Below are positions 1 through 64,000 of a stretch of DNA of 64,000 nucleotides, in pieces. Origin of the DNA: Ignisphaera sp. (lineage in GTDB: Archaea; Thermoproteota; Thermoprotei_A; Sulfolobales; Ignisphaeraceae); NCBI GenBank assembly GCA_025058535.1, contig JANXEL010000033.1, positions 1 through 64,000 on the forward strand. Direction: 5' to 3'. Within the stretch, counting starts at the first letter, position 1; each line of letters begins with the position of its first letter. Both the position numbers and the translations under genes were made by a program. Under the pieces are notes generated by a model. It saw nothing but the letters and a program-made list of their open reading frames with translations, was not told the origin of the DNA and made no database searches.

Positions 1-32
1 TAATATCTACACTATGCTAGTACACTAGGAAA

Positions 33-41
33 ATATATAAG
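33..41 (+). promoter_or_regulatory. TATA box of metG
   Basis: An A/T-only element (aatatataa) lies in the short leader. Archaeal transcription starts about 25 bases past the box centre, near base 62. That is downstream of the ATG at 45 and argues for the internal ATG at 132 as the MetRS start. Confidence 0.5.
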
Positions 42-131
42 CATATGTACCACTACTACACTACCGCCCAAAGACAGATTGGTGAGCGTCTATTGACCAA
101 CACAGTGCGCCAGGGTATTGAAGAGTGCTAT

Positions 132-1622
132 ATGTATGTAACTACTCCCATCTACTATCCAAATGACAAGCCCCATTTAGGCCACGCATATACAACTATC
201 CTAGCTGATGTTATCTCTCGATGGTTTTCTCTCTTAGGTTACAATGTTTACTTTCTCACCGGTACAGATGAGCATGGTTTAAAGCTCCAGAGGGAGGCCG
301 ATAAAAGAGGGGTAAGCACAAAGGAATTCGTTGACCAGATGGCAGGAGTGTTTAAGGAGTACTGGAAGGTGCTGGGGATAGGGTACAGTAGGTTTATAAG
401 AACCACGGAGCAGGAGCACGAAGAGGTTGTGAAGTATGCTGTTAGCAGACTATGGGATAGGGGCTACATCTACCCTGGAAAGTATAAGGGATGGTATTGC
501 ACAGCTTGTGAGAAATTCTACGGTGAGGGCGAGTATATAATTGAGAACAATACACCGGTGTGCCCTACACACAGAAGGTACTTAGAGTACATCGAGGAAG
601 ATACGTACTTTCTTAGATTATCCCTATTCAAGGATCAAGTGATCAAGCTGTTGAGAGAAGGCAGCATAGTGTATCCAAAACATTTCAGTGATGAAGTATT
701 ATCAAAGATCGAAAGTGAGGGACTTCAAGACCTCTCAATAGCTAGGCCAAAGAGTAGAGTGAGTTGGGGCATCGAGTTACCATTTGATAGCAGGTATGTT
801 ATTTATGTGTGGATAGACGCCCTGCTAAACTATTTAACGGGGCTAGGCTATCCAAAAGATATGAACAGAGTTGAACGGTATTGGAAAAACTCCGTACAGT
901 TAATCGGTAAGGATATTCTATGGTTCCACACAGCCATATGGTTCGCGCTACTAGCAATGCTAGATCTACCACCACCCAATAAGTTACTCGTACACTCGTA
1001 TCTTACTGTCAAAGGGCAGAAAATGGGTAAAAGCCTGGGTAACGTAGTCTCTATTGATGATATGATCAAAAGGTATGGAAATCCTGAGGTAGTCAGGTTT
1101 ATAATAGCTAGAATAGCAAACTATGATAAGGACGTGGAAGTCTCGTGGGATGTATACGACTCCATATACACGGGAGATTTGCTTAACAACTATGGCAATC
1201 TCGTAAGGAGAGCTACGACACTCACAATAAAAACTCTTAATGGAAGAGCTACGAGGGATCTAGATGGAGAATTTGCTAATACCATAGACGAGTTAAAAGA
1301 GCGCTCTATCAATCTGTATAACAGCTTTGAGATAAGCGGTGCAATTAAACATGCCCTAGATATACTCCATGAAACAAATGCATACATAAACAGGAGGGAG
1401 CCGTGGAGGACGAGTAGACCAAATCAAACAATATACACAGTGCTAGAGGCTATAAGAATAGCGTCATTACTTTTCTATCCAATTATGCCGGTAACTGTTG
1501 GAGGGATACTTAATAGCATAGGTTTGGATAGAGTAGGCCAGGGTCTAGAACAGTTCAGATTGGGATACGTAGATGAGTACAGTGTGAGGGAATCGCCCAT
1601 ACCCTTTAAAAAACTGCAGTAA
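132..1622 (+). CDS. metG: Methionyl-tRNA synthetase (MetRS)
   Basis: Class I aminoacyl-tRNA synthetase that charges tRNA-Met in the cytoplasm. The protein has the HIGH-type motif HLGH at about residues 15-18, a zinc knuckle with Cys pairs near 123-147 (CTAC and CPTH), and a KMSKS-type motif KMGKS near 297. The C-terminal third is the helical anticodon-binding region, and there is no appended EMAP/tRNA-binding domain, so it is the short form of about 495 residues. I chose ATG 132 (MYVTTPIYY) because homology begins there and the TATA box at 33-41 puts the transcript start after the in-frame ATG at 45, which would add 29 residues unlike the family. Nothing looks broken. The family call is secure; the start is less so. 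Confidence 0.93.
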   Translation: MYVTTPIYYPNDKPHLGHAYTTILADVISRWFSLLGYNVYFLTGTDEHGLKLQREADKRGVSTKEFVDQMAGVFKEYWKVLGIGYSRFIRTTEQEHEEVVKYAVSRLWDRGYIYPGKYKGWYCTACEKFYGEGEYIIENNTPVCPTHRRYLEYIEEDTYFLRLSLFKDQVIKLLREGSIVYPKHFSDEVLSKIESEGLQDLSIARPKSRVSWGIELPFDSRYVIYVWIDALLNYLTGLGYPKDMNRVERYWKNSVQLIGKDILWFHTAIWFALLAMLDLPPPNKLLVHSYLTVKGQKMGKSLGNVVSIDDMIKRYGNPEVVRFIIARIANYDKDVEVSWDVYDSIYTGDLLNNYGNLVRRATTLTIKTLNGRATRDLDGEFANTIDELKERSINLYNSFEISGAIKHALDILHETNAYINRREPWRTSRPNQTIYTVLEAIRIASLLFYPIMPVTVGGILNSIGLDRVGQGLEQFRLGYVDEYSVRESPIPFKKLQ

Positions 1623-1698
1623 ACTATAGGTAATGCCAAGGTAACACCGGACTCTATCCGCCAGAATGGAGCCGTGTATGTGATACAGAAGCTACTTA

Positions 1699-1980
1699 TT
1701 AAGTCTTTCTCCTAATCTTCTTGGGTTTTGTAGATCTCTTCACATCCATGTTGTATAGCTCAATTTGTTTGTTGATTTCAGTAAATTCTTTTGGTGCTTC
1801 AGAATTGAGGAGACCCTTTGAACGAGCAAACTCTAGCAATAAGTTGTAGTCTATATCCTTTAGAGATATTGGATCTGCACTAATTCCCTTAACATTTCTA
1901 AGCCATGCTACGAATTCTTCAACCATGTTGTTATAGGTTATGATATCTATAAGCTCATCACGTGAGAGGCTAGAAGACAT
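1699..1980 (-). CDS. Small hypothetical protein with basic tail
   Basis: A 93-residue protein that I do not recognise. It looks soluble and mostly helical, with many acidic residues and a basic C-terminal tail (KRSTKPKKIRRKT) that could bind nucleic acid. It is convergent with metG and divergent from the histidine operon, so it is probably transcribed alone. The ATG at 1980 begins MSSSLSRDE. Regular codon use and a clean start-stop frame support a real gene, but I can assign no function. Confidence 0.6.
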   Translation of the reverse strand: MSSSLSRDELIDIITYNNMVEEFVAWLRNVKGISADPISLKDIDYNLLLEFARSKGLLNSEAPKEFTEINKQIELYNMDVKRSTKPKKIRRKT

Positions 1981-2170
1981 GTAGTATCGACCTCAGTGTT
2001 ATATAAACACACAGGCTAATTTAAAACTTCCGATGGTGTGCTCTACTTAGGAAACAGCTCCACATCACAATTTTCATATACACTTTTAAATTGTTCAAAA
2101 CGCAAAACTTCACATAATAACCAAATCTAGAATGGGATCGTGAATTGCATCACTAAATGCTTTAAAAAAT

Positions 2171-3193
2171 ATGGTAAAACCATGGCTACTGAATTATGAG
2201 AGTTATAGATATGTGGAGGAAAATGGTGTAAGACTCCATTTAAATGAGTGTCCATGGCCACCACCTTCTCATGTTATTGTAGAGGCCATTCAGGCCCTCC
2301 ATAAGGTTAATCTGTATCCTGATGCAAATATGTTCAGAAAGTTAAGAGAGCTTTTGGGAGAGTACAATGATATCGATCCTGAGAACATATATCCATTTGC
2401 GGGAGCTGATAATGCTCTAAGAGCGTTATTCTATAACCTAGTTGAACCAGGGGATGCAGTAGAATTTGTTAAACCAACCTTCAATATGATTCCAATTCTA
2501 GCATCCCTAAGGGGACTGCATAGCATTGTGGTTACCTCTTATGAGTGTGGGGAGTGGTGGTGCATAGATGTTGAAAGGCTTATTGATTACGCTGATAAGG
2601 CCGTTATGGTCGTACTCGTTGACCCTAACAATCCAACTGGATCACCGATCCTTAAAGGTGATAGAGAGCTCCTTTCAATTCTTGCAAAGAAGGTGAATGG
2701 CTTTATAGTGGTCGATGAAACCTACTATGAATTCAGTGGCTACACACTGGCTGATATGGTAGAAGAATATCCAAATCTAGTTATTGTTAGGAGTTTAAGC
2801 AAAGCGTTCTGTTTAGCTGGCCTTAGACTTGGTTATATAATAGCACATAGAGAGCTGGTAAACATCCTCTCAAAGCCATACACAGTCTTTGATATTCCAA
2901 CACCAACTCTTGCCGCAGGAATAGCGGCCCTCGAGAACCATACCTACGTTAGTGGAGTAGTAGCTAAAGTAATTGAGCTGAGGGAGTGGATGTATTCAGA
3001 GCTCAGAAAACTAGGATTCAGTGTATATAGAAGTTTAGCAAACTTTCTACTTATAAAAGATAGAAGGAATTTGAAGAACCATATGCTGAAACATGGTATA
3101 GTGATCAAAAGCGTTGATGAGAACCTCTATAGAATTACTATAGGTAGTGAAGATGCATGCAGAGAGGCTGTAAGGATACTAGGTGAGCTTTAG
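2171..3193 (+). CDS. hisC: Histidinol-phosphate aminotransferase
   Basis: PLP-dependent fold-type I aminotransferase that converts imidazole acetol phosphate and glutamate to histidinol phosphate. Visible features are the substrate-side HLNE motif near residue 24, the DPNNPTG loop near 151, the VVDETY aspartate, and the PLP lysine in SLSKAF near 212. The length of 340 is normal. It is the first gene of the hisCGABFDEHI cluster, and its stop overlaps the hisG GTG by one base. A T/A-rich element just before the ATG (ctttaaaaaat) resembles a TATA box but is too close to act for this start. Another candidate box lies near 2085. Confidence 0.93.
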   Translation: MVKPWLLNYESYRYVEENGVRLHLNECPWPPPSHVIVEAIQALHKVNLYPDANMFRKLRELLGEYNDIDPENIYPFAGADNALRALFYNLVEPGDAVEFVKPTFNMIPILASLRGLHSIVVTSYECGEWWCIDVERLIDYADKAVMVVLVDPNNPTGSPILKGDRELLSILAKKVNGFIVVDETYYEFSGYTLADMVEEYPNLVIVRSLSKAFCLAGLRLGYIIAHRELVNILSKPYTVFDIPTPTLAAGIAALENHTYVSGVVAKVIELREWMYSELRKLGFSVYRSLANFLLIKDRRNLKNHMLKHGIVIKSVDENLYRITIGSEDACREAVRILGEL

Positions 3194-4059
3194 TGAAAAT
3201 AGCAATACCCAATAAGGGGAGGCTTCAGCAACCAGCAATAGACCTTTTACAGATGGCTGGCATAAGGCTTGCGACAGTAGATGAAAAGGCCTTGATTCTC
3301 CCTACAAATTGGAATGGTGTAGAAATTGTTATGATCCGTCCCGAGGATATACCATATATTATCGAAAGTGGTGGTGCAGATCTTGGAATAACAGGACACG
3401 ACTTTGTTATCGAAAGTGGGGCTGAGGTTGAGGAGCTCCTTCAATTAGGCTTTGGAAAGGCAAGGATAGTATTTGCCGTACCTAAGGCATGGAACGTTAG
3501 CAGCGTAGAGGATGTATTAAAGATCAAGAGCGAGATTAGAATTGCCACACGGTACTACAATATAGCAAGAAACTATACGTCTATGAGGGGTATTAAGGCT
3601 AAGATAGTGAGGATTGGTGGAGCTGCAGAAGTCATGCCTTATCTCGGTGCAGCCGATGCTGTTATCGACGTGATGAGCACTGGTACGACACTCAGAATAC
3701 ACGGATTAGAGCCAATAGATACAATAACTGAGACGTGTGCTGTGTTAATAGCATCTAAAAGGTGGAGGGAGAATAGCAACCTAGATAAAATTGAGCTTAT
3801 GGTTACTATGGTTAAAGGGGTTCTAAGCGCCAAGGGTAGAAAGATGCTATTTATGAACGTACCTGATAAAGTGCTGAATAACGTCCTTTCAAACTTGCCA
3901 GCAATGCTAGCACCAGCAATTGCAAGACTAAGTAAATCTGATGCATGGGAGGTAATAACAGTGGTGGACGAAGATGAACTACCCGAAATAATTCTAAGAG
4001 CTAAGGTAAATGGAGCGAGAGATATCGTTGTGATAGATATTGAAAAGGTGATAAAATGA
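3193..4059 (+). CDS. hisG: ATP phosphoribosyltransferase, long form
   Basis: First committed enzyme of histidine synthesis, joining ATP and PRPP. At 288 residues it is the long HisG form: a two-lobed catalytic part (IPNKGRL at the N-terminus, GITGHD near 75, and the PRPP loop DVMSTGTTLR near 159) followed by a C-terminal ACT-like regulatory domain of about 75 residues. The long form does not need a HisZ partner, and none is seen here. Histidine feedback is the expected control from the family. GTG start overlapping the hisC stop; the next gene, hisA, starts inside its stop region (ATGA). Confidence 0.93.
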   Translation: MKIAIPNKGRLQQPAIDLLQMAGIRLATVDEKALILPTNWNGVEIVMIRPEDIPYIIESGGADLGITGHDFVIESGAEVEELLQLGFGKARIVFAVPKAWNVSSVEDVLKIKSEIRIATRYYNIARNYTSMRGIKAKIVRIGGAAEVMPYLGAADAVIDVMSTGTTLRIHGLEPIDTITETCAVLIASKRWRENSNLDKIELMVTMVKGVLSAKGRKMLFMNVPDKVLNNVLSNLPAMLAPAIARLSKSDAWEVITVVDEDELPEIILRAKVNGARDIVVIDIEKVIK

Positions 4060-4751
4060 TAGTAATGCCAAGCATAGATATAAGTAGAGGAAAAGCTGTA
4101 AAGAGGGTCAGAGGAATAAGGGGTAGTGGGATAATCGTAGGAGATCCTATAGAGGTGGCAAGCGAGCTATACTCACTTGGATACAGCTGTATACATATTG
4201 TGGACCTCGATGCAGTGGAAGGTACGGGTTCAAATGAATACATAGTAAAGAACGCGGCGAGTATAGGTTTCAAGTGGATTCAAGTTGGCGGTGGCATCAG
4301 AAGTATTGATAGAGCGTCAAGGCTCATATCCTATGGAGCATCAGCAATAGTGATATCAACGGCATTCTTCATGGACCGTGAAATATTTTATGAAATATAT
4401 AATGGTATTGGATGGGATAAAATACTTATTTCAATAGACTATGATAGCAATCGCAATGTCATGGTTAAGGGATGGGGTACTACGGCTATAGATCTTGATA
4501 CAGCGGTTAAGCTGGTAAGAAGGGCGAGGGTGCTAGGAACCGTATTTACGTACATATCAACTGAAGGTACGTGCATGGGAATTGATAGAAGCATTAGGGA
4601 TTACATATCAACATTCAGTGGCCTAAAGGAGTACGCCGGGGGTGTCGCTACCTATGACGATCTACTCTTTTTAAAGAATGTGGGATTTGATTACGCAGTT
4701 ATAGGCATGGCTTTATATAAGGGTTGCCTAAGGGGAGTAAAGTATGTCTAA
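4056..4751 (+). CDS. hisA: ProFAR isomerase
   Basis: Phosphoribosylformimino-5-aminoimidazole carboxamide ribotide isomerase, a TIM barrel that opens the ribose ring in histidine synthesis. The catalytic Asp near the N-terminus lies in MPSIDISRGKAV, and the phosphate-binding loops QVGGGIR (near 77) and VISTAF (near 104) are present. The usual second Asp region is SIDYD near 127. At 231 residues it is slightly short but complete. It overlaps hisG by four bases and hisB by eight, which implies translational coupling. It is paralogous to HisF two genes downstream and is told apart by its N-terminal motif and its position. Confidence 0.91.
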   Translation: MIVMPSIDISRGKAVKRVRGIRGSGIIVGDPIEVASELYSLGYSCIHIVDLDAVEGTGSNEYIVKNAASIGFKWIQVGGGIRSIDRASRLISYGASAIVISTAFFMDREIFYEIYNGIGWDKILISIDYDSNRNVMVKGWGTTAIDLDTAVKLVRRARVLGTVFTYISTEGTCMGIDRSIRDYISTFSGLKEYAGGVATYDDLLFLKNVGFDYAVIGMALYKGCLRGVKYV

Positions 4752-5331
4752 GAGTAGAACATGTAGAAGAGTTAGAGAAACTTTAGAAACTAGAGTTGAA
4801 GTTGAACTCAATATAGATGAGGCTGGTGAAGTGAAGGTTGTAACACCAGTTAGATTTCTCGACCACCTACTGGAAACAATGCTAATCTATATGAATTCCA
4901 CAGCTACGGTCACCGTAATCAATAAAAAGCCCTTCGATGACCACCATACCGTGGAGGATTGTGCAATAGTTTTAGGTGAGACTCTCGCTGAGTGCCTTGG
5001 AAATAAGATCGGTATAAAGAGGTTTGCAGATGCAATAATTCCCATGGATGAAGCCTTGGTTTTAGTGTCCATCGATATATCTGGTAGAGGTAAGGCATAC
5101 GTAGATCTAAATCTCGGCAGAGAGCTTCTTGGTGATATGGCAACAGAGAACATCTACCATTTTATTGAAACACTCGCATACAAATCTGCTACGACCATAC
5201 ATGTCATTCAGTTAAGGGGGTTTAATGCGCACCATATTGCAGAGTCCACATTCAAAGGTCTTGGCATCACCATGCACGAGGCCTCTAGGATAGTTAGCCC
5301 ACACATTAGGAGCACTAAGGGGGTACTATGA
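4744..5331 (+). CDS. hisB: Imidazoleglycerol-phosphate dehydratase
   Basis: Mn-dependent dehydratase that makes imidazole acetol phosphate. The two His-rich metal motifs that mark the internal repeat are present: DDHHTVEDC near residue 60 and NAHHIAEST near 162. LDHLLETM near 40 is also typical. There is no histidinol-phosphatase domain, as expected for an archaeal HisB of about 195 residues, so the phosphatase step must be done by an unlinked enzyme. It overlaps hisA upstream and hisF downstream (ATGA). Confidence 0.93.
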
Positions 5332-6086
5332 TTGTAAAAAGAATAATTCCATGTTTAGATGTAAAGGATGGAAGGGTGGTCAAAGGGGTAAATTTTGTGG
5401 ATCTGAGAGACAAGGGCGATCCTGTGACACTAGCGGCGAGATATGAGGAGGAAGGAGCAGATGAAATAGTACTCCTAGACATCTCTGCCTCCATTGAGGG
5501 TAGAAAAACCATGCTAAATGTCGTAAGGGATACGGCCAGCGTCTTAACCATACCATTAACTGTAGGTGGCGGTATAAAGGGTGTAGATGACATATCAGAG
5601 ATACTATCAAGTGGGGCTGATAAGGTGAGCATAAACACAGCAGCGGTTGAAAACCCGAATATGGTGAGTGCGGCAGCCAGTGAATTCGGTTCGCAGTCAA
5701 TAGTAGTAGCAATTGATGCTAAGAAAAAAGGGGGTAACTACATGGTGTACACCTATTCAGGATCTGTAGAGACAAACCTGGACGCAGTTAAGTGGGCTAA
5801 AGCAGTTGCAGAGTTAGGCGCGGGAGAGATACTGTTAACGAGTATAGATAGAGATGGTACTAGACTTGGTTACGACATTGAACTCACGAGACTTGTGGCT
5901 GAAGCAGTCAACATCTCCGTTATAGCGAGCGGTGGTGCTGGATCTCTCAACCATTTCTACACTGTTTTAACCATAGGTAGAGCTGATGCAGCTCTAGCAG
6001 CGGGAGTTTTTCATGATGGTACCATAAGAATTAGTGAGCTGAAGAGGTATCTAATAAGCAATGGTGTTGAGGTGAGGGTACTGTGA
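5328..6086 (+). CDS. hisF: Imidazole glycerol phosphate synthase, cyclase subunit
   Basis: TIM-barrel cyclase subunit that uses ammonia delivered by HisH to make imidazole glycerol phosphate and AICAR. The catalytic Asp residues are in [14 protein letters not shown] (about residue 11) and VVAIDAKK (about 130). The phosphate-binding loops GGGIK and ASGGAGS are intact. Length 252 is typical. ATG start overlapping the hisB stop by four bases. Its partner HisH is encoded three genes downstream in the same operon. Confidence 0.94.
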
Positions 6087-7294
6087 TACTTAGGAATATT
6101 CCAAGTAATAGAACAGCTGAATTTGGTAACCTGGTGGACTACGTTAGGAGTATTGTAGAATATGTTAGGGCGTATGGTGATAAGGCACTGATAGAACTCA
6201 CTAGAAAGTATGATAGGATAGACATTGATAGCATTAAACTGGATCATGAAGATCTGGAGAAATGCGCAGAGGCGCTTCCTGATGATGTAAAAAGATCGAT
6301 TGATATTATTTATAGTCACCTCTACAGTTTTAACTCTATTATAATGCCTAGTGATATTAAGATTGAATTGAACGGTATGATCCTGGGCATAATCTGGAGA
6401 AGCATAGATAGGATAGGGATATATGTACCAGGTGGACGTAGGGCATACCCTTCAACACTTTTCATGGCTGGGGTGCCAGCTGTTGTAGCAGGTGTTAAGG
6501 AGGTATACATTTCATCGCCACCTACTGGAAGCGGCTGTATCAATCCGGCTATAGCATATGGAGCATTAAAGCTTAGCGCCAAGGGTGTATATAGAATTGG
6601 CGGCCCTCACGCTATTGCCGCTATGGCGTACGGTACCGAGTCCGTGGTAAAGGTTAGCAAGATTGTGGGGCCTGGAAACATATATGTTCAGATTGCCAAA
6701 TATCTTGTGCGGGATAATGTTGATATAGATTGCATAGAGGGTCCAACAGAGCTGGTTATTGTTGCAGACAGTAATGCTGATTACAGAAAGATAGTAGTTG
6801 ATATGAAAGCGCAGGCTGAACACGGTGGAGATACGTTCATTGCGCTCTTAACGCCTTCCTCTGAGATTATAGAGGAGGTTGAGAAGGAATTACTTAACGA
6901 TACGGAACACACGTACTATATAGTTATGGTAAGGAATATCGATGAAGCAATAGAGATCGCAAATAGCTTAGCTCCAGAGCACCTATCACTTTACGTTAAG
7001 GATCCACATAGTTACCTAGACAAGATCAGGAATGCAGGCGCCGTGACTCTAGGTTCTGAACCTCCAGCACTTGTAGATTATCTTGGGCCAAACCACATAC
7101 TACCAACCAATGGATGGGCTAGAACCAGAGGTGCACTGTCAGTGTACGATTTTCTTAAACCTATAGCCACACTCTACAGCTCTAGAACTGCGTCTACTGA
7201 GATTATAAGTGCGGCTAAGAGTCTGGCGGAGTACGAAGGATTTCTACTCCATAGGGAGAGCATGGGTGTGGGAAGTGTGCAGCATATTAAGTGA
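6083..7294 (+). CDS. hisD: Histidinol dehydrogenase
   Basis: Zinc-dependent, NAD-using enzyme for the last two oxidations to histidine. Visible motifs are the NAD-loop region [12 protein letters not shown] near 113, [11 protein letters not shown] near 197, AEHGGDTF near 243, the catalytic EHLSLYV near 302, and the zinc-site PNHILPTNG near 340. At 403 residues it is a little shorter than bacterial HisD. GTG start overlapping hisF by four bases. Its 3' end overlaps the hisE start. Confidence 0.94.
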
Positions 7295-7556
7295 GCTCTA
7301 TAACATTATTCACGATAGAGTGGATAGGAGAGTTAGAGGTAGCTATACCGTGCAACTGGTAGAGAAAGGTAAGGAGTATATAGCTAGAAAGGTTGGAGAG
7401 GAGGCTATAGAGGTTGTTATAGCATCTCTAGCAGAATCGCGGGAAAGGATTATAGATGAGATAGCTGATTTAATGTACCACCTTATGGTGTTGATGGCCG
7501 TGAGCGATATATCGTTGGATGACGTGTGTAGAGAGCTTGAGAGGAGAAGAAGATGA
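7275..7556 (+). CDS. hisE: Phosphoribosyl-ATP pyrophosphatase
   Basis: Removes pyrophosphate from PR-ATP, the second step of the pathway. It is an all-alpha MazG-like fold with the family's KVGEEAIEVV helix and the EIADLMYHL metal-binding acidic motif. I start it at GTG 7275 ([12 protein letters not shown]), giving 93 residues, the usual HisE size. Starting further upstream would add about 22 residues read from inside hisD that look unrelated. It overlaps the hisD 3' end by 20 bases and hisH by four. Confidence 0.88.
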   Translation: MCSILSELYNIIHDRVDRRVRGSYTVQLVEKGKEYIARKVGEEAIEVVIASLAESRERIIDEIADLMYHLMVLMAVSDISLDDVCRELERRRR

Positions 7557-8170
7557 AGGCCGTGGTAGTTAACTACGGTGTAGGAAATCTCTTTAGTATA
7601 GTATCGTCTCTAAGGAGAGTAGGATTTGATGTGGATGTAAAAGACTCCTTCAATACAATTCAAAGAGGGTACGATCTGATTGTGTTTCCAGGTGTCGGCA
7701 CGTTTAAGGCTGTTGCTAGATATCTCAGAGAAAGAGCAGATGTCTTTGAGGACATCAGGAGCAGAGGAGTATATTTTCTTGGTATCTGTCTAGGGATGCA
7801 GATAATGTTTGAATACGGCTTCGAAGGGGGGCTGCATTCAGGACTTGGCTGGTTTAAGGGATACGTAGATAGGCTTGGCACTAATCTAAAGCTTCCACAT
7901 ATAGGCTGGAGTAGAATCTACGCAGCTGAAAATGCAGATAAGATCTGCGAGATTTTCAATGATATTAATGGTAGTTATGTTTACTTTATTCATAGTTATG
8001 CGGCTTACCCTGCTGATAGCACAATTGTATGCATGGTTAGTCACTACGGCACCAGATTTCCAGCGCTAATTGCTAGAGGGAATACTGTCGGTACACAGTT
8101 TCATCCAGAGAAAAGTGGTAAGGTAGGACTGACCTTCCTTGCTACTTTATATAGGTGGATAAGGTGTTGA
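7553..8170 (+). CDS. hisH: Imidazole glycerol phosphate synthase, glutaminase subunit
   Basis: Class I glutamine amidotransferase subunit that feeds ammonia to HisF. The nucleophile elbow [11 protein letters not shown] (Cys near 80) and the catalytic His/Glu in TQFHPEKSG near 183 are both present, as is the oxyanion segment NYGVGNL near the N-terminus. At 205 residues it is full length. It overlaps hisE by four bases and hisI by sixteen. Confidence 0.93.
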
Positions 8171-8526
8171 AGCTACCCTCTGTGCTAGCTGAGAGAATCG
8201 CAGATGGATTACACTTTAGACATGAACAGAAAACGATAGTTGCAGTTGTACAGGACGTAGAAAGTAAGGAGGTTCTAATGGTTGGACACATGAATAGGGA
8301 AGCCCTCATAAGAACATTAACGACAGGGTACCTACACCTGTGGTCGACCTCTAGAAGAAGGCTGTGGTTAAAAGGGGAGACTAGTGGAAATTATCAACTT
8401 GTAGTTGATCTGAGGGTTGACTGCGATGGTGATGCTGTCTTGATTTTTGTAAGACCCCAAGGTCCAATATGTCATACAGGTAATCGTAGCTGTTTCTACA
8501 GGGATTTAGGGATACTGCAAGTCTAA
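8155..8526 (+). CDS. hisI: Phosphoribosyl-AMP cyclohydrolase
   Basis: Third step of histidine synthesis, opening the adenine ring of PR-AMP. The metal-binding motifs DCDGDAVL near 90 and CHTGNRSCF near 106 are present. It stands alone here, not fused to HisE as in enteric bacteria. GTG start inside the 3' end of hisH. It is the last gene of the cluster; leuB ends only ten bases further on from the other strand, so the two operons are convergent with almost no space for terminators. Confidence 0.92.
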
Positions 8527-8535
8527 GCAATTCAG

Positions 8536-9567
8536 CTATAGTGAGATTTTTGATATAACTGCCTCAGTGAATTCTTGTGTTGAAGAACTACCTCCGAGAT
8601 CAGGTGTAAGCCTCTCACCCTTCGAAAGTGTGGCTATAACAGCGTTTTCAACCTCCTTTCCAGCAATCAGCATACTATGATCTCCCCTCTTTTCACCAAG
8701 CCATTTGAATAGCCACGAGAGTGAGAGCATCATTGCAGCTGGATTGGCTATCCCCTTACCAGCAATATCGAAAGCAGCACCGTGTATGGGTTCAAACATA
8801 GCCTTATTATCACCAATATTTGCAGAGGCTGCTAATCCTATGCTGCCTGTGACATATGCAGCTAAATCACTTAGTATATCGCCGTACAGATTGGTTGTCA
8901 CTATCACATCGAATAGCTCAGGTCTCCTCACTAGATCCATAACAGCAGCATCTACGTACATCTCGTTAACAGTAACATCGGGATACATAGTTCTACCCAT
9001 TTCATATACAGCATCTCTAAAGAGACCGTCGGATAGCGACAGAACATTAGCTTTGTGAACTACTGTTAGATGTTTCTTTCTCTTGTGAGCAATTTCAAAG
9101 GCGATTTTTGAAATTCTTCTGCAGGCCCTTCTACTTATAACCCTTAGAGCAACTGCTACGTCTTCTGGTAGCATGTACTCGGCTCTTACATAGACGTCCT
9201 CCGTATTCTCTCTCACAATAACTAGGTCTACATTATTCCTTAGTGCTCTTACACCAGGATAGACTTTAGCAGGTCTGATATTTGCATAGAGATCGAGTCC
9301 TCTTCTTATCTTAACAACAACATCTCCTGCTGATTCACCAACAGGACCTTTTAAAATCGCATCAGACAACTCTATTATTTTCCACGACTCTTCGGGTACA
9401 GCTGATCCAAATTTAGCTAAAGCCCTGTCCCCTACCTCAACCTTAACTAGATCAATATTAAGGTTATACCTTCTCCTGAGTTTCTCCAATACGTTTAGCG
9501 TAGCCAGTGTGATCTCTGGCCCAATACCGTCACCCTCTATTACAGCAATACGGTATGGTGTGGACAT
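8536..9567 (-). CDS. leuB: 3-isopropylmalate dehydrogenase family
   Basis: NAD-dependent decarboxylating beta-hydroxyacid dehydrogenase. The fold signatures are IEGDGIGPEI at the N-terminus, substrate-binding arginines around residues 88-130 (including VIVRENTEDVYVR), and the metal-binding motif NLYGDILSDLAA near 218. NENT-type residues alone do not separate isopropylmalate, homoisocitrate and methylmalate activities. The position directly after leuA, with no gap, and opposite the ilv operon favours leucine, and perhaps also the citramalate branch of isoleucine. Length 343 is normal. The ribosome binding site GGTGGTGGAT lies inside the end of leuA. Confidence 0.85.
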   Translation of the reverse strand: MSTPYRIAVIEGDGIGPEITLATLNVLEKLRRRYNLNIDLVKVEVGDRALAKFGSAVPEESWKIIELSDAILKGPVGESAGDVVVKIRRGLDLYANIRPAKVYPGVRALRNNVDLVIVRENTEDVYVRAEYMLPEDVAVALRVISRRACRRISKIAFEIAHKRKKHLTVVHKANVLSLSDGLFRDAVYEMGRTMYPDVTVNEMYVDAAVMDLVRRPELFDVIVTTNLYGDILSDLAAYVTGSIGLAASANIGDNKAMFEPIHGAAFDIAGKGIANPAAMMLSLSWLFKWLGEKRGDHSMLIAGKEVENAVIATLSKGERLTPDLGGSSSTQEFTEAVISKISL

Positions 9568-10740
9568 CTATCCACCACCAGCTACCTCCTTAATAATATC
9601 TTCAACAATCTTATAGTCTACCTTTATACCTTGGTCAGCAAGCTCTTTTATCCTTTTAAGGACAGCATCCACAACACTATCCCTCGGTTCGTATCCAAGC
9701 TGCTTTAGTACAAACATTACTGCATGTTTACCACTGTGTTTACCTATAACGATTCTCCTTTCAGCACCTACGAGAGAGGGATCTATGGGTTCGTAGGTTA
9801 GTGGATGGCTCAGAATTCCATGTACATGTATACCAGATTCATGTGAAAATGCATTGCGACCTACAATAGCCTTATTGGGTGGTATGACCAGACCGTATCT
9901 TTCGGTAATGAGTTGCACAACACTATTAATTCTATCAAATTTTATTCTGGTATCAAACCCCAGTAGAAATTTTATGGCAGCGGCAACCTCCTCCAAAGCA
10001 GCATTACCTGCCCTTTCACCAACACCTAAAATGGTTGCATGTATTTGGCCAGCCCCAGCCTCAACTCCTGCTACACTATTCGCTGTAGCCATACCAAAGT
10101 CGTTATGACAGTGTACACTAATTATATAGTTTCCCTTTACGCTGCTCCTTATATGGCTGACGAGCCTTGCCATAGAGCTCGGATAGGCAACACCAACGGT
10201 ATCAGCAATATCGATTCTGGAAGCCCCTGCATCGACCACGGCTTGGAACACACGGGTTAGAAATTCTGGATTTGTTCTTGTTGCGTCTTCGGCACTAAAT
10301 TCGATTATAAGTCCATGAGACCTGGCATACTCGACAGCAGCCACAGCCCTTTCAATGACCTGCTGTGGAGATAGTCTGAGCTTATACTTCATATGAATAT
10401 CTGATGTTGCTATAAATAGATGAATTGCATCGGTATCAGCATTGATAACTTTATCTATATCTTCCTTAACCGATCTAGCAAGTGCTATAACTTCTGATGA
10501 ACTGATCTCTCTAGCAATAATTTTAACTGCTTCAAACTCTCCGGAACTTGTTATTGGAAAGCCAGCTTCAATAGAGTCTACCCCTAGATCCTCCAGTGCC
10601 AATGCTATTTTAAGCTTTTGGTCAGGTCTTAAAGCAATACCAGGCATCTGTTCTCCATCACGTAGAGTCGTATCAAGTATCCTTACGTACTTCTTTCCCT
10701 CACCCGTATTTACAGAGTTCAGAGTTGGAGCAATGCGCAT
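9568..10740 (-). CDS. leuA: LeuA-family synthase without regulatory domain (2-isopropylmalate synthase or relative)
   Basis: Claisen-condensing TIM-barrel enzyme using acetyl-CoA. The DTTLRDGEQMPG motif lies near residue 23, the metal-binding HCHNDFGMA near 206, and GVGERAGNAALEEV near 239. The protein stops at 390 residues, after the helical communication region, and lacks the C-terminal LeuA regulatory/dimer domain present in typical isopropylmalate synthases of about 510 residues. It should therefore lack classic leucine feedback. Homocitrate synthase and AksA-type enzymes are alternatives. Adjacent leuB and the divergent ilv operon support a branched-chain role. ATG start; the TATA box lies near 10790. 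Confidence 0.8.
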   Translation of the reverse strand: MRIAPTLNSVNTGEGKKYVRILDTTLRDGEQMPGIALRPDQKLKIALALEDLGVDSIEAGFPITSSGEFEAVKIIAREISSSEVIALARSVKEDIDKVINADTDAIHLFIATSDIHMKYKLRLSPQQVIERAVAAVEYARSHGLIIEFSAEDATRTNPEFLTRVFQAVVDAGASRIDIADTVGVAYPSSMARLVSHIRSSVKGNYIISVHCHNDFGMATANSVAGVEAGAGQIHATILGVGERAGNAALEEVAAAIKFLLGFDTRIKFDRINSVVQLITERYGLVIPPNKAIVGRNAFSHESGIHVHGILSHPLTYEPIDPSLVGAERRIVIGKHSGKHAVMFVLKQLGYEPRDSVVDAVLKRIKELADQGIKVDYKIVEDIIKEVAGGG

Positions 10741-10755
10741 CCCTCGTTCATGTTA

Positions 10756-10775
10756 GATATGTACTTAGTACTAGT
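10756..10775. promoter_or_regulatory. Palindromic operator candidate at the leuA start site
   Basis: The top strand reads gatatGTACTTAGTACtag. GTACTTAGTAC is an imperfect palindrome (10 of 11 positions self-complementary around the centre). It sits where transcription of leuA should begin, about 25 bases from the minus-strand TATA box at 10790-10797. The same core occurs at 62034-62051 ahead of a winged-helix gene. Confidence 0.45.
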
Positions 10776-10789
10776 TCTGTAGAGGAGGT

Positions 10790-10798
10790 ATTTAAGTG
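10790..10798 (-). promoter_or_regulatory. TATA box of leuA-leuB
   Basis: On the minus strand the element reads cacttaaata. A start site near 10767 would give a short leader to the ATG at 10740. Confidence 0.4.
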
Positions 10799-10819
10799 TT
10801 TGTGCTCCTTTAACTGTGA

Positions 10820-10885
10820 AAGTATCTATAAATAAGTTTAAACCTAGTGCTAATTAATATATATCTGTTTAAGTTATAGATACTT
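10820..10885. promoter_or_regulatory. Perfect 12-bp inverted repeat between leuA and ilvB
   Basis: AAGTATCTATAA at 10820-10831 is repeated as its exact reverse complement at 10874-10885, with 42 bases between. Each arm faces one of the two divergent operons, and the right arm ends about six bases before the ilvB TATA element (10891-10899). This arrangement would suit an Lrp/AsnC-type regulator bridging two sites, but the protein is not identified by the sequence. Confidence 0.5.
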
Positions 10886-10890
10886 GTAAA

Positions 10891-10899
10891 AAATTTAAA
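10891..10899 (+). promoter_or_regulatory. TATA box of the ilvB operon
   Basis: The element aatttaaaaac follows the right arm of the inverted repeat. It predicts a transcript start near 10920 and a leader of about 170 bases before ilvB. I saw no coding potential or convincing stem-loop in that leader. Confidence 0.4.
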
Positions 10900-11091
10900 A
10901 ACCCGTGCAATAGCTAATACTACTATATCCTGAGGCTAAATGATGTGGTGAGGTAGATGGAACTCCAAGTTCAATAACCATCCAGAGGTGTGATGTAGGA
11001 TTATTTGTCCATGGATTTAGACTCAAGGAAGACGTATCGGTACCACCATTACCATCTAGTGTAGTTACTGAAGTCATGCTCTAGGTGGTCA

Positions 11092-12796
11092 TTGTTGAAG
11101 GGTGCTGATCTTACAGCTAAAACTCTAAAGGAACTAAATGTCAAGATAATCTTTGGAATACCTGGATTATCAAATATGACTCTATACGATACGTTAGTTG
11201 ACTATGTCAAAAGTGGGGAGATGCGATTAATCTTGATGAGACATGAGCAAGGAGCTGCCCATGCGGCGGATGGTTATGCGAGAGCTCTAGGTAAGCCTGG
11301 AGTTTGTACAGCTACGTCTGGACCTGGAGCGCTTAATCTAGTTACTGGTTTGGCTACTGCCTACTGGGATAGCTCACCAGTAGTGGCAATAACAGGGCAG
11401 GTCCCGAGAGCGTCGATAGGTAAGATGTCGTTTCAGGAAGCGGACATTCCTGGAGTCGTTCAAAACATTGTTAAATTTGTTATACAGATAAGGAATGTCG
11501 GTGATATTCCTATATGGCTTTACAATGCATTTCACATAGCTGTTGAAGGGCGTCCCGGTCCTGTGGTGGTTGATATCCCCCGCGACATTTTCAGCGAAAA
11601 GGTTGTGAATGGCGATATAAGATTTGGTAGGGAAGCTATTAAAGGATTTAGGCGATTTCCAATATATGCAGATCCTATACTAATCAAAAAGGCTGTAGAG
11701 ATTCTAGTTAATGCGGAAAGACCACTAATTTTGGTAGGCTCTGGAGCTGTTACATCAATGGCCACCGATGAGATAGTCACTCTAGCTGATATGCTTATAG
11801 CACCCATTGTATCCACCCTTCTAGGAAAATCAGCTGTACCAAACGACTACCCCCTCTATATAGGGATGATGGGTTACTATGGAAGGGCTGAAGCTAACAC
11901 CGCGTTTCTAGAATCTGACGTTGTCCTAGTAGTAGGTGCAAGGTTGAGCGATAGAACTGTGACATCATATAAAGACATCGTCGACTCTAGGAAGAAGTTT
12001 ATCGTAATAAACATCGATCCAACCGATGTGGAGAGGCTACCCATAAATGTGGATGTAGCGCTGATAGGTGATGCAAAAGCAATTCTAAGGAAGCTAATAG
12101 ATTCGCTGATGAGTATCGGAGTGAAGTTTGAAAGATCAAACTGGATTAGAAGGATATACGAGTTTAAAGATTACTACTCACACTTCTACTATGTTGATGA
12201 GGATGGTGTAGGGCTAAAGCCATGGAGAGCTCTAAAAACAATTAGAGGAGTGCTACCAAGGGATGCCATAGTAACAACAGGAGTTGGACAGCACCAGATG
12301 TGGTGCGGAGTTTTCTGGGAAGCTCTAGAACCACGCACATTCATAACATCTGGTGGAATGGGCACTATGGGCTTTGGCCTACCGGCCGCAATTGGCGCTA
12401 AAGTAGCGCAGCCAAATAGGGTTGTAGTAGATCTGGATGGTGATGGCTCGTTCCTTATGACTATGAACAACCTATCAACTGCTGTTGATGAGCACATACC
12501 TATCATAGTGGTCCTATTCGATAATAGGACTCTGGGACTCGTAAGACAAGTCCAGGACCTATTCTTCGGTGGTAGGGTTATAAGTGTAGACTTTGGGTCT
12601 ACAATAGACTATATTAAAATCGCTGAGGGACTGGGCGCACTTGGATTTGACGCACAGACATACGAAGATCTTGTAGTCGCTATAAAGAGGAGCATGAGGG
12701 AGAACATGCCGTCTGTTGTCAGAATTCCTATAAAAAGGGATGAACTATCCTTACCAACACTCCCTCCGGGTGGAAGCCTAAGGGAGATGATACTAC

Positions 12797-12819
<23 letters not shown>
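11092..12819 (+). CDS. ilvB: Acetolactate synthase, large (catalytic) subunit
   Basis: ThDP-dependent enzyme that makes 2-acetolactate or 2-aceto-2-hydroxybutyrate for Val, Leu and Ile. The catalytic Glu is in MRHEQGAAHAADGYA near residue 50, SGPGALN follows near 80, and the ThDP/Mg motif GDGSFLMTMNNL is near 450. At 575 residues it is full length, with the three expected domains in order. TTG start at 11092, with TTG also at 11095, behind the ribosome binding site GGTGG at 11083. It is the first gene of ilvB-ilvN-ilvC-cimA-ilvD and overlaps ilvN by 23 bases. Confidence 0.93.
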
Positions 12820-14177
<1,358 letters not shown>

Positions 14178-14282
14178 CTTGATCTAAACAGTTTAATCAT
14201 ATTTACACATATTTTATAACATAAAAGCTTTTTAAGCTGTCTATACAAGTTATGCTTCTCAAGCCCTAACATCAGGGTGTGG

Positions 14283-15876
14283 ATGGTGATAGGTGGTCTA
14301 GAAATCCAAGGTTGAGGTTCTTGATACGACATTAAGAGACGGTGCACAGGCAGCAGGAGTATCCTTCACTATTGAGGATAAGATAAGGATTGCTCTAGCT
14401 TTAGATGATCTAGGTGTTGAATATATAGAGGGCGGATGGCCTGGCTCAAATCCAAAGGACAGCGAATTCTTTAAGGAGATCAAAAGGTACGGTCTATCAC
14501 ACTCAAAGATAGTGGCCTTTGGAAGCACCAGGAGGAAGAACGGTCGTGCAGATAACGATCCGAATCTGCATGCTATTATAAAGGCGGATGTGACTACTGC
14601 GGTAATATTCGGTAAATCATGGACTCTACATGTCAGCGAGGTACTAGGTATTTCAAAGAGTGAAAATCTGGATATGATATATGAATCGATAAACTATCTG
14701 AAATCACATGGTATAGAGGTTCTATTTGATGCTGAACACTTCTACCAAGGCTTCAGTGATGATCCAGAGTATGCAGTGGAGGTTGTTAGAACTGCAGAGC
14801 AAGCAGGTGCTAGTGTGGCTATCCTTGCGGACACAAATGGTAGCGCCACACCCCTAGAGGTCTACAACATTACGAAAAAGATCGTTGATACTATAAAGGC
14901 TAAGATAGGACTCCATATGCATAATGATAGTGGTTGCGCAGTTGCAAACACATTAATTGGTGTGGCAGCTGGAGCTCGACATGTACAGGGTACTATAAAT
15001 GGTATTGGTGAGAGAACTGGTAATGCTGATCTAGTTCAAGTCCTTCCAACATTGGCATTTAAGATGGGTTTCAAGGTGCTGAAGGATAGTGAAAGTTTTA
15101 AGAAGTTGAAGAGAGTTTCTCAACTAATTTACAAACTTGCTGGTCTCGATCCGAACCCCTACCAACCATATGTAGGCGATTACGCCTTTGCACATAAGGC
15201 CGGCGTGCATGTAGATGCTATTCTAAAGAATTCTAAGGCCTATGAACACATAGACCCAGCTTTGGTTGGTAATAACAGAGAAATAATTGTATCTGAGCTT
15301 TCAGGAGCCTCAAATATAATTGCACTGCTTAAAAATCTGGGTATAGATCTCAGTAAGAAGGATGAAAGGGTTAGAAAGGCATTATCGAAGATTAAGAGTC
15401 TTGAGAAACAGGGGTACACATTTAATGCAGCTCCAGCTTCAGCAGTTCTAGTGGTATTGAAGGAGCTCACTTTAAAAAGGGATATTATAAGCAGGTATAG
15501 CTGGACTATATTCACAGACTCTACAGGAGTTTCGGTAGCCATAGTTAACCTGAATGAGATCAATGATAGAGCTGTAGATGTAGACTCTATAGTAGCTTTA
15601 AGGAAGGCTTTTGAGAATGCAGTCAAAAGGCTTCTGCCAGGCTATGAGACAGTAAGGGTAGCATCATTTTCAATAACTTTGCTTCCAGATGGTGCATATA
15701 GGGCCACAGTATGGTTTACCGATGGCTTTCACACATGGTCGACGCAAGGAGTCTCAATGAATATAATGGATGCATTTGGCAAGGCGCTAATTGACGGTAT
15801 TGAGTACTACAGTGCTGTCAGTGAACTTAAATTTGGTAATGTTAATGCAGTAGGCATAGATACGCTATTTCCATAG
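14283..15876 (+). CDS. cimA: Citramalate synthase, 5' end disrupted (no usable start in frame)
   Basis: LeuA-superfamily enzyme that condenses pyruvate and acetyl-CoA to citramalate, the threonine-independent route to 2-oxobutyrate for isoleucine. The N-terminus reads KVEVLDTTLRDGAQAAG, then EGGWPGSNPKDSEFF, with metal ligands in HMHNDSGCAVAN and a C-terminal LeuA-type regulatory domain. This order matches CimA of about 520 residues. The frame is open from 14302, but TAG at 14299 precedes it and the first ATG, GTG or TTG in frame is GTG 14512, beyond the catalytic motif. Dropping one A from AAA at 14302-14304 would join it to ATG 14283 (MVIGGLES). Alternatively GTG 14293 would serve if TAG were a sense codon. 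Confidence 0.85.
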
Positions 15877-15971
15877 CTAGTTAAGTACCGTATCGGGACC
15901 TCGAAGGTAGTTTATATCTGAGTAGAGGAAGAGCTATTAAAAGTGTATGGAGAGGTAATAGGTGGAATTTT

Positions 15972-17636
15972 ATGAGAAGCAGAATCGTGGTAGAAGGTGT
16001 AGAGAGAGCTCCACACAGGTCTCTCTTTAGAGCACTTGGATTAACAGATGAGGAACTAGGCAAACCTATAATAGGTGTTGCAAACTCCTGGAACGAGGTT
16101 ATTCCAGGCCATAAACATCTGAGGGAGATAGCAGAGGCTGTAAAGACAGGTGTTAGAATGGCAGGAGGAGTACCTCTTGAATTTAACACCATTGGGTTGT
16201 GCGATGGGATTGCAATGGGTCACACTGGTATGAAGTACTCCCTCCCATCGAGGGAGGTTATAGCGGACTCTATAGAGATTATGGTAAACGCTTACCAATT
16301 TGATGGGGTGATTCTGATAGGTTCGTGCGATAAAATAATACCTGGTATGTTGATGGCAGCAGCCAGGCTGGATATACCAGCAATATTCATATCAGGAGGT
16401 CCCATGCTTGCTGGAAGGTATAGAGGGAGGGATATAGATCTCCACGACGTTTTTGAAGCGGTGGGGGCATTTAAAGCTGGTAGAATTGGATACGATGAGC
16501 TTAAAGCTATAGAGGAGGCTGCATGCCCTGGTGTAGGTTCGTGTGCTGGAATGTTTACAGCTAATACGCTAAATGTATTAACGGAGGCTTTGGGGATTTC
16601 TCTACCTGGTAATGGTACAGCACCAGCAGTATCAGCTGAAAGAATAAGGCTTGCTAAAGAGACTGGTATGAAGATTGTTGAGCTGATTATGCATGGTGTA
16701 GCATCTAGAGCTATACTAACAAGAGAGGCATTCCTAGATGCTATTGCCGTGGATATGGCTCTTGGTGGTTCAACAAACACAGTTCTACACCTAATGGCTA
16801 TAGCTGCCGAGGCTGGGGTGAATCTAACACTAGATGATTTTGAAGAGGTATCACGCAAAACACCTACACTATGCAAATTAAGTCCAGCAGGTCCACACCA
16901 TGTTCAGGATCTTCATGAAGCTGGTGGAGTGCTTGCAGTAATGAAAGAGCTCTCTAAGAGGGGATTAATTCATGAAGATAGGAAGACTGTTGCTTTGAAG
17001 AGTGTCAGAGAGATAATTAGTAGGGCAGAAAACTATAGATTAGATGTAATCAGGCCTATAGATAATCCATGGCATGCAAGGGGCGGTATAATGGTGCTCA
17101 AAGGATCACTAGCACCTCTAGGTGCTGTAATTAAGATTTCAGCTGTTCCGGAAAATCTCTATGTGTTTGAAGGTGTTGCTAAGGTATTTGATAGTGAGGA
17201 GGAGGCTGTAGCATCAATATCTAGTGGTAGGATAGAGAAGGGAGATGTAGTTGTGATAAGGTATGAGGGTCCTAAAGGCGGTCCCGGTATGAGGGAAATG
17301 CTCACTGCTACGGCAATACTCGTTGGAATGGGTCTTGATAGAGATGTAGCTCTTGTAACAGATGGGAGATTCTCTGGAGCTACAAGGGGATTAGCTGTAG
17401 GTCATGTATCTCCAGAAGCCGCTGAGGGTGGTCCAATAGCTGTTGTGGAGAATGGTGATAGGATTAGAATAGATCTTAAAATGGGTAGGATTGATCTACT
17501 TGAATCCCAGGACGTAATAAGTGAGAGACTGAGAAGGTATAGGCCTAGAGAGGTTGAATGCAAGGGATACTTAGCTAGATACTCGAAATTAGTAACATCT
17601 GCATACACTGGAGCGGTGTTTGCCACTGGTCCTTAG
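15972..17636 (+). CDS. ilvD: Dihydroxy-acid dehydratase
   Basis: Fe-S dehydratase that gives the 2-oxo acids for Val, Leu and Ile. The family features are [16 protein letters not shown] near 76, the cluster cysteines in [10 protein letters not shown] near 117 and [15 protein letters not shown] near 185, and [17 protein letters not shown] and GRFSGATRG near the C-terminus. 554 residues, full length. ATG start with GGTGG about nine bases upstream. Last gene of the ilv operon. Its final 190 bases are partly repeated at 19660-19856. Confidence 0.94.
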
Positions 17637-17852
17637 AATAAAGATACTCATTATTCTGGGTATAGTTTGGGTGTTCAATCTACTACGATATCCTAGAATA
17701 GTGTAGAAGGATTTGTAGAGTGGTGTATTTTTCATGTACTGGATGTGCATGTAAAGGGTGGGTATGCAGAGGTAGAGTAATGCATTAGTTTTCATTTCAA
17801 AAGGCACTGCAGCTTGGCATAGCTACTTTGATAGAGGGTTGCATCCCTTTCG
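17637..17852. other. Intergenic stretch after ilvD
   Basis: No open reading frame with coding character, RNA signature or clear repeat. It is the near end of a decayed region that runs to about 19900. Confidence 0.5.
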
Positions 17853-18034
17853 CTACCCTTTCAACGATTCAGGAATCCAGGGCTCAATGTCAACCATCAG
17901 CATCGTAGCGGAAGAGAAGTGGTCTGCCACTTGATTATTGTTATAGCTATCCCATTCAATCTTCCTAGAAATCCGTAGACAAGCGTTTCTATAGCCTTAA
18001 AGTCGATAGGTAATCTATCTATCAACTCCACCAA
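17853..18034 (-). pseudogene. Remnant of a small unknown gene
   Basis: Behind the ribosome binding site GGTGA, a frame opening TTG-GTG at 18034 reads MVELIDRLPIDFKAIET and on through a hydrophobic stretch to a stop at 17897. The next frame continues as MLMVDIEPWIPESLKG to a stop at 17853, as if one frameshift had split a protein of about 60 residues. I do not recognise it. It lies on the same strand as the broken ABC genes upstream and probably belonged to that cluster. Confidence 0.4.
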
Positions 18035-18202
18035 GGCCTATTCACCTCACCCACTCTATGTAATTAACCCTGATTGGCCTATCACATCACTATGAAAGCA
18101 GTAGTGATCTAAATTAGAATTCTGGCGCTTAGCATTTTATCTCAATTATGCTGGATATAGCACTAGATTCCATCAATTTTTTTAAGCTATTGCAGAAGGT
18201 GT

Positions 18203-18970
18203 TTAGAGATTGTAGATTCTGTCTAGAGTGTACCTATGTTCTAATCTGTATCCCGCTCCTTTGACCAGTAAAAACTTCTTACCCCCAGCTTCAATAACCA
18301 GTATTGCTGATGGAACTACACCCTCCTGTATTGAAGAATTGAGTAGCTCTTCAACCGTAATTGGATTGTATAGATGTCCATCAAGTATTAAGTATGATTT
18401 CCAATTCCTAAATAGCCTAGATATATCAATTTCGTGGGTCACTATAATTAATTCCCTCACTACCTATTTCTGCTATCCATCTAGCAATAATTTTTCTCTT
18501 AGCTACGTCAACATTTTCAAATGGTTCGTCGAGTAGAATTATATTTTGGTTTAAAAGCTAAGGCGAGACAGTTTCTGAAGAGTACTCGTTGACCATCTGA
18601 TAATTCGTAGATCTTCTTTTCCAGATCTACCATCCCCACCTCTCTTAACATTTCCTTCGCTAAGGTACTATCAATTCCCTTTAACTCCTCATACAGGTAG
18701 ATTATATCCTTCAGCTTAACACCTATGGAGAAGGCTTCCTGTAGATTAGAGGAGAGATTGGTGTAGTTTCTAATCTTCGAGACCTCCATTCCATCAATTC
18801 TTATACTTCCACGGTACGGTACAATACCTGCAATAGCTCGCAACAGTGTTGTCTTTCTAGATCCGTTAGGTCCTAAAAGCAGCACTTTCTCTCTGTTATA
18901 TAGTGGTGTTTGCTCTTTTCACAATTTCTCTACCACTGTAGGATATGGAAACATTAATTAGCTCAATCAT
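18203..18970 (-). pseudogene. Broken ABC transporter ATP-binding protein
   Basis: Pieces of one ABC ATPase appear in order but in different frames. ATG 18970 opens MIELINVSISYSG. After a stop and shift comes Walker A as GPNGSRKTTLL (Gly to Arg against GSGKTT), then LSDGQ in place of LSGGQ. In another frame follows ILLDEPFENVD (Walker B), and in a third VTHEIDISRLF (switch His) with a short tail to 18203. At least three frame disruptions and two damaged motifs make a functional protein unlikely. The partner permease upstream is also damaged. Confidence 0.75.
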
Positions 18971-19655
18971 ACTATCCTCTCCTCTTCTAGAGGCTTTAAA
19001 GAGAGGCGTCTTAAAGCAAGGACTGCGGCTAGTGTAAGTACAGCTGTTCACAGAATAGTTGAACCAAAAAGTAATCCAATTGATGCTCTCTCCACTAATA
19101 GCCATGTGATAGAGTCTCGTGTAATCAGGATAGTTTTTAAGAACTGATTCCCTCAAGTATCCACTCATAGATATAAGCTGTATAGAGTTGAACGGATTCA
19201 GGTAAATTATGTCCCCTATACCCAGAAAGATATACGCCATAGCAGATACGTAGGATATGAGGAAAGGTATGAAGAATATGGATCCTCTAATCTTTCTGGA
19301 TACTTTAAGAGCAATAAGATTGAGAACTAGGAAGAGTGATGTGAGGAAAATCCCAGCTAGAACTATACCGAAGAAAATAACGAGCACATCGTTAGGAAGC
19401 ATGAGTGTGTTAAACCTCTGTGAAAACATGCCAATAGTGCACACAATTAAAATCAAACCAAGCACAAGAGAGCTTGTAATTGAGCTGGTATAGGCTGAGG
19501 CTAGATAGTATTGCGGAGTTAATCTAGGTATCTTAATAAGATGTGAAAGACCACCAGTTTGATAGAACGGCATGTAGGCCCGTGATGTAGCAAAAGATGA
19601 TACTGATGAGCAAGTTTTCCATGAATCGAACTGCAAGCCGTGAAAGAGTGTGTTT
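18955..19655 (-). pseudogene. Broken ABC-type permease
   Basis: Translation gives a polytopic membrane protein with at least four hydrophobic segments, for example SSLVLGLILIVCTIGMF and FFIPFLISYVSAMAYIFLG. It has no proper N-terminus, and a frameshift near the C-terminus runs it into the start of the ATPase frame. The 5' end abuts the ilvD-like fragment at about 19660, so it looks truncated at that junction. Together with the broken ATPase it was probably an export system of the ABC-2 kind. The substrate is unknown. Confidence 0.65.
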
Positions 19656-19659
19656 GTAG

Positions 19660-19856
19660 GGCGGAGGTGGGTCGATAGCTGTTGTGGAGAATGGTGATAG
19701 GATTAGAATAGATCTTAAGATGGGTAGGATTGACTTAATCAAACCTCAGGATGAGATGGATGAGAGGTTGAGGAGGTGTGTGCCTAGAGGAGCCAGGTGT
19801 AGAGAGGTACCTAGCTAGATACTCAAAGCTAGCAACATCGTGCATATAGGAGCGTA
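19660..19856 (+). pseudogene. Partial second copy of the ilvD 3' end
   Basis: Bases 19675-19718 are identical over 44 positions to ilvD 17436-17479. Similarity continues with substitutions and small indels through the last codons: ctagctagatactc is shared and then drifts. The copy has no start, is frameshifted and cannot encode a dehydratase. It is in the same orientation as ilvD, about 2.24 kb downstream, so the broken ABC genes lie between two direct repeats. Confidence 0.9.
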
Positions 19857-19955
19857 TTCATTAAGAACTTTTAAAATAGTAGAGCGCACCCATGTTCAAA
19901 AAATCTTAAAACGCTGTTTCTACTCTCTTATCTAAACAAGTGGAGAGGTGTTATA

Positions 19956-20726
19956 ATGAAGAGAATAGTGGTAATTGCTTTAGTAGCTGCGGCTCTAGCT
20001 GCAATACTACTAGCATATATGTTCTTCATCCACCCACAGTATGTTGTGCCAAGAAGAGTACTACGTGTTGGAACTTCGCCAGATTTTCCACCATTCGAAT
20101 ACATTTCACCAGGGGGTGAGATAGTTGGAATCGATATAGATCTCATTAAAGCCTTAGCGAAAAGGTTGGGCTATGAGGTTGAGATCGTATCTATGAGTTT
20201 TGACGGTCTCATACCGGCTCTAGTAAATAATCAGATAGATGTTATAGCATCTGGTCTAACCATAACTAGTGAACGGGCAGAGGTTGTATCATTTACAATT
20301 CCCTATTGGGATGCAGATCAAGCAATAATTGTAGCGAGAAACTCTAATTTTAGACCAAAAGGTTTAGAAGATCTAGTTGATAAGATTGTTGGTGTAGGGA
20401 GTGGCACCACTGCAGAGGGTTTGCTAACAGATTTCGTAAAAGATACTGGAAAGAATATAGATGTGAAAAGCTACGATAGCTACGTTCTTGCAGTAAAAGA
20501 TCTGGTTAATGGACGTCTGGATGCAGTTGTTATAGACACACCTGTTGCAAGATCATTTGCAGAAAGCTACGATATTGTTGTGTCGTGCATTGTGGAAACT
20601 GGTGAGAAGTATGGTCTTGCTGTTAGAAAGAACGACACAGAGTTGCTAAACAATTTAAACAAAGTGTTGGAGGAGTTTTTGAAATCTAAGGAGTGGCAGG
20701 AAATAATCAATAAGCATGCTGGTTGA
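19956..20726 (+). CDS. Polar amino acid ABC transporter, substrate-binding protein
   Basis: Family 3 periplasmic-type binding protein. Residues 1-24 form a hydrophobic signal/anchor (VVIALVAAALAAILLAYMFF), so the protein is probably tethered outside the membrane. The mature part opens VLRVGTSPDFPPFEY and contains GIDIDLIKALAKRLGY, ASGLTITSERAEVVSFT and the C-lobe GVGSGTTAEG, all typical of GlnH/ArtJ/HisJ relatives. The ligand is not decidable beyond a polar amino acid. 256 residues, ATG behind GAGAGGTG. First gene of a four-gene importer operon; its stop overlaps the next start. Confidence 0.9.
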   Translation: MKRIVVIALVAAALAAILLAYMFFIHPQYVVPRRVLRVGTSPDFPPFEYISPGGEIVGIDIDLIKALAKRLGYEVEIVSMSFDGLIPALVNNQIDVIASGLTITSERAEVVSFTIPYWDADQAIIVARNSNFRPKGLEDLVDKIVGVGSGTTAEGLLTDFVKDTGKNIDVKSYDSYVLAVKDLVNGRLDAVVIDTPVARSFAESYDIVVSCIVETGEKYGLAVRKNDTELLNNLNKVLEEFLKSKEWQEIINKHAG

Positions 20727-21406
20727 ATAATGCAATGGATTGGATAAACAACGTACAATTTTTTACGTATGTTGGTGTAATACTATCATCTATAGGCACC
20801 ACGCTTGCTCTATCCTTAGCAAGTTTCTCGATAGCTACAATAGTAGCGTTACTCCTTTCATTCATTGAGATCTTTGGTCCTAGACCTCTGGTAAAAGCTG
20901 TAGAGTGGTATGTAAAGATAGTTAGGGGGATACCACTAATACTTGCTCTGTTTATGTTCTACTATGGCTTGCCTAGAGTGGGATTTCCGTTACCACCACT
21001 ATATTCAGCTATAATGGGGATAGCGCTCGTCGATTCGGCCTACCAGGAACAGCTCTTTAAAGGGGCTATAGAGGGAGTGAGTGAAAGACAGGTTGAAGCT
21101 GCTTATGCAATAGGTTTAACACAGTGGGAGGTGTTCAGACACGTTATTTTACCACAGGCTTTCAGAATAGCTCTACCGGGGTGGATTAATGAATTCTCGA
21201 TGGTTCTCAAAGACTCTTCAATAGCATATGCAATAGGTGTTACAGAGATCTTTACACAGGCTGTGCATGTTGCGCATGTGATTGCGGACTATCTAAGGCC
21301 TCTGTTGATAGTTTCACTAATATATTTATGTATATGCTATCCACTGTCACAAATCTCAAGTAGGTTTCACAAAGGGCTTGTAGAGATGGGTATGATGGGA
21401 AGCTAG
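20723..21406 (+). CDS. Polar amino acid ABC transporter, permease 1
   Basis: HisM/GlnP-type inner membrane subunit with about five hydrophobic helices. The family's EAA loop is visible as EAAYAIGLTQWEVFRHVILPQAFRI beginning near residue 132, which contacts the ATPase. VRGIPLILALFMFYYGLP near 71 is also typical. TTG start overlapping the binding protein stop; ATG 20735 is an alternative. A second permease gene ends the operon, so the channel may be a heterodimer. Confidence 0.9.
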   Translation: MNNAMDWINNVQFFTYVGVILSSIGTTLALSLASFSIATIVALLLSFIEIFGPRPLVKAVEWYVKIVRGIPLILALFMFYYGLPRVGFPLPPLYSAIMGIALVDSAYQEQLFKGAIEGVSERQVEAAYAIGLTQWEVFRHVILPQAFRIALPGWINEFSMVLKDSSIAYAIGVTEIFTQAVHVAHVIADYLRPLLIVSLIYLCICYPLSQISSRFHKGLVEMGMMGS

Positions 21407-21416
21407 GTGAATCGCG

Positions 21417-22199
21417 GTGAAGGTTGATCTTCTGGTGGTTGAGGATCTCTGGAAATTCTATGGGAAGGAGGTCATTTTGAAGAATGTGAATTTTAATGTG
21501 GAGAAAGGTGAGACAAAGGTTATTATAGGTCCTTCAGGTGCTGGTAAATCAACGCTGTTAAGATGCATAAACCTTTTGGTGAGACCTGATAGAGGGAGAA
21601 TAGTTCTTGATGGTGATGTGATTACAGAGAGAAGAGATGTGCATAACATTAGAAGCCAGATAGGATTTGTTTTTCAGCACTTCAATCTATTCAACCATCT
21701 TACAGCTATTGACAATGTGCTGCTTGGTTTAATAAAGGTGAAGAGGCTATCCAGAGAAGATGCAATGAGAAAGGCAAAGGAGGCTCTGCTATCAGTTGGC
21801 ATTGCTGAAGATCTGTGGAGGAAATACCCAGCTCAACTATCAGGTGGGCAGCAGCAGCGTGTAGCGATTGCTAGAGCTATCGCAATGGATCCCAAGATAA
21901 TACTTTTTGATGAACCTACATCAGCTCTGGATCCTGAACTCATATGGGAGGTTCTAAATGTGATGGAGAAACTCTCAAGAAATGGTATGACCATGATTGT
22001 TGTTACCCACGAGCTGGGCTTTGCTATAAAGGTTGCTCATGAAGTGATGTTTATGGATGGGGGCACTATTATTGAGAAAGGATTGCCAGAGCAGATACTC
22101 CTGAACCCTAGGAGTGAAAGGGTTCGAAGATTTATGGAGAGAATGTGGTACCTATACTCAATGGATAGAAAGTTTTGGAGGTCTGAAAATGCTAAATAA
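21417..22199 (+). CDS. Polar amino acid ABC transporter, ATP-binding protein
   Basis: GlnQ/HisP-type ATPase that drives the importer. Walker A is GPSGAGKSTLLRC near residue 38, the Q-loop is FVFQHFNLFNHL near 84, the signature is LSGGQQQRVAIARA near 139, Walker B is ILFDEPTSALDPE near 163, and the switch His is VVTHELG near 197. 260 residues with all motifs intact. GTG 21417 with GGTGA ten bases upstream. The next permease starts within its last codons. Confidence 0.93.
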   Translation: MKVDLLVVEDLWKFYGKEVILKNVNFNVEKGETKVIIGPSGAGKSTLLRCINLLVRPDRGRIVLDGDVITERRDVHNIRSQIGFVFQHFNLFNHLTAIDNVLLGLIKVKRLSREDAMRKAKEALLSVGIAEDLWRKYPAQLSGGQQQRVAIARAIAMDPKIILFDEPTSALDPELIWEVLNVMEKLSRNGMTMIVVTHELGFAIKVAHEVMFMDGGTIIEKGLPEQILLNPRSERVRRFMERMWYLYSMDRKFWRSENAK

Positions 22200-22866
22200 C
22201 ATACTGTATATTTTATTCAACTATGGATCAGCACTAGAAGTAGGGCTTAGACACACAATTATAATTACAGTAACATCGTACTTCACTGGGTTGGTAGTGG
22301 GTCTTCTTATTGCGGTACTAAGGGTGTACGGTGGTAGATGGATCAGAGGTGTACTTGGTATATTAGTCGAGATAATACGAGGCACACCAATGATGGTTCA
22401 GCTGTTCTTTGTGTACTATGCACTTCCCGAGATAGGTCTACTCTTAAACCCCGTAGCAGCCTCGATTATAGCAATAGCGATCAACTCAGCTGTATACCAG
22501 TCAGAGTACATAAGAGCATCAATAAGTGCAATACCGTATTCCCAGTTTGAATCAGCCTTATCGATAGGATTGACTAAATCTAGAGCGGTATTGACAATCA
22601 TTCTGCCACAGGCCATCAGAGTGGCAACCCCAGCACTAGTTAACGAAGCTGTATATCTATTCAAGTATTCGTCCATTGCATATTTTGTGACAGCTCCCGA
22701 ACTTATGTATATAGGTAAATTTATAGGTAGCAGAACTTTTCTCTATGTAGAGATGTACATTGTATTAGCAGCTATATACGTTGCTACCTCTATAGTGTTG
22801 ACCGAGCTAGCAAAAGTTATAGAAAGGAGATATGTAATTCCAGGCCTTCTTAAAAGCAAAGCTTAG
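22189..22866 (+). CDS. Polar amino acid ABC transporter, permease 2
   Basis: Second HisM/GlnP-type permease, 225 residues from ATG 22189, which has GGAGGT seven bases upstream. The EAA-type loop reads SALSIGLTKSRAVLTIILPQ near 128, and IIRGTPMMVQLFFVYYALP near 58 is conserved. It overlaps the ATPase gene by 11 bases. It is divergent in sequence from permease 1, which suggests a HisQ/HisM-like pair instead of a recent duplication. Confidence 0.9.
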   Translation: MLNNILYILFNYGSALEVGLRHTIIITVTSYFTGLVVGLLIAVLRVYGGRWIRGVLGILVEIIRGTPMMVQLFFVYYALPEIGLLLNPVAASIIAIAINSAVYQSEYIRASISAIPYSQFESALSIGLTKSRAVLTIILPQAIRVATPALVNEAVYLFKYSSIAYFVTAPELMYIGKFIGSRTFLYVEMYIVLAAIYVATSIVLTELAKVIERRYVIPGLLKSKA

Positions 22867-23056
22867 AAAGTTGCAAAAAATACAGCAAACATGTGGCTGC
22901 AGATTACTCATGCTTACTAATAATGCATCCACATTCTACTCTATAAAGCATCTAAGTCATCACGCAGACATCTAAAACTCTATAGTGTGCTAGGTTTGTA
23001 ACTCTTCTAAGGTTTAAAATTCTAATACGGCTGTAGTATTTTGAGGTGCTAAGTAT

Positions 23057-23080
23057 ATGAGCGCAGGTGCATATCAATGA
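23057..23080 (+). other. Eight-codon leader frame ending on the amidohydrolase start
   Basis: ATG 23057 opens MSAGAYQ and stops at TGA 23078-23080, sharing ATGA with the next gene's ATG at 23077. It has a good ribosome binding site (GAGGTG at 23044). It could couple translation or be chance. Confidence 0.25.
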
Positions 23081-23934
23081 AAATTAGTGACGTTCATATA
23101 CACTCATCTGGTAGAGAGAGTCATGAATCAATAGAAAAGGCATTTGATGAAAGTGGCATTGAAAAAGCTGTTGTAATTTCATTCCATCCACACCTTTTAA
23201 AAGATACGTGGATTCCAATTAGCGTTGAAGAGTTTAGAGAATCGGTAGCTCATCTTTCTAGAATTCAGAGAATGTTGAGAGGCAGAGTTTACGGTTTTTC
23301 ATTTGTAGATCCACGTATGGTAGGAGAGGTGGTTGAGCTAGTTAAGATTGTAGAATGGGCTTTAACAGATCGGGAATTAGTAGGCGTTAAAATGATTCCA
23401 GCCGAATGGTATCCATACGATGAAAAACTCTATCCCCTCTATGAGAAGCTTGAGGACTTAGGTGCACCCATACTATTCCACTGTGGAATATCTTGGGGGT
23501 TTCCCGACTCATCTAGATTCTGCAGACCTGTCTACTTTGAGGCACTTATGAGATTTAGGAAGTTGAGGTTTGCCTTAGCTCATCTTTGCTGGCCTTGGAT
23601 AGATGAGGCCTTGGCTGTAGGAGGAAGATTTCTATATCCATATAAGTATGGCTACATAGCTTCAGCTCCATATAAGAGGCCACAAATTATTTTTGATATA
23701 TCTTCGGGGGCACCGCTTATGTGGAAGATAGACGCTTTGCAGAAGGCAGTTGCATATCTGGGAGCTGAGATGCTAATGTTTGGCTCAGACTGCTCTTCAG
23801 CAGACAATAAGCAGTGTCTTGATGACGCCATCAAAAGAGACTTCACAATTCTGAAGGGAATACTTGCAAGGACTGATTATGAGCTAGAGACCATATTTAG
23901 AAGAAACTTTGAGTGGTTTGTCGAAAATAAGTAG
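23077..23934 (+). CDS. Amidohydrolase-2 family metal-dependent hydrolase
   Basis: TIM-barrel hydrolase or decarboxylase of the amidohydrolase superfamily. Metal-ligand candidates are HIH at residues 7-9 (SDVHIHSSG), a His in ILFHCGIS near 137, a His in FALAHLCWPW near 169, and the late Asp in MFGSDCSS near 231. 285 residues, typical length. The substrate is not predictable; relatives include aminocarboxymuconate semialdehyde decarboxylase-like and lactonase-like enzymes. It stands alone between the amino acid transporter and archaemetzincin. ATG 23077 with AGGTGC nine bases upstream. Confidence 0.85.
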   Translation: MKISDVHIHSSGRESHESIEKAFDESGIEKAVVISFHPHLLKDTWIPISVEEFRESVAHLSRIQRMLRGRVYGFSFVDPRMVGEVVELVKIVEWALTDRELVGVKMIPAEWYPYDEKLYPLYEKLEDLGAPILFHCGISWGFPDSSRFCRPVYFEALMRFRKLRFALAHLCWPWIDEALAVGGRFLYPYKYGYIASAPYKRPQIIFDISSGAPLMWKIDALQKAVAYLGAEMLMFGSDCSSADNKQCLDDAIKRDFTILKGILARTDYELETIFRRNFEWFVENK

Positions 23935-24090
23935 GCTAAAAATTGGAAGCTTTACAGTAATAAAGAGCTTGCATAGTGAGCCTTTGAATCATAAGCAGTT
24001 ATACAGATTAACGATCACCCCTAATTAGAAAACCACAATTAAACACTCTACGGAGATGTAGAGCAATAAGATGCAATTTGGTGGTATATA

Positions 24091-24633
24091 ATGCTAATAC
24101 AGCTCTTTAGGACAAGGAACGTTGATGAAAGAATACTAGAGGATGTAGCACTCAGCTTACACAGCATCTTTATGGCTGAAGTCGAGATCCAAAATTACTA
24201 TATAGAACTTCCTGACAATATATTTGACAGCGAGAGAATGCAGTACCTAGCAGATGCTGTGATCTACCATGTATACAAATACAAAAGCCTTGCAGCAGTA
24301 GCAATAGTACTGGTGGGGTTTGATGCATATATAAAGGGGCTAAACTTTGTCTTTGGACTTGCAATACCCCATTTGAAAACAGCGGCAGTGTTTCTGCCTA
24401 GGCTAGCAGCAGTCACCCAAGCTGCACTTTTCCCAGAGAGGATTAGAAAGGAGGTTGTGCATGAGTTAGGCCATATACTAGGATTGAAGCATTGTTCAAG
24501 AATTAACTGTGTTATGAGTTTTAGCAATAGCGTCACTGATATTGATCGAAAGACTGTAAAGTTCTGCCACAAGTGTGGAAAGATCTTGGAGAGCAAGGGC
24601 TACAGAATTAGCAGAGAATTCCTCCTCCTGTAA
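24091..24633 (+). CDS. amzA: Archaemetzincin zinc protease
   Basis: Small metalloprotease of the archaemetzincin family. The extended zinc motif HELGHILGLKHC near residue 125 is followed by the Met-turn CVMSFSNS near 144 and a CHKCGK pair near 163 that with nearby Cys residues forms the family's second structural zinc site. 180 residues, complete. No signal peptide, so it is likely cytoplasmic. Physiological substrates of this family are not known. ATG 24091 after a weak ribosome binding site. Confidence 0.92.
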   Translation: MLIQLFRTRNVDERILEDVALSLHSIFMAEVEIQNYYIELPDNIFDSERMQYLADAVIYHVYKYKSLAAVAIVLVGFDAYIKGLNFVFGLAIPHLKTAAVFLPRLAAVTQAALFPERIRKEVVHELGHILGLKHCSRINCVMSFSNSVTDIDRKTVKFCHKCGKILESKGYRISREFLLL

Positions 24634-24648
24634 CGATGTGAACTAGAA

Positions 24649-24801
24649 GGGTTTAGCCCCACAGGATGTATACAGGATAAGTCGGTGACTGGTAAGCCTA
24701 GGGAATATCGGCCTAAGGGCTTTATCACCCTTAGGTTCTATATCCCCCGGCCTACCAGGGTTCTCCGACTTATTCTGCATACATCCTGTGAGTTTGGCCC
24801 C
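24649..24801 (-). ncRNA. Rod-like 153-nt hairpin, candidate structured RNA
   Basis: A long interrupted inverted repeat fills this stretch. CACAGGATGTAT at 24660 pairs with ATACATCCTGTG ending at 24790, and the helix runs on through GGATAAGTCGG to make about 26 pairs with one mismatch. Inside are CTGGTAAGCC/GGCCTACCAG (one mismatch) and CCTAAGGG/CCCTTAGG around an apical loop ctttatca. It is more GC-rich than its flanks. A TATA element (ctatatatag, 24806-24815) would start minus-strand transcription almost exactly at the helix foot. I see no SRP, RNase P, tRNA or 5S signatures. A mobile miniature element is the main alternative. Confidence 0.5.
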
Positions 24802-24805
24802 CAGC

Positions 24806-24815
24806 TCTATATATA
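24806..24815 (-). promoter_or_regulatory. TATA box next to the 24.7-kb hairpin
   Basis: The symmetric element ctatatatag predicts a minus-strand start near 24785-24790, the outer end of the hairpin. Being palindromic it could also fire rightward. Confidence 0.4.
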
Positions 24816-25023
24816 GCGTAGGCAGAGCCTTAATTATAGTGAGATACATAGTTTTCTTTTCTATCAATATAGATATTTTGATGTGCTATGTTCATTTATT
24901 TTATGATGGTATTACCAGCTGTATGTTTTTAAATATATTTATTAATCATTTAATTGGTTTAAGTATTATCTAACTATGTGTATTATATTCTCCCAGTCCC
25001 TTTTAATGAGATTAAGGTGTTGA
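24816..25023. other. AT-rich intergenic stretch
   Basis: Between the hairpin element and the nuclease-like gene I see AT-rich sequence with no supported gene. Confidence 0.5.
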
Positions 25024-25437
25024 ATGCTGTGTAGTGAAACTCTAATCGTTGAGAAGCTTGCTAAGAAGCTTCTCGTTCTAGGATACGATGTATATAGCAA
25101 TTTTAGATTCATGGGATTAGAGTTTGATGTTATGGCAGTAGAGCTTTCTAAAGAATTTTGGCGACCACTTGTACACATATTTGAGGTTAAGGTGAGGGCT
25201 AAACCTAAAATAGTTGATCAAATTGAGAAGAGATTAGGAATGGCTGATTATTTATACATAGTTGTTCCATACGGGCTCTATCCATGGATTTTAAGAAAGA
25301 TTAATAATTTAACTGGGGTTATAATATATAAGGATGACGATCTGTATGTGTTTAAGACTCCTGTCTTTATAGGTAATGGTTATAGAATTCTGATGCGGAT
25401 GCGCTACTTTAAGGAGCAGACCCGGTATACGGATTAG
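25024..25437 (+). CDS. PD-(D/E)XK nuclease-like small protein
   Basis: A 137-residue protein with the pattern of a stripped-down restriction-endonuclease fold: helix VEKLAKKLLVLGYDVYS, strand with Asp (GLEFDVMAVE), then IFEVKVRAK, giving D...E-x-K, and a later strand YIVVPYG. Resembles archaeal Holliday-resolvase-like or MmcB-like repair nucleases in arrangement only. No recognisable partner gene. ATG 25024 preceded by AAGGTG. Confidence is good that it is a gene and moderate for the fold. Confidence 0.65.
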   Translation: MLCSETLIVEKLAKKLLVLGYDVYSNFRFMGLEFDVMAVELSKEFWRPLVHIFEVKVRAKPKIVDQIEKRLGMADYLYIVVPYGLYPWILRKINNLTGVIIYKDDDLYVFKTPVFIGNGYRILMRMRYFKEQTRYTD

Positions 25438-25447
25438 GGAATTATAA

Positions 25448-25457
25448 GAGATTTATA
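25448..25457 (+). promoter_or_regulatory. TATA box of C/D box sRNA 1
   Basis: The element agatttatac is centred about 26 bases before the expected 5' end of the sRNA at 25479. Confidence 0.4.
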
Positions 25458-25478
25458 CCTTGCGAGATATTCTGTATT

Positions 25479-25542
25479 GCGATGATGAGTGACTCCAATG
25501 CATGATTGTGCAGAGATGATATGCTCCAACCCATGCTGACTC
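25479..25542 (+). ncRNA. C/D box sRNA 1
   Basis: Archaeal 2'-O-methylation guide candidate. Box C ATGATGA at 25482-25488 and box D CTGA at 25536-25539 bound a 58-nt core. The internal C' is probably GATGATA near 25514, and D' is weak (CAGA or absent). The guide before D is ctccaacccatg. A TATA element is correctly placed. It lies downstream of the nuclease-like gene on the same strand. The weak D' lowers confidence. Confidence 0.6.
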
Positions 25543-25582
25543 CGATCCACATCAATGTGGCAGTGCAATTATATTGATTATA

Positions 25583-25593
25583 GTTTATATACT
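25583..25593 (+). promoter_or_regulatory. TATA box ahead of GC-rich element
   Basis: gtttatatact is centred 26 bases before the GC-rich hairpin begins (about 25614), as expected for an RNA start at the hairpin foot. Confidence 0.45.
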
Positions 25594-25613
25594 TGCAGAG
25601 GAAAAGTTCTAAA

Positions 25614-25690
25614 TAGCCCGGTTGCCCGTGCAAATAAACCCCGTCGTCTCGGGGCTGCATGTACACGGGGCGGGTCACCCCCGGATCACC
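25614..25690 (+). ncRNA. GC-rich hairpin, candidate ncRNA
   Basis: This stretch is far richer in G+C than its surroundings, as structured RNAs are in AT-rich thermophiles. CCCG at 25617 pairs with CGGG at 25671, GCCCGTG-type stem 25625-25630 pairs with 25664-25669, and the apical stem CCCCG/CGGGG (25639-25643 with 25650-25654) closes a six-base loop. The bases between the stems (8 and 9 unpaired) resemble an H/ACA pseudouridylation pocket, but I see no ACA box at the expected spot. It lies between two convergent genes and its end overlaps the stop of the minus-strand gene. A dual terminator is an alternative. Confidence 0.45.
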
Positions 25691-26513
25691 TCCTCTCTTC
25701 ACTGCATATTTCTATTATATCACCATCACTGACGCTCAACAGTTTTTCTGCAGAACCCATATTTACAGCTAGCTCTGCTAGCTGTAAACTATTTTCATAA
25801 AGTACAAGCTCTCCAGGCATTCCCTTTGAAAATACTTCTAGAATCTTAGATTTTACCGTAGCACCGCTTGCATGCACATACACCTCATCTCCTACACCTG
25901 CATTAAGAGCGATTATGACATCTGTAAAGTTTTGGGAGAGCATTATGTTGCCGAATTTATCTATATGTACTACCTTTAGTTTTACGCAGCCATTTTTTCT
26001 CTCCATGAAAAACCCTATATCTATGTCAATTAACCCATCCATACTTATTTCCTTTCCAACATGAGAGGGATCTAAGCCACACGCAATTCTAGCTGCTATT
26101 GGTGCAAACACATCCCTTCCATGGAATGATCTTGAGACTGGCTTTCTAAAGTAGATATCATTCTCTATTAGATGCACCTTTTCAATTCCATCATGTTTTG
26201 CAGCTGGCATTAAGATACCGTTGTCAGGACCTATGAAGTAGTACCTCCTCGACACTACAAGGAGGGCCTTTCTACCGCTCCCCACACCTGGGTCAACAAC
26301 AACCAGAAATATTGTTCCTGCTGGAAAGTATCTGTAAGCGGCGTATAGAGTAAAAGCAGCTTGATGCAGATTGAAACTCCTTACAGAATGAGTCACATCA
26401 ACAATCCTTACATCTCTGCAGGTATCTAGAATAACCCCCTTCATAGCGGCCACATAGTAGTCTTCGTACCCGAAATCCGTTAACACAGCTACAACTCCAC
26501 AAGGTTTTTCCAT
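25686..26513 (-). CDS. SAM hydroxide adenosyltransferase (DUF62)
   Basis: Member of the fluorinase/chlorinase superfamily that hydrolyses S-adenosylmethionine to adenosine and methionine. The family Asp-Arg-His set is visible: Asp in VLTDFG near residue 13, Arg in DPGVGSGRKALL, and His in SFHGRDVFAPIAA. The N-terminal domain binds SAM and the C-terminal beta-barrel domain is complete. About 275 residues. I prefer ATG 26513 (MEKPCG) over GTG 26525, which overlaps the ribosome binding site GGTGTC. Cellular role is unsettled for the family. Confidence 0.9.
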   Translation of the reverse strand: MEKPCGVVAVLTDFGYEDYYVAAMKGVILDTCRDVRIVDVTHSVRSFNLHQAAFTLYAAYRYFPAGTIFLVVVDPGVGSGRKALLVVSRRYYFIGPDNGILMPAAKHDGIEKVHLIENDIYFRKPVSRSFHGRDVFAPIAARIACGLDPSHVGKEISMDGLIDIDIGFFMERKNGCVKLKVVHIDKFGNIMLSQNFTDVIIALNAGVGDEVYVHASGATVKSKILEVFSKGMPGELVLYENSLQLAELAVNMGSAEKLLSVSDGDIIEICSEERR

Positions 26514-26683
26514 ACCCAGAGACACCGTAGCGAGTGGGGCACTGCAAGATAAAAATTTTGAATAGAAGCTCAGTATTGAAAAGCAATAGTATTCACATCA
26601 GCTACACCCTCGGTAAAGGTGAAGAGCATTGTCAGCTAAGGGATGCCGTGAGAATTCTTTTGATCTACAGAGTAGGCTTCTAG

Positions 26684-26738
26684 CCATCAGTTGGGGAGTT
26701 TAAATCATCCATCATACCGTCTTGAATTCATCACCAGC
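26684..26738 (-). ncRNA. Possible C/D box sRNA on the minus strand
   Basis: Read on the minus strand, box C GTGATGA (26734-26728) and box D CTGA (26690-26687) frame 48 bases. Between them ATGA can serve as a degenerate D' and ATGATTT as C', giving guides attcaagacggt and aaactccccaa of normal length. A TATA-like element (aacctataaaag, minus strand, 26777-26787) lies somewhat far upstream. The imperfect internal boxes make this weaker than the others. Confidence 0.4.
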
Positions 26739-26811
26739 CAGCAGGTTCTGTTGAGGTTTGATTAGCACTAATAATCCCTTTTATAGGTTACCCTATTCAT
26801 TGAGAGGAGGT

Positions 26812-26868
26812 CTTGCATGATGATGAAGAGGCTCTGATGCTCATGATGATCGTATCCTCTCACTGAAT
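26812..26868 (+). ncRNA. C/D box sRNA 2
   Basis: Textbook archaeal C/D box sRNA: C ATGATGA (26817), guide tgaagaggct, D' CTGA (26834), 5-base spacer, C' ATGATGA (26843), guide tcgtatcctctca, D CTGA (26863-26866). A TATA box (cttttatagg, centred near 26783) sits 26 bases before the expected start. Its 3' end overlaps the stop codon of the convergent SpoIIM-like gene. Confidence 0.85.
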
Positions 26869-27462
26869 AAAGGTTATTAATACCGTTTCAACAATTGCAG
26901 CTGTCAGCAGCATTATGTGAGATACCAGTACAGTAAGAATAAAATTGTATAGAAGAGTTCTATCTATTCTTCTGCTTAGAAAGCTCAGCGTCAGCTTGAG
27001 TGATGCTATGATGGATAGGGAGTACGAGTATAGCTCAAGGTATGTATGGGGCATGAGCATTAACGATACTATGCTTAACTGCCTCGGAATTCCTGTAGCT
27101 ATTTCAAGGTTGACAGCAGATATATTGAGAGCCCAGGCGGTTGTGATCATCGTTGACATGTATACAACTACGTTTATAAAGAATGGTAGAGCGAATAGAA
27201 TATTGATGAGGGCATTTCTCGTGAAGATAATATAGATTCTTTCAATAAATGACGTGTTTGTTAGAGCTACTGATACACTTCTTATCTCATCTTCTATAGC
27301 ACCTCTGAGATTCTCCGGAGGCTCTACGTACACTGCTACAGATACTAGTAGAGCCAGTGATAATATTAATATAGCTAGGGCTAGCGGAAGATAGTTAACA
27401 AATTGATTCAGCCAAGAGCTGAAGATGCTACCCACAGCATGCACCAGGTGTATACGGAACAC
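26860..27462 (-). CDS. SpoIIM/DUF95-like membrane protein
   Basis: A 200-residue integral membrane protein with about five hydrophobic segments. The central FTRNALINILFALPFFIN and later MPHTYLELYSYSLSI correspond to the conserved RN-x-x and PHG-x-x-E patterns of the SpoIIM (DUF95) family, found widely in archaea outside sporulation. Function unknown; relatives are often linked to membrane or vesicle processes. It is divergent from the small gene at 27502 and convergent with C/D sRNA 2, which overlaps its stop. Confidence 0.7.
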   Translation of the reverse strand: MFRIHLVHAVGSIFSSWLNQFVNYLPLALAILILSLALLVSVAVYVEPPENLRGAIEDEIRSVSVALTNTSFIERIYIIFTRNALINILFALPFFINVVVYMSTMITTAWALNISAVNLEIATGIPRQLSIVSLMLMPHTYLELYSYSLSIIASLKLTLSFLSRRIDRTLLYNFILTVLVSHIMLLTAAIVETVLITFIQ

Positions 27463-27501
27463 TATTTAAACGGAATTTAAACCTTTAATTCAACAAGGAA
27501 G

Positions 27502-27846
27502 GTGATATGGGGTCTGAAGCCCAATTACACAGATAACTTCACTAGGCTAATGAAATATGTAAATTTTTGTATAAATTATGTAGAGCAAAATGCTCCTAAT
27601 CAGGTTAGCGAGAGAAGCTTTCATTATATAGTGCGCTATTTAGTCGTAGTGATTTCAAAGCTTATAGAAGCCATCAATCTAGCTATAGAAGTTAATAGAA
27701 GGTGTCAAGATATTAGCACACTTATTGAGATGGGTAGAGCCTTCCTACAGGCTAGGTACAGCTATGCTGACACCGAAACGGTGTACACCATTCTAAAGAA
27801 GCTATGCCCTTGCATAAGAGAGACAATTCTGGAATTGAGTGATTAG
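27502..27846 (+). CDS. Small helical hypothetical protein
   Basis: A 114-residue, mostly alpha-helical protein I do not recognise. Three Cys residues cluster in the middle and C-terminus (NRRCQD, KLCPCIRE). No membrane segment. GTG start at 27502 lies inside a GGTGAT ribosome-binding-like sequence, so the true start could be ATG 27550 (MKYVNF). It is convergent with the NAC gene and divergent from the SpoIIM-like gene. Confidence 0.55.
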   Translation: MIWGLKPNYTDNFTRLMKYVNFCINYVEQNAPNQVSERSFHYIVRYLVVVISKLIEAINLAIEVNRRCQDISTLIEMGRAFLQARYSYADTETVYTILKKLCPCIRETILELSD

Positions 27847-27882
27847 GTGATGATGATGAAGATGCAATACGGTTCTCTGCAT

Positions 27883-28260
27883 CTATTGCTTCTTTTCGCT
27901 CTGCAGCATCTCAATAGCCTTAGCGATATCCCCTCCAGCTCTAATTAAAGCCTCTTTGGCAGCATCATAGCTCACACCAACGAATTCAGCAATGAATGAT
28001 ACATCCTCATCCTTAACGCTCAAAGATTGCTTTGCAGTATTTACATCCTCCGATTCTTCCTTAACAGACTTGGGCACTATGTAGAAGATCTTTTGTGAGG
28101 CGAATTCGAATGACATCACATCCGGGCGCTCAAGTACAAGTCTTTTACCCCCTAACTTTATCACGACTTCATCTACATTCTCAAGCTGTTCTATTTTCAT
28201 ACCCATCTTTTTCAACTGCTTTAATTGCTTCTGCAATTCACGAGGATTTATAGGGAACAT
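27883..28260 (-). CDS. nac: Nascent polypeptide-associated complex protein
   Basis: Archaeal alpha-NAC homolog that binds emerging chains at the ribosome as a homodimer. The N-terminus is a basic helical ribosome-binding segment (LQKQLKQLKKMGMK), the NAC beta-barrel covers about residues 25-65 (VDEVVIKLGGKRLVLERP), and a UBA domain lies at the C-terminus (EFVGVSYDAAKEALIRAGG, about residues 88-118). 125 residues, complete. ATG 28260. Divergent from the beta-CASP nuclease gene. Confidence 0.93.
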   Translation of the reverse strand: MFPINPRELQKQLKQLKKMGMKIEQLENVDEVVIKLGGKRLVLERPDVMSFEFASQKIFYIVPKSVKEESEDVNTAKQSLSVKDEDVSFIAEFVGVSYDAAKEALIRAGGDIAKAIEMLQSEKKQ

Positions 28261-28344
28261 ATTTTCTCACTATAGATAAGCCTTTAACGGCAGAATCTAT
28301 AGTAGTGTGCAGGTAGAATATAAGTGATAGTGGTTGAAGGATAG

Positions 28345-29616
28345 ATGGGTATAGAGTTAACAGTATTGGGAGCGGGCAGAGAGGTTGGTAGGGCAGCCGT
28401 TCTACTCAGTGGTGCAGACGGTAGAACCAACATCATGCTGGATTACGGTGTTTCATTTGATGAAGATGACAAACCTCTACTACCCCTAACGGTACCGCCG
28501 TCAAAGATCACAGCCATTTTAATTACTCATGCACACCTAGATCACATTGGAGCTGCGCCATTTCTGTACACATCAGCAAGGCCTATGGCGGCGATGAGTA
28601 GACTTACGCTGGAGATAGGCAGGCTTATGATCGAGGACATGCTTAGGCTTTCGGGATACTATCTACCATTTGAATACCCTGAACTTATTACGATGCTTGA
28701 AAATACAAAGACTGTAGGACTGGGGGAAAGTTTCTGGATAAACAACATCTACGTCGATGTGCTGAATTCGGGGCACATCCCAGGAGCTTTCATGTACAGG
28801 TTGGTGAGTGGTGAACGTAGCGTAGCTTATACAGGAGATGTGAACACTATAGACACAAGACTGTCCAGAAGGTTAAGTACAGATGGTGTGGAGGCTAACA
28901 TACTCATAATGGAATCAACCTACGGAATGTACGATCATCCAAGTAGACAAAGAGTCGAGGATTTATTCATTGAAACAGTTAGAAGTGTGGTAGAGGATGG
29001 TGGTATAGCACTGGTGCCGGCATTCTCACTAGCAAGATCTCAGGAAATCCTGGCTCTACTGGTAGAGAGATTACCTCACTCCAATGTTTACTACGATGGT
29101 ATGGCCAAGGAGATTCTCGACCTCTTTCTAAAGCACAGAGAATTCATCAGTAGATACGATCTTCTTGAAAAGGTAAAGAACACGTTCACACCCGTGAGAA
29201 GTAGTGAAATGAGGAAGAGAATATGTAGAGAGCCCGGCAGCATAGTAGTCACACCTGCAGGTATGCTTAAGGGAGGACCTGTTCAGTACTATATAAAGAG
29301 GCTGTGGAATGATGAGAAGAACACAATTATTTTGGTGAGCTACCAGGCACCAACAACACCAGGTAGAAGATTGCTGATGCTGGGATCTTTAGAGGATGGA
29401 GGTCCACGTGTCCGTGCAAAAATATACTGGTTTGACTTCTCTAGCCATGCTGGGGCTACCGATCTATTTAACCTCGTAAAAAGTGTAAAGAATCTAGAGA
29501 AGGTTGTGCTTGTTCATGGAGGTGAGGACTCTATCTATACCTTAGGGTACCGTATTAGAGAAGAGCTTGGTGTAGACTTTATAGCACCTAAAAATGGTGA
29601 AAAGCTGAGTTTATGA
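28345..29616 (+). CDS. Beta-CASP metallo-beta-lactamase ribonuclease (CPSF-like)
   Basis: RNA-processing nuclease of the archaeal CPSF/RNase J superfamily. Metal motif 2 is HAHLDHIG near 72, further ligands are in NSGHIPGA near 140 and the Asp of AYTGDVN near 160. The beta-CASP insertion carries motif A (MESTYG), B (FSSHAGATD) and C (VLVHGGE). There are no N-terminal KH domains, so it is the short aCPSF2 type (423 residues), not aCPSF1. Likely 5'-3' exo- or endoribonuclease in RNA turnover. ATG 28345. Confidence 0.88.
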   Translation: MGIELTVLGAGREVGRAAVLLSGADGRTNIMLDYGVSFDEDDKPLLPLTVPPSKITAILITHAHLDHIGAAPFLYTSARPMAAMSRLTLEIGRLMIEDMLRLSGYYLPFEYPELITMLENTKTVGLGESFWINNIYVDVLNSGHIPGAFMYRLVSGERSVAYTGDVNTIDTRLSRRLSTDGVEANILIMESTYGMYDHPSRQRVEDLFIETVRSVVEDGGIALVPAFSLARSQEILALLVERLPHSNVYYDGMAKEILDLFLKHREFISRYDLLEKVKNTFTPVRSSEMRKRICREPGSIVVTPAGMLKGGPVQYYIKRLWNDEKNTIILVSYQAPTTPGRRLLMLGSLEDGGPRVRAKIYWFDFSSHAGATDLFNLVKSVKNLEKVVLVHGGEDSIYTLGYRIREELGVDFIAPKNGEKLSL

Positions 29617-29760
29617 TAAACTGATCCTTTACAGCCCTGTGGGAGGGGCACTACTTCAACAGCACTTTAAAAACGCTACTACCTAATACCGCAAGAGATC
29701 TTTGCAGAACGCGATTGAAATGATGAATAGCCGCTGCAGTATCAGCCACATTACCTGTAA

Positions 29761-30591
29761 TTATCTTCTTTCATATTTCAATGCATTTTTAAATAGAAGA
29801 TAGTAATCTTCAAGTGTGATGTCTCTCAATAATGGTCTCTCAATTCTATATGCATTAAGGCAATTAAAGTCTATCTCCACAACTCCTATATCCTCTTCGT
29901 ACTGTTTCAGTGTGCGGATTGTATTTCCAAGGGGGTCCACTACTACCGAGGCTCCACCAAACCCAAATCCTCCAACGAATCCTGCCATGTTTATCCATGC
30001 AAAATAAGCACTATTTTCTACAGCTCTAGCACGTGCCATGATGTGAAATAGCTGTACAGAAGTGTCTGGAGCTGCGGATATGTTAATATACAACTTAACT
30101 CCCTTAAGCATATATACTCTGAATACTTCTGGAAAGAAAATATCATAGCATACTGTAACACCTATTCTAACATCTTTAAATAGCCACGGGTCGAAGGAGC
30201 CTTTGTAGGGCTTGAACCAGCGGCTCTCATTGAATGATGAGAATGTTGGCAGGTGTCTCTTCCTGTATATGTAAATGCCCCCCTTATCATCAACAGCAAG
30301 CACAGAATTGTAGAGATAACCTCTATCAGAGATCTCTGGGAAGCCTGCAATAATACCTATTCCATTCTTACTAGCAGTTTGCTGAAGCTCCCTAACGTAG
30401 GTCGAATTCACATCCAATGCTAGTCTAAACACCTCATCTTCAATCAGATAACCAGTTAAGAACATTTCTGGAAATATGTACAAATCCGCATTAACTGATG
30501 ATATGACATCCTTTATTTTAGAGAGATTTCTCTCTATGCTACCATTAAATGGATTCGATTGAACCACTGCTAAACGTAGTATACGTTCCAT
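29761..30591 (-). CDS. Nitrilase-superfamily amidase, NadE-glutaminase-like
   Basis: Carbon-nitrogen hydrolase with the Glu-Lys-Cys triad in FPEMFLTGY near residue 41, YIYRKRHLP near 107 and TVCYDIFFPE near 141. The segments LTGYLIEDEVFRL and LPTFSSFNESRWF resemble the glutaminase domain fused to bacterial glutamine-dependent NAD synthetase. nadE lies directly across the divergent promoter, so it may release ammonia for it. A general omega-amidase or N-carbamoyl hydrolase is also possible. 276 residues, ATG start. Confidence 0.82.
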   Translation of the reverse strand: MERILRLAVVQSNPFNGSIERNLSKIKDVISSVNADLYIFPEMFLTGYLIEDEVFRLALDVNSTYVRELQQTASKNGIGIIAGFPEISDRGYLYNSVLAVDDKGGIYIYRKRHLPTFSSFNESRWFKPYKGSFDPWLFKDVRIGVTVCYDIFFPEVFRVYMLKGVKLYINISAAPDTSVQLFHIMARARAVENSAYFAWINMAGFVGGFGFGGASVVVDPLGNTIRTLKQYEEDIGVVEIDFNCLNAYRIERPLLRDITLEDYYLLFKNALKYERR

Positions 30592-30830
30592 GAACTACAC
30601 CATTAACTGAAACCTCCTTCATACGAAAATAAGCATTACTTTCTTTTCCACGAAAAGGAAATCCTTATATCTCGGTCAGCATAACTAAATCTACGTATCT
30701 TTCCATCACTAAATGCTCAGCTTGGAATTTTTAAATTACTAGATACCTAATAGATGTAGGTGAAGTGTTAAAAATAAAACCTACTGCATTCTAAACCGTA
30801 CACTGGAAATCCAGCTAACGGTATAAAGCC
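30592..30830. promoter_or_regulatory. Divergent promoter region of nitrilase gene and nadE
   Basis: AT-rich, with a TATA-like element (ttaaaaataaaacc, near 30768) suited to nadE and a short inverted repeat ttccacgaaaaggaa near 30643. No coding potential seen. Confidence 0.35.
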
Positions 30831-31694
30831 ATGACTGTATCGAGAATTGTACCTGTGCTAGACTATAATTACATTGCGAGGAGGGTTGCTCAATTTTTGG
30901 AGGAGATGCTTAGAAAGACTGATGCACGTGGTTACGTCATCGGTCTAAGTGGAGGTATTGACTCAACTACTGTTACATACTTAGTGGTTAAGATGCTAGG
31001 TAGAGATAAATTAAAGGTATTGATAATGCCGGATTCGAATGTTACCCCGGAGGAGGATGTTGAAGACGCTATATATGTTGCAAAAGTGCTGGGAGTGGAG
31101 TACTATCTGTTTGACGTGTCTAAGCTGATAGATTCCTTTTCAAGAATTCTACCATTCTTTGATATAGATCACAACCTATCCGTAGGTAACTTAAGGGCCA
31201 GAATTAGAATGGCATCACTGTATTACTTTGCCAATAGATTTAACATGCTAGTTGTAGGTACGGGTAATAAATCAGAGTTACTACTAGGATACTTTACCAA
31301 GTATGGAGATGGTGGAGCCGATGTTCTACCACTGGGAGATCTATATAAAGTACAGGTGAGAGATTTAGCTAGATTCTTAGGAGTCCCTGAGAAAATAGTA
31401 TGTAAACCGAGCAGCCCCAGGCTATGGAAGAACCAGTTAACAGAAGATGAGCTAGGACTAAAGTACGAACTTATAGACTCAATATTGTATCTGTATGTTG
31501 ATAAAAGGATGGATGCAAGGAACATCGCGTCCATTCTAGGCATCCACATAGACAGCGTAATCAATATAATAAGGAGAATCTATAGAAGTGAACACAAGAG
31601 GAGACCTCCCGCAATACCTAGACTAACCACTACAAATATAGCTTACGATCTGAAACTGCCCATGCATATAGAAGACCAGGAGCCGGAGGTATGA
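30831..31694 (+). CDS. nadE: NAD synthetase, ammonia-using form
   Basis: ATP-pyrophosphatase-fold enzyme that amidates deamido-NAD, last step of NAD synthesis. The PP-loop SGGIDSTT lies near residue 41, with VVGTGNKSELLLGYFTKYGDG near 138 and PSSPRLWKNQLTEDELG near 193. No glutaminase domain, so it is the short form of 287 residues that needs ammonia or a partner amidase, perhaps the nitrilase encoded divergently. ATG 30831. Its stop codon overlaps a C/D box sRNA. Confidence 0.92.
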   Translation: MTVSRIVPVLDYNYIARRVAQFLEEMLRKTDARGYVIGLSGGIDSTTVTYLVVKMLGRDKLKVLIMPDSNVTPEEDVEDAIYVAKVLGVEYYLFDVSKLIDSFSRILPFFDIDHNLSVGNLRARIRMASLYYFANRFNMLVVGTGNKSELLLGYFTKYGDGGADVLPLGDLYKVQVRDLARFLGVPEKIVCKPSSPRLWKNQLTEDELGLKYELIDSILYLYVDKRMDARNIASILGIHIDSVINIIRRIYRSEHKRRPPAIPRLTTTNIAYDLKLPMHIEDQEPEV

Positions 31695-31742
31695 TGTGAT
31701 GTAGCAAATCTGAGAATGTGATGAAGGGCTCGAATCTGATAT
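31688..31742 (+). ncRNA. C/D box sRNA 3, overlapping the nadE stop
   Basis: Box C ATGATGT (31691), guide gatgtagcaaat, D' CTGA (31710), 4-base spacer, C' GTGATGA (31718), guide agggctcgaat, D CTGA (31736-31739). The nadE stop codon TGA (31692-31694) lies inside box C, and the HIT gene's stop lies seven bases after box D. The second guide is complementary to AUUCGAGCCCU, which looks like a tRNA T-loop/T-stem. Confidence 0.75.
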
Positions 31743-31745
31743 GCC

Positions 31746-32234
31746 TTATCTAAACAAGTGCTCCCTTAATTTTCTCCATGTCTCTCTAAGATCCTCCGGG
31801 ATAACCTTTGCTCTTGCTAAAACAGGCATGAAGTTAGTATCCCCATTCCATCTAGGGACTACATGTACATGTATGTGTCCTTCAATTCCAGCACCTGCCG
31901 CCTTACCTATGTTGGCACCTATATTGAAGCCGTGCGGATTGTAACAATTCCTAATAGCACCTAAAACTCTATTAAGGGTATTCATGAGGTCCATGAGCTC
32001 TTCTCCATTTAAAAGCTCTGTCGAGGGAACATGCCTTTTCGGTGCAATCATTACGTGAGCATTATTGTAGGGGTAGCGGTTGAGTATGGCAATGGTATGC
32101 TGCGACCTATATACAACATAGTTTTCCTCATCAGACCCTCCTACAGCTCTACAGAATACACATTCACTTGTGTACGATGCTTGTACTACATATGTCTGTC
32201 TCCATGGGGCCCAAATCACATCCACGTAGTGCAT
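31746..32234 (-). CDS. HIT family nucleotide hydrolase/transferase
   Basis: Histidine-triad protein of 162 residues. The triad is HIHVHVVPRW near 123, with an N-terminal zinc-type ECVFCR near 25 and the upstream NRYPYNNAHVMIAPKRHV region usual for the FHIT/Ap4A-type branch. Likely hydrolyses dinucleoside polyphosphates or nucleoside phosphoramidates. ATG 32234 with GGTGAAGAG upstream. C/D sRNA 3 is convergent with it. Confidence 0.9.
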   Translation of the reverse strand: MHYVDVIWAPWRQTYVVQASYTSECVFCRAVGGSDEENYVVYRSQHTIAILNRYPYNNAHVMIAPKRHVPSTELLNGEELMDLMNTLNRVLGAIRNCYNPHGFNIGANIGKAAGAGIEGHIHVHVVPRWNGDTNFMPVLARAKVIPEDLRETWRKLREHLFR

Positions 32235-32316
32235 ATGCTCTTCACCATCTAGTTGACACCCCTGAATACCTATATAGAGACTGGGCTTATATTATTTTAG
32301 ATAAATATGTTGATTT

Positions 32317-33072
32317 CTACCTATTGAGCAGTACTAATAGGTACAGTATTAGGTATATGAATGTGGATATGGAAAAGAACGTAACCATAGGAATGCCCCA
32401 AGACGCTACAATCCTCGTTCCCTTCGGTATATCGCTTAACTTCTCCCTCCATATCAGATCATCTTCATATACATCGAAACTTCTTCTTTCAATTCTTCCT
32501 GGAACAAGTATTGGATAGTAGAACCTCTTTCTGTAAATTGTGTCGACATCCACAATTCTGTGGAACAACACAATGTATAGTTTTTTATGTAGGGGCGTCT
32601 CTAGGCTGCCTAAGAAATCCATATGCTTTAAATTGTGCAGTATATTATATATAAGGAAGAGTGTCATAACTACTGTATAAACTATGAGCACTGCTACAAT
32701 AGGAGGTAGAACTAATATAACGCTAGATAGGTTAGCTATCATCGAAGAATTCCAACGATACATAAATGGAGTATATTGTACATAGGGATACACCACAGTA
32801 AAAGATGTTATTGCAAGGAAGTCTGCTCCTCCCATAAGTTTGAATACAAAGACCAGCACTGCTACACTAGAAACTATTACTAGTGAAATGATTATTGATA
32901 ACAGTTGATAGACCGTCAATCCATTTAATGCTTTGATTACTCCTAAAGGTAACCCTACAGCTAGTGACGGTATCCATACAGAAGGGTTTATTTCCCGCGT
33001 TCTCCAATCTTTCGCTGCAGCAATAGAGAATGTTATGATGAGTATACTAACTTTCACAAGCTCTTCTATCAC
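32317..33072 (-). CDS. A24 prepilin/preflagellin peptidase
   Basis: Class III signal peptidase that trims type IV pilin-like and archaellin precursors at the membrane. The two catalytic Asp motifs are present: KDWRTREI near residue 21, and GGAD near 83 in place of GxGD. About six hydrophobic segments. 251 residues, PibD/FlaK-like. No pilin or archaellum gene lies nearby, so substrates are encoded elsewhere. ATG 33072. Confidence 0.85.
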   Translation of the reverse strand: MIEELVKVSILIITFSIAAAKDWRTREINPSVWIPSLAVGLPLGVIKALNGLTVYQLLSIIISLVIVSSVAVLVFVFKLMGGADFLAITSFTVVYPYVQYTPFMYRWNSSMIANLSSVILVLPPIVAVLIVYTVVMTLFLIYNILHNLKHMDFLGSLETPLHKKLYIVLFHRIVDVDTIYRKRFYYPILVPGRIERRSFDVYEDDLIWREKLSDIPKGTRIVASWGIPMVTFFSISTFIYLILYLLVLLNR

Positions 33073-33158
33073 TGCTACATTACCACATTTATGGAACGTA
33101 TCTGTTTCTCTACACCCTACGCTTGACCGATATTTGCTGTTTCTATGTGCTCCTCATG

Positions 33159-34109
33159 TTACTCAGGATCTCTGATTCCAGCCTCAGTAATTGCGAATAC
33201 AGCCTCACTTTCTGGAAGATGGGGTGCATCAACGATTCTAGCAATTCTTCTATTCCCTCTACTCTTCTTTAACTGCACGCGAATACCAGGTGCATGGTAG
33301 AGAACGTGCCCCCCTATGGCTACCGTTGGATCACCGTAGAATACATCCGGTCTCGCCATGACCTGGTTAGTGACAACGACCGCTACATCGTACAGCTCAG
33401 CCAGGGACATGAGTTGGTGCAGATGCCTATTCAACTTTTGTTGCCTAAGTGCGAGATTTTCCCTGCCTGGGTACTCCGCTCTAAAGTGGCCCGTGATGGA
33501 ATCTACTATTACGAGCCCTATGTTCTCCCTTGGTATGAGGTCCTTAAGCTCCTCCACTACCGCCATTTGATGATCGCTATTAACCACCCTATTATAGTAT
33601 ATGTGTTCCATCACCTGATCGGGGTCCATTCCCAGTGCCCTAGCCATTGATTCCACTCTTTCCCATCTAAAGGTGCCTTCGGTATCTACATAGACAGCCT
33701 TTTTACTTAATCCACCCTTTTCTAATGGAAGCTGCACATTAACTGTAAGCTGGTGACACAGCTGTGTCTTCCCACTGCCAAACTCACCAAATAACTCCGT
33801 TATAGTCTTAACCTCAACTCCTCCACCGAGAAGGGTATCCAGATTCCTACTACCAGTGGTTATCTTAGGAAGATTCAATCGCTCCTTCTTTATCTCAAGT
33901 GCCGTTCTAAAGCCAAGGCCAAGAGCGTCCCTAGCCTGGCCGATGAGTTTCTGGATTGTGGGCAGCGGTATAGCTAGGTTTTGGCTTAACTCCTGCGCAT
34001 TAGCGGCAGCTAGGGCCTCAACTGTTGTTATCCCTAGCTCTTGGAGCTTCTTAAGTATTGTACTAGAGATGCCCAGATCCTCAAGACTACGAATCTTACG
34101 CTCAGCCAT
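33159..34109 (-). CDS. radA: DNA repair and recombination protein RadA
   Basis: Archaeal RecA/Rad51 recombinase. An N-terminal helix-hairpin-helix domain (residues 1-65, [17 protein letters not shown]) precedes the ATPase core with Walker [15 protein letters not shown] near 109 and Walker [16 protein letters not shown] near 206; the DNA-binding loops lie at [12 protein letters not shown] and [12 protein letters not shown]. 316 residues, normal. ATG 34109. Divergent from thrS across a promoter with TATA-like sequence. Confidence 0.96.
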
Positions 34110-34205
34110 CTATACTCCCAATAAACACTTCAGCTAAGTTTCCTAATATACCCTTTTGCACCTCGCCAAAACTTTTAATAAGAGCTTCGTCGACCCCAAT
34201 TAATT

Positions 34206-34216
34206 TTTATAAAAAT
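34206..34216 (+). promoter_or_regulatory. TATA box of thrS
   Basis: tttataaaaat predicts a start near 34236 and a leader of about 50 bases that contains a ten-codon frame. Confidence 0.4.
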
Positions 34217-34255
34217 AAATACTAATCTATAGCATTAAGAGGGTTGAGCCGCAAC

Positions 34256-34288
34256 ATGGCTGTGAGATATGAGGTTGAACCAAAATGA
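34256..34288 (+). other. Ten-codon leader frame ending on the thrS start
   Basis: ATG 34256 opens MAVRYEVEPK and stops at TGA 34286-34288, which shares ATGA with the thrS ATG at 34285. The frame contains GAGGTTG, a possible ribosome binding site for thrS. A similar arrangement precedes the gene at 23077. Confidence 0.3.
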
Positions 34289-36144
34289 GACTACTGCTCA
34301 TACATGCTAAAACATTTTCATACAAAGCTAGAGAAAGGGCTATAGAGGAAGGAGAGGATGTTGAACATGGAAACAGGGAGGGTGTTTTCGAGAATGCTCT
34401 CGTAGTCTTCGTAACTGTTGAAGAAGATGATGGTAGGAATCCCGCTGTAGTTGTTGATAAGGCTGCTAACGATGTGATGGATGTAGTTAAAAAGGTGAGC
34501 GCCTCTACCGTTGTGATATACCCCTACGCCCACCTATCCTCTTCCCTGGCACCTCCAAAGACGGCAATCAATATACTTGATTCGTTAAAGGCTGCTCTTT
34601 CCGAACGTGGAGCTAGAGTTACGAGAGCACCATTTGGATGGTATAAGGAGTTCGTGCTCCACTGCTACGGTCATCCTCTAAGCGAACTTTCTCGCCAAAT
34701 AGTAGCTAGTGAGGAAGCAACTAAGAGGACCTTTGATAAAAAGTACTATATTCTTACAACAGATGGAAAGTTGGTGAAACCTGAGGAATACGAGTTTAAG
34801 GAGAGTGAGTTGGAGCTAAAGATCCTAGTGGATAAGGAGGTGTTTAGGAAGGAATTTGAAGGAGGTCAAGGTAGAGTGCAGTATTATTTGAGGAAGTTTG
34901 GCTTTGAGTGGGAGGAGTACTCCGATAGAGGCCACCTCAGATACGAGCCTCACGCAACCTTAATTTTAGAAGCCGTCTCAGCTTATTCGTGGCGTGTAGC
35001 AAATTCGTTAGGTATACCCATCTTTAGAGTCCGTGGTACTAACATGTTCGACCTTAACGTCGAGCCTATCAAGCAGCACGCTGCTCTTTTTGGAGAACGT
35101 ATGTATGAAGTTAAGATGGATATAGATAGATTTGTACTTAGATTTGCAGCATGCCATCAGCAGTTCTCAATACTTAAGGATTGGGTGCTAAGCTATAGGG
35201 ACCTACCTATTGGAATGTTTGAAATAGCAGACAGTTACAGGTATGAACAGAGGGGTGAGCTGATCCTAGGTTTCAGGTTGAGAAGATTCCACATGCCTGA
35301 TCTACACATACTTACGCGTGATCTTGAAGAGGCTAAAAGAATAGCCTTGATAGTTAGGGAAAAGATCATGGAAGAGGTTAAAAAAGTAGGAAGGGATTAC
35401 CAGGCAATATACAATGTGACTGAGGATTACCTAAATATGCATTTTAACCATGTTGTAGAGCTTGTAAAAAGAGAGGGGAAACCCGTTCTTCTAGTGGTAT
35501 ATCCAGCAGGTATATATTATTGGGTTATAAATGTGGAATACGTGATAATAGATGAGCTTAACAGGCCTAGGGAGATAGCTACATGGCAGATTGACGTGGG
35601 GAATGCTAAGAGGTTCGGTATAAAGTATGTTGATGAAAACAATATGGACAGGCATCCTATCGTGATCCATACAGCGATCATAGGCTCAATTGAAAGGTAC
35701 ATTTACATGATATTCGACAAGATAGCTCACGATGAGATGAAGGGTATCTCTCCAACGCTTCCCCTCTGGCTATCACCTATACAGGTAAGATTAATACCCG
35801 TGTCAAAGGACTATATTGAATATGCCACCAACATAGCACGTATACTTACAAACAATGGAATAAGGATTGACATTGATGACAGAGACGAAAGTTTGGGTAA
35901 GAAGATTAGAGATGCAGGAGTAGAGTGGATACCATACGTCGTCGTGGTAGGTGAGCGTGAGGTTAAGACAAATACTATTAATGTCCGAATTAGAAAAAGT
36001 GGTGTTCAGAGGACACTCACGCTCGAGGAGTTTATAAAGATTCTAAATGAAGAATTAAATGATTATCCAAAAATTGAGAGCACACTGCCACTACACCTAA
36101 GTAAGAGACCAAAACTATATTACTTACAGCCACTAACGGTATAA
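34285..36144 (+). CDS. thrS: Threonyl-tRNA synthetase with archaeal editing domain
   Basis: Class II synthetase that charges tRNA-Thr. Residues 1-140 are the archaeal D-aminoacyl-deacylase-like editing domain (MRLLLIHAKTFSYKARE, then YPYAHLSSSLAPP near 80). The catalytic core has motif 2 as SYRYEQRGE near 315 and FHMPDLHIL near 333, zinc-site residues in CHQQF and IHTAIIGSIERY, and a C-terminal anticodon-binding domain from about 500. 619 residues, complete. It is the one-piece form; many crenarchaea split editing and charging into two proteins. ATG 34285. Confidence 0.94.
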   Translation: MRLLLIHAKTFSYKARERAIEEGEDVEHGNREGVFENALVVFVTVEEDDGRNPAVVVDKAANDVMDVVKKVSASTVVIYPYAHLSSSLAPPKTAINILDSLKAALSERGARVTRAPFGWYKEFVLHCYGHPLSELSRQIVASEEATKRTFDKKYYILTTDGKLVKPEEYEFKESELELKILVDKEVFRKEFEGGQGRVQYYLRKFGFEWEEYSDRGHLRYEPHATLILEAVSAYSWRVANSLGIPIFRVRGTNMFDLNVEPIKQHAALFGERMYEVKMDIDRFVLRFAACHQQFSILKDWVLSYRDLPIGMFEIADSYRYEQRGELILGFRLRRFHMPDLHILTRDLEEAKRIALIVREKIMEEVKKVGRDYQAIYNVTEDYLNMHFNHVVELVKREGKPVLLVVYPAGIYYWVINVEYVIIDELNRPREIATWQIDVGNAKRFGIKYVDENNMDRHPIVIHTAIIGSIERYIYMIFDKIAHDEMKGISPTLPLWLSPIQVRLIPVSKDYIEYATNIARILTNNGIRIDIDDRDESLGKKIRDAGVEWIPYVVVVGEREVKTNTINVRIRKSGVQRTLTLEEFIKILNEELNDYPKIESTLPLHLSKRPKLYYLQPLTV

Positions 36145-36163
36145 ACCCTTGGAGATGCGGGAA

Positions 36164-36224
36164 GCCATGATGAACTGTTGCCCTCCCTGATTGAGCAAGG
36201 TGATGACATGAACCTCCTCTGAGG
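36164..36224 (+). ncRNA. C/D box sRNA 4, in the leader of the mevalonate kinase gene
   Basis: Box C ATGATGA (36167), guide actgttgccctcc, D' CTGA (36187), 9-base spacer, C' GTGATGA (36200), guide catgaacctcct, D CTGA (36219-36222). All four boxes are exact. TATAAA at 36140-36145, overlapping the thrS stop codon, is placed to start it. Box D ends three bases before the mevalonate kinase ATG. Confidence 0.85.
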
Positions 36225-36225
36225 T

Positions 36226-37257
36226 ATGAAAATGACCGTGGTTAGTATCAGAATTCCAGCAAAAGTCACTCTATTTGGTGAACACGCCGTTGTGTACAAT
36301 AAACCTGCTATAGCCTCCACGATACCTGTGTTTATAGACATTACTGGAAGAAAGTTGGATGACAGAAGGCTTCTAATTAATCTAGATGGTGCCAGCGTGC
36401 AGATAAAGGGAATTTTATTTGATAGGATATCAGGTGGACACACAGTACTTCCCGATGACAACTATTTGTCGCGTTTCACCAGCTATATTGTTACTGGGCT
36501 AGATATCTGCGAAGATGAATTGAAAATCAATAGAAGTGGATACGAGGTAAGTATAGGTAGTAGCCTACCAATAGGAGCTGGACTAGGTACCTCGGCTGCT
36601 ATATCTGTTGGAACAATGGCTATGTGTTTAGCGCTTAGCACTCACTATAGCACTGACGATTCTCATGTTAAGAAAATGGTTGCCTTATTAGCATGGAAGA
36701 CGGAGCAGAGAGTTCAAGGTATGGCAAGCCCTATGGATACATTCACCATTACATACGGCGGTATCAGGTACATCAAGCCGTGGATACCCGATACCGAAAT
36801 CTTGAACTCCACTAATAAATTCAATATTATTGTTGGCTATACTCCCAAGAGGTACACAACTGCTGAGTTGGTAAAAAAAGTAAAGAATCTGAGGACAAAA
36901 GAGGAATCCGTAATGAACATGTTACTGGATGTAGTAGAGAAAATAGTTGGAGAAGCGAGGGACGCTGTTGTCCACGGTGATGCTGAAAAGCTAGGAATCC
37001 TAATGAACATTAACCACGGTGTGTTAGAGTCAATGGGCGTGGTGTCTCTGGAGCATAGTTATATAGTAAAGATACTGCTTGCTGCGGGAGCTCTTGGTGC
37101 AAAGACTAGCGGGGCAGGTGGTGGTGGTGCGTTTATAGCATTAGCTAGAAATAGAGAACACGCAATTGTATTGAAAAATATTGTAGAAGCATTTGGTGGA
37201 AAAGTGGTGGCCCTAGAACTTTATGAGAAGGGTTTTACAGTTAGCTATAGAGAATAG
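36226..37257 (+). CDS. mvk: Mevalonate kinase
   Basis: GHMP kinase that phosphorylates mevalonate in archaeal isoprenoid lipid synthesis. N-terminal IPAKVTLFGEHAVVY near residue 9, the phosphate loop PIGAGLGTSAA near 117 and the C-terminal GAGGGG motif near 294 are intact. 343 residues. ATG 36226 follows directly on C/D sRNA 4; ATG 36232 and GTG 36238 are possible later starts. The next gene starts 22 bases after its stop. Confidence 0.93.
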   Translation: MKMTVVSIRIPAKVTLFGEHAVVYNKPAIASTIPVFIDITGRKLDDRRLLINLDGASVQIKGILFDRISGGHTVLPDDNYLSRFTSYIVTGLDICEDELKINRSGYEVSIGSSLPIGAGLGTSAAISVGTMAMCLALSTHYSTDDSHVKKMVALLAWKTEQRVQGMASPMDTFTITYGGIRYIKPWIPDTEILNSTNKFNIIVGYTPKRYTTAELVKKVKNLRTKEESVMNMLLDVVEKIVGEARDAVVHGDAEKLGILMNINHGVLESMGVVSLEHSYIVKILLAAGALGAKTSGAGGGGAFIALARNREHAIVLKNIVEAFGGKVVALELYEKGFTVSYRE

Positions 37258-37279
37258 TTCTTCTAGAGGCTTCTTATGC

Positions 37280-37990
37280 ATGGGTATGTACATACTTCTG
37301 TATGATATTCTCGAACATCTGTTTAAGTTTGGCAGCATCGAGAAAGGCCTGCTAGATCACGTTAGGATTGGTGACAGACCATCAATTGAGAGCATAATTG
37401 AAAATGGCATTGAAAGAAACATGCTTAAAGAAGATGATAGTAAAATCTACCTGCTGAACCCTTTTGAATTTCTACTCTTACTTGATGAAATCGGTCTAGA
37501 CACTTCAAGGTTATGCAGCTATATATCATGGAGTGAATTTGAAAACTTTGTTGCAAATAAACTTTACGAATTCGGATGGGAGTACATCTTAGGGTATTCC
37601 CACAAAAGAATTTCAAGATTTCAAATTGATGTTATTGCTATGGATTTTGTCTTAAAGAGGGCGCTGGTGATCGAGTGTAAGCACTGGAGGAAAAGCCTTG
37701 GGGTAAGCTCTTTAAAGAGAATTGTGCTAGATCACCTAGTGAGAGTTGATAAACTCGTGAACTACTGTGAATGGGTTACTGTGGATATTTCCAGATTGCG
37801 TGATATAGAGAACTTAATACCAGTTGTAGTAACATTGAAGAAAGGAGGTGTAAAAGTAATAGAGGGTGTTCCCATAGTATCACTGCACCACTTAGGTGAT
37901 TTTCTAATTAATATCAGCAGCTATCTAGAGCTACTTAACATAAAGGTATTTAAAAATAGATGCTATGTGCAGCCTACAACCACTTACTAA
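37280..37990 (+). CDS. Mrr-like PD-(D/E)XK nuclease protein
   Basis: The N-terminal 80 residues look like a small helical, winged-helix-type domain. The C-terminal half has a restriction-endonuclease-like core: SEFENFVANKLYEFGWEY helix, RFQIDVIAMD with the Asp, then ALVIECKHW giving the E-x-K, as in Mrr-cat archaeal nucleases. About 236 residues from ATG 37280 (MGMYILLYD). Same strand and close to the mevalonate kinase gene, likely cotranscribed. DNA substrate and role unknown. Confidence 0.7.
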   Translation: MGMYILLYDILEHLFKFGSIEKGLLDHVRIGDRPSIESIIENGIERNMLKEDDSKIYLLNPFEFLLLLDEIGLDTSRLCSYISWSEFENFVANKLYEFGWEYILGYSHKRISRFQIDVIAMDFVLKRALVIECKHWRKSLGVSSLKRIVLDHLVRVDKLVNYCEWVTVDISRLRDIENLIPVVVTLKKGGVKVIEGVPIVSLHHLGDFLINISSYLELLNIKVFKNRCYVQPTTTY

Positions 37991-37998
37991 CTAACCAT

Positions 37999-38895
37999 CT
38001 ATGTATAGAATTCTATTGCTGCATATCCAACGATTATGTCCTCTTCGCCCGTCACATCCCCCGAGTGGTAGTACTTAAGGAGTTTAGCTCTAGAATTGAG
38101 TTTCTTCGCGTACTCCATAGCAATCGCTATAGCACCATAACCGCACACCGTTGAACTATACCTATCAACGAGTGATAGAAACTTTTTCGTATCAAGCTCT
38201 ACTATAGACTCTATGAACTTATAGTCGAGATTCCTTACATTCTCCATAACGTTAGTTGTAAAGATCACATAATCATAGATGCTCCCATGGTGTGTAAAAT
38301 CCGATGATGCTATCACGACTGCCTTCTTGTTTGATAATTCTATAGCCTTTTTCAATGCTGCTGCAAATTGTTGCGCCTCTTCCAACGTAATATCCCTTGC
38401 AACTATCGGTACCAATTTAAAGCTATCCCCATATATGTATTGAAGAAATGGTAGCTGAACTTCCACAGAGTGTTCCCGGGTGTGAGCCAGAGCATCATCG
38501 CCCATCAGCGGATACAGCTGCTTCAAACTCTTTATAACATCAATATCAACATCAATAGTGCCTAAGGGTGTAGCCCATTTTAGATAGTAGCTTACCGTTG
38601 TTATTTTATCCCCAAAACCAGTGTGGTTTGTACCCAGAATAACCGCTAGGTCGATATTTTGGACCTGTTCTGCTAACTCTTTATAATACCAAGCTGCACA
38701 TGCTGCTGAGAAGTAGTAACCTGCATGCGGCACAATCCCCCCCACAATCTGCCTCTCACCGATATATCCTCTCTTTGGTAGCGAGCCTGGACCCTTTTTA
38801 GGGTCCGTATACGCCTTCTCTATTTCATTTAATAGCTGCCTCTTATTTAACGGGTAAAAATTCCATGCTCCTGCTTGAGGCTCCCTGATAGCCAT
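37999..38895 (-). CDS. Memo family protein (AmmeMemoRadiSam system protein B)
   Basis: Memo-like protein with a non-heme-iron-dioxygenase-like fold. Conserved pieces are REPQAGAWNFYP at the N-terminus, GGIVPHAGYYFS near 49, NHTGFG near 91, TREHSVEVQLPF near 136 and SDFTHHGSIYDY near 196. The usual partner AMMECR1 and radical-SAM genes are not adjacent here. I use ATG 38895 (MAIREPQAG), where homology starts; an upstream ATG at 38949 would add 18 unlike residues. Confidence 0.9.
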   Translation of the reverse strand: MAIREPQAGAWNFYPLNKRQLLNEIEKAYTDPKKGPGSLPKRGYIGERQIVGGIVPHAGYYFSAACAAWYYKELAEQVQNIDLAVILGTNHTGFGDKITTVSYYLKWATPLGTIDVDIDVIKSLKQLYPLMGDDALAHTREHSVEVQLPFLQYIYGDSFKLVPIVARDITLEEAQQFAAALKKAIELSNKKAVVIASSDFTHHGSIYDYVIFTTNVMENVRNLDYKFIESIVELDTKKFLSLVDRYSSTVCGYGAIAIAMEYAKKLNSRAKLLKYYHSGDVTGEEDIIVGYAAIEFYT

Positions 38896-38960
38896 AACCC
38901 ACAACCTCGTAGTATTAACGGCTAGGTAAATCATAAATTTTTGTGACAAAACTCCTTCAA

Positions 38961-39789
38961 TTAGAGAGACTCTAGAAGTTCTATATCACTTATATTGAGC
39001 CTCCATCCCATAGCTCCCCCAATTTCTAAAACATGATTCTTCTGCTCACTCTTGACAATAGCCGCGACATTAGGTCTCGATATGAGGAAGTTCAAGGCTA
39101 TCTGTGCAGGTGTTTTTTTGTAGTTGTTAGCTATTTTTATTAATAATGGATGTCTTACCACGGACCCCCCGTCAAGAGGTCTGCATGCCTGTACTAGTAT
39201 ATTGTTTTTAATTGAAAATGGAAGCATATCTCTCTCAATTCTCTTATTAAATACATTATACACTACTTGATTTACTACAATACTGTATTTCCTTACACTT
39301 TCAATTGCTTCTTTCAAATCCTTTACCCTATAGCTACCCACACCAATATACCTTGTGTACCCCATTTCAGCAAGCATTTCTAATATTCTAATCTGGTGCT
39401 GTATGGGCAAGATTTCGTGGATTCCATAAACCAGTAGAAGATCCACATAATTTGTTCTTAGACGCCTAAGGGATGCTTGTACCGCCTTAATTGCACTGTC
39501 CTCGTTGGCTAAACTATACGGTAGTAACTTCGTCACTATAAATAATCTTTCCCTACCAACTCTAGCTACCACTCTCCCGATAAGCTCTTCTGCTAATCCA
39601 TCAGCATAGAAGGCCGCTGTCTCGAGCACATTTACACCTATTTCAATGGCATTGATCAGCGCCTCTTCTGCGTTCTTGTAGTTGTATATGTTCCAAGTAC
39701 CAATACCTATAGCACTTATACGCTCACCAGAACCCCCAAGAGACTTGCGGTCATCTACATCTACAGTAAAACGGGGAATTCTGCCCCAC
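38961..39789 (-). CDS. Aldo/keto reductase, N-terminal end disrupted
   Basis: NADPH-type oxidoreductase barrel. Visible are the Tyr segment ETAAFYADGLAEE, the Lys in LFIVTKLLP, VDLLLVYGIHE and QVVYNVFNKR. From the first GTG in frame (39629) it would be only 222 residues and lack strand 1, yet the same frame continues upstream in typical fashion (GSGERISAIGIGTWNIYN) to about 39782 without ATG, GTG or TTG. Removing one G from the GGGG at 39787-39784 would join it to GTG 39789 behind GGAGGT. So the protein is probably about 275 residues, with either a one-base indel or an unusual start. Confidence 0.75.
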
Positions 39790-39791
39790 CC

Positions 39792-40049
39792 TTAACCTCC
39801 TAGTGCCAATGGAAAGAACTCTAGCTCAGTACAATTACTGGGCAGAACATCGTCAGGATAGAGCTGTGCGTCTCTGCACAGTACTAAAACCTCATCATGG
39901 CTGATTTCTAGATTTAGCATTTTAACAATAGTATCAACGATATCTCTAATAGGTGTACCACTATACACGCCAATTTCTACCATCCTACCTTTATCTCCAA
40001 AGCCAAACAGTTTAACTTTAACCCGTGCACTCCACCCTTCGCTTTTCAT
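39792..40049 (-). CDS. Ubiquitin-like beta-grasp protein ending in Gly-Gly
   Basis: An 85-residue MoaD/ThiS-like protein with pattern VKVKLFGFGDKGRMVEIGVY, helix RDIVDTIVKML and the C-terminal LALGG. A free Gly-Gly end suits thiocarboxylation or conjugation as a small archaeal modifier protein (SAMP/Urm1-like) or sulfur carrier. No activating E1 enzyme is in the window. Its stop lies three bases before the probable start of the aldo/keto reductase, so they are likely one transcript. Confidence 0.75.
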   Translation of the reverse strand: MKSEGWSARVKVKLFGFGDKGRMVEIGVYSGTPIRDIVDTIVKMLNLEISHDEVLVLCRDAQLYPDDVLPSNCTELEFFPLALGG

Positions 40050-40087
40050 TCTATAGCAGCCCTCATAGAAAGTATGCAGTCTAAAAA

Positions 40088-40096
40088 TTATAAAGG
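40088..40096 (+). promoter_or_regulatory. TATA box ahead of the 40.1-kb structured element
   Basis: attataaagg is centred about 25 bases before the left arm of the inverted repeat at 40114. Confidence 0.4.
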
Positions 40097-40113
40097 TATA
40101 TCTTTCTTACAAT

Positions 40114-40260
40114 GATGAGCCTGGTAAACAGTATCTTAGATAAACCGCAGCAGGACCCATACAAACACTCCCTAATTAACCAGTAATATTAAATGAACGG
40201 TTTTACACGCTAGTTGGAATTACGGATGATGCTGCTGCATCCCTATTCCCGAGGCTCATC
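40114..40260 (+). ncRNA. Candidate structured RNA closed by a 9-bp terminal stem
   Basis: GATGAGCCT (40114-40122) and AGGCTCATC (40252-40260) are exact reverse complements, and a second inner stem GCAGCA/TGCTGC (40147-40152 with 40230-40235) nests within them, followed by a local hairpin GGATG/CATCC. A TATA box predicts a start at the left arm. The span has no coding frame and ends at the stop of the convergent gene. It matches no family I recognise. Confidence 0.4.
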
Positions 40261-40978
40261 AGCTCGTATGAACTATGTAGCCTAATTGAGAACCTCTTCT
40301 AATTGTGATCGGTGCGTATCCTCCCATGATTATTATCTTTGGAATGCCACTAAAAGGCCCTATGATAACTTCATTCAAGAATTTCACACCAAACACTGCT
40401 AGGTGGAACACCGGTTTCATCGATACGGTTTTACCCTTCTCAACTTCTATAGTTTCGTTAGGTAGGGCTATACATATCTCTTTAGGATTTATAGTATAGA
40501 CATCCTGTATTGGTACAGGTACTGATAGTTGAAGTAGCTTATCCACAGCCTCATCTAGGGAATCTCCATGTAGCAGTATTCCATTGTACTGCGCAATCTC
40601 CCTGCCAATGTTTGTGAGACTAACTATTTTTTGTTCTTCATCAAAAGACTGTTCGCTCCTAACCTCCCTGTCGACTTTTATAAGATTTAGCTGTTCAAGC
40701 TTTTGAATTCTAGATAATAATTCCTTTTCAGCAAAACTGGAACTGAGGGCTCTCAGTAAACCATTTGGCACCATATCTTTTATTAATGGTATTGAGATGG
40801 ATTCCTGCCATTTTGGTGCAAGCGCTGTCATCACTGTAACTACATTTAATTCATTAAGAGGCGCTCTACCTCCAAATTTCTCTTGTATAAACCTCATTAT
40901 AGCAACATCCATAGAGTCGATTAGAGATAAATCTGGTAGCTTATAACCAATTCTATTAAATGTTACTATTCTAACCAT
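40259..40978 (-). CDS. Hypothetical protein with winged-helix-like middle
   Basis: A 239-residue soluble protein I do not recognise. The middle (about residues 85-135: LLSRIQKLEQLNLIKVD, then VSLTNIGREIAQY) reads like a winged helix with a beta wing. The C-terminal 90 residues are beta-rich and end in a Gly-rich stretch (GGYAPITIRRGSQLG). ATG 40978. It may be a transcriptional regulator or an adaptor protein. Flanked by two RNA candidates. Confidence 0.6.
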   Translation of the reverse strand: MVRIVTFNRIGYKLPDLSLIDSMDVAIMRFIQEKFGGRAPLNELNVVTVMTALAPKWQESISIPLIKDMVPNGLLRALSSSFAEKELLSRIQKLEQLNLIKVDREVRSEQSFDEEQKIVSLTNIGREIAQYNGILLHGDSLDEAVDKLLQLSVPVPIQDVYTINPKEICIALPNETIEVEKGKTVSMKPVFHLAVFGVKFLNEVIIGPFSGIPKIIIMGGYAPITIRRGSQLGYIVHTS

Positions 40979-41035
40979 ACTCTACTCACTGGATGTACAG
41001 TGGGAATGAAGCCTCAAAATAGCTAACGGCGTAGC

Positions 41036-41044
41036 AGTATATTA
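41036..41044 (+). promoter_or_regulatory. TATA box of C/D box sRNA 5
   Basis: agtatatta is centred 26 bases before the expected 5' end near 41066. Confidence 0.4.
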
Positions 41045-41068
41045 ACCCAACTACCTAAAAGTTTTAGA

Positions 41069-41122
41069 ACTGTGATGAGGACTATCATCTGAAAAAATGA
41101 TGATTTCGAACCTCCCTGACCG
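41069..41122 (+). ncRNA. C/D box sRNA 5
   Basis: Box C GTGATGA (41072), guide ggactatcat, D' CTGA (41089), 4-base spacer, C' ATGATGA (41097), guide tttcgaacctcc, D CTGA (41116-41119). All boxes are exact, spacing is ideal, and a TATA box is in place. The second guide is complementary to GGAGGUUCGAAA, which looks like a tRNA T-arm. It lies between two minus-strand genes, on the opposite strand. Confidence 0.88.
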
Positions 41123-41124
41123 TG

Positions 41125-42207
41125 TTACGCAATCAGATTCGCCTCAATAATATTATTATTACTGTATGCTATCTGCTCGATTATAATGCTCAACCAAACT
41201 CTGGAATCACTAATGCTACCTAGTTCTGCAGATACTCTAAGAGGAGATACTAAAGTAACCTTGTTTAGAGGGGTAGGCAGACCACCATTCATTATGAATT
41301 TTACTAACCTCTTAGTACTATTTCCATCTATATGGGGCATCCAAAGGTAGTAGTACCCCTTACTTTCTCGTTCTAGGAGAGCTGTATAGGAGCTCCAGAA
41401 TTCAATATACATATGAGTGCCTTTTCCTCTTTTCAAAAGGTAGCCTGCAAGCTCTTCTAAGCACTTAAATTCATATGATTCATCGATGATATCTAGGTCC
41501 TTGATGCATGCAATAGGACTACATGTTCTGTAGGTATGGTAGCCTCCAACTGAAGGATCGGTAGCACTGGTATTATCATTATTAGAATTGAGTGTATGCT
41601 CAGCTCCTCTGTCTAATCTGTCTAACATAAGGATGCTGTACTCATTATCTTTTTTAAGGATTGCAAAGTCTTCAAATTCAACATTAAAAACACTTGTTTT
41701 GCTGGTCTGAAATATTCTTGAGGCAACTCTATCTAAATCTACAAGGATAATTAGTGGTATGTAGTTCATTTCCAGCTCATTAAGTGCCATAGGTCCGTAT
41801 ATGAAAACCACATCGCGCTTTAACTCGTTAAGAGAGGGGTTGCCTACAGATCTCCTTAGACCTTCCATGCATAGCTCTATATCTTCTAGGAAGAGTTTAA
41901 AATTCAACGGATTAGAATAGCTGGTTCTCTTGACAAAGGCTAAAATTGAGTTCGGAAGTACTTGAGAGTGCTCCAAGGTCGCTACATAAGGAGCTATGCC
42001 AATTGGTGGTGTAATGATAACTCTACCTACACTGTTATTTTCAAATAGTTTGATATAATTGAGATACAGTTTCATTATTTTCTGCATCTCACTACAACTT
42101 CTAATAGTCAGCAGCTTTCCTACGTTCCAGATACTCCGTGAGTAAATGCTATACTTCAGTAATGGTACTGTGGAGGCGGTAATTAAAGCTCGTAAATTAA
42201 CAGGCAT
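41125..42207 (-). CDS. Hypothetical protein, 360 residues
   Basis: I do not recognise this protein. It is soluble with alternating alpha/beta character, no clear nucleotide motif, and a low-complexity Asn/Asp/Thr stretch near residues 205-222 that may link two domains. The first 40 residues are basic (SIYSRSIWNVGKLLTIRS). ATG 42207. It is divergent from the cobalamin adenosyltransferase gene, and the shared promoter region contains a palindrome. Confidence 0.6.
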   Translation of the reverse strand: MPVNLRALITASTVPLLKYSIYSRSIWNVGKLLTIRSCSEMQKIMKLYLNYIKLFENNSVGRVIITPPIGIAPYVATLEHSQVLPNSILAFVKRTSYSNPLNFKLFLEDIELCMEGLRRSVGNPSLNELKRDVVFIYGPMALNELEMNYIPLIILVDLDRVASRIFQTSKTSVFNVEFEDFAILKKDNEYSILMLDRLDRGAEHTLNSNNDNTSATDPSVGGYHTYRTCSPIACIKDLDIIDESYEFKCLEELAGYLLKRGKGTHMYIEFWSSYTALLERESKGYYYLWMPHIDGNSTKRLVKFIMNGGLPTPLNKVTLVSPLRVSAELGSISDSRVWLSIIIEQIAYSNNNIIEANLIA

Positions 42208-42242
42208 AAACCCTCACCTCCATACATAGCATAAATTTATAA

Positions 42243-42260
42243 GTAGTTTAGCTAAGCTAC
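42243..42260. promoter_or_regulatory. Imperfect 18-bp palindrome
   Basis: gtagtTTAGCTAAgctac matches its reverse complement except at two symmetric positions. It lies in the promoter region between the divergent genes at 42207 and 42397 and may be an operator. Confidence 0.35.
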
Positions 42261-42396
42261 TCGATACATATTGCTGCAGAACTTGGCAGAATTCAACCGC
42301 CTCTCTGCCACCCATTATAATAGCGTGTAACGCTGGTTGCAATAGCCCAGCACTATTTAAGAAGCGTCTTTCATGTTAATTTTGCTGGGGAAGTCC

Positions 42397-42930
42397 ATGA
42401 AAAGAATTCATAGAGGGGATGATGGATATACTGATATAATTGGTTCAAGATTGCCCAAGGATTCGCCCATAATTGAATTCATTGGTGAAGTAGACGAGCT
42501 CGTGTCAATCACAGGTGTAGTAAAATCTGTACTGAGAGAGAGTGGGCTACCTCCTACCATAACTAATAATCTGACATGCATTCAGAGGACACTTACGAAT
42601 ATAGCTAGCTATGTAGCTAAAGGTGGTGCCCATAGGGCTGCCACTCCTATAACTCATAGCGATATAATTGCCCTTGAAAATTCTATTGATAGGTTGTGGA
42701 CTGCATTAACTCCAAGTAGATTTGTTATTCCCGGTAGCTCCAAAGAATCTGCGTTAATTCATCTACTGAGGGCTATTTGCAGACGCGTCGAGAGGAGAGC
42801 TGCAACACTATTGAGAAATGGAATTATAGATCCGGTGGTATATATTTATTTAAATAGATTATCAGACTGGTTGTACGTTATTGCACTACACATAAATAAG
42901 GTAAGAAACATAGAGGAGGACTATCTATAG
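42397..42930 (+). CDS. pduO: Cob(I)alamin adenosyltransferase, PduO type
   Basis: Makes adenosylcobalamin from corrinoid and ATP. The family motifs are GDDGYTDIIGSRLPKDS at the N-terminus, FIGEVDELVS near 27, FVIPGSSKESA near 107, the Arg-rich RAICRRVERRA near 122 and YLNRLSDWLYVIAL near 155. About 177 residues, five-helix bundle, probably a trimer. ATG 42397 (MKRIHRGDDGYT) suits the TATA-like actatttaag near 42352; ATG 42373 would lie at or before the predicted start of transcription. Confidence 0.9.
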   Translation: MKRIHRGDDGYTDIIGSRLPKDSPIIEFIGEVDELVSITGVVKSVLRESGLPPTITNNLTCIQRTLTNIASYVAKGGAHRAATPITHSDIIALENSIDRLWTALTPSRFVIPGSSKESALIHLLRAICRRVERRAATLLRNGIIDPVVYIYLNRLSDWLYVIALHINKVRNIEEDYL

Positions 42931-43159
42931 TAAGTAACTGTTATTACAACCCCAACCTTCATTCATATTGGAAGACGCTCTTACTGCTTCAATTTCAATT
43001 ATATATATGGGTAGAAAGCGCACGCATAGATTAAGCTGATTATGCTTACCATTACCAATGGATGGTCTCTTAGACACTTGGAGATGTTACTTGGAACTAA
43101 GGAGCTAGTGTTAGAATTCAGACAGAATAAATAATTATAGTCCTACGAGCGTAAGCTGG

Positions 43160-43858
43160 CTACGGCTTTACAGTGATGCTACCACACCAGCTCCATCCAA
43201 TTTTAGCAAGAAGTCTCATAGTGAGATCCACAGCTTTTTTAACCCTATCTCTATCAACACCACTTACACCAGCAGCTATAATGACAACCCTACGTGTTTC
43301 ACTACGAACTGCTGTATCTATGCTATCTCTATGAGGATATATGTGCATTACATTGTTCTTTGCATCTACTAGTATTGGTATGCCTTCTCTAAGCTTTTCC
43401 TCTACACCACCTATTGGTCTAAATATTTCATTTCCTCTACTCAATCTAAGAGTAAGAGGAGGTGTACAGCGTTCCAAGTCATACATACCTATGGGTACCA
43501 TAGTGTACGCAGAAGATATGTTACCAGCATCAACGATGGGGTCTATCCTTGGAAAGCTGTTTCGAAGGGCCCTTCTAATAAGGGCTTCACTTGATGGTCT
43601 AACTTTTGTTGGATCCACTCCTATCTTCCAGAAGAAATCTCTGTAGGCCCTTATGGTACCATCATTTTTTAGTGAATCAAGAGAGTGGTGGCTTTTTATG
43701 TAGTTTACCAGCTCCTGCATCTCTGTTTCAAATGGATAACCTTCATTACCAGCTCTATCACTAACTTTCCATGACAATGTATAAGCTATAAAGATATCCA
43801 TGTCTTTAATACATTCGTCAAGAGTTACGATAGTTTCAAGTGAACTGCATAGTTCCAT
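43160..43858 (-). CDS. B3/B4 tRNA-binding domain protein
   Basis: Free-standing homolog of the B3/B4 (editing-type) domain of phenylalanyl-tRNA synthetase beta chain. Conserved parts are YRDFFWKIGVDPTKVRPSSEALIRRAL near 90, IDPIVDAGNISS near 131 and the later IFRPIGGVEEKL and IPILVDAKN. 232 residues, ATG 43858. It may bind or hydrolyse mischarged tRNA, but no activity is established for such proteins. It overlaps nothing and is divergent from the M50 gene. Confidence 0.8.
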   Translation of the reverse strand: MELCSSLETIVTLDECIKDMDIFIAYTLSWKVSDRAGNEGYPFETEMQELVNYIKSHHSLDSLKNDGTIRAYRDFFWKIGVDPTKVRPSSEALIRRALRNSFPRIDPIVDAGNISSAYTMVPIGMYDLERCTPPLTLRLSRGNEIFRPIGGVEEKLREGIPILVDAKNNVMHIYPHRDSIDTAVRSETRRVVIIAAGVSGVDRDRVKKAVDLTMRLLAKIGWSWCGSITVKP

Positions 43859-43940
43859 GAAGCTTCGACCACACCTTCTTTAATATTTAATATGGAGTGC
43901 CACTAAAATATTTTCAAGTAATGCCTGCAAGGGTGCCAGT

Positions 43941-44537
43941 ATGTATTGGTTTGATTATGAGGACCGCTCTCGTAATAGAGAATTATTAGACTATGCAATA
44001 TCTAGTATAGTTCTGAGCTTTGTATTCTCCTATAGCTACATGATCCATAGTAGATTAGATCTAATGCCGGCCGTTATAATAGCCGTAATCTCCTCCTTTA
44101 CCCTCCATGAGCTTGCACACAGGAGTATAGCTAGGGCAAACGGTATCTATGCTAGGTACAGGGCTTGGTATATCGGATTGTTACTTGCACTATTAATCAC
44201 AATAGCTACTCAGGGTGAATTTGCTTTTGCTGCACCTGGTGCCGTCGTAACGTATACTACCTGGTACTCCCCTGAAGTTGAGGCCTCTATAGCGCAGGCA
44301 GGCCCTTTAACAAATATCATTATGGGCCTTGTCTGCCTAGCTTTATCACTTTTAACGCAAGGCATAGCCAACCAGTATCTACGAATTGTAGGAGGAATCA
44401 ATGCTCTTATAGCACTGTTCAATCTGCTTCCCATACCCCCTCTTGATGGTTACAAGGTTTTTAGAGTTAGAATTGTTAGATGGGCCATTTCATTCTCACT
44501 CTCATTAGTTCTTTGGATGATTTACAAGTTTTTATGA
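43941..44537 (+). CDS. M50 site-2-type membrane protease
   Basis: Intramembrane zinc metalloprotease. The zinc motif HELAHR lies in a membrane segment near residue 54, and the third ligand Asp is in LLPIPPLDGYKVF near 163. About five to six hydrophobic segments. 198 residues, a minimal form without PDZ or CBS domains. Probably cleaves membrane-anchored regulators. An ABC-2 exporter follows on the same strand from its own TATA-like sequence. Confidence 0.87.
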   Translation: MYWFDYEDRSRNRELLDYAISSIVLSFVFSYSYMIHSRLDLMPAVIIAVISSFTLHELAHRSIARANGIYARYRAWYIGLLLALLITIATQGEFAFAAPGAVVTYTTWYSPEVEASIAQAGPLTNIIMGLVCLALSLLTQGIANQYLRIVGGINALIALFNLLPIPPLDGYKVFRVRIVRWAISFSLSLVLWMIYKFL

Positions 44538-44581
44538 AACTTTTAAAATGTATTGTGAATCTAATTCTAATGGTTTCACAT

Positions 44582-45328
44582 ATGTCCACTGAAATAGTAT
44601 CTGTTAACAGTCTCACTAAAATTTACCCAGGTGGTGTGAAAGGTGCTGATGGCGTTTCCTTTAGTGTCAGAAAAGGGGAGGTATTTGGATTGATAGGCCC
44701 TAATGGAGCCGGTAAGACAACTATACTCAGAATTATTGCTACAATTCTCCAACCATCTAGTGGCAGTGTCACCATTGCTGGGTATGACGTCGTTAAGGAA
44801 CCAGACATGGTTAGAAGGATAATTAGCTACCTTCCTGAGGATGCTGGTGCATACAAGTACTTGACTGGATTAGAATTTCTAAGATTTATAGGCAAACTCT
44901 ACGGCTATAGAGAATCTGATGTTGAGAAAATGGTGAGGGATGGTGTGCAGATTAGCGGTCTTGGAGAAAGGCTAAACGATAAAATCAAATCTTATAGCAA
45001 GGGTATGTTAAGAAGGTTGTTAGTAGCTAAAACGCTTATGGTTAATCCCATGCTTACCATACTAGATGAACCTACATCAGGATTAGATGTAATTAATGCT
45101 ATACGGATTAGAAACATAATAAGAAACTACGCTAAGGAAAGAGGTGTAACGGTGCTTGTGAGTAGCCACAACATGTTAGAGGTTGAACATCTCTGCGATA
45201 GAGTAGGCATTATATATAGGGGAAAGATGCTTGCAGTAGGTGAACCAAAAACATTGAAGGAATTGTATGCTGCTCAAAACCTTGAGGAAGTTTTTATAAG
45301 GTTGATAGGAGGTAAATCCCAACAATAA
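44582..45328 (+). CDS. ABC-2 type exporter, ATP-binding protein
   Basis: ABC ATPase of the drug/lipid/bacteriocin export branch. Walker A GPNGAGKTTILRI near residue 39, LPEDAGAYKYLTG Q-loop region near 84, signature YSKGMLRRLLVAKTL near 138, Walker B LTILDEPTSGLD near 160 and switch His in VLVSSHNMLEVEH near 192. About 248 residues from ATG 44582. A box (cttttaaaat) near 44545 implies a nearly leaderless mRNA, so ATG 44570 is also possible. Pairs with the permease 18 bases downstream. Confidence 0.92.
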   Translation: MSTEIVSVNSLTKIYPGGVKGADGVSFSVRKGEVFGLIGPNGAGKTTILRIIATILQPSSGSVTIAGYDVVKEPDMVRRIISYLPEDAGAYKYLTGLEFLRFIGKLYGYRESDVEKMVRDGVQISGLGERLNDKIKSYSKGMLRRLLVAKTLMVNPMLTILDEPTSGLDVINAIRIRNIIRNYAKERGVTVLVSSHNMLEVEHLCDRVGIIYRGKMLAVGEPKTLKELYAAQNLEEVFIRLIGGKSQQ

Positions 45329-45346
45329 TATGAGGTGGAGTATAAC

Positions 45347-46645
45347 ATGTTTTGGATTTTTGTTGGTAAAGAATTAAAAAGCATTGTAAGGGATCCGAAG
45401 ATTGTTATTGCGATGTTTATAATACCGCTAATAATAATCATAATACTCTATTCAGTTATAGGTTATGGGATACAGCAGCAGATAGCTCAAGCTACTAGAG
45501 AGAGTGGAACTGTAGCAATTATAGATCTCGACGATAATGTGTACTCCCATGAGTTCATATCATTTTTAGGACGGATAGGTATCGATACAAAGCTTGTAGA
45601 CAGCGCATTCCATGCAAACATAAGTAGAGCCTTAGAGATGTCGAGAACAAAAATACTTTACGTCATACCTCAAAGATTTAGTGAAAACATATCAAATTTC
45701 CGTGTAGCTTCAATTAAAATCTACATTAAGCTTGGATCCCTTACAATAGGTGAAAGTAGCATTATAGATCTTGCCACAAGACTGGTTGAAAGATTTAATG
45801 AGAACGTGACAGCATCTATAGCCTTGGAGAGAGGTATACCTGCTGAGTTTATTAAAAATGCTGTCAGTAGAAGGCCGTATGCGATTATATATAATAAAGT
45901 TATTGAAAATCCCTATGCTTTATCGACACTTCTATCACTTTCCAGTTTCTTCATACCTCTCATAGTATTGATGCTCATAATGATGGCATCGCAGTTAATT
46001 GTGACAAGTATTGCTGTTGAAAAAGAGGAGAAAATGTTTGAAACCATACTCTCATTACCAATAAACAGAATGAGTGTTATTGGTGCAAAACTCTTTGTCT
46101 CAGTGCTCATAAGCATACTATACATGGTCGTATACGGTCTCGCTCTATTTAGCTACATATTCCAAATCCTTGGAATAGGAATAGATACGAGTGTTCAAGA
46201 AGTGCCACAAGCTTTCTCACTATTTATTTTGCAGAAAGACCTTGCGCTCTCACTTATACTAAATAGCATAGGGCTAGCGGTATTCATGCTAATGGTTTCT
46301 CTAGTGCTTGGTATATTTGCTGAAGATGTGCGAACCGCACAAGCTCTAATAGGCAATATCATAGGACCTCTGGTAATTCTTGCATATATGCCAATGTTCA
46401 TAGATATAAGTGGTGCCGATCAATTACGGAGAGTGCTACTATCCTTAATACCAATAGCAAATACAGTGTTTATACCTAAACTAGCTATAATAAACGACTT
46501 TACATCAATGTATATAGCAGCTCTCTCAAACATAATTTATGGCATAATATTGCTATTACTTATTCGAAGAATAGTAAACTCTGAAACTATATTTACAATG
46601 AGGCTACGGAGATTTAAGAGGCAGAGAGGTGCCACAGAAGTATAA
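45347..46645 (+). CDS. ABC-2 type exporter, permease
   Basis: ABC-2 membrane protein with one N-terminal helix (IVIAMFIIPLIIIIILYSVIG), a large outside loop of about 160 residues and five more helices near the C-terminus, including the family motif EKEEKMFETILSLP near 226. This is the NatB/YhaP-like arrangement. About 432 residues. ATG 45347 with GAGGTGG nine bases upstream; GTG 45335 lies inside that site. Substrate unknown. Confidence 0.9.
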   Translation: MFWIFVGKELKSIVRDPKIVIAMFIIPLIIIIILYSVIGYGIQQQIAQATRESGTVAIIDLDDNVYSHEFISFLGRIGIDTKLVDSAFHANISRALEMSRTKILYVIPQRFSENISNFRVASIKIYIKLGSLTIGESSIIDLATRLVERFNENVTASIALERGIPAEFIKNAVSRRPYAIIYNKVIENPYALSTLLSLSSFFIPLIVLMLIMMASQLIVTSIAVEKEEKMFETILSLPINRMSVIGAKLFVSVLISILYMVVYGLALFSYIFQILGIGIDTSVQEVPQAFSLFILQKDLALSLILNSIGLAVFMLMVSLVLGIFAEDVRTAQALIGNIIGPLVILAYMPMFIDISGADQLRRVLLSLIPIANTVFIPKLAIINDFTSMYIAALSNIIYGIILLLLIRRIVNSETIFTMRLRRFKRQRGATEV

Positions 46646-46659
46646 AAGAAGTATAAAAG

Positions 46660-46682
46660 GTACACTACTACTAGTAGTGTAC
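46660..46682. repeat. Perfect palindrome after the ABC-2 permease
   Basis: GTACACTACTA and TAGTAGTGTAC flank a single C, giving 11-bp exact arms. Just before it, gaagtataaaa is tandemly repeated (46637-46658) across the permease stop codon. It could act as an mRNA 3'-end hairpin or a protein-binding site; no T-run follows. Confidence 0.5.
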
Positions 46683-47059
46683 TACGCTAAAGAGCTCCCT
46701 TATTATTAATTAAAGTAGTTTTAAGTTTTAGAGTTATGCTGGCCTCTAGGTGGTCTAATTCAATAGCTTAATATGGTATACAATTTTTAAGCAAGTTAGT
46801 TCATCACATCCTAGATTTAGTACATCAGTAAACAGTATATCAGTAGACAATGAGTAGTTGTGAAGATTGATGGTAATACTAACCCAATTCGCCAAGTTCT
46901 TCACATTTCTCCACATACAATTACACCTATTAATAACCGCTGCCGCTCATTTATGTTTAACTTCGATAAGTAACAATACTACAATTTAATAGAATTAGTA
47001 GTGTTATTATATGAATTAATTATTACCTACTTCCTACTTGATGACAATCGATTCCTTGT
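46683..47059. other. AT-rich stretch without a gene
   Basis: No coding frame, RNA box motif or strong hairpin seen. It is continuous with the decayed ATPase gene that follows. Confidence 0.5.
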
Positions 47060-47900
47060 GTCATGATTGTAATGCTTCTAATGCTTCCTCTTTCAATTGC
47101 ATATTGAATTCAGCCAACGTAGTGTGAGACACCTTTCATCTTCTTAACTAAGAGTTGCCTTAATGTAGTAGACTCTGCTGAGGTTGTGAAGGATTTTATA
47201 GTAGTCTTTGTTAGAATAACGACGTCAACAATATGTTCTATCACTCTTAGAAAATTCTTTGAATTCTTTAATGATGTGTGTAGCGATGCTAAACAACTAC
47301 ATTTTTAGCCTTTGAAATGCTGGCCCTAAGACTTTTTATCAACTCTATAGCCTTATTAGATTCATAGAGCATTAGGAACTCATTTATCGAATCTATGATA
47401 AATAATCCCCTATTCATCACATTTAGATCATCTAAAATCTTTGTACAGGCATTTATTACCTGACTTAAGTTATGGGGATCTATCTCCTCTATGACGCTAA
47501 TATGCATTTTTTCTTTCTTTCCTCTAATTCTAAAACTATATCCATCTATAATATAGAAAAGTTCCTTCTTTACATACTCATTAATAATACATCAAATAGT
47601 TGAAATTGTCTTGCAATAGTCGCTGGATCATCATCCAGTGCAAAGTATATTACTGTCTCTCTATTTTCAAGGAATTTTTTGCAATATTTATTAAAAGTAA
47701 CGTTTTACCAGCTCCACACCTCTGCCAGCAATAACTATGAACGAGTTTCTAAGAATTCCACCAGGTAGAACGCGATCGAGAGGTTCAATGCCAAATTTGA
47801 TATTCTCCACACTACTCAAGCCTACAACCTCTCAAAATTTTGTCGTCTCGATACCATCTTTTATGATAACTTGTTTCACTTAAACTACACTTAGATTCGA
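47060..47900 (-). pseudogene. Decayed KaiC/RecA-superfamily ATPase
   Basis: Minus-strand frames together spell a single RecA-fold ATPase. VENIKFGIEPLDRVLPGGIL leads into VIAGRG, then a one-base shift to GAGKTLLL (Walker A). After another shift comes VIYFALDDDPATIARQFQLF, then the intact piece 47507-47289 with GLFIIDSINEFL (Walker B), and after a further shift a C-terminal segment VVILTKTT to VKKMKGVSH. At least three frameshifts over about 800 bases. Related proteins are archaeal KaiC/GvpD-like signalling ATPases. Confidence 0.75.
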
Positions 47901-47975
47901 TAGGATTATATTCCTTTCTGCTGACTATTACTCTATATCCTGTATAGCATACCGTATATCAAAGGGTATCTCATC

Positions 47976-48914
47976 GTGCCACTAATTAATGAATTACAAA
48001 TAAAGAATGTCTCTGCACACATTTCAAAGATTCCGGTTAAACCATTGAATGTTTTTGATACGTCATTTTATCCAAGTGTAAATGAGCTCGTAGATAGAGT
48101 GCTTGCTTATTTTATAGTAATGGTTGCTATGGATCATAGGCTTAGCAGACCTGGAAGACCATATGAAGCTTTTATTGATGGAAGGCTATATAGAGGAGCA
48201 GATCTCCTTTATTATCTTGGAGCTAGAAAATTTGAAGCGGATCCTGAATTCTTTTCACCAGAAAGGCTGGTTTTCATAACAAAAAATGATGTTATTGAGT
48301 GGCTCTCTGTGGATAATAACGTACCTCCGGATCCTGAGTTGAGGGCAGACCTGCTCAATGATATTGGTACAAAGAGTATTAAGCTATTTAATGGCGATTT
48401 TACTAAGTTGTTAAAAATTTCCGGTGGTTTTCTAAGGAAGAAGAATGGTTATGGACTTCAAGATCTTTTAAAAATTTTTAAGGCCTATCAGGATCCTGTT
48501 GAAAAGAAGTCCTATCTACTAATAAAGTTTTTGATACACAGGGGTTTATTTAAACCCTTAGACGAGGAGAATCTTAATGTAGCTGTTGATAATCATCTGA
48601 CTAGAGTAGCAATAAGGTTAGGTTTAATTGAATTAGAGGAAAAACTCATTGATAAGATTAGTAATAAGATGGAGGTTTCCCATGATGAGGACATTATAGT
48701 TAGACTATGTGTGAGAGAGGCCTATAAAATGCTGTCCAAGTTGAGCAATACAGATATTCTTCTGTTAGACGATATTCTCTGGGTATTCGGAAGAAGCGTA
48801 TGCGCACGGGATGATCCTAAATGTTACGAATGTGTGTTCAGAGACTTATGTAAAGCACATAGGAATGGTGTATACTTAACTGAACATGTATTTATAGATA
48901 CTTGGTACTATTAG
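47976..48914 (+). CDS. HhH-GPD-like protein with [4Fe-4S] cluster loop
   Basis: A 312-residue protein whose C-terminus has Cys spacing C-x6-C-x2-C-x5-C (CARDDPKCYECVFRDLC), the iron-sulfur loop of endonuclease III and MutY. Upstream, AVDNHLTRVAIRLGLIE near 203 recalls the HhH-GPD VDxHVxRVxxRLG helix. The N-terminal 150 residues do not resemble known glycosylases. It could be a base-excision glycosylase variant or a structural relative. GTG 47976. No linked repair gene apart from distant radA. Confidence 0.7.
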   Translation: MPLINELQIKNVSAHISKIPVKPLNVFDTSFYPSVNELVDRVLAYFIVMVAMDHRLSRPGRPYEAFIDGRLYRGADLLYYLGARKFEADPEFFSPERLVFITKNDVIEWLSVDNNVPPDPELRADLLNDIGTKSIKLFNGDFTKLLKISGGFLRKKNGYGLQDLLKIFKAYQDPVEKKSYLLIKFLIHRGLFKPLDEENLNVAVDNHLTRVAIRLGLIELEEKLIDKISNKMEVSHDEDIIVRLCVREAYKMLSKLSNTDILLLDDILWVFGRSVCARDDPKCYECVFRDLCKAHRNGVYLTEHVFIDTWYY

Positions 48915-49350
48915 CTCTACGAAGCTTCTTGCACATGATGTCATTAATACACTCGAAGTAGCGTCTCTATGTTAACTCTATAAGACCCCTGCATGAGCAT
49001 GCATAGAACACAGTTTTGAAATTGAGAGTATATTGGACTCTAAATACTTTTCCCTATTTCAAATAGCTAAAGTATGTAGAGGATTACCATGTAATATTGG
49101 TAGCCAGAAATTTAGTTATGTCAGCCAAGGCTGAGGTCCTCATCCCCTTCTAGGTTAGTGCCGCCTGAGGTCATCATTTAAAATGAGGGTCAGTGATAGA
49201 CTTTGTCCTAAGGTTTCCGTTCTCTGAGTCTAAAAAGTTGCGGGGAGATAAACTGAGAGGTTCAAGAGTTTATAAGATCATATGCCCTTACAATAAACTT
49301 CAAGGGTTCCATATGGATTAAATGATCTAAATAATTATCACTGTATACCT
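48915..49350. other. Gap between convergent genes
   Basis: No coding frame. It contains short inverted repeats (TGCATGAGCATGCA near 48993; cagccaaggctg near 49122; agtttat/ataaact near 49268-49294) and a box-C-like ATGATGA on the minus strand at 49177-49171, but nothing I can promote to a gene. Confidence 0.4.
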
Positions 49351-50211
49351 TTAAGCCGCTCTCTCTTCCTTAAAGTATATCTCTCCTAGTGATCTTGGGA
49401 TAGCTAACTTCTTTTTTATAGGTGTTGCTTGTATTAGAATTACTATAACAATAGATACTATAAAGGGTAGCATGTTTATTACTGCTGCAGGTACTCCGTA
49501 AATTAACTGTAGAGCATATATTGATGTATAAAAGTAAACGAAAAGCGCTGTTATTAGTAAGGCTAATATAGGGTGCCATGATGATGCCATTGCAAGTGCA
49601 AGAGCTAGAAAACCATAGCCCATTCCAGAATATGGTAGCCACGCTCCCCTGTACATGGTGGTGTACATATATGATCCAATAGCTATTAGCGAATATCCGA
49701 TGGATAGCGCTATCACTCTTATCCTCCACACCCTTATCCCCAGAGTTTCAGAGGCTCTAGGGTTAAATCCACATGCTCGTATTACGGTGCCCAATTTCGT
49801 CCTGTACAGCAGATACCAAACAGCAAATGTAGCTAGAATTGTGCATAACACTATATAGATGGATGGTGGCGTTATTTGCCTCATAGCCTTTCCACCCCCT
49901 AATCCAATACCTATAGTTGCACTCACTCCATAGAGAGCTATATTCATTGAGAGTCCTGTAAGAACGTGTGAAGCATGCAGAATGTTAATGAAAAATGAGA
50001 CTATTAGAGCTACTACTACAGCTATCAATAGAGTTACAATTAGGGCATACGTGAACCCGAACCTTAGCACAGATACATAGCTGATAGCTATTGCCAATGT
50101 TATTACACCATCAATAGACAAGTTTACAATACCGCTCCTCTCAACAATAATATCCCCTAGCACTATGAATGCCATGGATAGCATAAAAACGTTTAAAATA
50201 CCCTCAATCAT
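49351..50211 (-). CDS. BMP-family ABC transporter, permease 2
   Basis: Membrane subunit of a nucleoside-type (BMP/PnrA) importer, related to the branched-chain amino acid permease superfamily. About eight hydrophobic segments; family motifs include GNIVNLS-like SGIVNLSIDGVITLA near 25 and LGTVIRACGFNPRASETLGI near 140. 286 residues. It overlaps the upstream permease by four bases and ends the four-gene minus-strand operon. Confidence 0.88.
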   Translation of the reverse strand: MIEGILNVFMLSMAFIVLGDIIVERSGIVNLSIDGVITLAIAISYVSVLRFGFTYALIVTLLIAVVVALIVSFFINILHASHVLTGLSMNIALYGVSATIGIGLGGGKAMRQITPPSIYIVLCTILATFAVWYLLYRTKLGTVIRACGFNPRASETLGIRVWRIRVIALSIGYSLIAIGSYMYTTMYRGAWLPYSGMGYGFLALALAMASSWHPILALLITALFVYFYTSIYALQLIYGVPAAVINMLPFIVSIVIVILIQATPIKKKLAIPRSLGEIYFKEERAA

Positions 50212-51272
50212 TTTCCAAACCTCAAAACAATCCGATACCTTGTTAGAAATTCGGAAATTATTGTAAGAAGAAATATTGATCCAATAACCATTCTCGTTAT
50301 GGCATCACCAACGTTGGTGCTCCCAATCTGTATAGCTAGGCTAAATATGTAAAGAGCGGAAACATAGTACGCTGATATTAAAACCGCTATGGGGTTCAAA
50401 GAAGAGAGCCATGCAACCATAATCGATGTGTAGCCCATTCCTGCACCAATTTTAGCACCTGGAACCAGCTTTCTATGATACACGAGAACCTCCATTCCAC
50501 CTGCAAAACCTGCTAAGGCGCCCGAAAGTGTGAATGCAAGAATAGCCAATTTAGCGCTGGAGAGACCGCTTAATTCAACTGCTCGAAAACTTGACGATAG
50601 AGCTCTAATAGATATTCCAACTCTAGTTCTGTATAAAAATAGAAAAATTAGTATGATAAACAATAGTGAGGTAATCAATGTATGTAGAGAGAAGCTGTAT
50701 CCGGGCACTCTTTGTAGCCGACATTGAACAGGAATCATGTCCGTTTCAGGGTATCCGTAAACACCTCTTCCTCTCCAAGGGCCATAGACGAGGTAGTCTA
50801 CTAGATAATATGCTATATAATTCATCATAAGTGTTGTTAATGCTTCATTTATACCAAAATAAATTTTCAATATAATTGCTAAAAGAGCCCATGCCGCACC
50901 TATGACAGATGAAAATAAAAGCGATGTCGCTACACCCGCGTATTCAATAGCTCCGAGTGGGGTGAATAAAGCTATAAATGCTGCCCCCATGGCACCAACG
51001 ACAATCTGACCTTCAGCTCCCAGATTCCATAACCCTCCACTATATGCTATAATCAAACCAAGTGCTGTCGGTAAAAATACGGTAACATATCTAAACACAT
51101 TTAAGTCTAAAAATGAATTGATGAGTAGACTCAGCGTAGCAGTTGGGTGTTGGTTAAAGGTTAAGGAAGCTGCTATGATGGCTATCAACAAACCAAGCAT
51201 TGCTATTACAACTCTTAACGGTGCTGTTATGTATAGGGGAAGTTCTCTTCTAGCAATAGAAACTTTAACCAT
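50208..51272 (-). CDS. BMP-family ABC transporter, permease 1
   Basis: Larger permease partner, 354 residues with about nine hydrophobic segments. Conserved pieces are SGGLWNLGAEGQIVVGAMGAA near 79, FGINEALTTLMMNYIAYYLV near 139 and RTRVGISIRALSSSFRA near 218, where loop residues contact the ATPase. It overlaps the ATPase gene by eight bases and permease 2 by four, implying coupled translation. Confidence 0.88.
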   Translation of the reverse strand: MVKVSIARRELPLYITAPLRVVIAMLGLLIAIIAASLTFNQHPTATLSLLINSFLDLNVFRYVTVFLPTALGLIIAYSGGLWNLGAEGQIVVGAMGAAFIALFTPLGAIEYAGVATSLLFSSVIGAAWALLAIILKIYFGINEALTTLMMNYIAYYLVDYLVYGPWRGRGVYGYPETDMIPVQCRLQRVPGYSFSLHTLITSLLFIILIFLFLYRTRVGISIRALSSSFRAVELSGLSSAKLAILAFTLSGALAGFAGGMEVLVYHRKLVPGAKIGAGMGYTSIMVAWLSSLNPIAVLISAYYVSALYIFSLAIQIGSTNVGDAITRMVIGSIFLLTIISEFLTRYRIVLRFGK

Positions 51273-52728
51273 ATATGGTCATCACCTTTTCCAGTTCGGA
51301 TTTATCTACAGCCGTACTGCTGTACATGCCTACAATCCTACCTTTAACCATGACAGCTATTCTATCTCCCATAGTGAGGGCTTCATCTAAATCCTCTAAG
51401 AACAAGAGGGCAGATCCACCGGAGGAGGCAAATCTAGTTAGTGTTGAAATGATGAGTTTACTGCTATATTCATCAAGCATTCTAGTAGGGTTGTATGCAA
51501 CTATGAGCCTTGGTATATTCGCAAAAATTCGAGAAAGTGCGACCTTCTGCACATTCCCACCTGACAGTTTATGAAGTTTTATTTCCGGCTTCGCTGGTGT
51601 AATGTTGAGCTTATTAATAATATTGTGAAGTGCCTTCTTTTCAATTTTTCGTTGAGAAAAAATCTTAAGGTTCTCAGCTATTGTAAGATTTAAAAACACC
51701 CCATCTCTAAACGGGTCTTCCGGAATATAGCAGAGTCCCATTGCAATTCGTTTATTTGGTGATACGTAGGTTATGTCCTTTCCTTTAAACAGAATTTGAC
51801 CTTTCTCAATCCTCCTAAGCCCAACTATGGCTTCGCAAAGCTCCCTCTGACCATTACCTGCAACTCCCACCACTCCTACAATTTCACCCTGTTTGATACC
51901 TAATGAAACGCCCTCAACAGCCCTTTTACCATACTCATCCAAAACTGAAACGTTATTAATGCTCAGCACGGTGCTTTCTAATTCAGATTCAGATAGTTTC
52001 TTGATGTGTCTAGCTATTTGTATAGCGGCTGTGTCTCCAAACATAGCCTTTCTCAACTCATCTAGTGGAACACCGCCATCGAACTCCCCTACAACTCTTC
52101 CTTTGCGAAGAACAATAATGCGCGACGAAAACTCTAGTGCCTCTGGAATTTTGTGAGTTATGAATATAATACTGCCGTTGACCATTACAATTTTTTTCAT
52201 CAGATCAAAAAATTTTATTTTCAATGGCTGTGGTAAATAAGTTGTTGCTTCGTCTACTATTAATAGCCTTGGTCTAGCTAGCAGAGCCTTGATCATCTCT
52301 ACATACTGTTTCTCTGTATAGCTCAACATATAGACCGGGCTTGCAGCATCGATACCGACATTGAATTCCTTCAGCAATAAATTCACATCACCATAGATTT
52401 TATCTACCGGTTTATTAAGAAACACCGCTACGTTTTCAAGAAGTGTTAACTCATCAATTAGTTGAGGTCTTTGGCTAACCATTACAATTCCACACCTCTT
52501 CGCATCTGCGGGAGATGAGAATACCTCTCGTTTTCCACTAATCTCTATGTAGCCTTTATCTGGTGTGTAAATACCATAGAAAATCTTAGCTAATGTTGAT
52601 TTACCCGAACCATTCTCACCCAGAACTGCAACTATTTCACCACTATCGATAGTGAGCGAAACGTCATCGAGTGCAATAACATCTCCAAAGCGTTTGGATA
52701 TCTTTACAGCCCTAATACTATCGCTCAT
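51265..52728 (-). CDS. BMP-family ABC transporter, double ATP-binding protein
   Basis: Tandem ABC ATPase of the sugar/nucleoside type. The first half has a full Walker A (GENGSGKSTLAKI, near 34) with a degenerate signature (LSYTEKQYVEM). The second half has a degenerate P-loop region (GVAGNGQRELCEAIVG, near 290) and signature LSGGNVQKVALSR near 395. This asymmetry is usual for the family. 487 residues, complete. ATG 52728. Energises uptake with the two permeases downstream. Confidence 0.92.
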   Translation of the reverse strand: MSDSIRAVKISKRFGDVIALDDVSLTIDSGEIVAVLGENGSGKSTLAKIFYGIYTPDKGYIEISGKREVFSSPADAKRCGIVMVSQRPQLIDELTLLENVAVFLNKPVDKIYGDVNLLLKEFNVGIDAASPVYMLSYTEKQYVEMIKALLARPRLLIVDEATTYLPQPLKIKFFDLMKKIVMVNGSIIFITHKIPEALEFSSRIIVLRKGRVVGEFDGGVPLDELRKAMFGDTAAIQIARHIKKLSESELESTVLSINNVSVLDEYGKRAVEGVSLGIKQGEIVGVVGVAGNGQRELCEAIVGLRRIEKGQILFKGKDITYVSPNKRIAMGLCYIPEDPFRDGVFLNLTIAENLKIFSQRKIEKKALHNIINKLNITPAKPEIKLHKLSGGNVQKVALSRIFANIPRLIVAYNPTRMLDEYSSKLIISTLTRFASSGGSALLFLEDLDEALTMGDRIAVMVKGRIVGMYSSTAVDKSELEKVMTIYG

Positions 52729-52816
52729 TTCTCCTCAGCTTCTTTTGTGGTAAATGTGTGCTTTAGAATTGTAAAAAATTATCGTGAACCTTGCTTAATT
52801 ACTATTCCTCTCTACG

Positions 52817-54295
52817 TTACATTTTACCCTGATATACTACCCCCCTTATAAACCAGTCCATAGTCCATAGATCACCGTGTGTCAGTCTCTCGCCATCAGC
52901 TACCCTAACTAAGGTTCCAACCGACTTACCTGAACAGAATCTCGATCCATAGTCAGCTATACAGTAGCCTGTTAAGGGCCCCGTAAATGGGTCAAATATT
53001 GCTGACACTATTTGAGCCTCGATATGGCTTGTTCCTATGGGAACCTTTACTATGGACTCATAGATGTGAGTCAATGCTGTGTTCTGAAGTGGTTGAAGAA
53101 GTGGTGCTTCCTTCATAAGATGGTATCTCCTCATTACAAGATCATATACTGTTACACTCTCCCCTGTTATAGAATCTATAACAATTATTGATTTCAAGAT
53201 GCCTTCGAATTTTGGATTAATGTACATAATGGTTCCATTCGGATAAACGTGCGCACCTAATTCAGCAGCACCGGTATTTAGGAGGTACCAGTAGTCTACA
53301 TTCTCTAAGTTGCTAGGAGTATAAATTCCAGCTCTAATCTTGGTCAGTATGTCTAAATATATAACCTCCCATCTGACGAGCTGTCCACTCACAACACTAT
53401 TTGGTCCGTATTCATACATAGGGCTATAGTGGCTAAATACGTAGATTTCTTTACCACGTTTGACCATAGTTTCTGCGAATTCTACAGTAGCTGTAGAATC
53501 TTCCGTGAATGCCAAAACATCTACGCCCATATCCACAAGTGTTTGAGCTGCGGATCTAGCCTTATCCGGGTTGTACCACTCACCTATCTCTACCACGTAG
53601 ACTGTAACATTTTTGTTTAGTAGCCTACCTGTCTCCATAGCACCTATCGCAAAGGCATTTATGTGCCTTATTACTTCAGGTATTGTTATTGCCGCTATAT
53701 AGCCAATCTTCCCAGTTTTAGTAAGTGCACCTGCCATTAACCCATTTAGGTAGTATACTTGATAGAGGTCCGCAAAGTATGTACCCATATTTGGTGCTCT
53801 TCTGTATCCTGAACAGTGGAAGAACATAACATTTGGATTCTCCTGTGCCTTGTCATAGGTTGGATCCATATGGTCGAAGCTCGTTGTGAATATTACGTTA
53901 TAGCCTAACTTAACTAGCTGATCAACTGCTGCTGCTGTCTTCTCCTTTGATACAGACTCTATGTATGTGGTTTCAAGCCAATCCTTGAGTAGGTTAGCTA
54001 CAACTCTTCTTCCAACATCATGCATGTACGTCCATCCAAAATCTTCAACAGGTCCTACGTAGATCCAGGCAGCACGAATTTTTTCTGGTGGTTTATATGG
54101 TGCAGGAGATGCAACTGGGGTAGTCACCGTCATGGTCGCTGTTGTCGTTACTGTTATGGTTGGTACCGGGGTGCCTCTGTATTCCGTAACTGTTATTGTG
54201 GTAGTCGCTGGTCCAACGTAAGGTAGTGTTGTATACCCTATGAGGAGTCCCACTATAAGTCCTAGTAAGAGCATTCCATATTGGAATTTCACCAT
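52817..54295 (-). CDS. BMP-family substrate-binding protein
   Basis: Extracellular binding protein related to bacterial PnrA/Med nucleoside-binding lipoproteins. An N-terminal hydrophobic segment (MLLLGLIVGLLIGY) is followed by a Thr-rich linker to about residue 60, typical of membrane-anchored, probably glycosylated crenarchaeal binding proteins. The core has VGPVEDFGWTYMHDVGRR, VIFTTSFDHMDPTYDKAQ and TGKIGYIAAITIPEVIRHINAF. About 490 residues. I start at ATG 54295, which has GGTG ten bases upstream; ATG 54310 and GTG 54316 are alternatives. First gene of the operon; ligand probably a nucleoside, but not shown. Confidence 0.87.
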   Translation of the reverse strand: MVKFQYGMLLLGLIVGLLIGYTTLPYVGPATTTITVTEYRGTPVPTITVTTTATMTVTTPVASPAPYKPPEKIRAAWIYVGPVEDFGWTYMHDVGRRVVANLLKDWLETTYIESVSKEKTAAAVDQLVKLGYNVIFTTSFDHMDPTYDKAQENPNVMFFHCSGYRRAPNMGTYFADLYQVYYLNGLMAGALTKTGKIGYIAAITIPEVIRHINAFAIGAMETGRLLNKNVTVYVVEIGEWYNPDKARSAAQTLVDMGVDVLAFTEDSTATVEFAETMVKRGKEIYVFSHYSPMYEYGPNSVVSGQLVRWEVIYLDILTKIRAGIYTPSNLENVDYWYLLNTGAAELGAHVYPNGTIMYINPKFEGILKSIIVIDSITGESVTVYDLVMRRYHLMKEAPLLQPLQNTALTHIYESIVKVPIGTSHIEAQIVSAIFDPFTGPLTGYCIADYGSRFCSGKSVGTLVRVADGERLTHGDLWTMDWFIRGVVYQGKM

Positions 54296-54560
54296 TTCTC
54301 GATGCACCATGTTCACTACTTATTGTGAGTATTAATAAGTTTTTTTCTAATTACCTATGTAGCTTTCTCCATACATTATGTAAATATTTTAGCTGGCTTT
54401 TTACATTAGTACAGAGGCGGCTTTCTTTATTATCAATTTGTCTAATCATAAATCACACATAAGTAGTTGGAACACCTATACTTATATACTCCCTTTATAT
54501 ACTCAATGTATGTTCAAATTGTTAGTAGACACGTGTGAAATGTCAAGTTCGGCGATAGAT

Positions 54561-56456
54561 ATGAATAGAAATGTTGTGGTGATGGCAAAGCAGTACGACA
54601 AAACGTTAATTACAATACACAATAGAGTTCTATTAGATGTTTTAAGAGAGTTAGAGATCCCACTACGCTCAGATTGCGGAGGTATTGGGGTGTGTGGGAA
54701 GTGTAAGGTGCTTATAACAGGAGGCAATTCAACACAACCTACTAGTAGTGAAAGAAAACTTCTTTCTTATAAAGAGCTGTCTGAGGGTTATAGATTAGCA
54801 TGCCAAGTAAGATTAATTGAGGGAGAATTCGAAGTCTCAGTACCACCGGAATCTACACTTCAACGTTACAAATCTGCAGATACAGGTTTTGAAAGACCTG
54901 TTCCATTACTACCAGCCATCAAAAAAATTTTTGTAACGTTACCAAGGGCTTCACTCAATGACACTAGAGCCGATTTTGAACGTATTGTAGATACGGTTAA
55001 AGATTTCATTAATTCAAATGATATTGATATTGATATTGATGATATTCGAAAGATTCCAGAGACCATAAGGAATAGCGACTGGAAGGTGACCATTGTTGCA
55101 TGGTATGATAAAAGAATTATCGATGTTGAGGCGGGGGATACGAGAGACAGTGCATATGGCCTAGCTATTGATATTGGCACGTCCAAAATAGTGGTCCATC
55201 TTATTGATCTAACAAACGGTAGCACCATAGCAATCGACTCCACACCTAATCCTCAAGCTAGCTACGGAGCTGATATAATTTCTAGGTTGACTTATGCATT
55301 AAAGGATGACGAAAATTTAAGAAGGCTTCAAGAAGTTGTGATTAAAGCTGTAAATGTAGTTATCGATCGCATACTATCTAGAGCTAATGTATTAAAGGAC
55401 CGTGTGTACGAGGCCGTAGTAGTTGGAAACACCGTTATGCATCACCTCTTTTTGGGTATTCAGCCTAAATATCTTGGTTACTCACCTTACGTGCCCACCA
55501 TAGCAAGAGCTCTATCTATCAGAGCTAAGGATCTGGGAATTTCAATCCATAGAAGTGGTACCATCTATGTGCTACCTGTTATAGCCGGCTATGTTGGATC
55601 AGACGCCCTTGCCGATGCTCTGGCCATCGATATCGAAAACTGCGAAGCACCCTGTATGCTTATTGACATAGGCACCAATAGTGAAATTCTACTAAATAGT
55701 GGAAAAGAAATAATTGCATGTTCAACACCAGCAGGACCCGCCTTCGAGGGATTTGGAACAGCATTTGGAACTAGAGCAGTAAGTGGCGCTATTGATCAAG
55801 TATTTATATACTTTGACAGCTCTATACAAGATTTTGTTGTACGCTATCATACTATAGGAGGAGAAAAGCCGGTGGGTTTATGCGGCTCCGCGTTTATAGA
55901 CGCCACGGCACATCTATATAGACTAAATATAATTAACAACAGGGGCAGATTCTTAAAGGGAATAAAATCGAAAAGGATTGTAGAGATCAATAACACACCA
56001 TCTTTTATTCTAGCATGGAGCAATGAAACTAAAATTGGAAAGGATATATCAATTGATGCAAAGGATATAAATGAAATTCTACTAGCCAAAGCAGCTATAG
56101 CAGCTGGTATTAGGATACTAGCTAAAAGTGCTAACATAGATCTTACCGATATCAAAAAAATATACATAGCAGGCTCCTTTGGAACGTATATGAACGTCGA
56201 GAATGCTGTCACAATAGGTCTATTGCCGTCGATAGACACTAAAAAAGTTGAATTTGTTGGAAACATTGCTATAGGTGGTGCCAAGATGTGTCTAAAAAAT
56301 ACTGAGATTAGGAGAAAGGCTGAGGAATTAGCTAGAAGAATAAAATATATAGAGCTATCAACTTATCCATCATTTAATAAAATATTTATGGAGTCCATAC
56401 TACTACCACAAATTACTTCACGCAACCAGGAGTCCTCCCTACAGAATGGTGGTTAA
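54561..56456 (+). CDS. [2Fe-2S] ferredoxin-ASKHA protein, corrinoid-activation (RACo/DUF4445) type
   Basis: The N-terminal ferredoxin domain has cluster cysteines in DCGGIGVCGKCK near residue 37 and RLACQV near 80. A linker precedes a DUF4445 ASKHA ATPase domain with GLAIDIGTSKIVVHL near 200, VVVGNTVMHHLFLG, CMLIDIGTNSEI near 370 and IAGSFGTYMNVENA near 536. This order matches reductive activators of corrinoid proteins. No methyltransferase or corrinoid protein gene is nearby, but a cobalamin adenosyltransferase is encoded at 42.4 kb. Several in-frame ATGs exist (54510, 54540, 54561, 54582); I use 54561. Divergent from the BMP transporter. Confidence 0.83.
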   Translation: MNRNVVVMAKQYDKTLITIHNRVLLDVLRELEIPLRSDCGGIGVCGKCKVLITGGNSTQPTSSERKLLSYKELSEGYRLACQVRLIEGEFEVSVPPESTLQRYKSADTGFERPVPLLPAIKKIFVTLPRASLNDTRADFERIVDTVKDFINSNDIDIDIDDIRKIPETIRNSDWKVTIVAWYDKRIIDVEAGDTRDSAYGLAIDIGTSKIVVHLIDLTNGSTIAIDSTPNPQASYGADIISRLTYALKDDENLRRLQEVVIKAVNVVIDRILSRANVLKDRVYEAVVVGNTVMHHLFLGIQPKYLGYSPYVPTIARALSIRAKDLGISIHRSGTIYVLPVIAGYVGSDALADALAIDIENCEAPCMLIDIGTNSEILLNSGKEIIACSTPAGPAFEGFGTAFGTRAVSGAIDQVFIYFDSSIQDFVVRYHTIGGEKPVGLCGSAFIDATAHLYRLNIINNRGRFLKGIKSKRIVEINNTPSFILAWSNETKIGKDISIDAKDINEILLAKAAIAAGIRILAKSANIDLTDIKKIYIAGSFGTYMNVENAVTIGLLPSIDTKKVEFVGNIAIGGAKMCLKNTEIRRKAEELARRIKYIELSTYPSFNKIFMESILLPQITSRNQESSLQNGG

Positions 56457-56713
56457 GAGGTCTTTGAAGCTAAGTATCCCTTATGTGGGAGAGCATTTTG
56501 CCAGAGTTATAGAATTGATGTATTATTCCCGCACACATGTTGACAAGGAATTTCAACTTGATGTTTGCCACAATATAAAGTATTTTGACTAATATCAAGC
56601 ATATCAGATATAGCTGGCAGTGTTTAGGTTAATAGAAGTAATAGTAAAATAGAGGAGGAAATTATTTAAAGTAAATTTAAGTATTGAAACGAGCTAATAC
56701 TACAATTTAGCAT
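56457..56713. other. Gap between convergent genes
   Basis: AT-rich, no coding frame or structured element seen. Confidence 0.5.
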
Positions 56714-57433
56714 CTATATGCTACCTCTTTTAATTCTTTTAGATTCGCCAACAATCCAATAGTCACCATCATCTCTTCTCTCGAGTTTGAAAATAGGTAC
56801 TTCGTGTTTCACCCGTTCTAATATTCGTAGGAGCACATCTATAGCCTCCTTTCTTTTCTTTGCAACTACCGCTATATACAGTGTTTTTTCACCTGGTTTT
56901 GAAGAGCCAACTCTATGCAAAATTTCAATAGCACCAATTCTATCACTATTTACTATTTCCTCATTAGCTATCTTGTCTAGTGCTTTGGAAGTGTATGGTT
57001 CGTACGCTTCATAAATTAGTTCATTAACTCTATGCCCGTCTACATAACCCTTGACAACGCCTACAAATATTGCAATTGCTCCATAACCTTTTTCCCCATA
57101 CTCGTTAGCTAACTTATCAATCCTACCGTCTATATCTATCTCATTGCTACTGAATAACGAGGTATATACTCTTCTATCTCCTCCAGAGAGTGGTGGAACT
57201 ATGGCTATCTCATCTCCATCCTTAATACTATCTGTACCCGTAGCCGTACTACCATTAATCAAGATTATCGGTTCGGCCTCATTAAAGGCTAAGGCTAGTT
57301 GGGGGTATCTAGCTAAAATATCATCTATTAGTTTTCTTAGAGGTATTTCACTGTGTTGTGGATACTCCAAGGCAACCTCGTTAGAGTTAACTACATCTCT
57401 AAATATTGAAAAGAACTTTACTACTATCCTCAT
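56714..57433 (-). CDS. MoaD-MoaE fusion, molybdopterin synthase
   Basis: Residues 1-86 are a MoaD-type beta-grasp domain (VVKFFSIFRDVV, then DEIAIVPPLSGG). The Gly-Gly that should be the free C-terminus is followed at once by a MoaE domain (residues 90-239: GAIAIFVGVVKG, YEAYEPYTSKALDKIA, and the active-site VVAKKRKEAIDVLLRILERVKHEVPIFKLE). Fused forms are known in some bacteria and archaea; use of the MoaD tail would need cleavage after Gly-Gly. ATG 57433. It stands alone. Confidence 0.9.
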   Translation of the reverse strand: MRIVVKFFSIFRDVVNSNEVALEYPQHSEIPLRKLIDDILARYPQLALAFNEAEPIILINGSTATGTDSIKDGDEIAIVPPLSGGDRRVYTSLFSSNEIDIDGRIDKLANEYGEKGYGAIAIFVGVVKGYVDGHRVNELIYEAYEPYTSKALDKIANEEIVNSDRIGAIEILHRVGSSKPGEKTLYIAVVAKKRKEAIDVLLRILERVKHEVPIFKLERRDDGDYWIVGESKRIKRGSI

Positions 57434-57591
57434 TATATTTCAACCATATTTTGCTTCTTCTACCTATTACTCCAACGTTTAAAGCTTTTAAAATCTCACC
57501 ATATTTACTATTAGTTTGAAATCTGAACACCGATATGAGAAAGAGAGTTGGAGCATGTGGTATAATTGCGATACTAATGTAGGTGCTGCAA

Positions 57592-58269
57592 TTGGTTGCA
57601 TCAAAAGATGTATTAAGGGTGCTCGAAAGCTACTTACCGGTCATTGTGCTGGTAATTGTAAGCGTAGCAATATTTTCACTACGTAAGTTAATTATTAGAG
57701 TGCTTCTGGGATTCAATGGTTTTATTGTCGTGCTCTTACTCTCCTTGATAAGCTGTCTATCTGTAGTTCCAATTCCCTACACATATATTGTATTTCTAAT
57801 AGCCACCGCATACAAACCAAACCTTATTATAATATCACTAGGGGGAGCTCTAGGTTCTACACTAGGAGAGGGCGTGGCATGGTTTCTCGGACGAGCTGGT
57901 TCCTCAGCACTTCAAAGAACTAAATATTTTCATAGAATTGAATTAATTCTTAGGTATACGAAATCGCGAAGTTCCTTAGCACTACCACTCCTAGCGTTCA
58001 TCTTTGCCTTAACCCCTCTTCCAGACAAAATTATATTCTTACCACTTGGCATGCTAAGGTATAATCCATTAAAGGTTTTGCCAGCGACTTTCTTTGGCAA
58101 ATTTGTAATGAATATAGTAGTTATAATTGTAGGGCAATTATGGGGCGTAGTTGGTGAGGAGATTCTCGGTTTGGGTGAGGTAATAATGTTTATAGCCACT
58201 ACCATTATACTTATTGCAATCATGTCTATTATGATGTTCGTCCGATGGGAGGAGATAATCAAGATTTAA
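57592..58269 (+). CDS. VTT/DedA-type membrane protein
   Basis: About 225 residues with five or six hydrophobic segments and the VTT (SNARE-associated) domain pattern: VVPIPYTYIVFLIATAY, GGALGSTLGEGVAWFLGRAG, then ALTPLPDKIIFLPLGMLRY with the family's Pro-rich re-entrant loop. Such proteins scramble or flip lipids or are tied to membrane homeostasis. TTG 57592 is preferred because AGGTGCT six bases before it looks like the ribosome binding site; GTG 57583 is inside that site. Confidence 0.75.
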   Translation: MVASKDVLRVLESYLPVIVLVIVSVAIFSLRKLIIRVLLGFNGFIVVLLLSLISCLSVVPIPYTYIVFLIATAYKPNLIIISLGGALGSTLGEGVAWFLGRAGSSALQRTKYFHRIELILRYTKSRSSLALPLLAFIFALTPLPDKIIFLPLGMLRYNPLKVLPATFFGKFVMNIVVIIVGQLWGVVGEEILGLGEVIMFIATTIILIAIMSIMMFVRWEEIIKI

Positions 58270-58357
58270 TATCTTTATACATATGCCTAACAAACATTTG
58301 TATTTCTATTAAATCTTATAAATCTTAGAGTAGTTCATCATATTATAGTGTTCCACC

Positions 58358-59137
58358 TTAATTATGGTGGTCGTATATATGTACGTGGTCTTTAAATTTT
58401 ATAACTGACTTTCCATAAATTCTCCCAAGCACGTCAATATTGAGAACCTCCATGGGCTTTCCAATGTAGTAGACTCCCCTGCCAAATATCATCACATTAT
58501 CACATATACCCAAAAATATCTCTGGATCGTGACATGTGATTAAGATTATCTTATCCTTTTTAAGAATAGAAATTACATCGATTATCTCCATCTTTCCCTC
58601 CGGATCTATGGATGAAAGTGGCTCATCTAAGAGAATTATTGGTTGATTGTTAACCAGTGCTCTTGCCATAAACAGCCTCTGCATCTCTCCTCCGGATAGT
58701 TTCCATATGCTTCTGTCCCACAAACTCTTATCTATACCTACAGTATTAAATGTCTCCTTGATGATTCTCTGCATCTCGCTCTTATCCATTCTCAGCCCCA
58801 TCTTCTTTAAATGAATTGTTAAACCGAATTCAACAAATTCCCAGACGGTTATTGGAAAGCCTGTAGTCGAGGTGAATCTTGAAAGCTGCGGTACATAATC
58901 CATAAACACGCCTGCTAACTCACTATTACCCGTAATATCAATTTGGTTAACATACACTTTGCCAGCATGAGGCCTTACGAATCCTATTAGTGTTTTTAGA
59001 AATGTCGTCTTACCTACCCCATTGGGTCCTATTATCAATAGGATATACGGACTTTCCAGTTCAACATTAATGTTGCGTATAAGTGGCTTCTCATACCCTA
59101 TCGCTAGATCCACTACTTTTAGTGCAACTATTTCCAC
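58358..59137 (-). CDS. Metal ABC transporter, ATP-binding protein
   Basis: ZnuC/MntB-type ATPase. Walker A GPNGVGKTTFLKTLIG near 34, signature LSGGEMQRLFMARAL near 142, Walker B ILLDEPLSSIDPEG near 164 and switch His ILITCHDPE near 194. About 259 residues from GTG 59137, chosen because the TATA box at 59165-59173 places the start of transcription near 59143; ATG 59152 and 59185 lie upstream of that. Its partners are encoded on the other strand across the shared promoter. Confidence 0.9.
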   Translation of the reverse strand: MEIVALKVVDLAIGYEKPLIRNINVELESPYILLIIGPNGVGKTTFLKTLIGFVRPHAGKVYVNQIDITGNSELAGVFMDYVPQLSRFTSTTGFPITVWEFVEFGLTIHLKKMGLRMDKSEMQRIIKETFNTVGIDKSLWDRSIWKLSGGEMQRLFMARALVNNQPIILLDEPLSSIDPEGKMEIIDVISILKKDKIILITCHDPEIFLGICDNVMIFGRGVYYIGKPMEVLNIDVLGRIYGKSVIKFKDHVHIYDHHN

Positions 59138-59145
59138 GCACCAAC

Positions 59146-59186
59146 TGTGCATACAAACTATAGGTTTATAAATTTTGGTGTGCACA
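59146..59186. promoter_or_regulatory. Shared metal-transporter promoter with TGTGCA/TGCACA inverted repeat
   Basis: TGTGCA (59146-59151) and TGCACA (59181-59186) flank a near-symmetric TATA box, tttataaat at 59165-59173, that could serve both divergent operons. A NikR-like protein encoded by the plus-strand operon is the obvious candidate ligand-responsive binder, though the half-sites differ from the enterobacterial NikR consensus. Confidence 0.45.
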
Positions 59187-59214
59187 AAGCAAGTCCCTAG
59201 TAGGCGTACCTGTT

Positions 59215-60210
59215 ATGTCATACTCGGTAGGTAGAATAGTTTTAATTGTTGTCACTATGTTCTTAATCCATAGCATACCAGAAGCTCTGCTATCATCTGA
59301 TGGTCTATATATCATTGTAACCTATCCGTACCTTTATGATGATGTAAAAAAGGTTGTGTGCTCAGATGATATAGTCATAAATTTAATCAAGCCTGGTGTG
59401 GATCCTCACGAATATCATCTTACACCAACTGATGCAGATATGATTAGAAGAGCTAGCATTGTAGTCTCTACTGCTCATACACACTTTGAATTAAAAATTA
59501 AAGAATTGATAGAGAAAGGCGAAATTGGAGCTACACTAATTGAGATCCCATACCTTGAGAGCATGAAGATTCTTAAGAATCCCTCCACAGGTATGGAGAA
59601 CTATCATGAGATGCTGTTGCATCCTGAGAACTACGTAACCTTTATGAACCATTTAAAGCGTGTTTTAATTAAGTTAAGGCCTCAGTGCAGCAAAATCTAT
59701 GAAGAGAATGTCAACCAGTTTATTTTAAGAATTCAAAAAATAGTCAATACAAGCTTTAAACTAAATAGAATGGCTGTTTTAGATACACCAATCATACAGT
59801 ACGTTGCTGTATGGTTAGGTCTAAATGTTTCACACATTCTTGTGAGCGAAGAGGAGATTCCCATAGCACCGAGAGATGTAGAGGAAGTTGAAAATGTATT
59901 AAGAGGTTACAATGATAGCATTGCCGTTGTGACTAATGGTTCTAAAGCCTCGCAGTATCTAATAGAACTAGCTAATAAGTATGGAAGGAAGGTTTTAGTG
60001 CTGCCGAACCCATTACTGTCATCATCCATCATTTCCACCCTGGAGGATGTCATAAGATACGCAAATGCCTTTGCTACCAATGAAAAAATGTATATCACCA
60101 GTACACCTTTTCTACTCCAGCTAGACAGATATAGAGTAATACTTATAGCATTAATAGTGATGACAGTAGCAGTCTCACTGCTATTTAGATTAAGAAGGTG
60201 GCAGTTTTGA
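59215..60210 (+). CDS. Metal ABC transporter, substrate-binding protein
   Basis: ZnuA/TroA-type cluster A-I binding protein. A signal peptide covers about residues 6-24. The metal site includes His residues of KPGVDPHEYHLTPTDAD near 60 and TAHTHFE near 86. A C-terminal hydrophobic segment (VILIALIVMTVAVSLLF) followed by RLRRWQF should anchor it in the membrane. Substrate Zn, Mn or Ni is not decidable. 331 residues, ATG 59215. The permease start overlaps its stop. Confidence 0.87.
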   Translation: MSYSVGRIVLIVVTMFLIHSIPEALLSSDGLYIIVTYPYLYDDVKKVVCSDDIVINLIKPGVDPHEYHLTPTDADMIRRASIVVSTAHTHFELKIKELIEKGEIGATLIEIPYLESMKILKNPSTGMENYHEMLLHPENYVTFMNHLKRVLIKLRPQCSKIYEENVNQFILRIQKIVNTSFKLNRMAVLDTPIIQYVAVWLGLNVSHILVSEEEIPIAPRDVEEVENVLRGYNDSIAVVTNGSKASQYLIELANKYGRKVLVLPNPLLSSSIISTLEDVIRYANAFATNEKMYITSTPFLLQLDRYRVILIALIVMTVAVSLLFRLRRWQF

Positions 60211-61076
60211 AAAATACAACTTTAATGCTACTGATGCTAAGTTTATTATCCATAATACCCGTTCTTCTCTCGGTCCCATACAAATGGTTCCTGACAGTGT
60301 TTTTTTCATCCGTGCTATACGGAGCTCTAAGCCCCTTAATTTCTGCTAGAAGAATATATTTTTTAGCGGCTGAAGCACCGCACACCTCCCTTCTATCAAT
60401 TACAGCTGGGATTATTCTCTCCAACACTTTTCCAATACTAGATGAATTCTACTGGGCAATTCTTCTATCAACATTCCTACTATATCTTATTGGATTTGCG
60501 ATAAGGCTCGGATTTGACCCCGATATTGTAACATCTGCTGCTATAGCTCTTACAGCATCGGCTAGCGTAATAGCCGTAGCCTATGTTCTATCAAAATATA
60601 GTATTAAATACAACTTATGGAGTGTGATATTGGGGGATCCGCTACTCACCACAGCGGAGGATCTCTATATACTCGCATGCATTTCACTCATAGTACTCTG
60701 TATTACACTCTACATATTCAGAATAAATGTGTATATTGGTGTGGACACAGATTATATGAAGCTGCACGGAGTAAGGTTGAACCTTTATGACGCAATACTT
60801 TTTGCAATTATTGGTGTGGCCTCTGTTGCCCTCTTGAAAATCGTTGGCTTTGTATTGGAACACGTACTTCTACTACTACCATCAATAATAGCAATGAACT
60901 TTGTTGAAGGATCTAACCAAGTGTTTGCTACGAGTATACTACTTGCTGTAATCATGAGTATGGTGGGGCTCATAGTATCTATCCATTTAAATATAGCTCC
61001 AGCAGGAAGCATTGGACTTACAGCATTTTTATTTTATGCCACCACCTATTGTGTCACGGTGAAGAAAGGTGGTTAA
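60207..61076 (+). CDS. Metal ABC transporter, permease
   Basis: ZnuB/TroC-type permease with about eight hydrophobic segments. The family segment after the first helices reads SPLISARRIYFLAAEAPHTSLL near 45, and MKLHGVRLNLYDAILFAIIG near 185 corresponds to the ATPase contact region. About 289 residues. TTG 60207 has AGGTGG five bases upstream and shares TTGA with the previous stop; GTG 60198 is an alternative. It overlaps the regulator gene by eight bases. Confidence 0.88.
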   Translation: MKNTTLMLLMLSLLSIIPVLLSVPYKWFLTVFFSSVLYGALSPLISARRIYFLAAEAPHTSLLSITAGIILSNTFPILDEFYWAILLSTFLLYLIGFAIRLGFDPDIVTSAAIALTASASVIAVAYVLSKYSIKYNLWSVILGDPLLTTAEDLYILACISLIVLCITLYIFRINVYIGVDTDYMKLHGVRLNLYDAILFAIIGVASVALLKIVGFVLEHVLLLLPSIIAMNFVEGSNQVFATSILLAVIMSMVGLIVSIHLNIAPAGSIGLTAFLFYATTYCVTVKKGG

Positions 61077-61440
61077 GAGGAGATTTGGAGTATCAATAGA
61101 TTCTAGAATTTCAGCAGAACTAGATAATATAGCTAAAAATCTAAACATGGACAGATCAAAAATTGTTGAAATAGCATTACAAAATTACATAACTGAGCAT
61201 AAACATCTATCGTCAAAACATAACTGTAGGGGTATAGTAATCATGAAAACCATCAGCAGCGTGCCCTTTGATAAGATTCTCGAAGACTACAGAAGCATCA
61301 TAGTAAACTATCTACATAGCCACATAGAGAATGAATGCATATGTATAGTGTTTGTCTCTGGGGATTCTGAGCATATTAGTAACCTGAACAGATGTTTAAT
61401 AACGTGTGGATGTCTTATACGCTATCTACCACTACATTAA
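61069..61440 (+). CDS. NikR-like ribbon-helix-helix metal regulator
   Basis: CopG/NikR-type transcription factor of 123 residues. The ribbon-helix-helix (RRFGVSIDSRISAELDNIA then MDRSKIVEIALQNYI) fills residues 1-45, and an ACT-like metal domain follows. LHSHIENEC near 83 resembles the His-x-His...Cys nickel site of NikR, with one residue fewer between the second His and the Cys. Cotranscribed with the metal transporter, so it probably senses the transported metal and controls the shared promoter. Confidence 0.82.
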   Translation: MVKRRFGVSIDSRISAELDNIAKNLNMDRSKIVEIALQNYITEHKHLSSKHNCRGIVIMKTISSVPFDKILEDYRSIIVNYLHSHIENECICIVFVSGDSEHISNLNRCLITCGCLIRYLPLH

Positions 61441-62033
61441 GATTAATCCTTGCAAGAGTTGTATTCTCCTACAATACAACCACTAAAAATAACTCATGCT
61501 ATAGAAATGTTCTTCTGTTGCCAATTGTAGGGTTTAAAATTATAATTGTACATATATTGGAAACAACCTTTAATGCAATTTAGAGCCTTCTAATTTTACA
61601 TTCTATACAACAATTGTGAAGCTAATTATTAAAATTAATTGTGGCAATGGATACTGTAACCACCTATATTCATCACATTCAATAAACACATTGCCCACCA
61701 TCTACAATTCTAAATAATAATCACTCGCTGCATGTATGAGAGCGCAGTAAAGGGTACAGTTCAAAAACGTTGAATTCAGCTTAAATTCATAGCTATAATT
61801 TGCATCCCTACTAAAAGGTTTTACCAAGCGTTAACTTGAAAAGTAGTCAGGCAATTATAAAATGGGAAGGTTTGAATATTTCTATGAATACTTTTAAGCC
61901 TAAAAGCAAATCAGTACGCACAGCTCGCATTACTCGATATCTCTCAATGTATTTAGATAATGAGGAGTAGTACGATAACTATGATATAGCCATTCAATAA
62001 GCATGCCACCCACAGTATTTATAGTACAGCAAT
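61441..62033. other. AT-rich region without a gene
   Basis: About 590 bases with no supported coding frame. Notable points are an inverted repeat CTTTTA-agcc-TAAAAG at 61891-61906 and two loosely similar segments beginning cattcaataa (61677 and 61991), followed by gcccacc/gccaccc. No RNA box motifs found. Confidence 0.45.
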
Positions 62034-62051
62034 GATAGTACTAAGTACTAT
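62034..62051. promoter_or_regulatory. Palindromic operator candidate before the winged-helix gene
   Basis: TAGTACT-A-AGTACTA (62035-62049) is a perfect 7-bp-arm palindrome at the predicted transcription start, about 26 bases after a TATA-like tatttatag at 62016-62024. Its core GTACTAAGTAC is the reverse complement of the element at the leuA promoter (10756-10775). Confidence 0.5.
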
Positions 62052-62066
62052 ATCAATTGAACAGTT

Positions 62067-62084
62067 GCCACCACCAATGGTGGT
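62067..62084 (+). promoter_or_regulatory. Hairpin that can mask the ribosome binding site
   Basis: caccaccaatggtggtg is a near-perfect palindrome; as RNA it can pair CACCAC with GTGGTG around CAATG. The right arm holds the GGTGGTG that would bind 16S rRNA for the GTG at 62094. Confidence 0.35.
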
Positions 62085-62093
62085 GAAGGTCTA

Positions 62094-62615
62094 GTGGCTG
62101 CTTCAAAAAGAAAGCTAGTCGAAATCCTAGTGAAATTAGGAAATGAATTCACAAAGGAAGATGCTGTGCAAAAACTCATGTTGTCTCCTTCAACGATAAG
62201 AAAATACTTGAAATCTTTAAAAAATGAGAAACTAATTGAGGAAATCAGTGAAAACAGGTATAGAATAACATCTAGGGCTGCATTTTATCTGGAGGGCATG
62301 CTAGTAGCTCCAAAAAACGTTAGTGAAGATAAAGCGTACATATTTACCGACAATGCTGGCACACCCGTGATACTGAAAGTGAATAGCCTAGAGAAACTTT
62401 ATATAGTGATAAAACACAATATTGTACCTAATACAATCCTACACTACCACTTGGTTAATGGTTATCTAGTTAGATGGATAATGGAAACCCTAGGAGCCGT
62501 GAAACTAGCTGAAAAATTAAAGCATGCGAAGGATATCAATGAATTGCTAGAGATTATAGAGGAGTACATGCTAATTACAAAAGGCGGCAACGACGATAGT
62601 CGAACCCCAGATTGA
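62094..62615 (+). CDS. Winged-helix transcription regulator
   Basis: The first 65 residues form a winged helix-turn-helix (KLVEILVKLG, DAVQKLMLSPSTIRKYLKSLKNEKLIEEI, wing NRYRIT). The remaining 105 residues are an alpha/beta domain I do not recognise, which could bind a ligand. GTG 62094. Its promoter has a palindrome shared with leuA and a hairpin over the ribosome binding site, both consistent with autoregulation. Likely DNA-binding regulator; target set inferred only from the shared palindrome. Confidence 0.75.
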   Translation: MAASKRKLVEILVKLGNEFTKEDAVQKLMLSPSTIRKYLKSLKNEKLIEEISENRYRITSRAAFYLEGMLVAPKNVSEDKAYIFTDNAGTPVILKVNSLEKLYIVIKHNIVPNTILHYHLVNGYLVRWIMETLGAVKLAEKLKHAKDINELLEIIEEYMLITKGGNDDSRTPD

Positions 62616-62842
62616 TAAATATAATCTGTGAGTTAATACTGCATTTATAACCACATTTCAACAGAACAGTTCTAAAATGTATAGTTCTTGCTATGGAATA
62701 AAGATTCATCCCCACTAGTGATATAGCGGGTGGATCATCAAAACTATCCATACAATGCTTTAGCAGCTTAGATCATCGTAGAAGGTGAAAAATGGTTTGA
62801 AAAATGGTTCAATTTAGTTACATTATTATATAGTTGTGTTGT
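62616..62842. other. Gap between convergent genes
   Basis: AT-rich, no supported gene or RNA element seen. Confidence 0.5.
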
Positions 62843-63028
62843 TTAGCTACACTCCGGGTAGTCGTCTGGCACTTTAGCTCTGAAGTATCTCCCGGTTTCG
62901 GGATCAGCAAATAGTCCTATTTTGACACCTTTTCTACCTCTTGGTGCCAGACTCCAGACCTTCTTTGGCACTAGATCTTTCTCTGCTCCGCTTGGTGTTT
63001 TGACTTTTACTGCTTTTGTACAGGCCAT
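62843..63028 (-). CDS. cren7: Chromatin protein Cren7
   Basis: Small basic DNA-binding protein conserved in Crenarchaeota; an SH3-like barrel that bends and compacts DNA by minor-groove insertion. The full 61 residues match the family, including [29 protein letters not shown] and the C-terminal [12 protein letters not shown] 63028, with a TATA-like gcttttaaac (minus strand, about 63064-63073) and a leader carrying GGGGTTGG. It is a strong taxonomic marker. Confidence 0.97.
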
Positions 63029-63440
63029 GTTTCCAACCCCGTGTTTCTACTCTCTGTTATTAGGTTTAAAAGCATGGCGTAAGAATTTAATCAAATCTGT
63101 TGGCTATGTACAATACCGCTTCATATCTTCAGATATTTGTTACCCTGCTTAGATACTAATTAAATGATATATGAAATATTAGTATTATCGTCTAACCATG
63201 TCCAGTACCGGCTTCGATAAGGATTCCAACCCTTAAAATCATGATGGAATTTAAAAAGCTGTCCTAAGCGCTATATTGTAAAAGATTTTTAAATCCTCTT
63301 TGACAGAGCTTTAAGCTAAGGAATCCTTTGAAACACCGTACCACATATACCCTGCAGAAAGATAGTTCGCTAGCATCAATTAGCACTACGCATACTGCAT
63401 CAGCCAACAATACAGCGCTGAGTTGCCATAGGTGATACCA
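63029..63440. other. Divergent promoter region of cren7 and purA
   Basis: Holds the cren7 TATA box (about 63068, minus strand) and a candidate purA box (gatttttaaatcc, about 63284). No coding frame found in the remaining 400 bases. Confidence 0.45.
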
Positions 63441-64000
63441 TTGCCTTTAGCAATAATAGTTGGAGGATTCTTTGGTGATGAGGGAAAGGGTAAGATAGCT
63501 TCATACTTAGCAGTAGCTGATAAACCATCAATTGCCGTAAGATGCGGTTCGATAAATGCAGGACACACCGTATCATACATGGGTAGAACCTGGAGAGTTA
63601 GATTAGTACCTTCCTTCTTCGTCAATCCAAGGACAAAGCTTATGATAGCTGCAGGTGCACTCATAAGACTTGATGTCCTATTTAGAGAATTGGATGAAAC
63701 TGGTGCTAAGGGAAGGCTATTTATAGATATAAATACGGGGGTTATTGAGGAAAAGCATGTTGAAGCTGAAAGAAATGATGCCTTCTTAGTAAGGGAGGTC
63801 GGCTCAACACTGCAGGGCGTTGGATTTGCAATGGCTGATAGAGTTTTGAGAAGGTTAAAGCTTGCCAAAGATTTTGAGATTCTAAAGAATATCGTTACAG
63901 ACGTATCATTTGAAGTGAATAGTGCTTTAGATAATGGTGAGCTGGTCTATATAGAGGGTGTCCAAGGTACCTTTCTAAGTCTATACCACGGGACGTATCC
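63441..64000 (+). CDS. purA: Adenylosuccinate synthetase (5' part; runs off the window)
   Basis: GTP-dependent ligase that joins IMP and aspartate on the way to AMP. The N-terminal P-loop-like GFFGDEGKGKIASYL, catalytic Asp and His in GDEGKGK and NAGHTVSYMG, and VVxxGVQG-like YIEGVQGTFLSLYHGTYP are visible. I start at TTG 63441 (PLAIIVGG), which has AGGTGAT five bases upstream and is the only candidate before the conserved region. About 187 residues are in the window; the C-terminal part is cut off. Confidence 0.92.
   Translation, partial: MPLAIIVGGFFGDEGKGKIASYLAVADKPSIAVRCGSINAGHTVSYMGRTWRVRLVPSFFVNPRTKLMIAAGALIRLDVLFRELDETGAKGRLFIDINTGVIEEKHVEAERNDAFLVREVGSTLQGVGFAMADRVLRRLKLAKDFEILKNIVTDVSFEVNSALDNGELVYIEGVQGTFLSLYHGTY

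Follow-up and report, generated by a model that had tools for sequence, protein, structure and literature searches.

A rod-shaped RNA gene with a canonical BHB foot, linked to a small PD-(D/E)XK nuclease-like gene in Ignisphaera and a second archaeal family

What kind of element is the long hairpin at positions 24649-24801 of the window (the whole stretch of 64,000 nucleotides of Ignisphaera DNA analysed here), and does it work alone or with a neighbouring gene? The first-pass annotation described a 153-nt rod-like hairpin of raised GC in a gene-free stretch, and proposed for it either a new structured RNA or a miniature mobile element. Folding located the hairpin where it had been placed and far beyond chance: the minus strand of 24649-24801 reaches -96.2 kcal/mol versus -46.6 ± 4.1 for its shuffles (z -12.2, 0 of 200 equalling it), and the plus strand -86.9 kcal/mol (z -9.8 relative to shuffles). 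Its GC content is indeed higher, 0.51 compared with 0.27-0.47 in the surrounding DNA measured in 150-base steps, and it is flanked by an archaemetzincin gene (24091-24633, plus strand, Pfam M54) and an open reading frame of 137 amino acids (25024-25437, plus strand). With its foot included, the element spans 24649-24802 and comprises, on the minus strand, an outer helix, a bulge-helix-bulge (BHB) foot and a rod of ~50 bp. As had been supposed from the lack of familiar RNA features, no Rfam family matches the rod at gathering or permissive thresholds. SRP RNA was rejected as its identity, there being no Rfam match at the rod and a normal SRP RNA gene elsewhere in the genome, separate also in the genomes tested; a tRNA intron was rejected as well, no tRNA gene being found in the window. 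Searches of the open-licence literature found no account of this RNA.

Rods homologous to that of the window were found in 20 genomes belonging to two archaeal families, 19 of them additional to the Ignisphaera genome studied here. A DNA similarity search recovered a single relative, 73% identical, in genome G008; folding revealed equally strong hairpins with little DNA similarity at the matching place near the archaemetzincin gene in G003 and G004, two other genomes of the genus, and a pattern search with the apical hairpin added the rods of G009 and G001, two other matches to the apical-loop pattern (L018 and L023) being rejected as not rods. This apical hairpin, AAGGGUGAUAAAGCCCUU at 24715-24732 on the minus strand, is conserved as GGGUNNUAAAGCCC in six Ignisphaera rods and in variant forms elsewhere. 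Since the rods of these five genomes all adjoin a homologue of the reading frame at 25024-25437, the encoded protein was taken as the search anchor.

The arms of the rods have diverged almost completely in sequence, and their pairing is retained through massive covariation. The alignment of the window with G008 keeps 56 of 56 pairs, eight of them through double changes, the structure itself having been derived from these two members. A covariance model built on this pair finds the rods of other genomes with E values of 2e-21 to 0.04 when searched within the loci. Because MAFFT misaligns the arms when applied to full rods, feet were aligned separately and arms through a covariance model. In the model-based alignment 95.3% of the cells are paired (versus 54% for shuffles and no more than 48% when partners are slid) and double-sided changes occur at 55 of the 56 pairs; the pair counts of model R2 lean, since four of its 15 rows are reverse strands of members and its alignment was fitted to the structure.

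The foot of the rod, which the first-pass annotation overlooked together with the probable circularisation and the nuclease partner, reads on the minus strand GGG-GGCC-AAA-rod-GGCU-AAA-CCC, with the 4-nt blocks pairing, a 3-nt bulge following each of them and the flanks pairing outside. Its 5' half (24793-24802) is formed by the outer GGG at 24802-24800, the central helix strand GGCC at 24799-24796 and the bulge AAA at 24795-24793; its 3' half (24649-24658) by GGCU at 24658-24655, the bulge AAA at 24654-24652 and the outer CCC at 24651-24649. Two 3-nt bulges with a 4-nt helix between them are the canonical BHB (PMC6379350). In the aligned feet of the 20 members every cell of the central helix is paired (100%), with five pair types at its outermost position (C-G, G-U, U-A, A-U and G-C). 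A canonical BHB with at least one outer pair is present in 19 of the 20 versus 0.36% of flank shuffles, the exception being G013 with a 4-nt bulge; the register of the feet had been set manually ahead of the count, a step that biases toward this outcome, and the alignment is gapless. The central helix always forms between cognate feet, compared with 155 of 380 combinations when feet are swapped between genomes, and slid controls for the foot alignment fall to 36-63% paired. Small irregularities are also seen, namely an unpaired U in the inner helix beside the bulge of the window rod, and an outer helix of only 1-3 bp in several species.

A gene for the splicing endonuclease EndA is present in the same genome (PF01974, E 1.2e-28). 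With a canonical BHB, the substrate of this enzyme, at its foot, the rod is very probably cut by EndA. EndA cuts after the second base of the bulge. Cutting at both bulges would release a predicted RNA of 141 nt (24653-24793, minus strand; 97-160 nt in the other species) with the junction ...GGGGCUAA^ACUCACAGG... upon closure. In archaea, BHB cutting followed by ligation yields circles (PMC7714728; PMC12558985), and closure of the excised rod into a circle is likewise probable. If so, the exact predicted circle junctions could be searched for in existing hot-spring RNA data.

Transcription of the rod from the minus strand, claimed in the first-pass annotation, is supported, and the TATA box that it saw as exactly placed for a start at the helix foot gives way to another. 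The TATA-like stretch nearest the foot, at 24808-24817 on the minus strand, is too close to serve as the box for a start at the foot. Across the 20 genomes an A+T peak is found ~28-33 nt ahead of the foot; transcription would accordingly begin near the foot, and thus the rod gene would comprise little beyond the rod and the signal for its excision. The better candidate, and a probable TATA box, is TATAATTA at 24838-24831 on the minus strand, which coincides with the A+T peak and aligns with CATATTTAAGG of G008, the nearest relative.

The neighbouring 137-aa protein (25024-25437, plus strand) is a predicted nuclease. Residues E5, E33, D35, E54-x-K56, R58, Q66, R70 and D75 are invariant across 18 homologues and form, as judged from sequence, a complete PD-(D/E)XK active site; the protein shows the catalytic D ... 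E-x-K and the conserved fold by which this superfamily is recognised. Its AlphaFold2 model (pLDDT 92) is a single bare nuclease domain of restriction-enzyme-like fold, best matched by 3dnx (a protein of unknown function), SfsA and restriction enzymes of the PaqCI and MspJI types, and most PDB structures of related fold are DNA enzymes. Pfam gave no match over the curated cut-off for the window protein, and its homologues show weak similarity to UPF0102 in most cases and to NERD or Hjc in a few. In fold and active-site residues it resembles these PD-(D/E)XK proteins, but differs from them as a separate family tied to the rod, with all matches under the curated cut-offs. The closest homologue (76% identical) lies on a named contig from an uncultured Ignisphaera MAG.

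Of the order's 214 genomes, 27 are matched by a profile of this reading frame, and for 21 of these, distributed over two families, the E value is near 1e-25 or better. Within ~0.5 kb of 20 of these 21 close homologues, a fold scan detects a rod with a folding energy of at most -86 kcal/mol per 160 nt; G011 (L042) is the sole one without a rod within 1.5 kb. The C-terminus of the G011 nuclease reads WFGRG in place of the usual (Y/F)(L/I/V)GNG. No comparable rod accompanies the weaker homologues of the profile search, and none with a BHB foot the more distant relatives in the phylum. Conversely, 13 of the 14 genomes matched by the RNA model alone also carry the nuclease, and the model search of the 214 genomes returned rods only at nuclease loci, plus one odd palindrome (G080); absences in these comparisons are soft because many of the assemblies are incomplete.

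The arrangement of both genes varies. They are divergent in the Ignisphaera family (L024-L034), and in the second family convergent in six genomes, with slight overlap in places; three genomes have them codirectional. Neighbouring genes are common within genera and not between them, so that, together with the variable orientation, the linkage is seen to hold when site and orientation change. Between the divergent genes of the window, at 24908-24916, stands a palindrome, GGTATTACC; most genomes have it ahead of the nuclease gene, and most rods are preceded by a copy that is exact or has one mismatch. Exact GGTATTAC sites number 15 in 3.0 kb before nuclease genes compared with 10 over 64 kb of these loci, for a motif picked after looking at the sequences. 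As the palindrome is genome-wide no commoner than its reversed control, co-regulation of rod and nuclease through it is offered only as a suggestion.

That 20 genomes carry the rod next to one and the same small nuclease gene indicates a new RNA-protein system, and a functional partnership of rod and nuclease is highly likely, even though genomic linkage alone is no proof that their products touch. The best explanation, which we consider likely, is that the EndA-excised rod RNA works together with the nuclease. A small RNA gene at 24649-24802 (minus strand) would yield a rod precursor, host EndA would cut both of its bulges, and the cell's RNA ligase would probably close the released rod of ~141 nt into a circle; this circle would be the RNA half of a two-gene module, and the adjacent 137-aa PD-(D/E)XK nuclease the other half. 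In such a module the rod would most likely bind the nuclease and control it, either as RNA inhibitor or as scaffold of a self-harm or defence nuclease. That the rod specifically inhibits or scaffolds the nuclease is put forward tentatively, because this step draws on a parallel with other systems in which an RNA is paired with a nuclease, type III toxin-antitoxin among them, and the features that define the latter are not found here. A new two-component archaeal system, in which a covalently circular, EndA-excised, double-stranded rod RNA would be the cognate regulator, scaffold or sensor of the nuclease in an RNA-controlled toxin or defence module, is a serious possibility, somewhat short of a probable one. 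Excision and linkage are well supported by the sequence comparisons; circularity and control of the nuclease by the RNA we infer.

The main competing explanations are a processing role for the nuclease and a selfish module. According to the former, the rod would have its own role, such as binding a protein or serving as a decoy, and the nuclease would merely mature, trim or turn it over. A dedicated processing enzyme would suit the constant linkage equally well, and a protein consisting of one bare nuclease domain would fit the task; nonetheless, the BHB and the EndA encoded in the genome already provide a complete processing route, and the prevalence of DNA enzymes among the related folds points elsewhere, so that this explanation is unlikely, albeit the best placed of those considered against a partnership.

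The selfish module is suggested by the distribution of the pair. In G002 and G001 the same syntenic block of a structured element, a C/D sRNA and the archaemetzincin gene is present without rod and nuclease, only about 90-160 nt separating the C/D sRNA from the archaemetzincin gene, and in G001 the pair occurs at a different site; on this pattern rod and nuclease are gained and lost together as a unit, which speaks for their partnership too. Presence and absence at one site, and sites that differ between genera, would be expected if DNA cutting by the nuclease served to propagate the pair, with the BHB allowing the rod to be spliced out of transcripts in the style of a homing intron, and archaeal BHB introns with homing nucleases are known. 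Yet the rod is intergenic rather than inserted within a gene, the nuclease lies outside the excised part, each genome holds one copy, selection acts on one RNA strand (see below), and neither phages, plasmids nor close searches of viral contigs gave a match to the nuclease. Such a module is thus improbable, and the partnership of excised rod and nuclease remains the preferred reading.

It might also be asked whether the hairpin sequence matters as a DNA palindrome, as a cruciform or replication-related site cut by a resolvase-like nuclease, given that a long near-perfect inverted repeat stands next to a nuclease weakly similar to UPF0102, NERD and Hjc. At imperfect positions of the arms on the predicted RNA (minus) strand, G.U outnumbers A.C by 138 to 39 (p = 3.6e-14, a nominal value since the genomes are related, and for most members the strand was initially chosen by folding energy and only later defined by the BHB). 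If arm-to-arm copying maintained a perfect DNA palindrome, no such bias would be seen, which argues for selection on the RNA of one strand. In all 20 genomes, moreover, the predicted RNA strand outscores its complement with the two-member covariance model. This bias, the covarying BHB, the conserved apical loop and the position of the promoter make a DNA site very improbable. A miniature mobile element, for which long terminal inverted repeats are a hallmark, is practically dismissed by the single rod locus of the genome (1.72 Mb in 103 contigs; DNA and covariance-model searches), where dispersed copies had been proposed as its mark, by a position conserved among several species of the genus, by covariation and strand selection at the RNA level, and by the tie of the homologues to one nuclease gene. 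On the sequence evidence the rod is an RNA gene and not a mobile repeat, and of the two identities first offered for it, the new structured RNA is the one borne out by the covariation, the G.U bias, the recovery of other rods by the two-member model and the absence of an Rfam match.

With regard to known systems, PADLOC yielded no system match apart from weak, sporadic hits in 1-2 of the 18 members, and rod and nuclease are best read as an undescribed two-gene system, no Rfam, Pfam or PADLOC family covering the pair. Archaeal BHB-excised circles (tRNA introns, pre-rRNA circles and the 5'-UTR intron of HVO_1309) share the canonical cut motif, and their route of EndA followed by ligase (PMC7714728) is the one expected for the rod; they are, however, introns or intermediates of another RNA, whereas the rod is itself the conserved product, with almost nothing outside it. 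The circularised SRP RNA of Thermoproteus is a stand-alone archaeal RNA made through BHB and ligation (PMC4731332), as predicted for the rod, which is not an SRP RNA. BHB-excised introns, rRNA circles and this SRP RNA are mechanistic relatives, but none of them comes from an independent rod gene accompanied by a nuclease.

Type III toxin-antitoxin systems (ToxIN, CptIN) also combine a structured RNA gene with a small nuclease gene, but in these systems tandem RNA repeats immediately precede the toxin within a single operon, while here a single rod is divergent, convergent or codirectional, with no tandem pseudoknot repeats, no ToxN-type protein and a host BHB signal for processing. Circular isoforms also exist in archaea for the IS200/IS605 omega RNAs (PMC12558985), likewise non-coding RNAs beside a nuclease gene; in the present pair the partner is a bare PD-(D/E)XK protein instead of TnpB, there is no transposase and the RNA is a simple rod. 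Viroids and Obelisks are rod-shaped as the probably circular rod RNA is, but the latter is encoded by a single-copy chromosomal DNA gene, is much shorter and bears no sign of RNA replication. The BHB-derived circular RNAs known from archaea are mostly by-products or intermediates that arise as tRNA and rRNA mature. In the present case an entire gene is apparently built to make the rod, its structure is strongly selected in two families and one nuclease travels with it. If this is true, a tractable, dedicated circular-RNA gene with a protein partner would be at hand.

Some further structured elements were observed. The odd palindrome of G080 (L111, 720-990), very long and perfect (-205 kcal/mol), lies downstream of a uS8 gene; its apical loop resembles that of the rods of the second family, it has no recognisable BHB foot and no nuclease nearby, and it may be a rod variant or an assembly artefact. 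In the distant genome G299 (L074, 1061-1220), a hairpin of -110 kcal/mol with ends GTCCCACAGCCC and no BHB is found near an unrelated gene with a PD-(D/E)XK domain. In the window, a C/D-box sRNA resembling sR46 (25478-25539, plus strand; 31.3 bits, below the gathering score, E 4e-5) is conserved in six Ignisphaera genomes, with the rod-nuclease pair on one side of it and the SAM hydroxide adenosyltransferase gene on the other. A GC-rich structured element (CCGGGGGTGACCCGCCC...GGGCAACCGGGC; 25612-25690, minus strand) at the 3' end of the latter gene is conserved at the same place in six Ignisphaera genomes and may be another small RNA.
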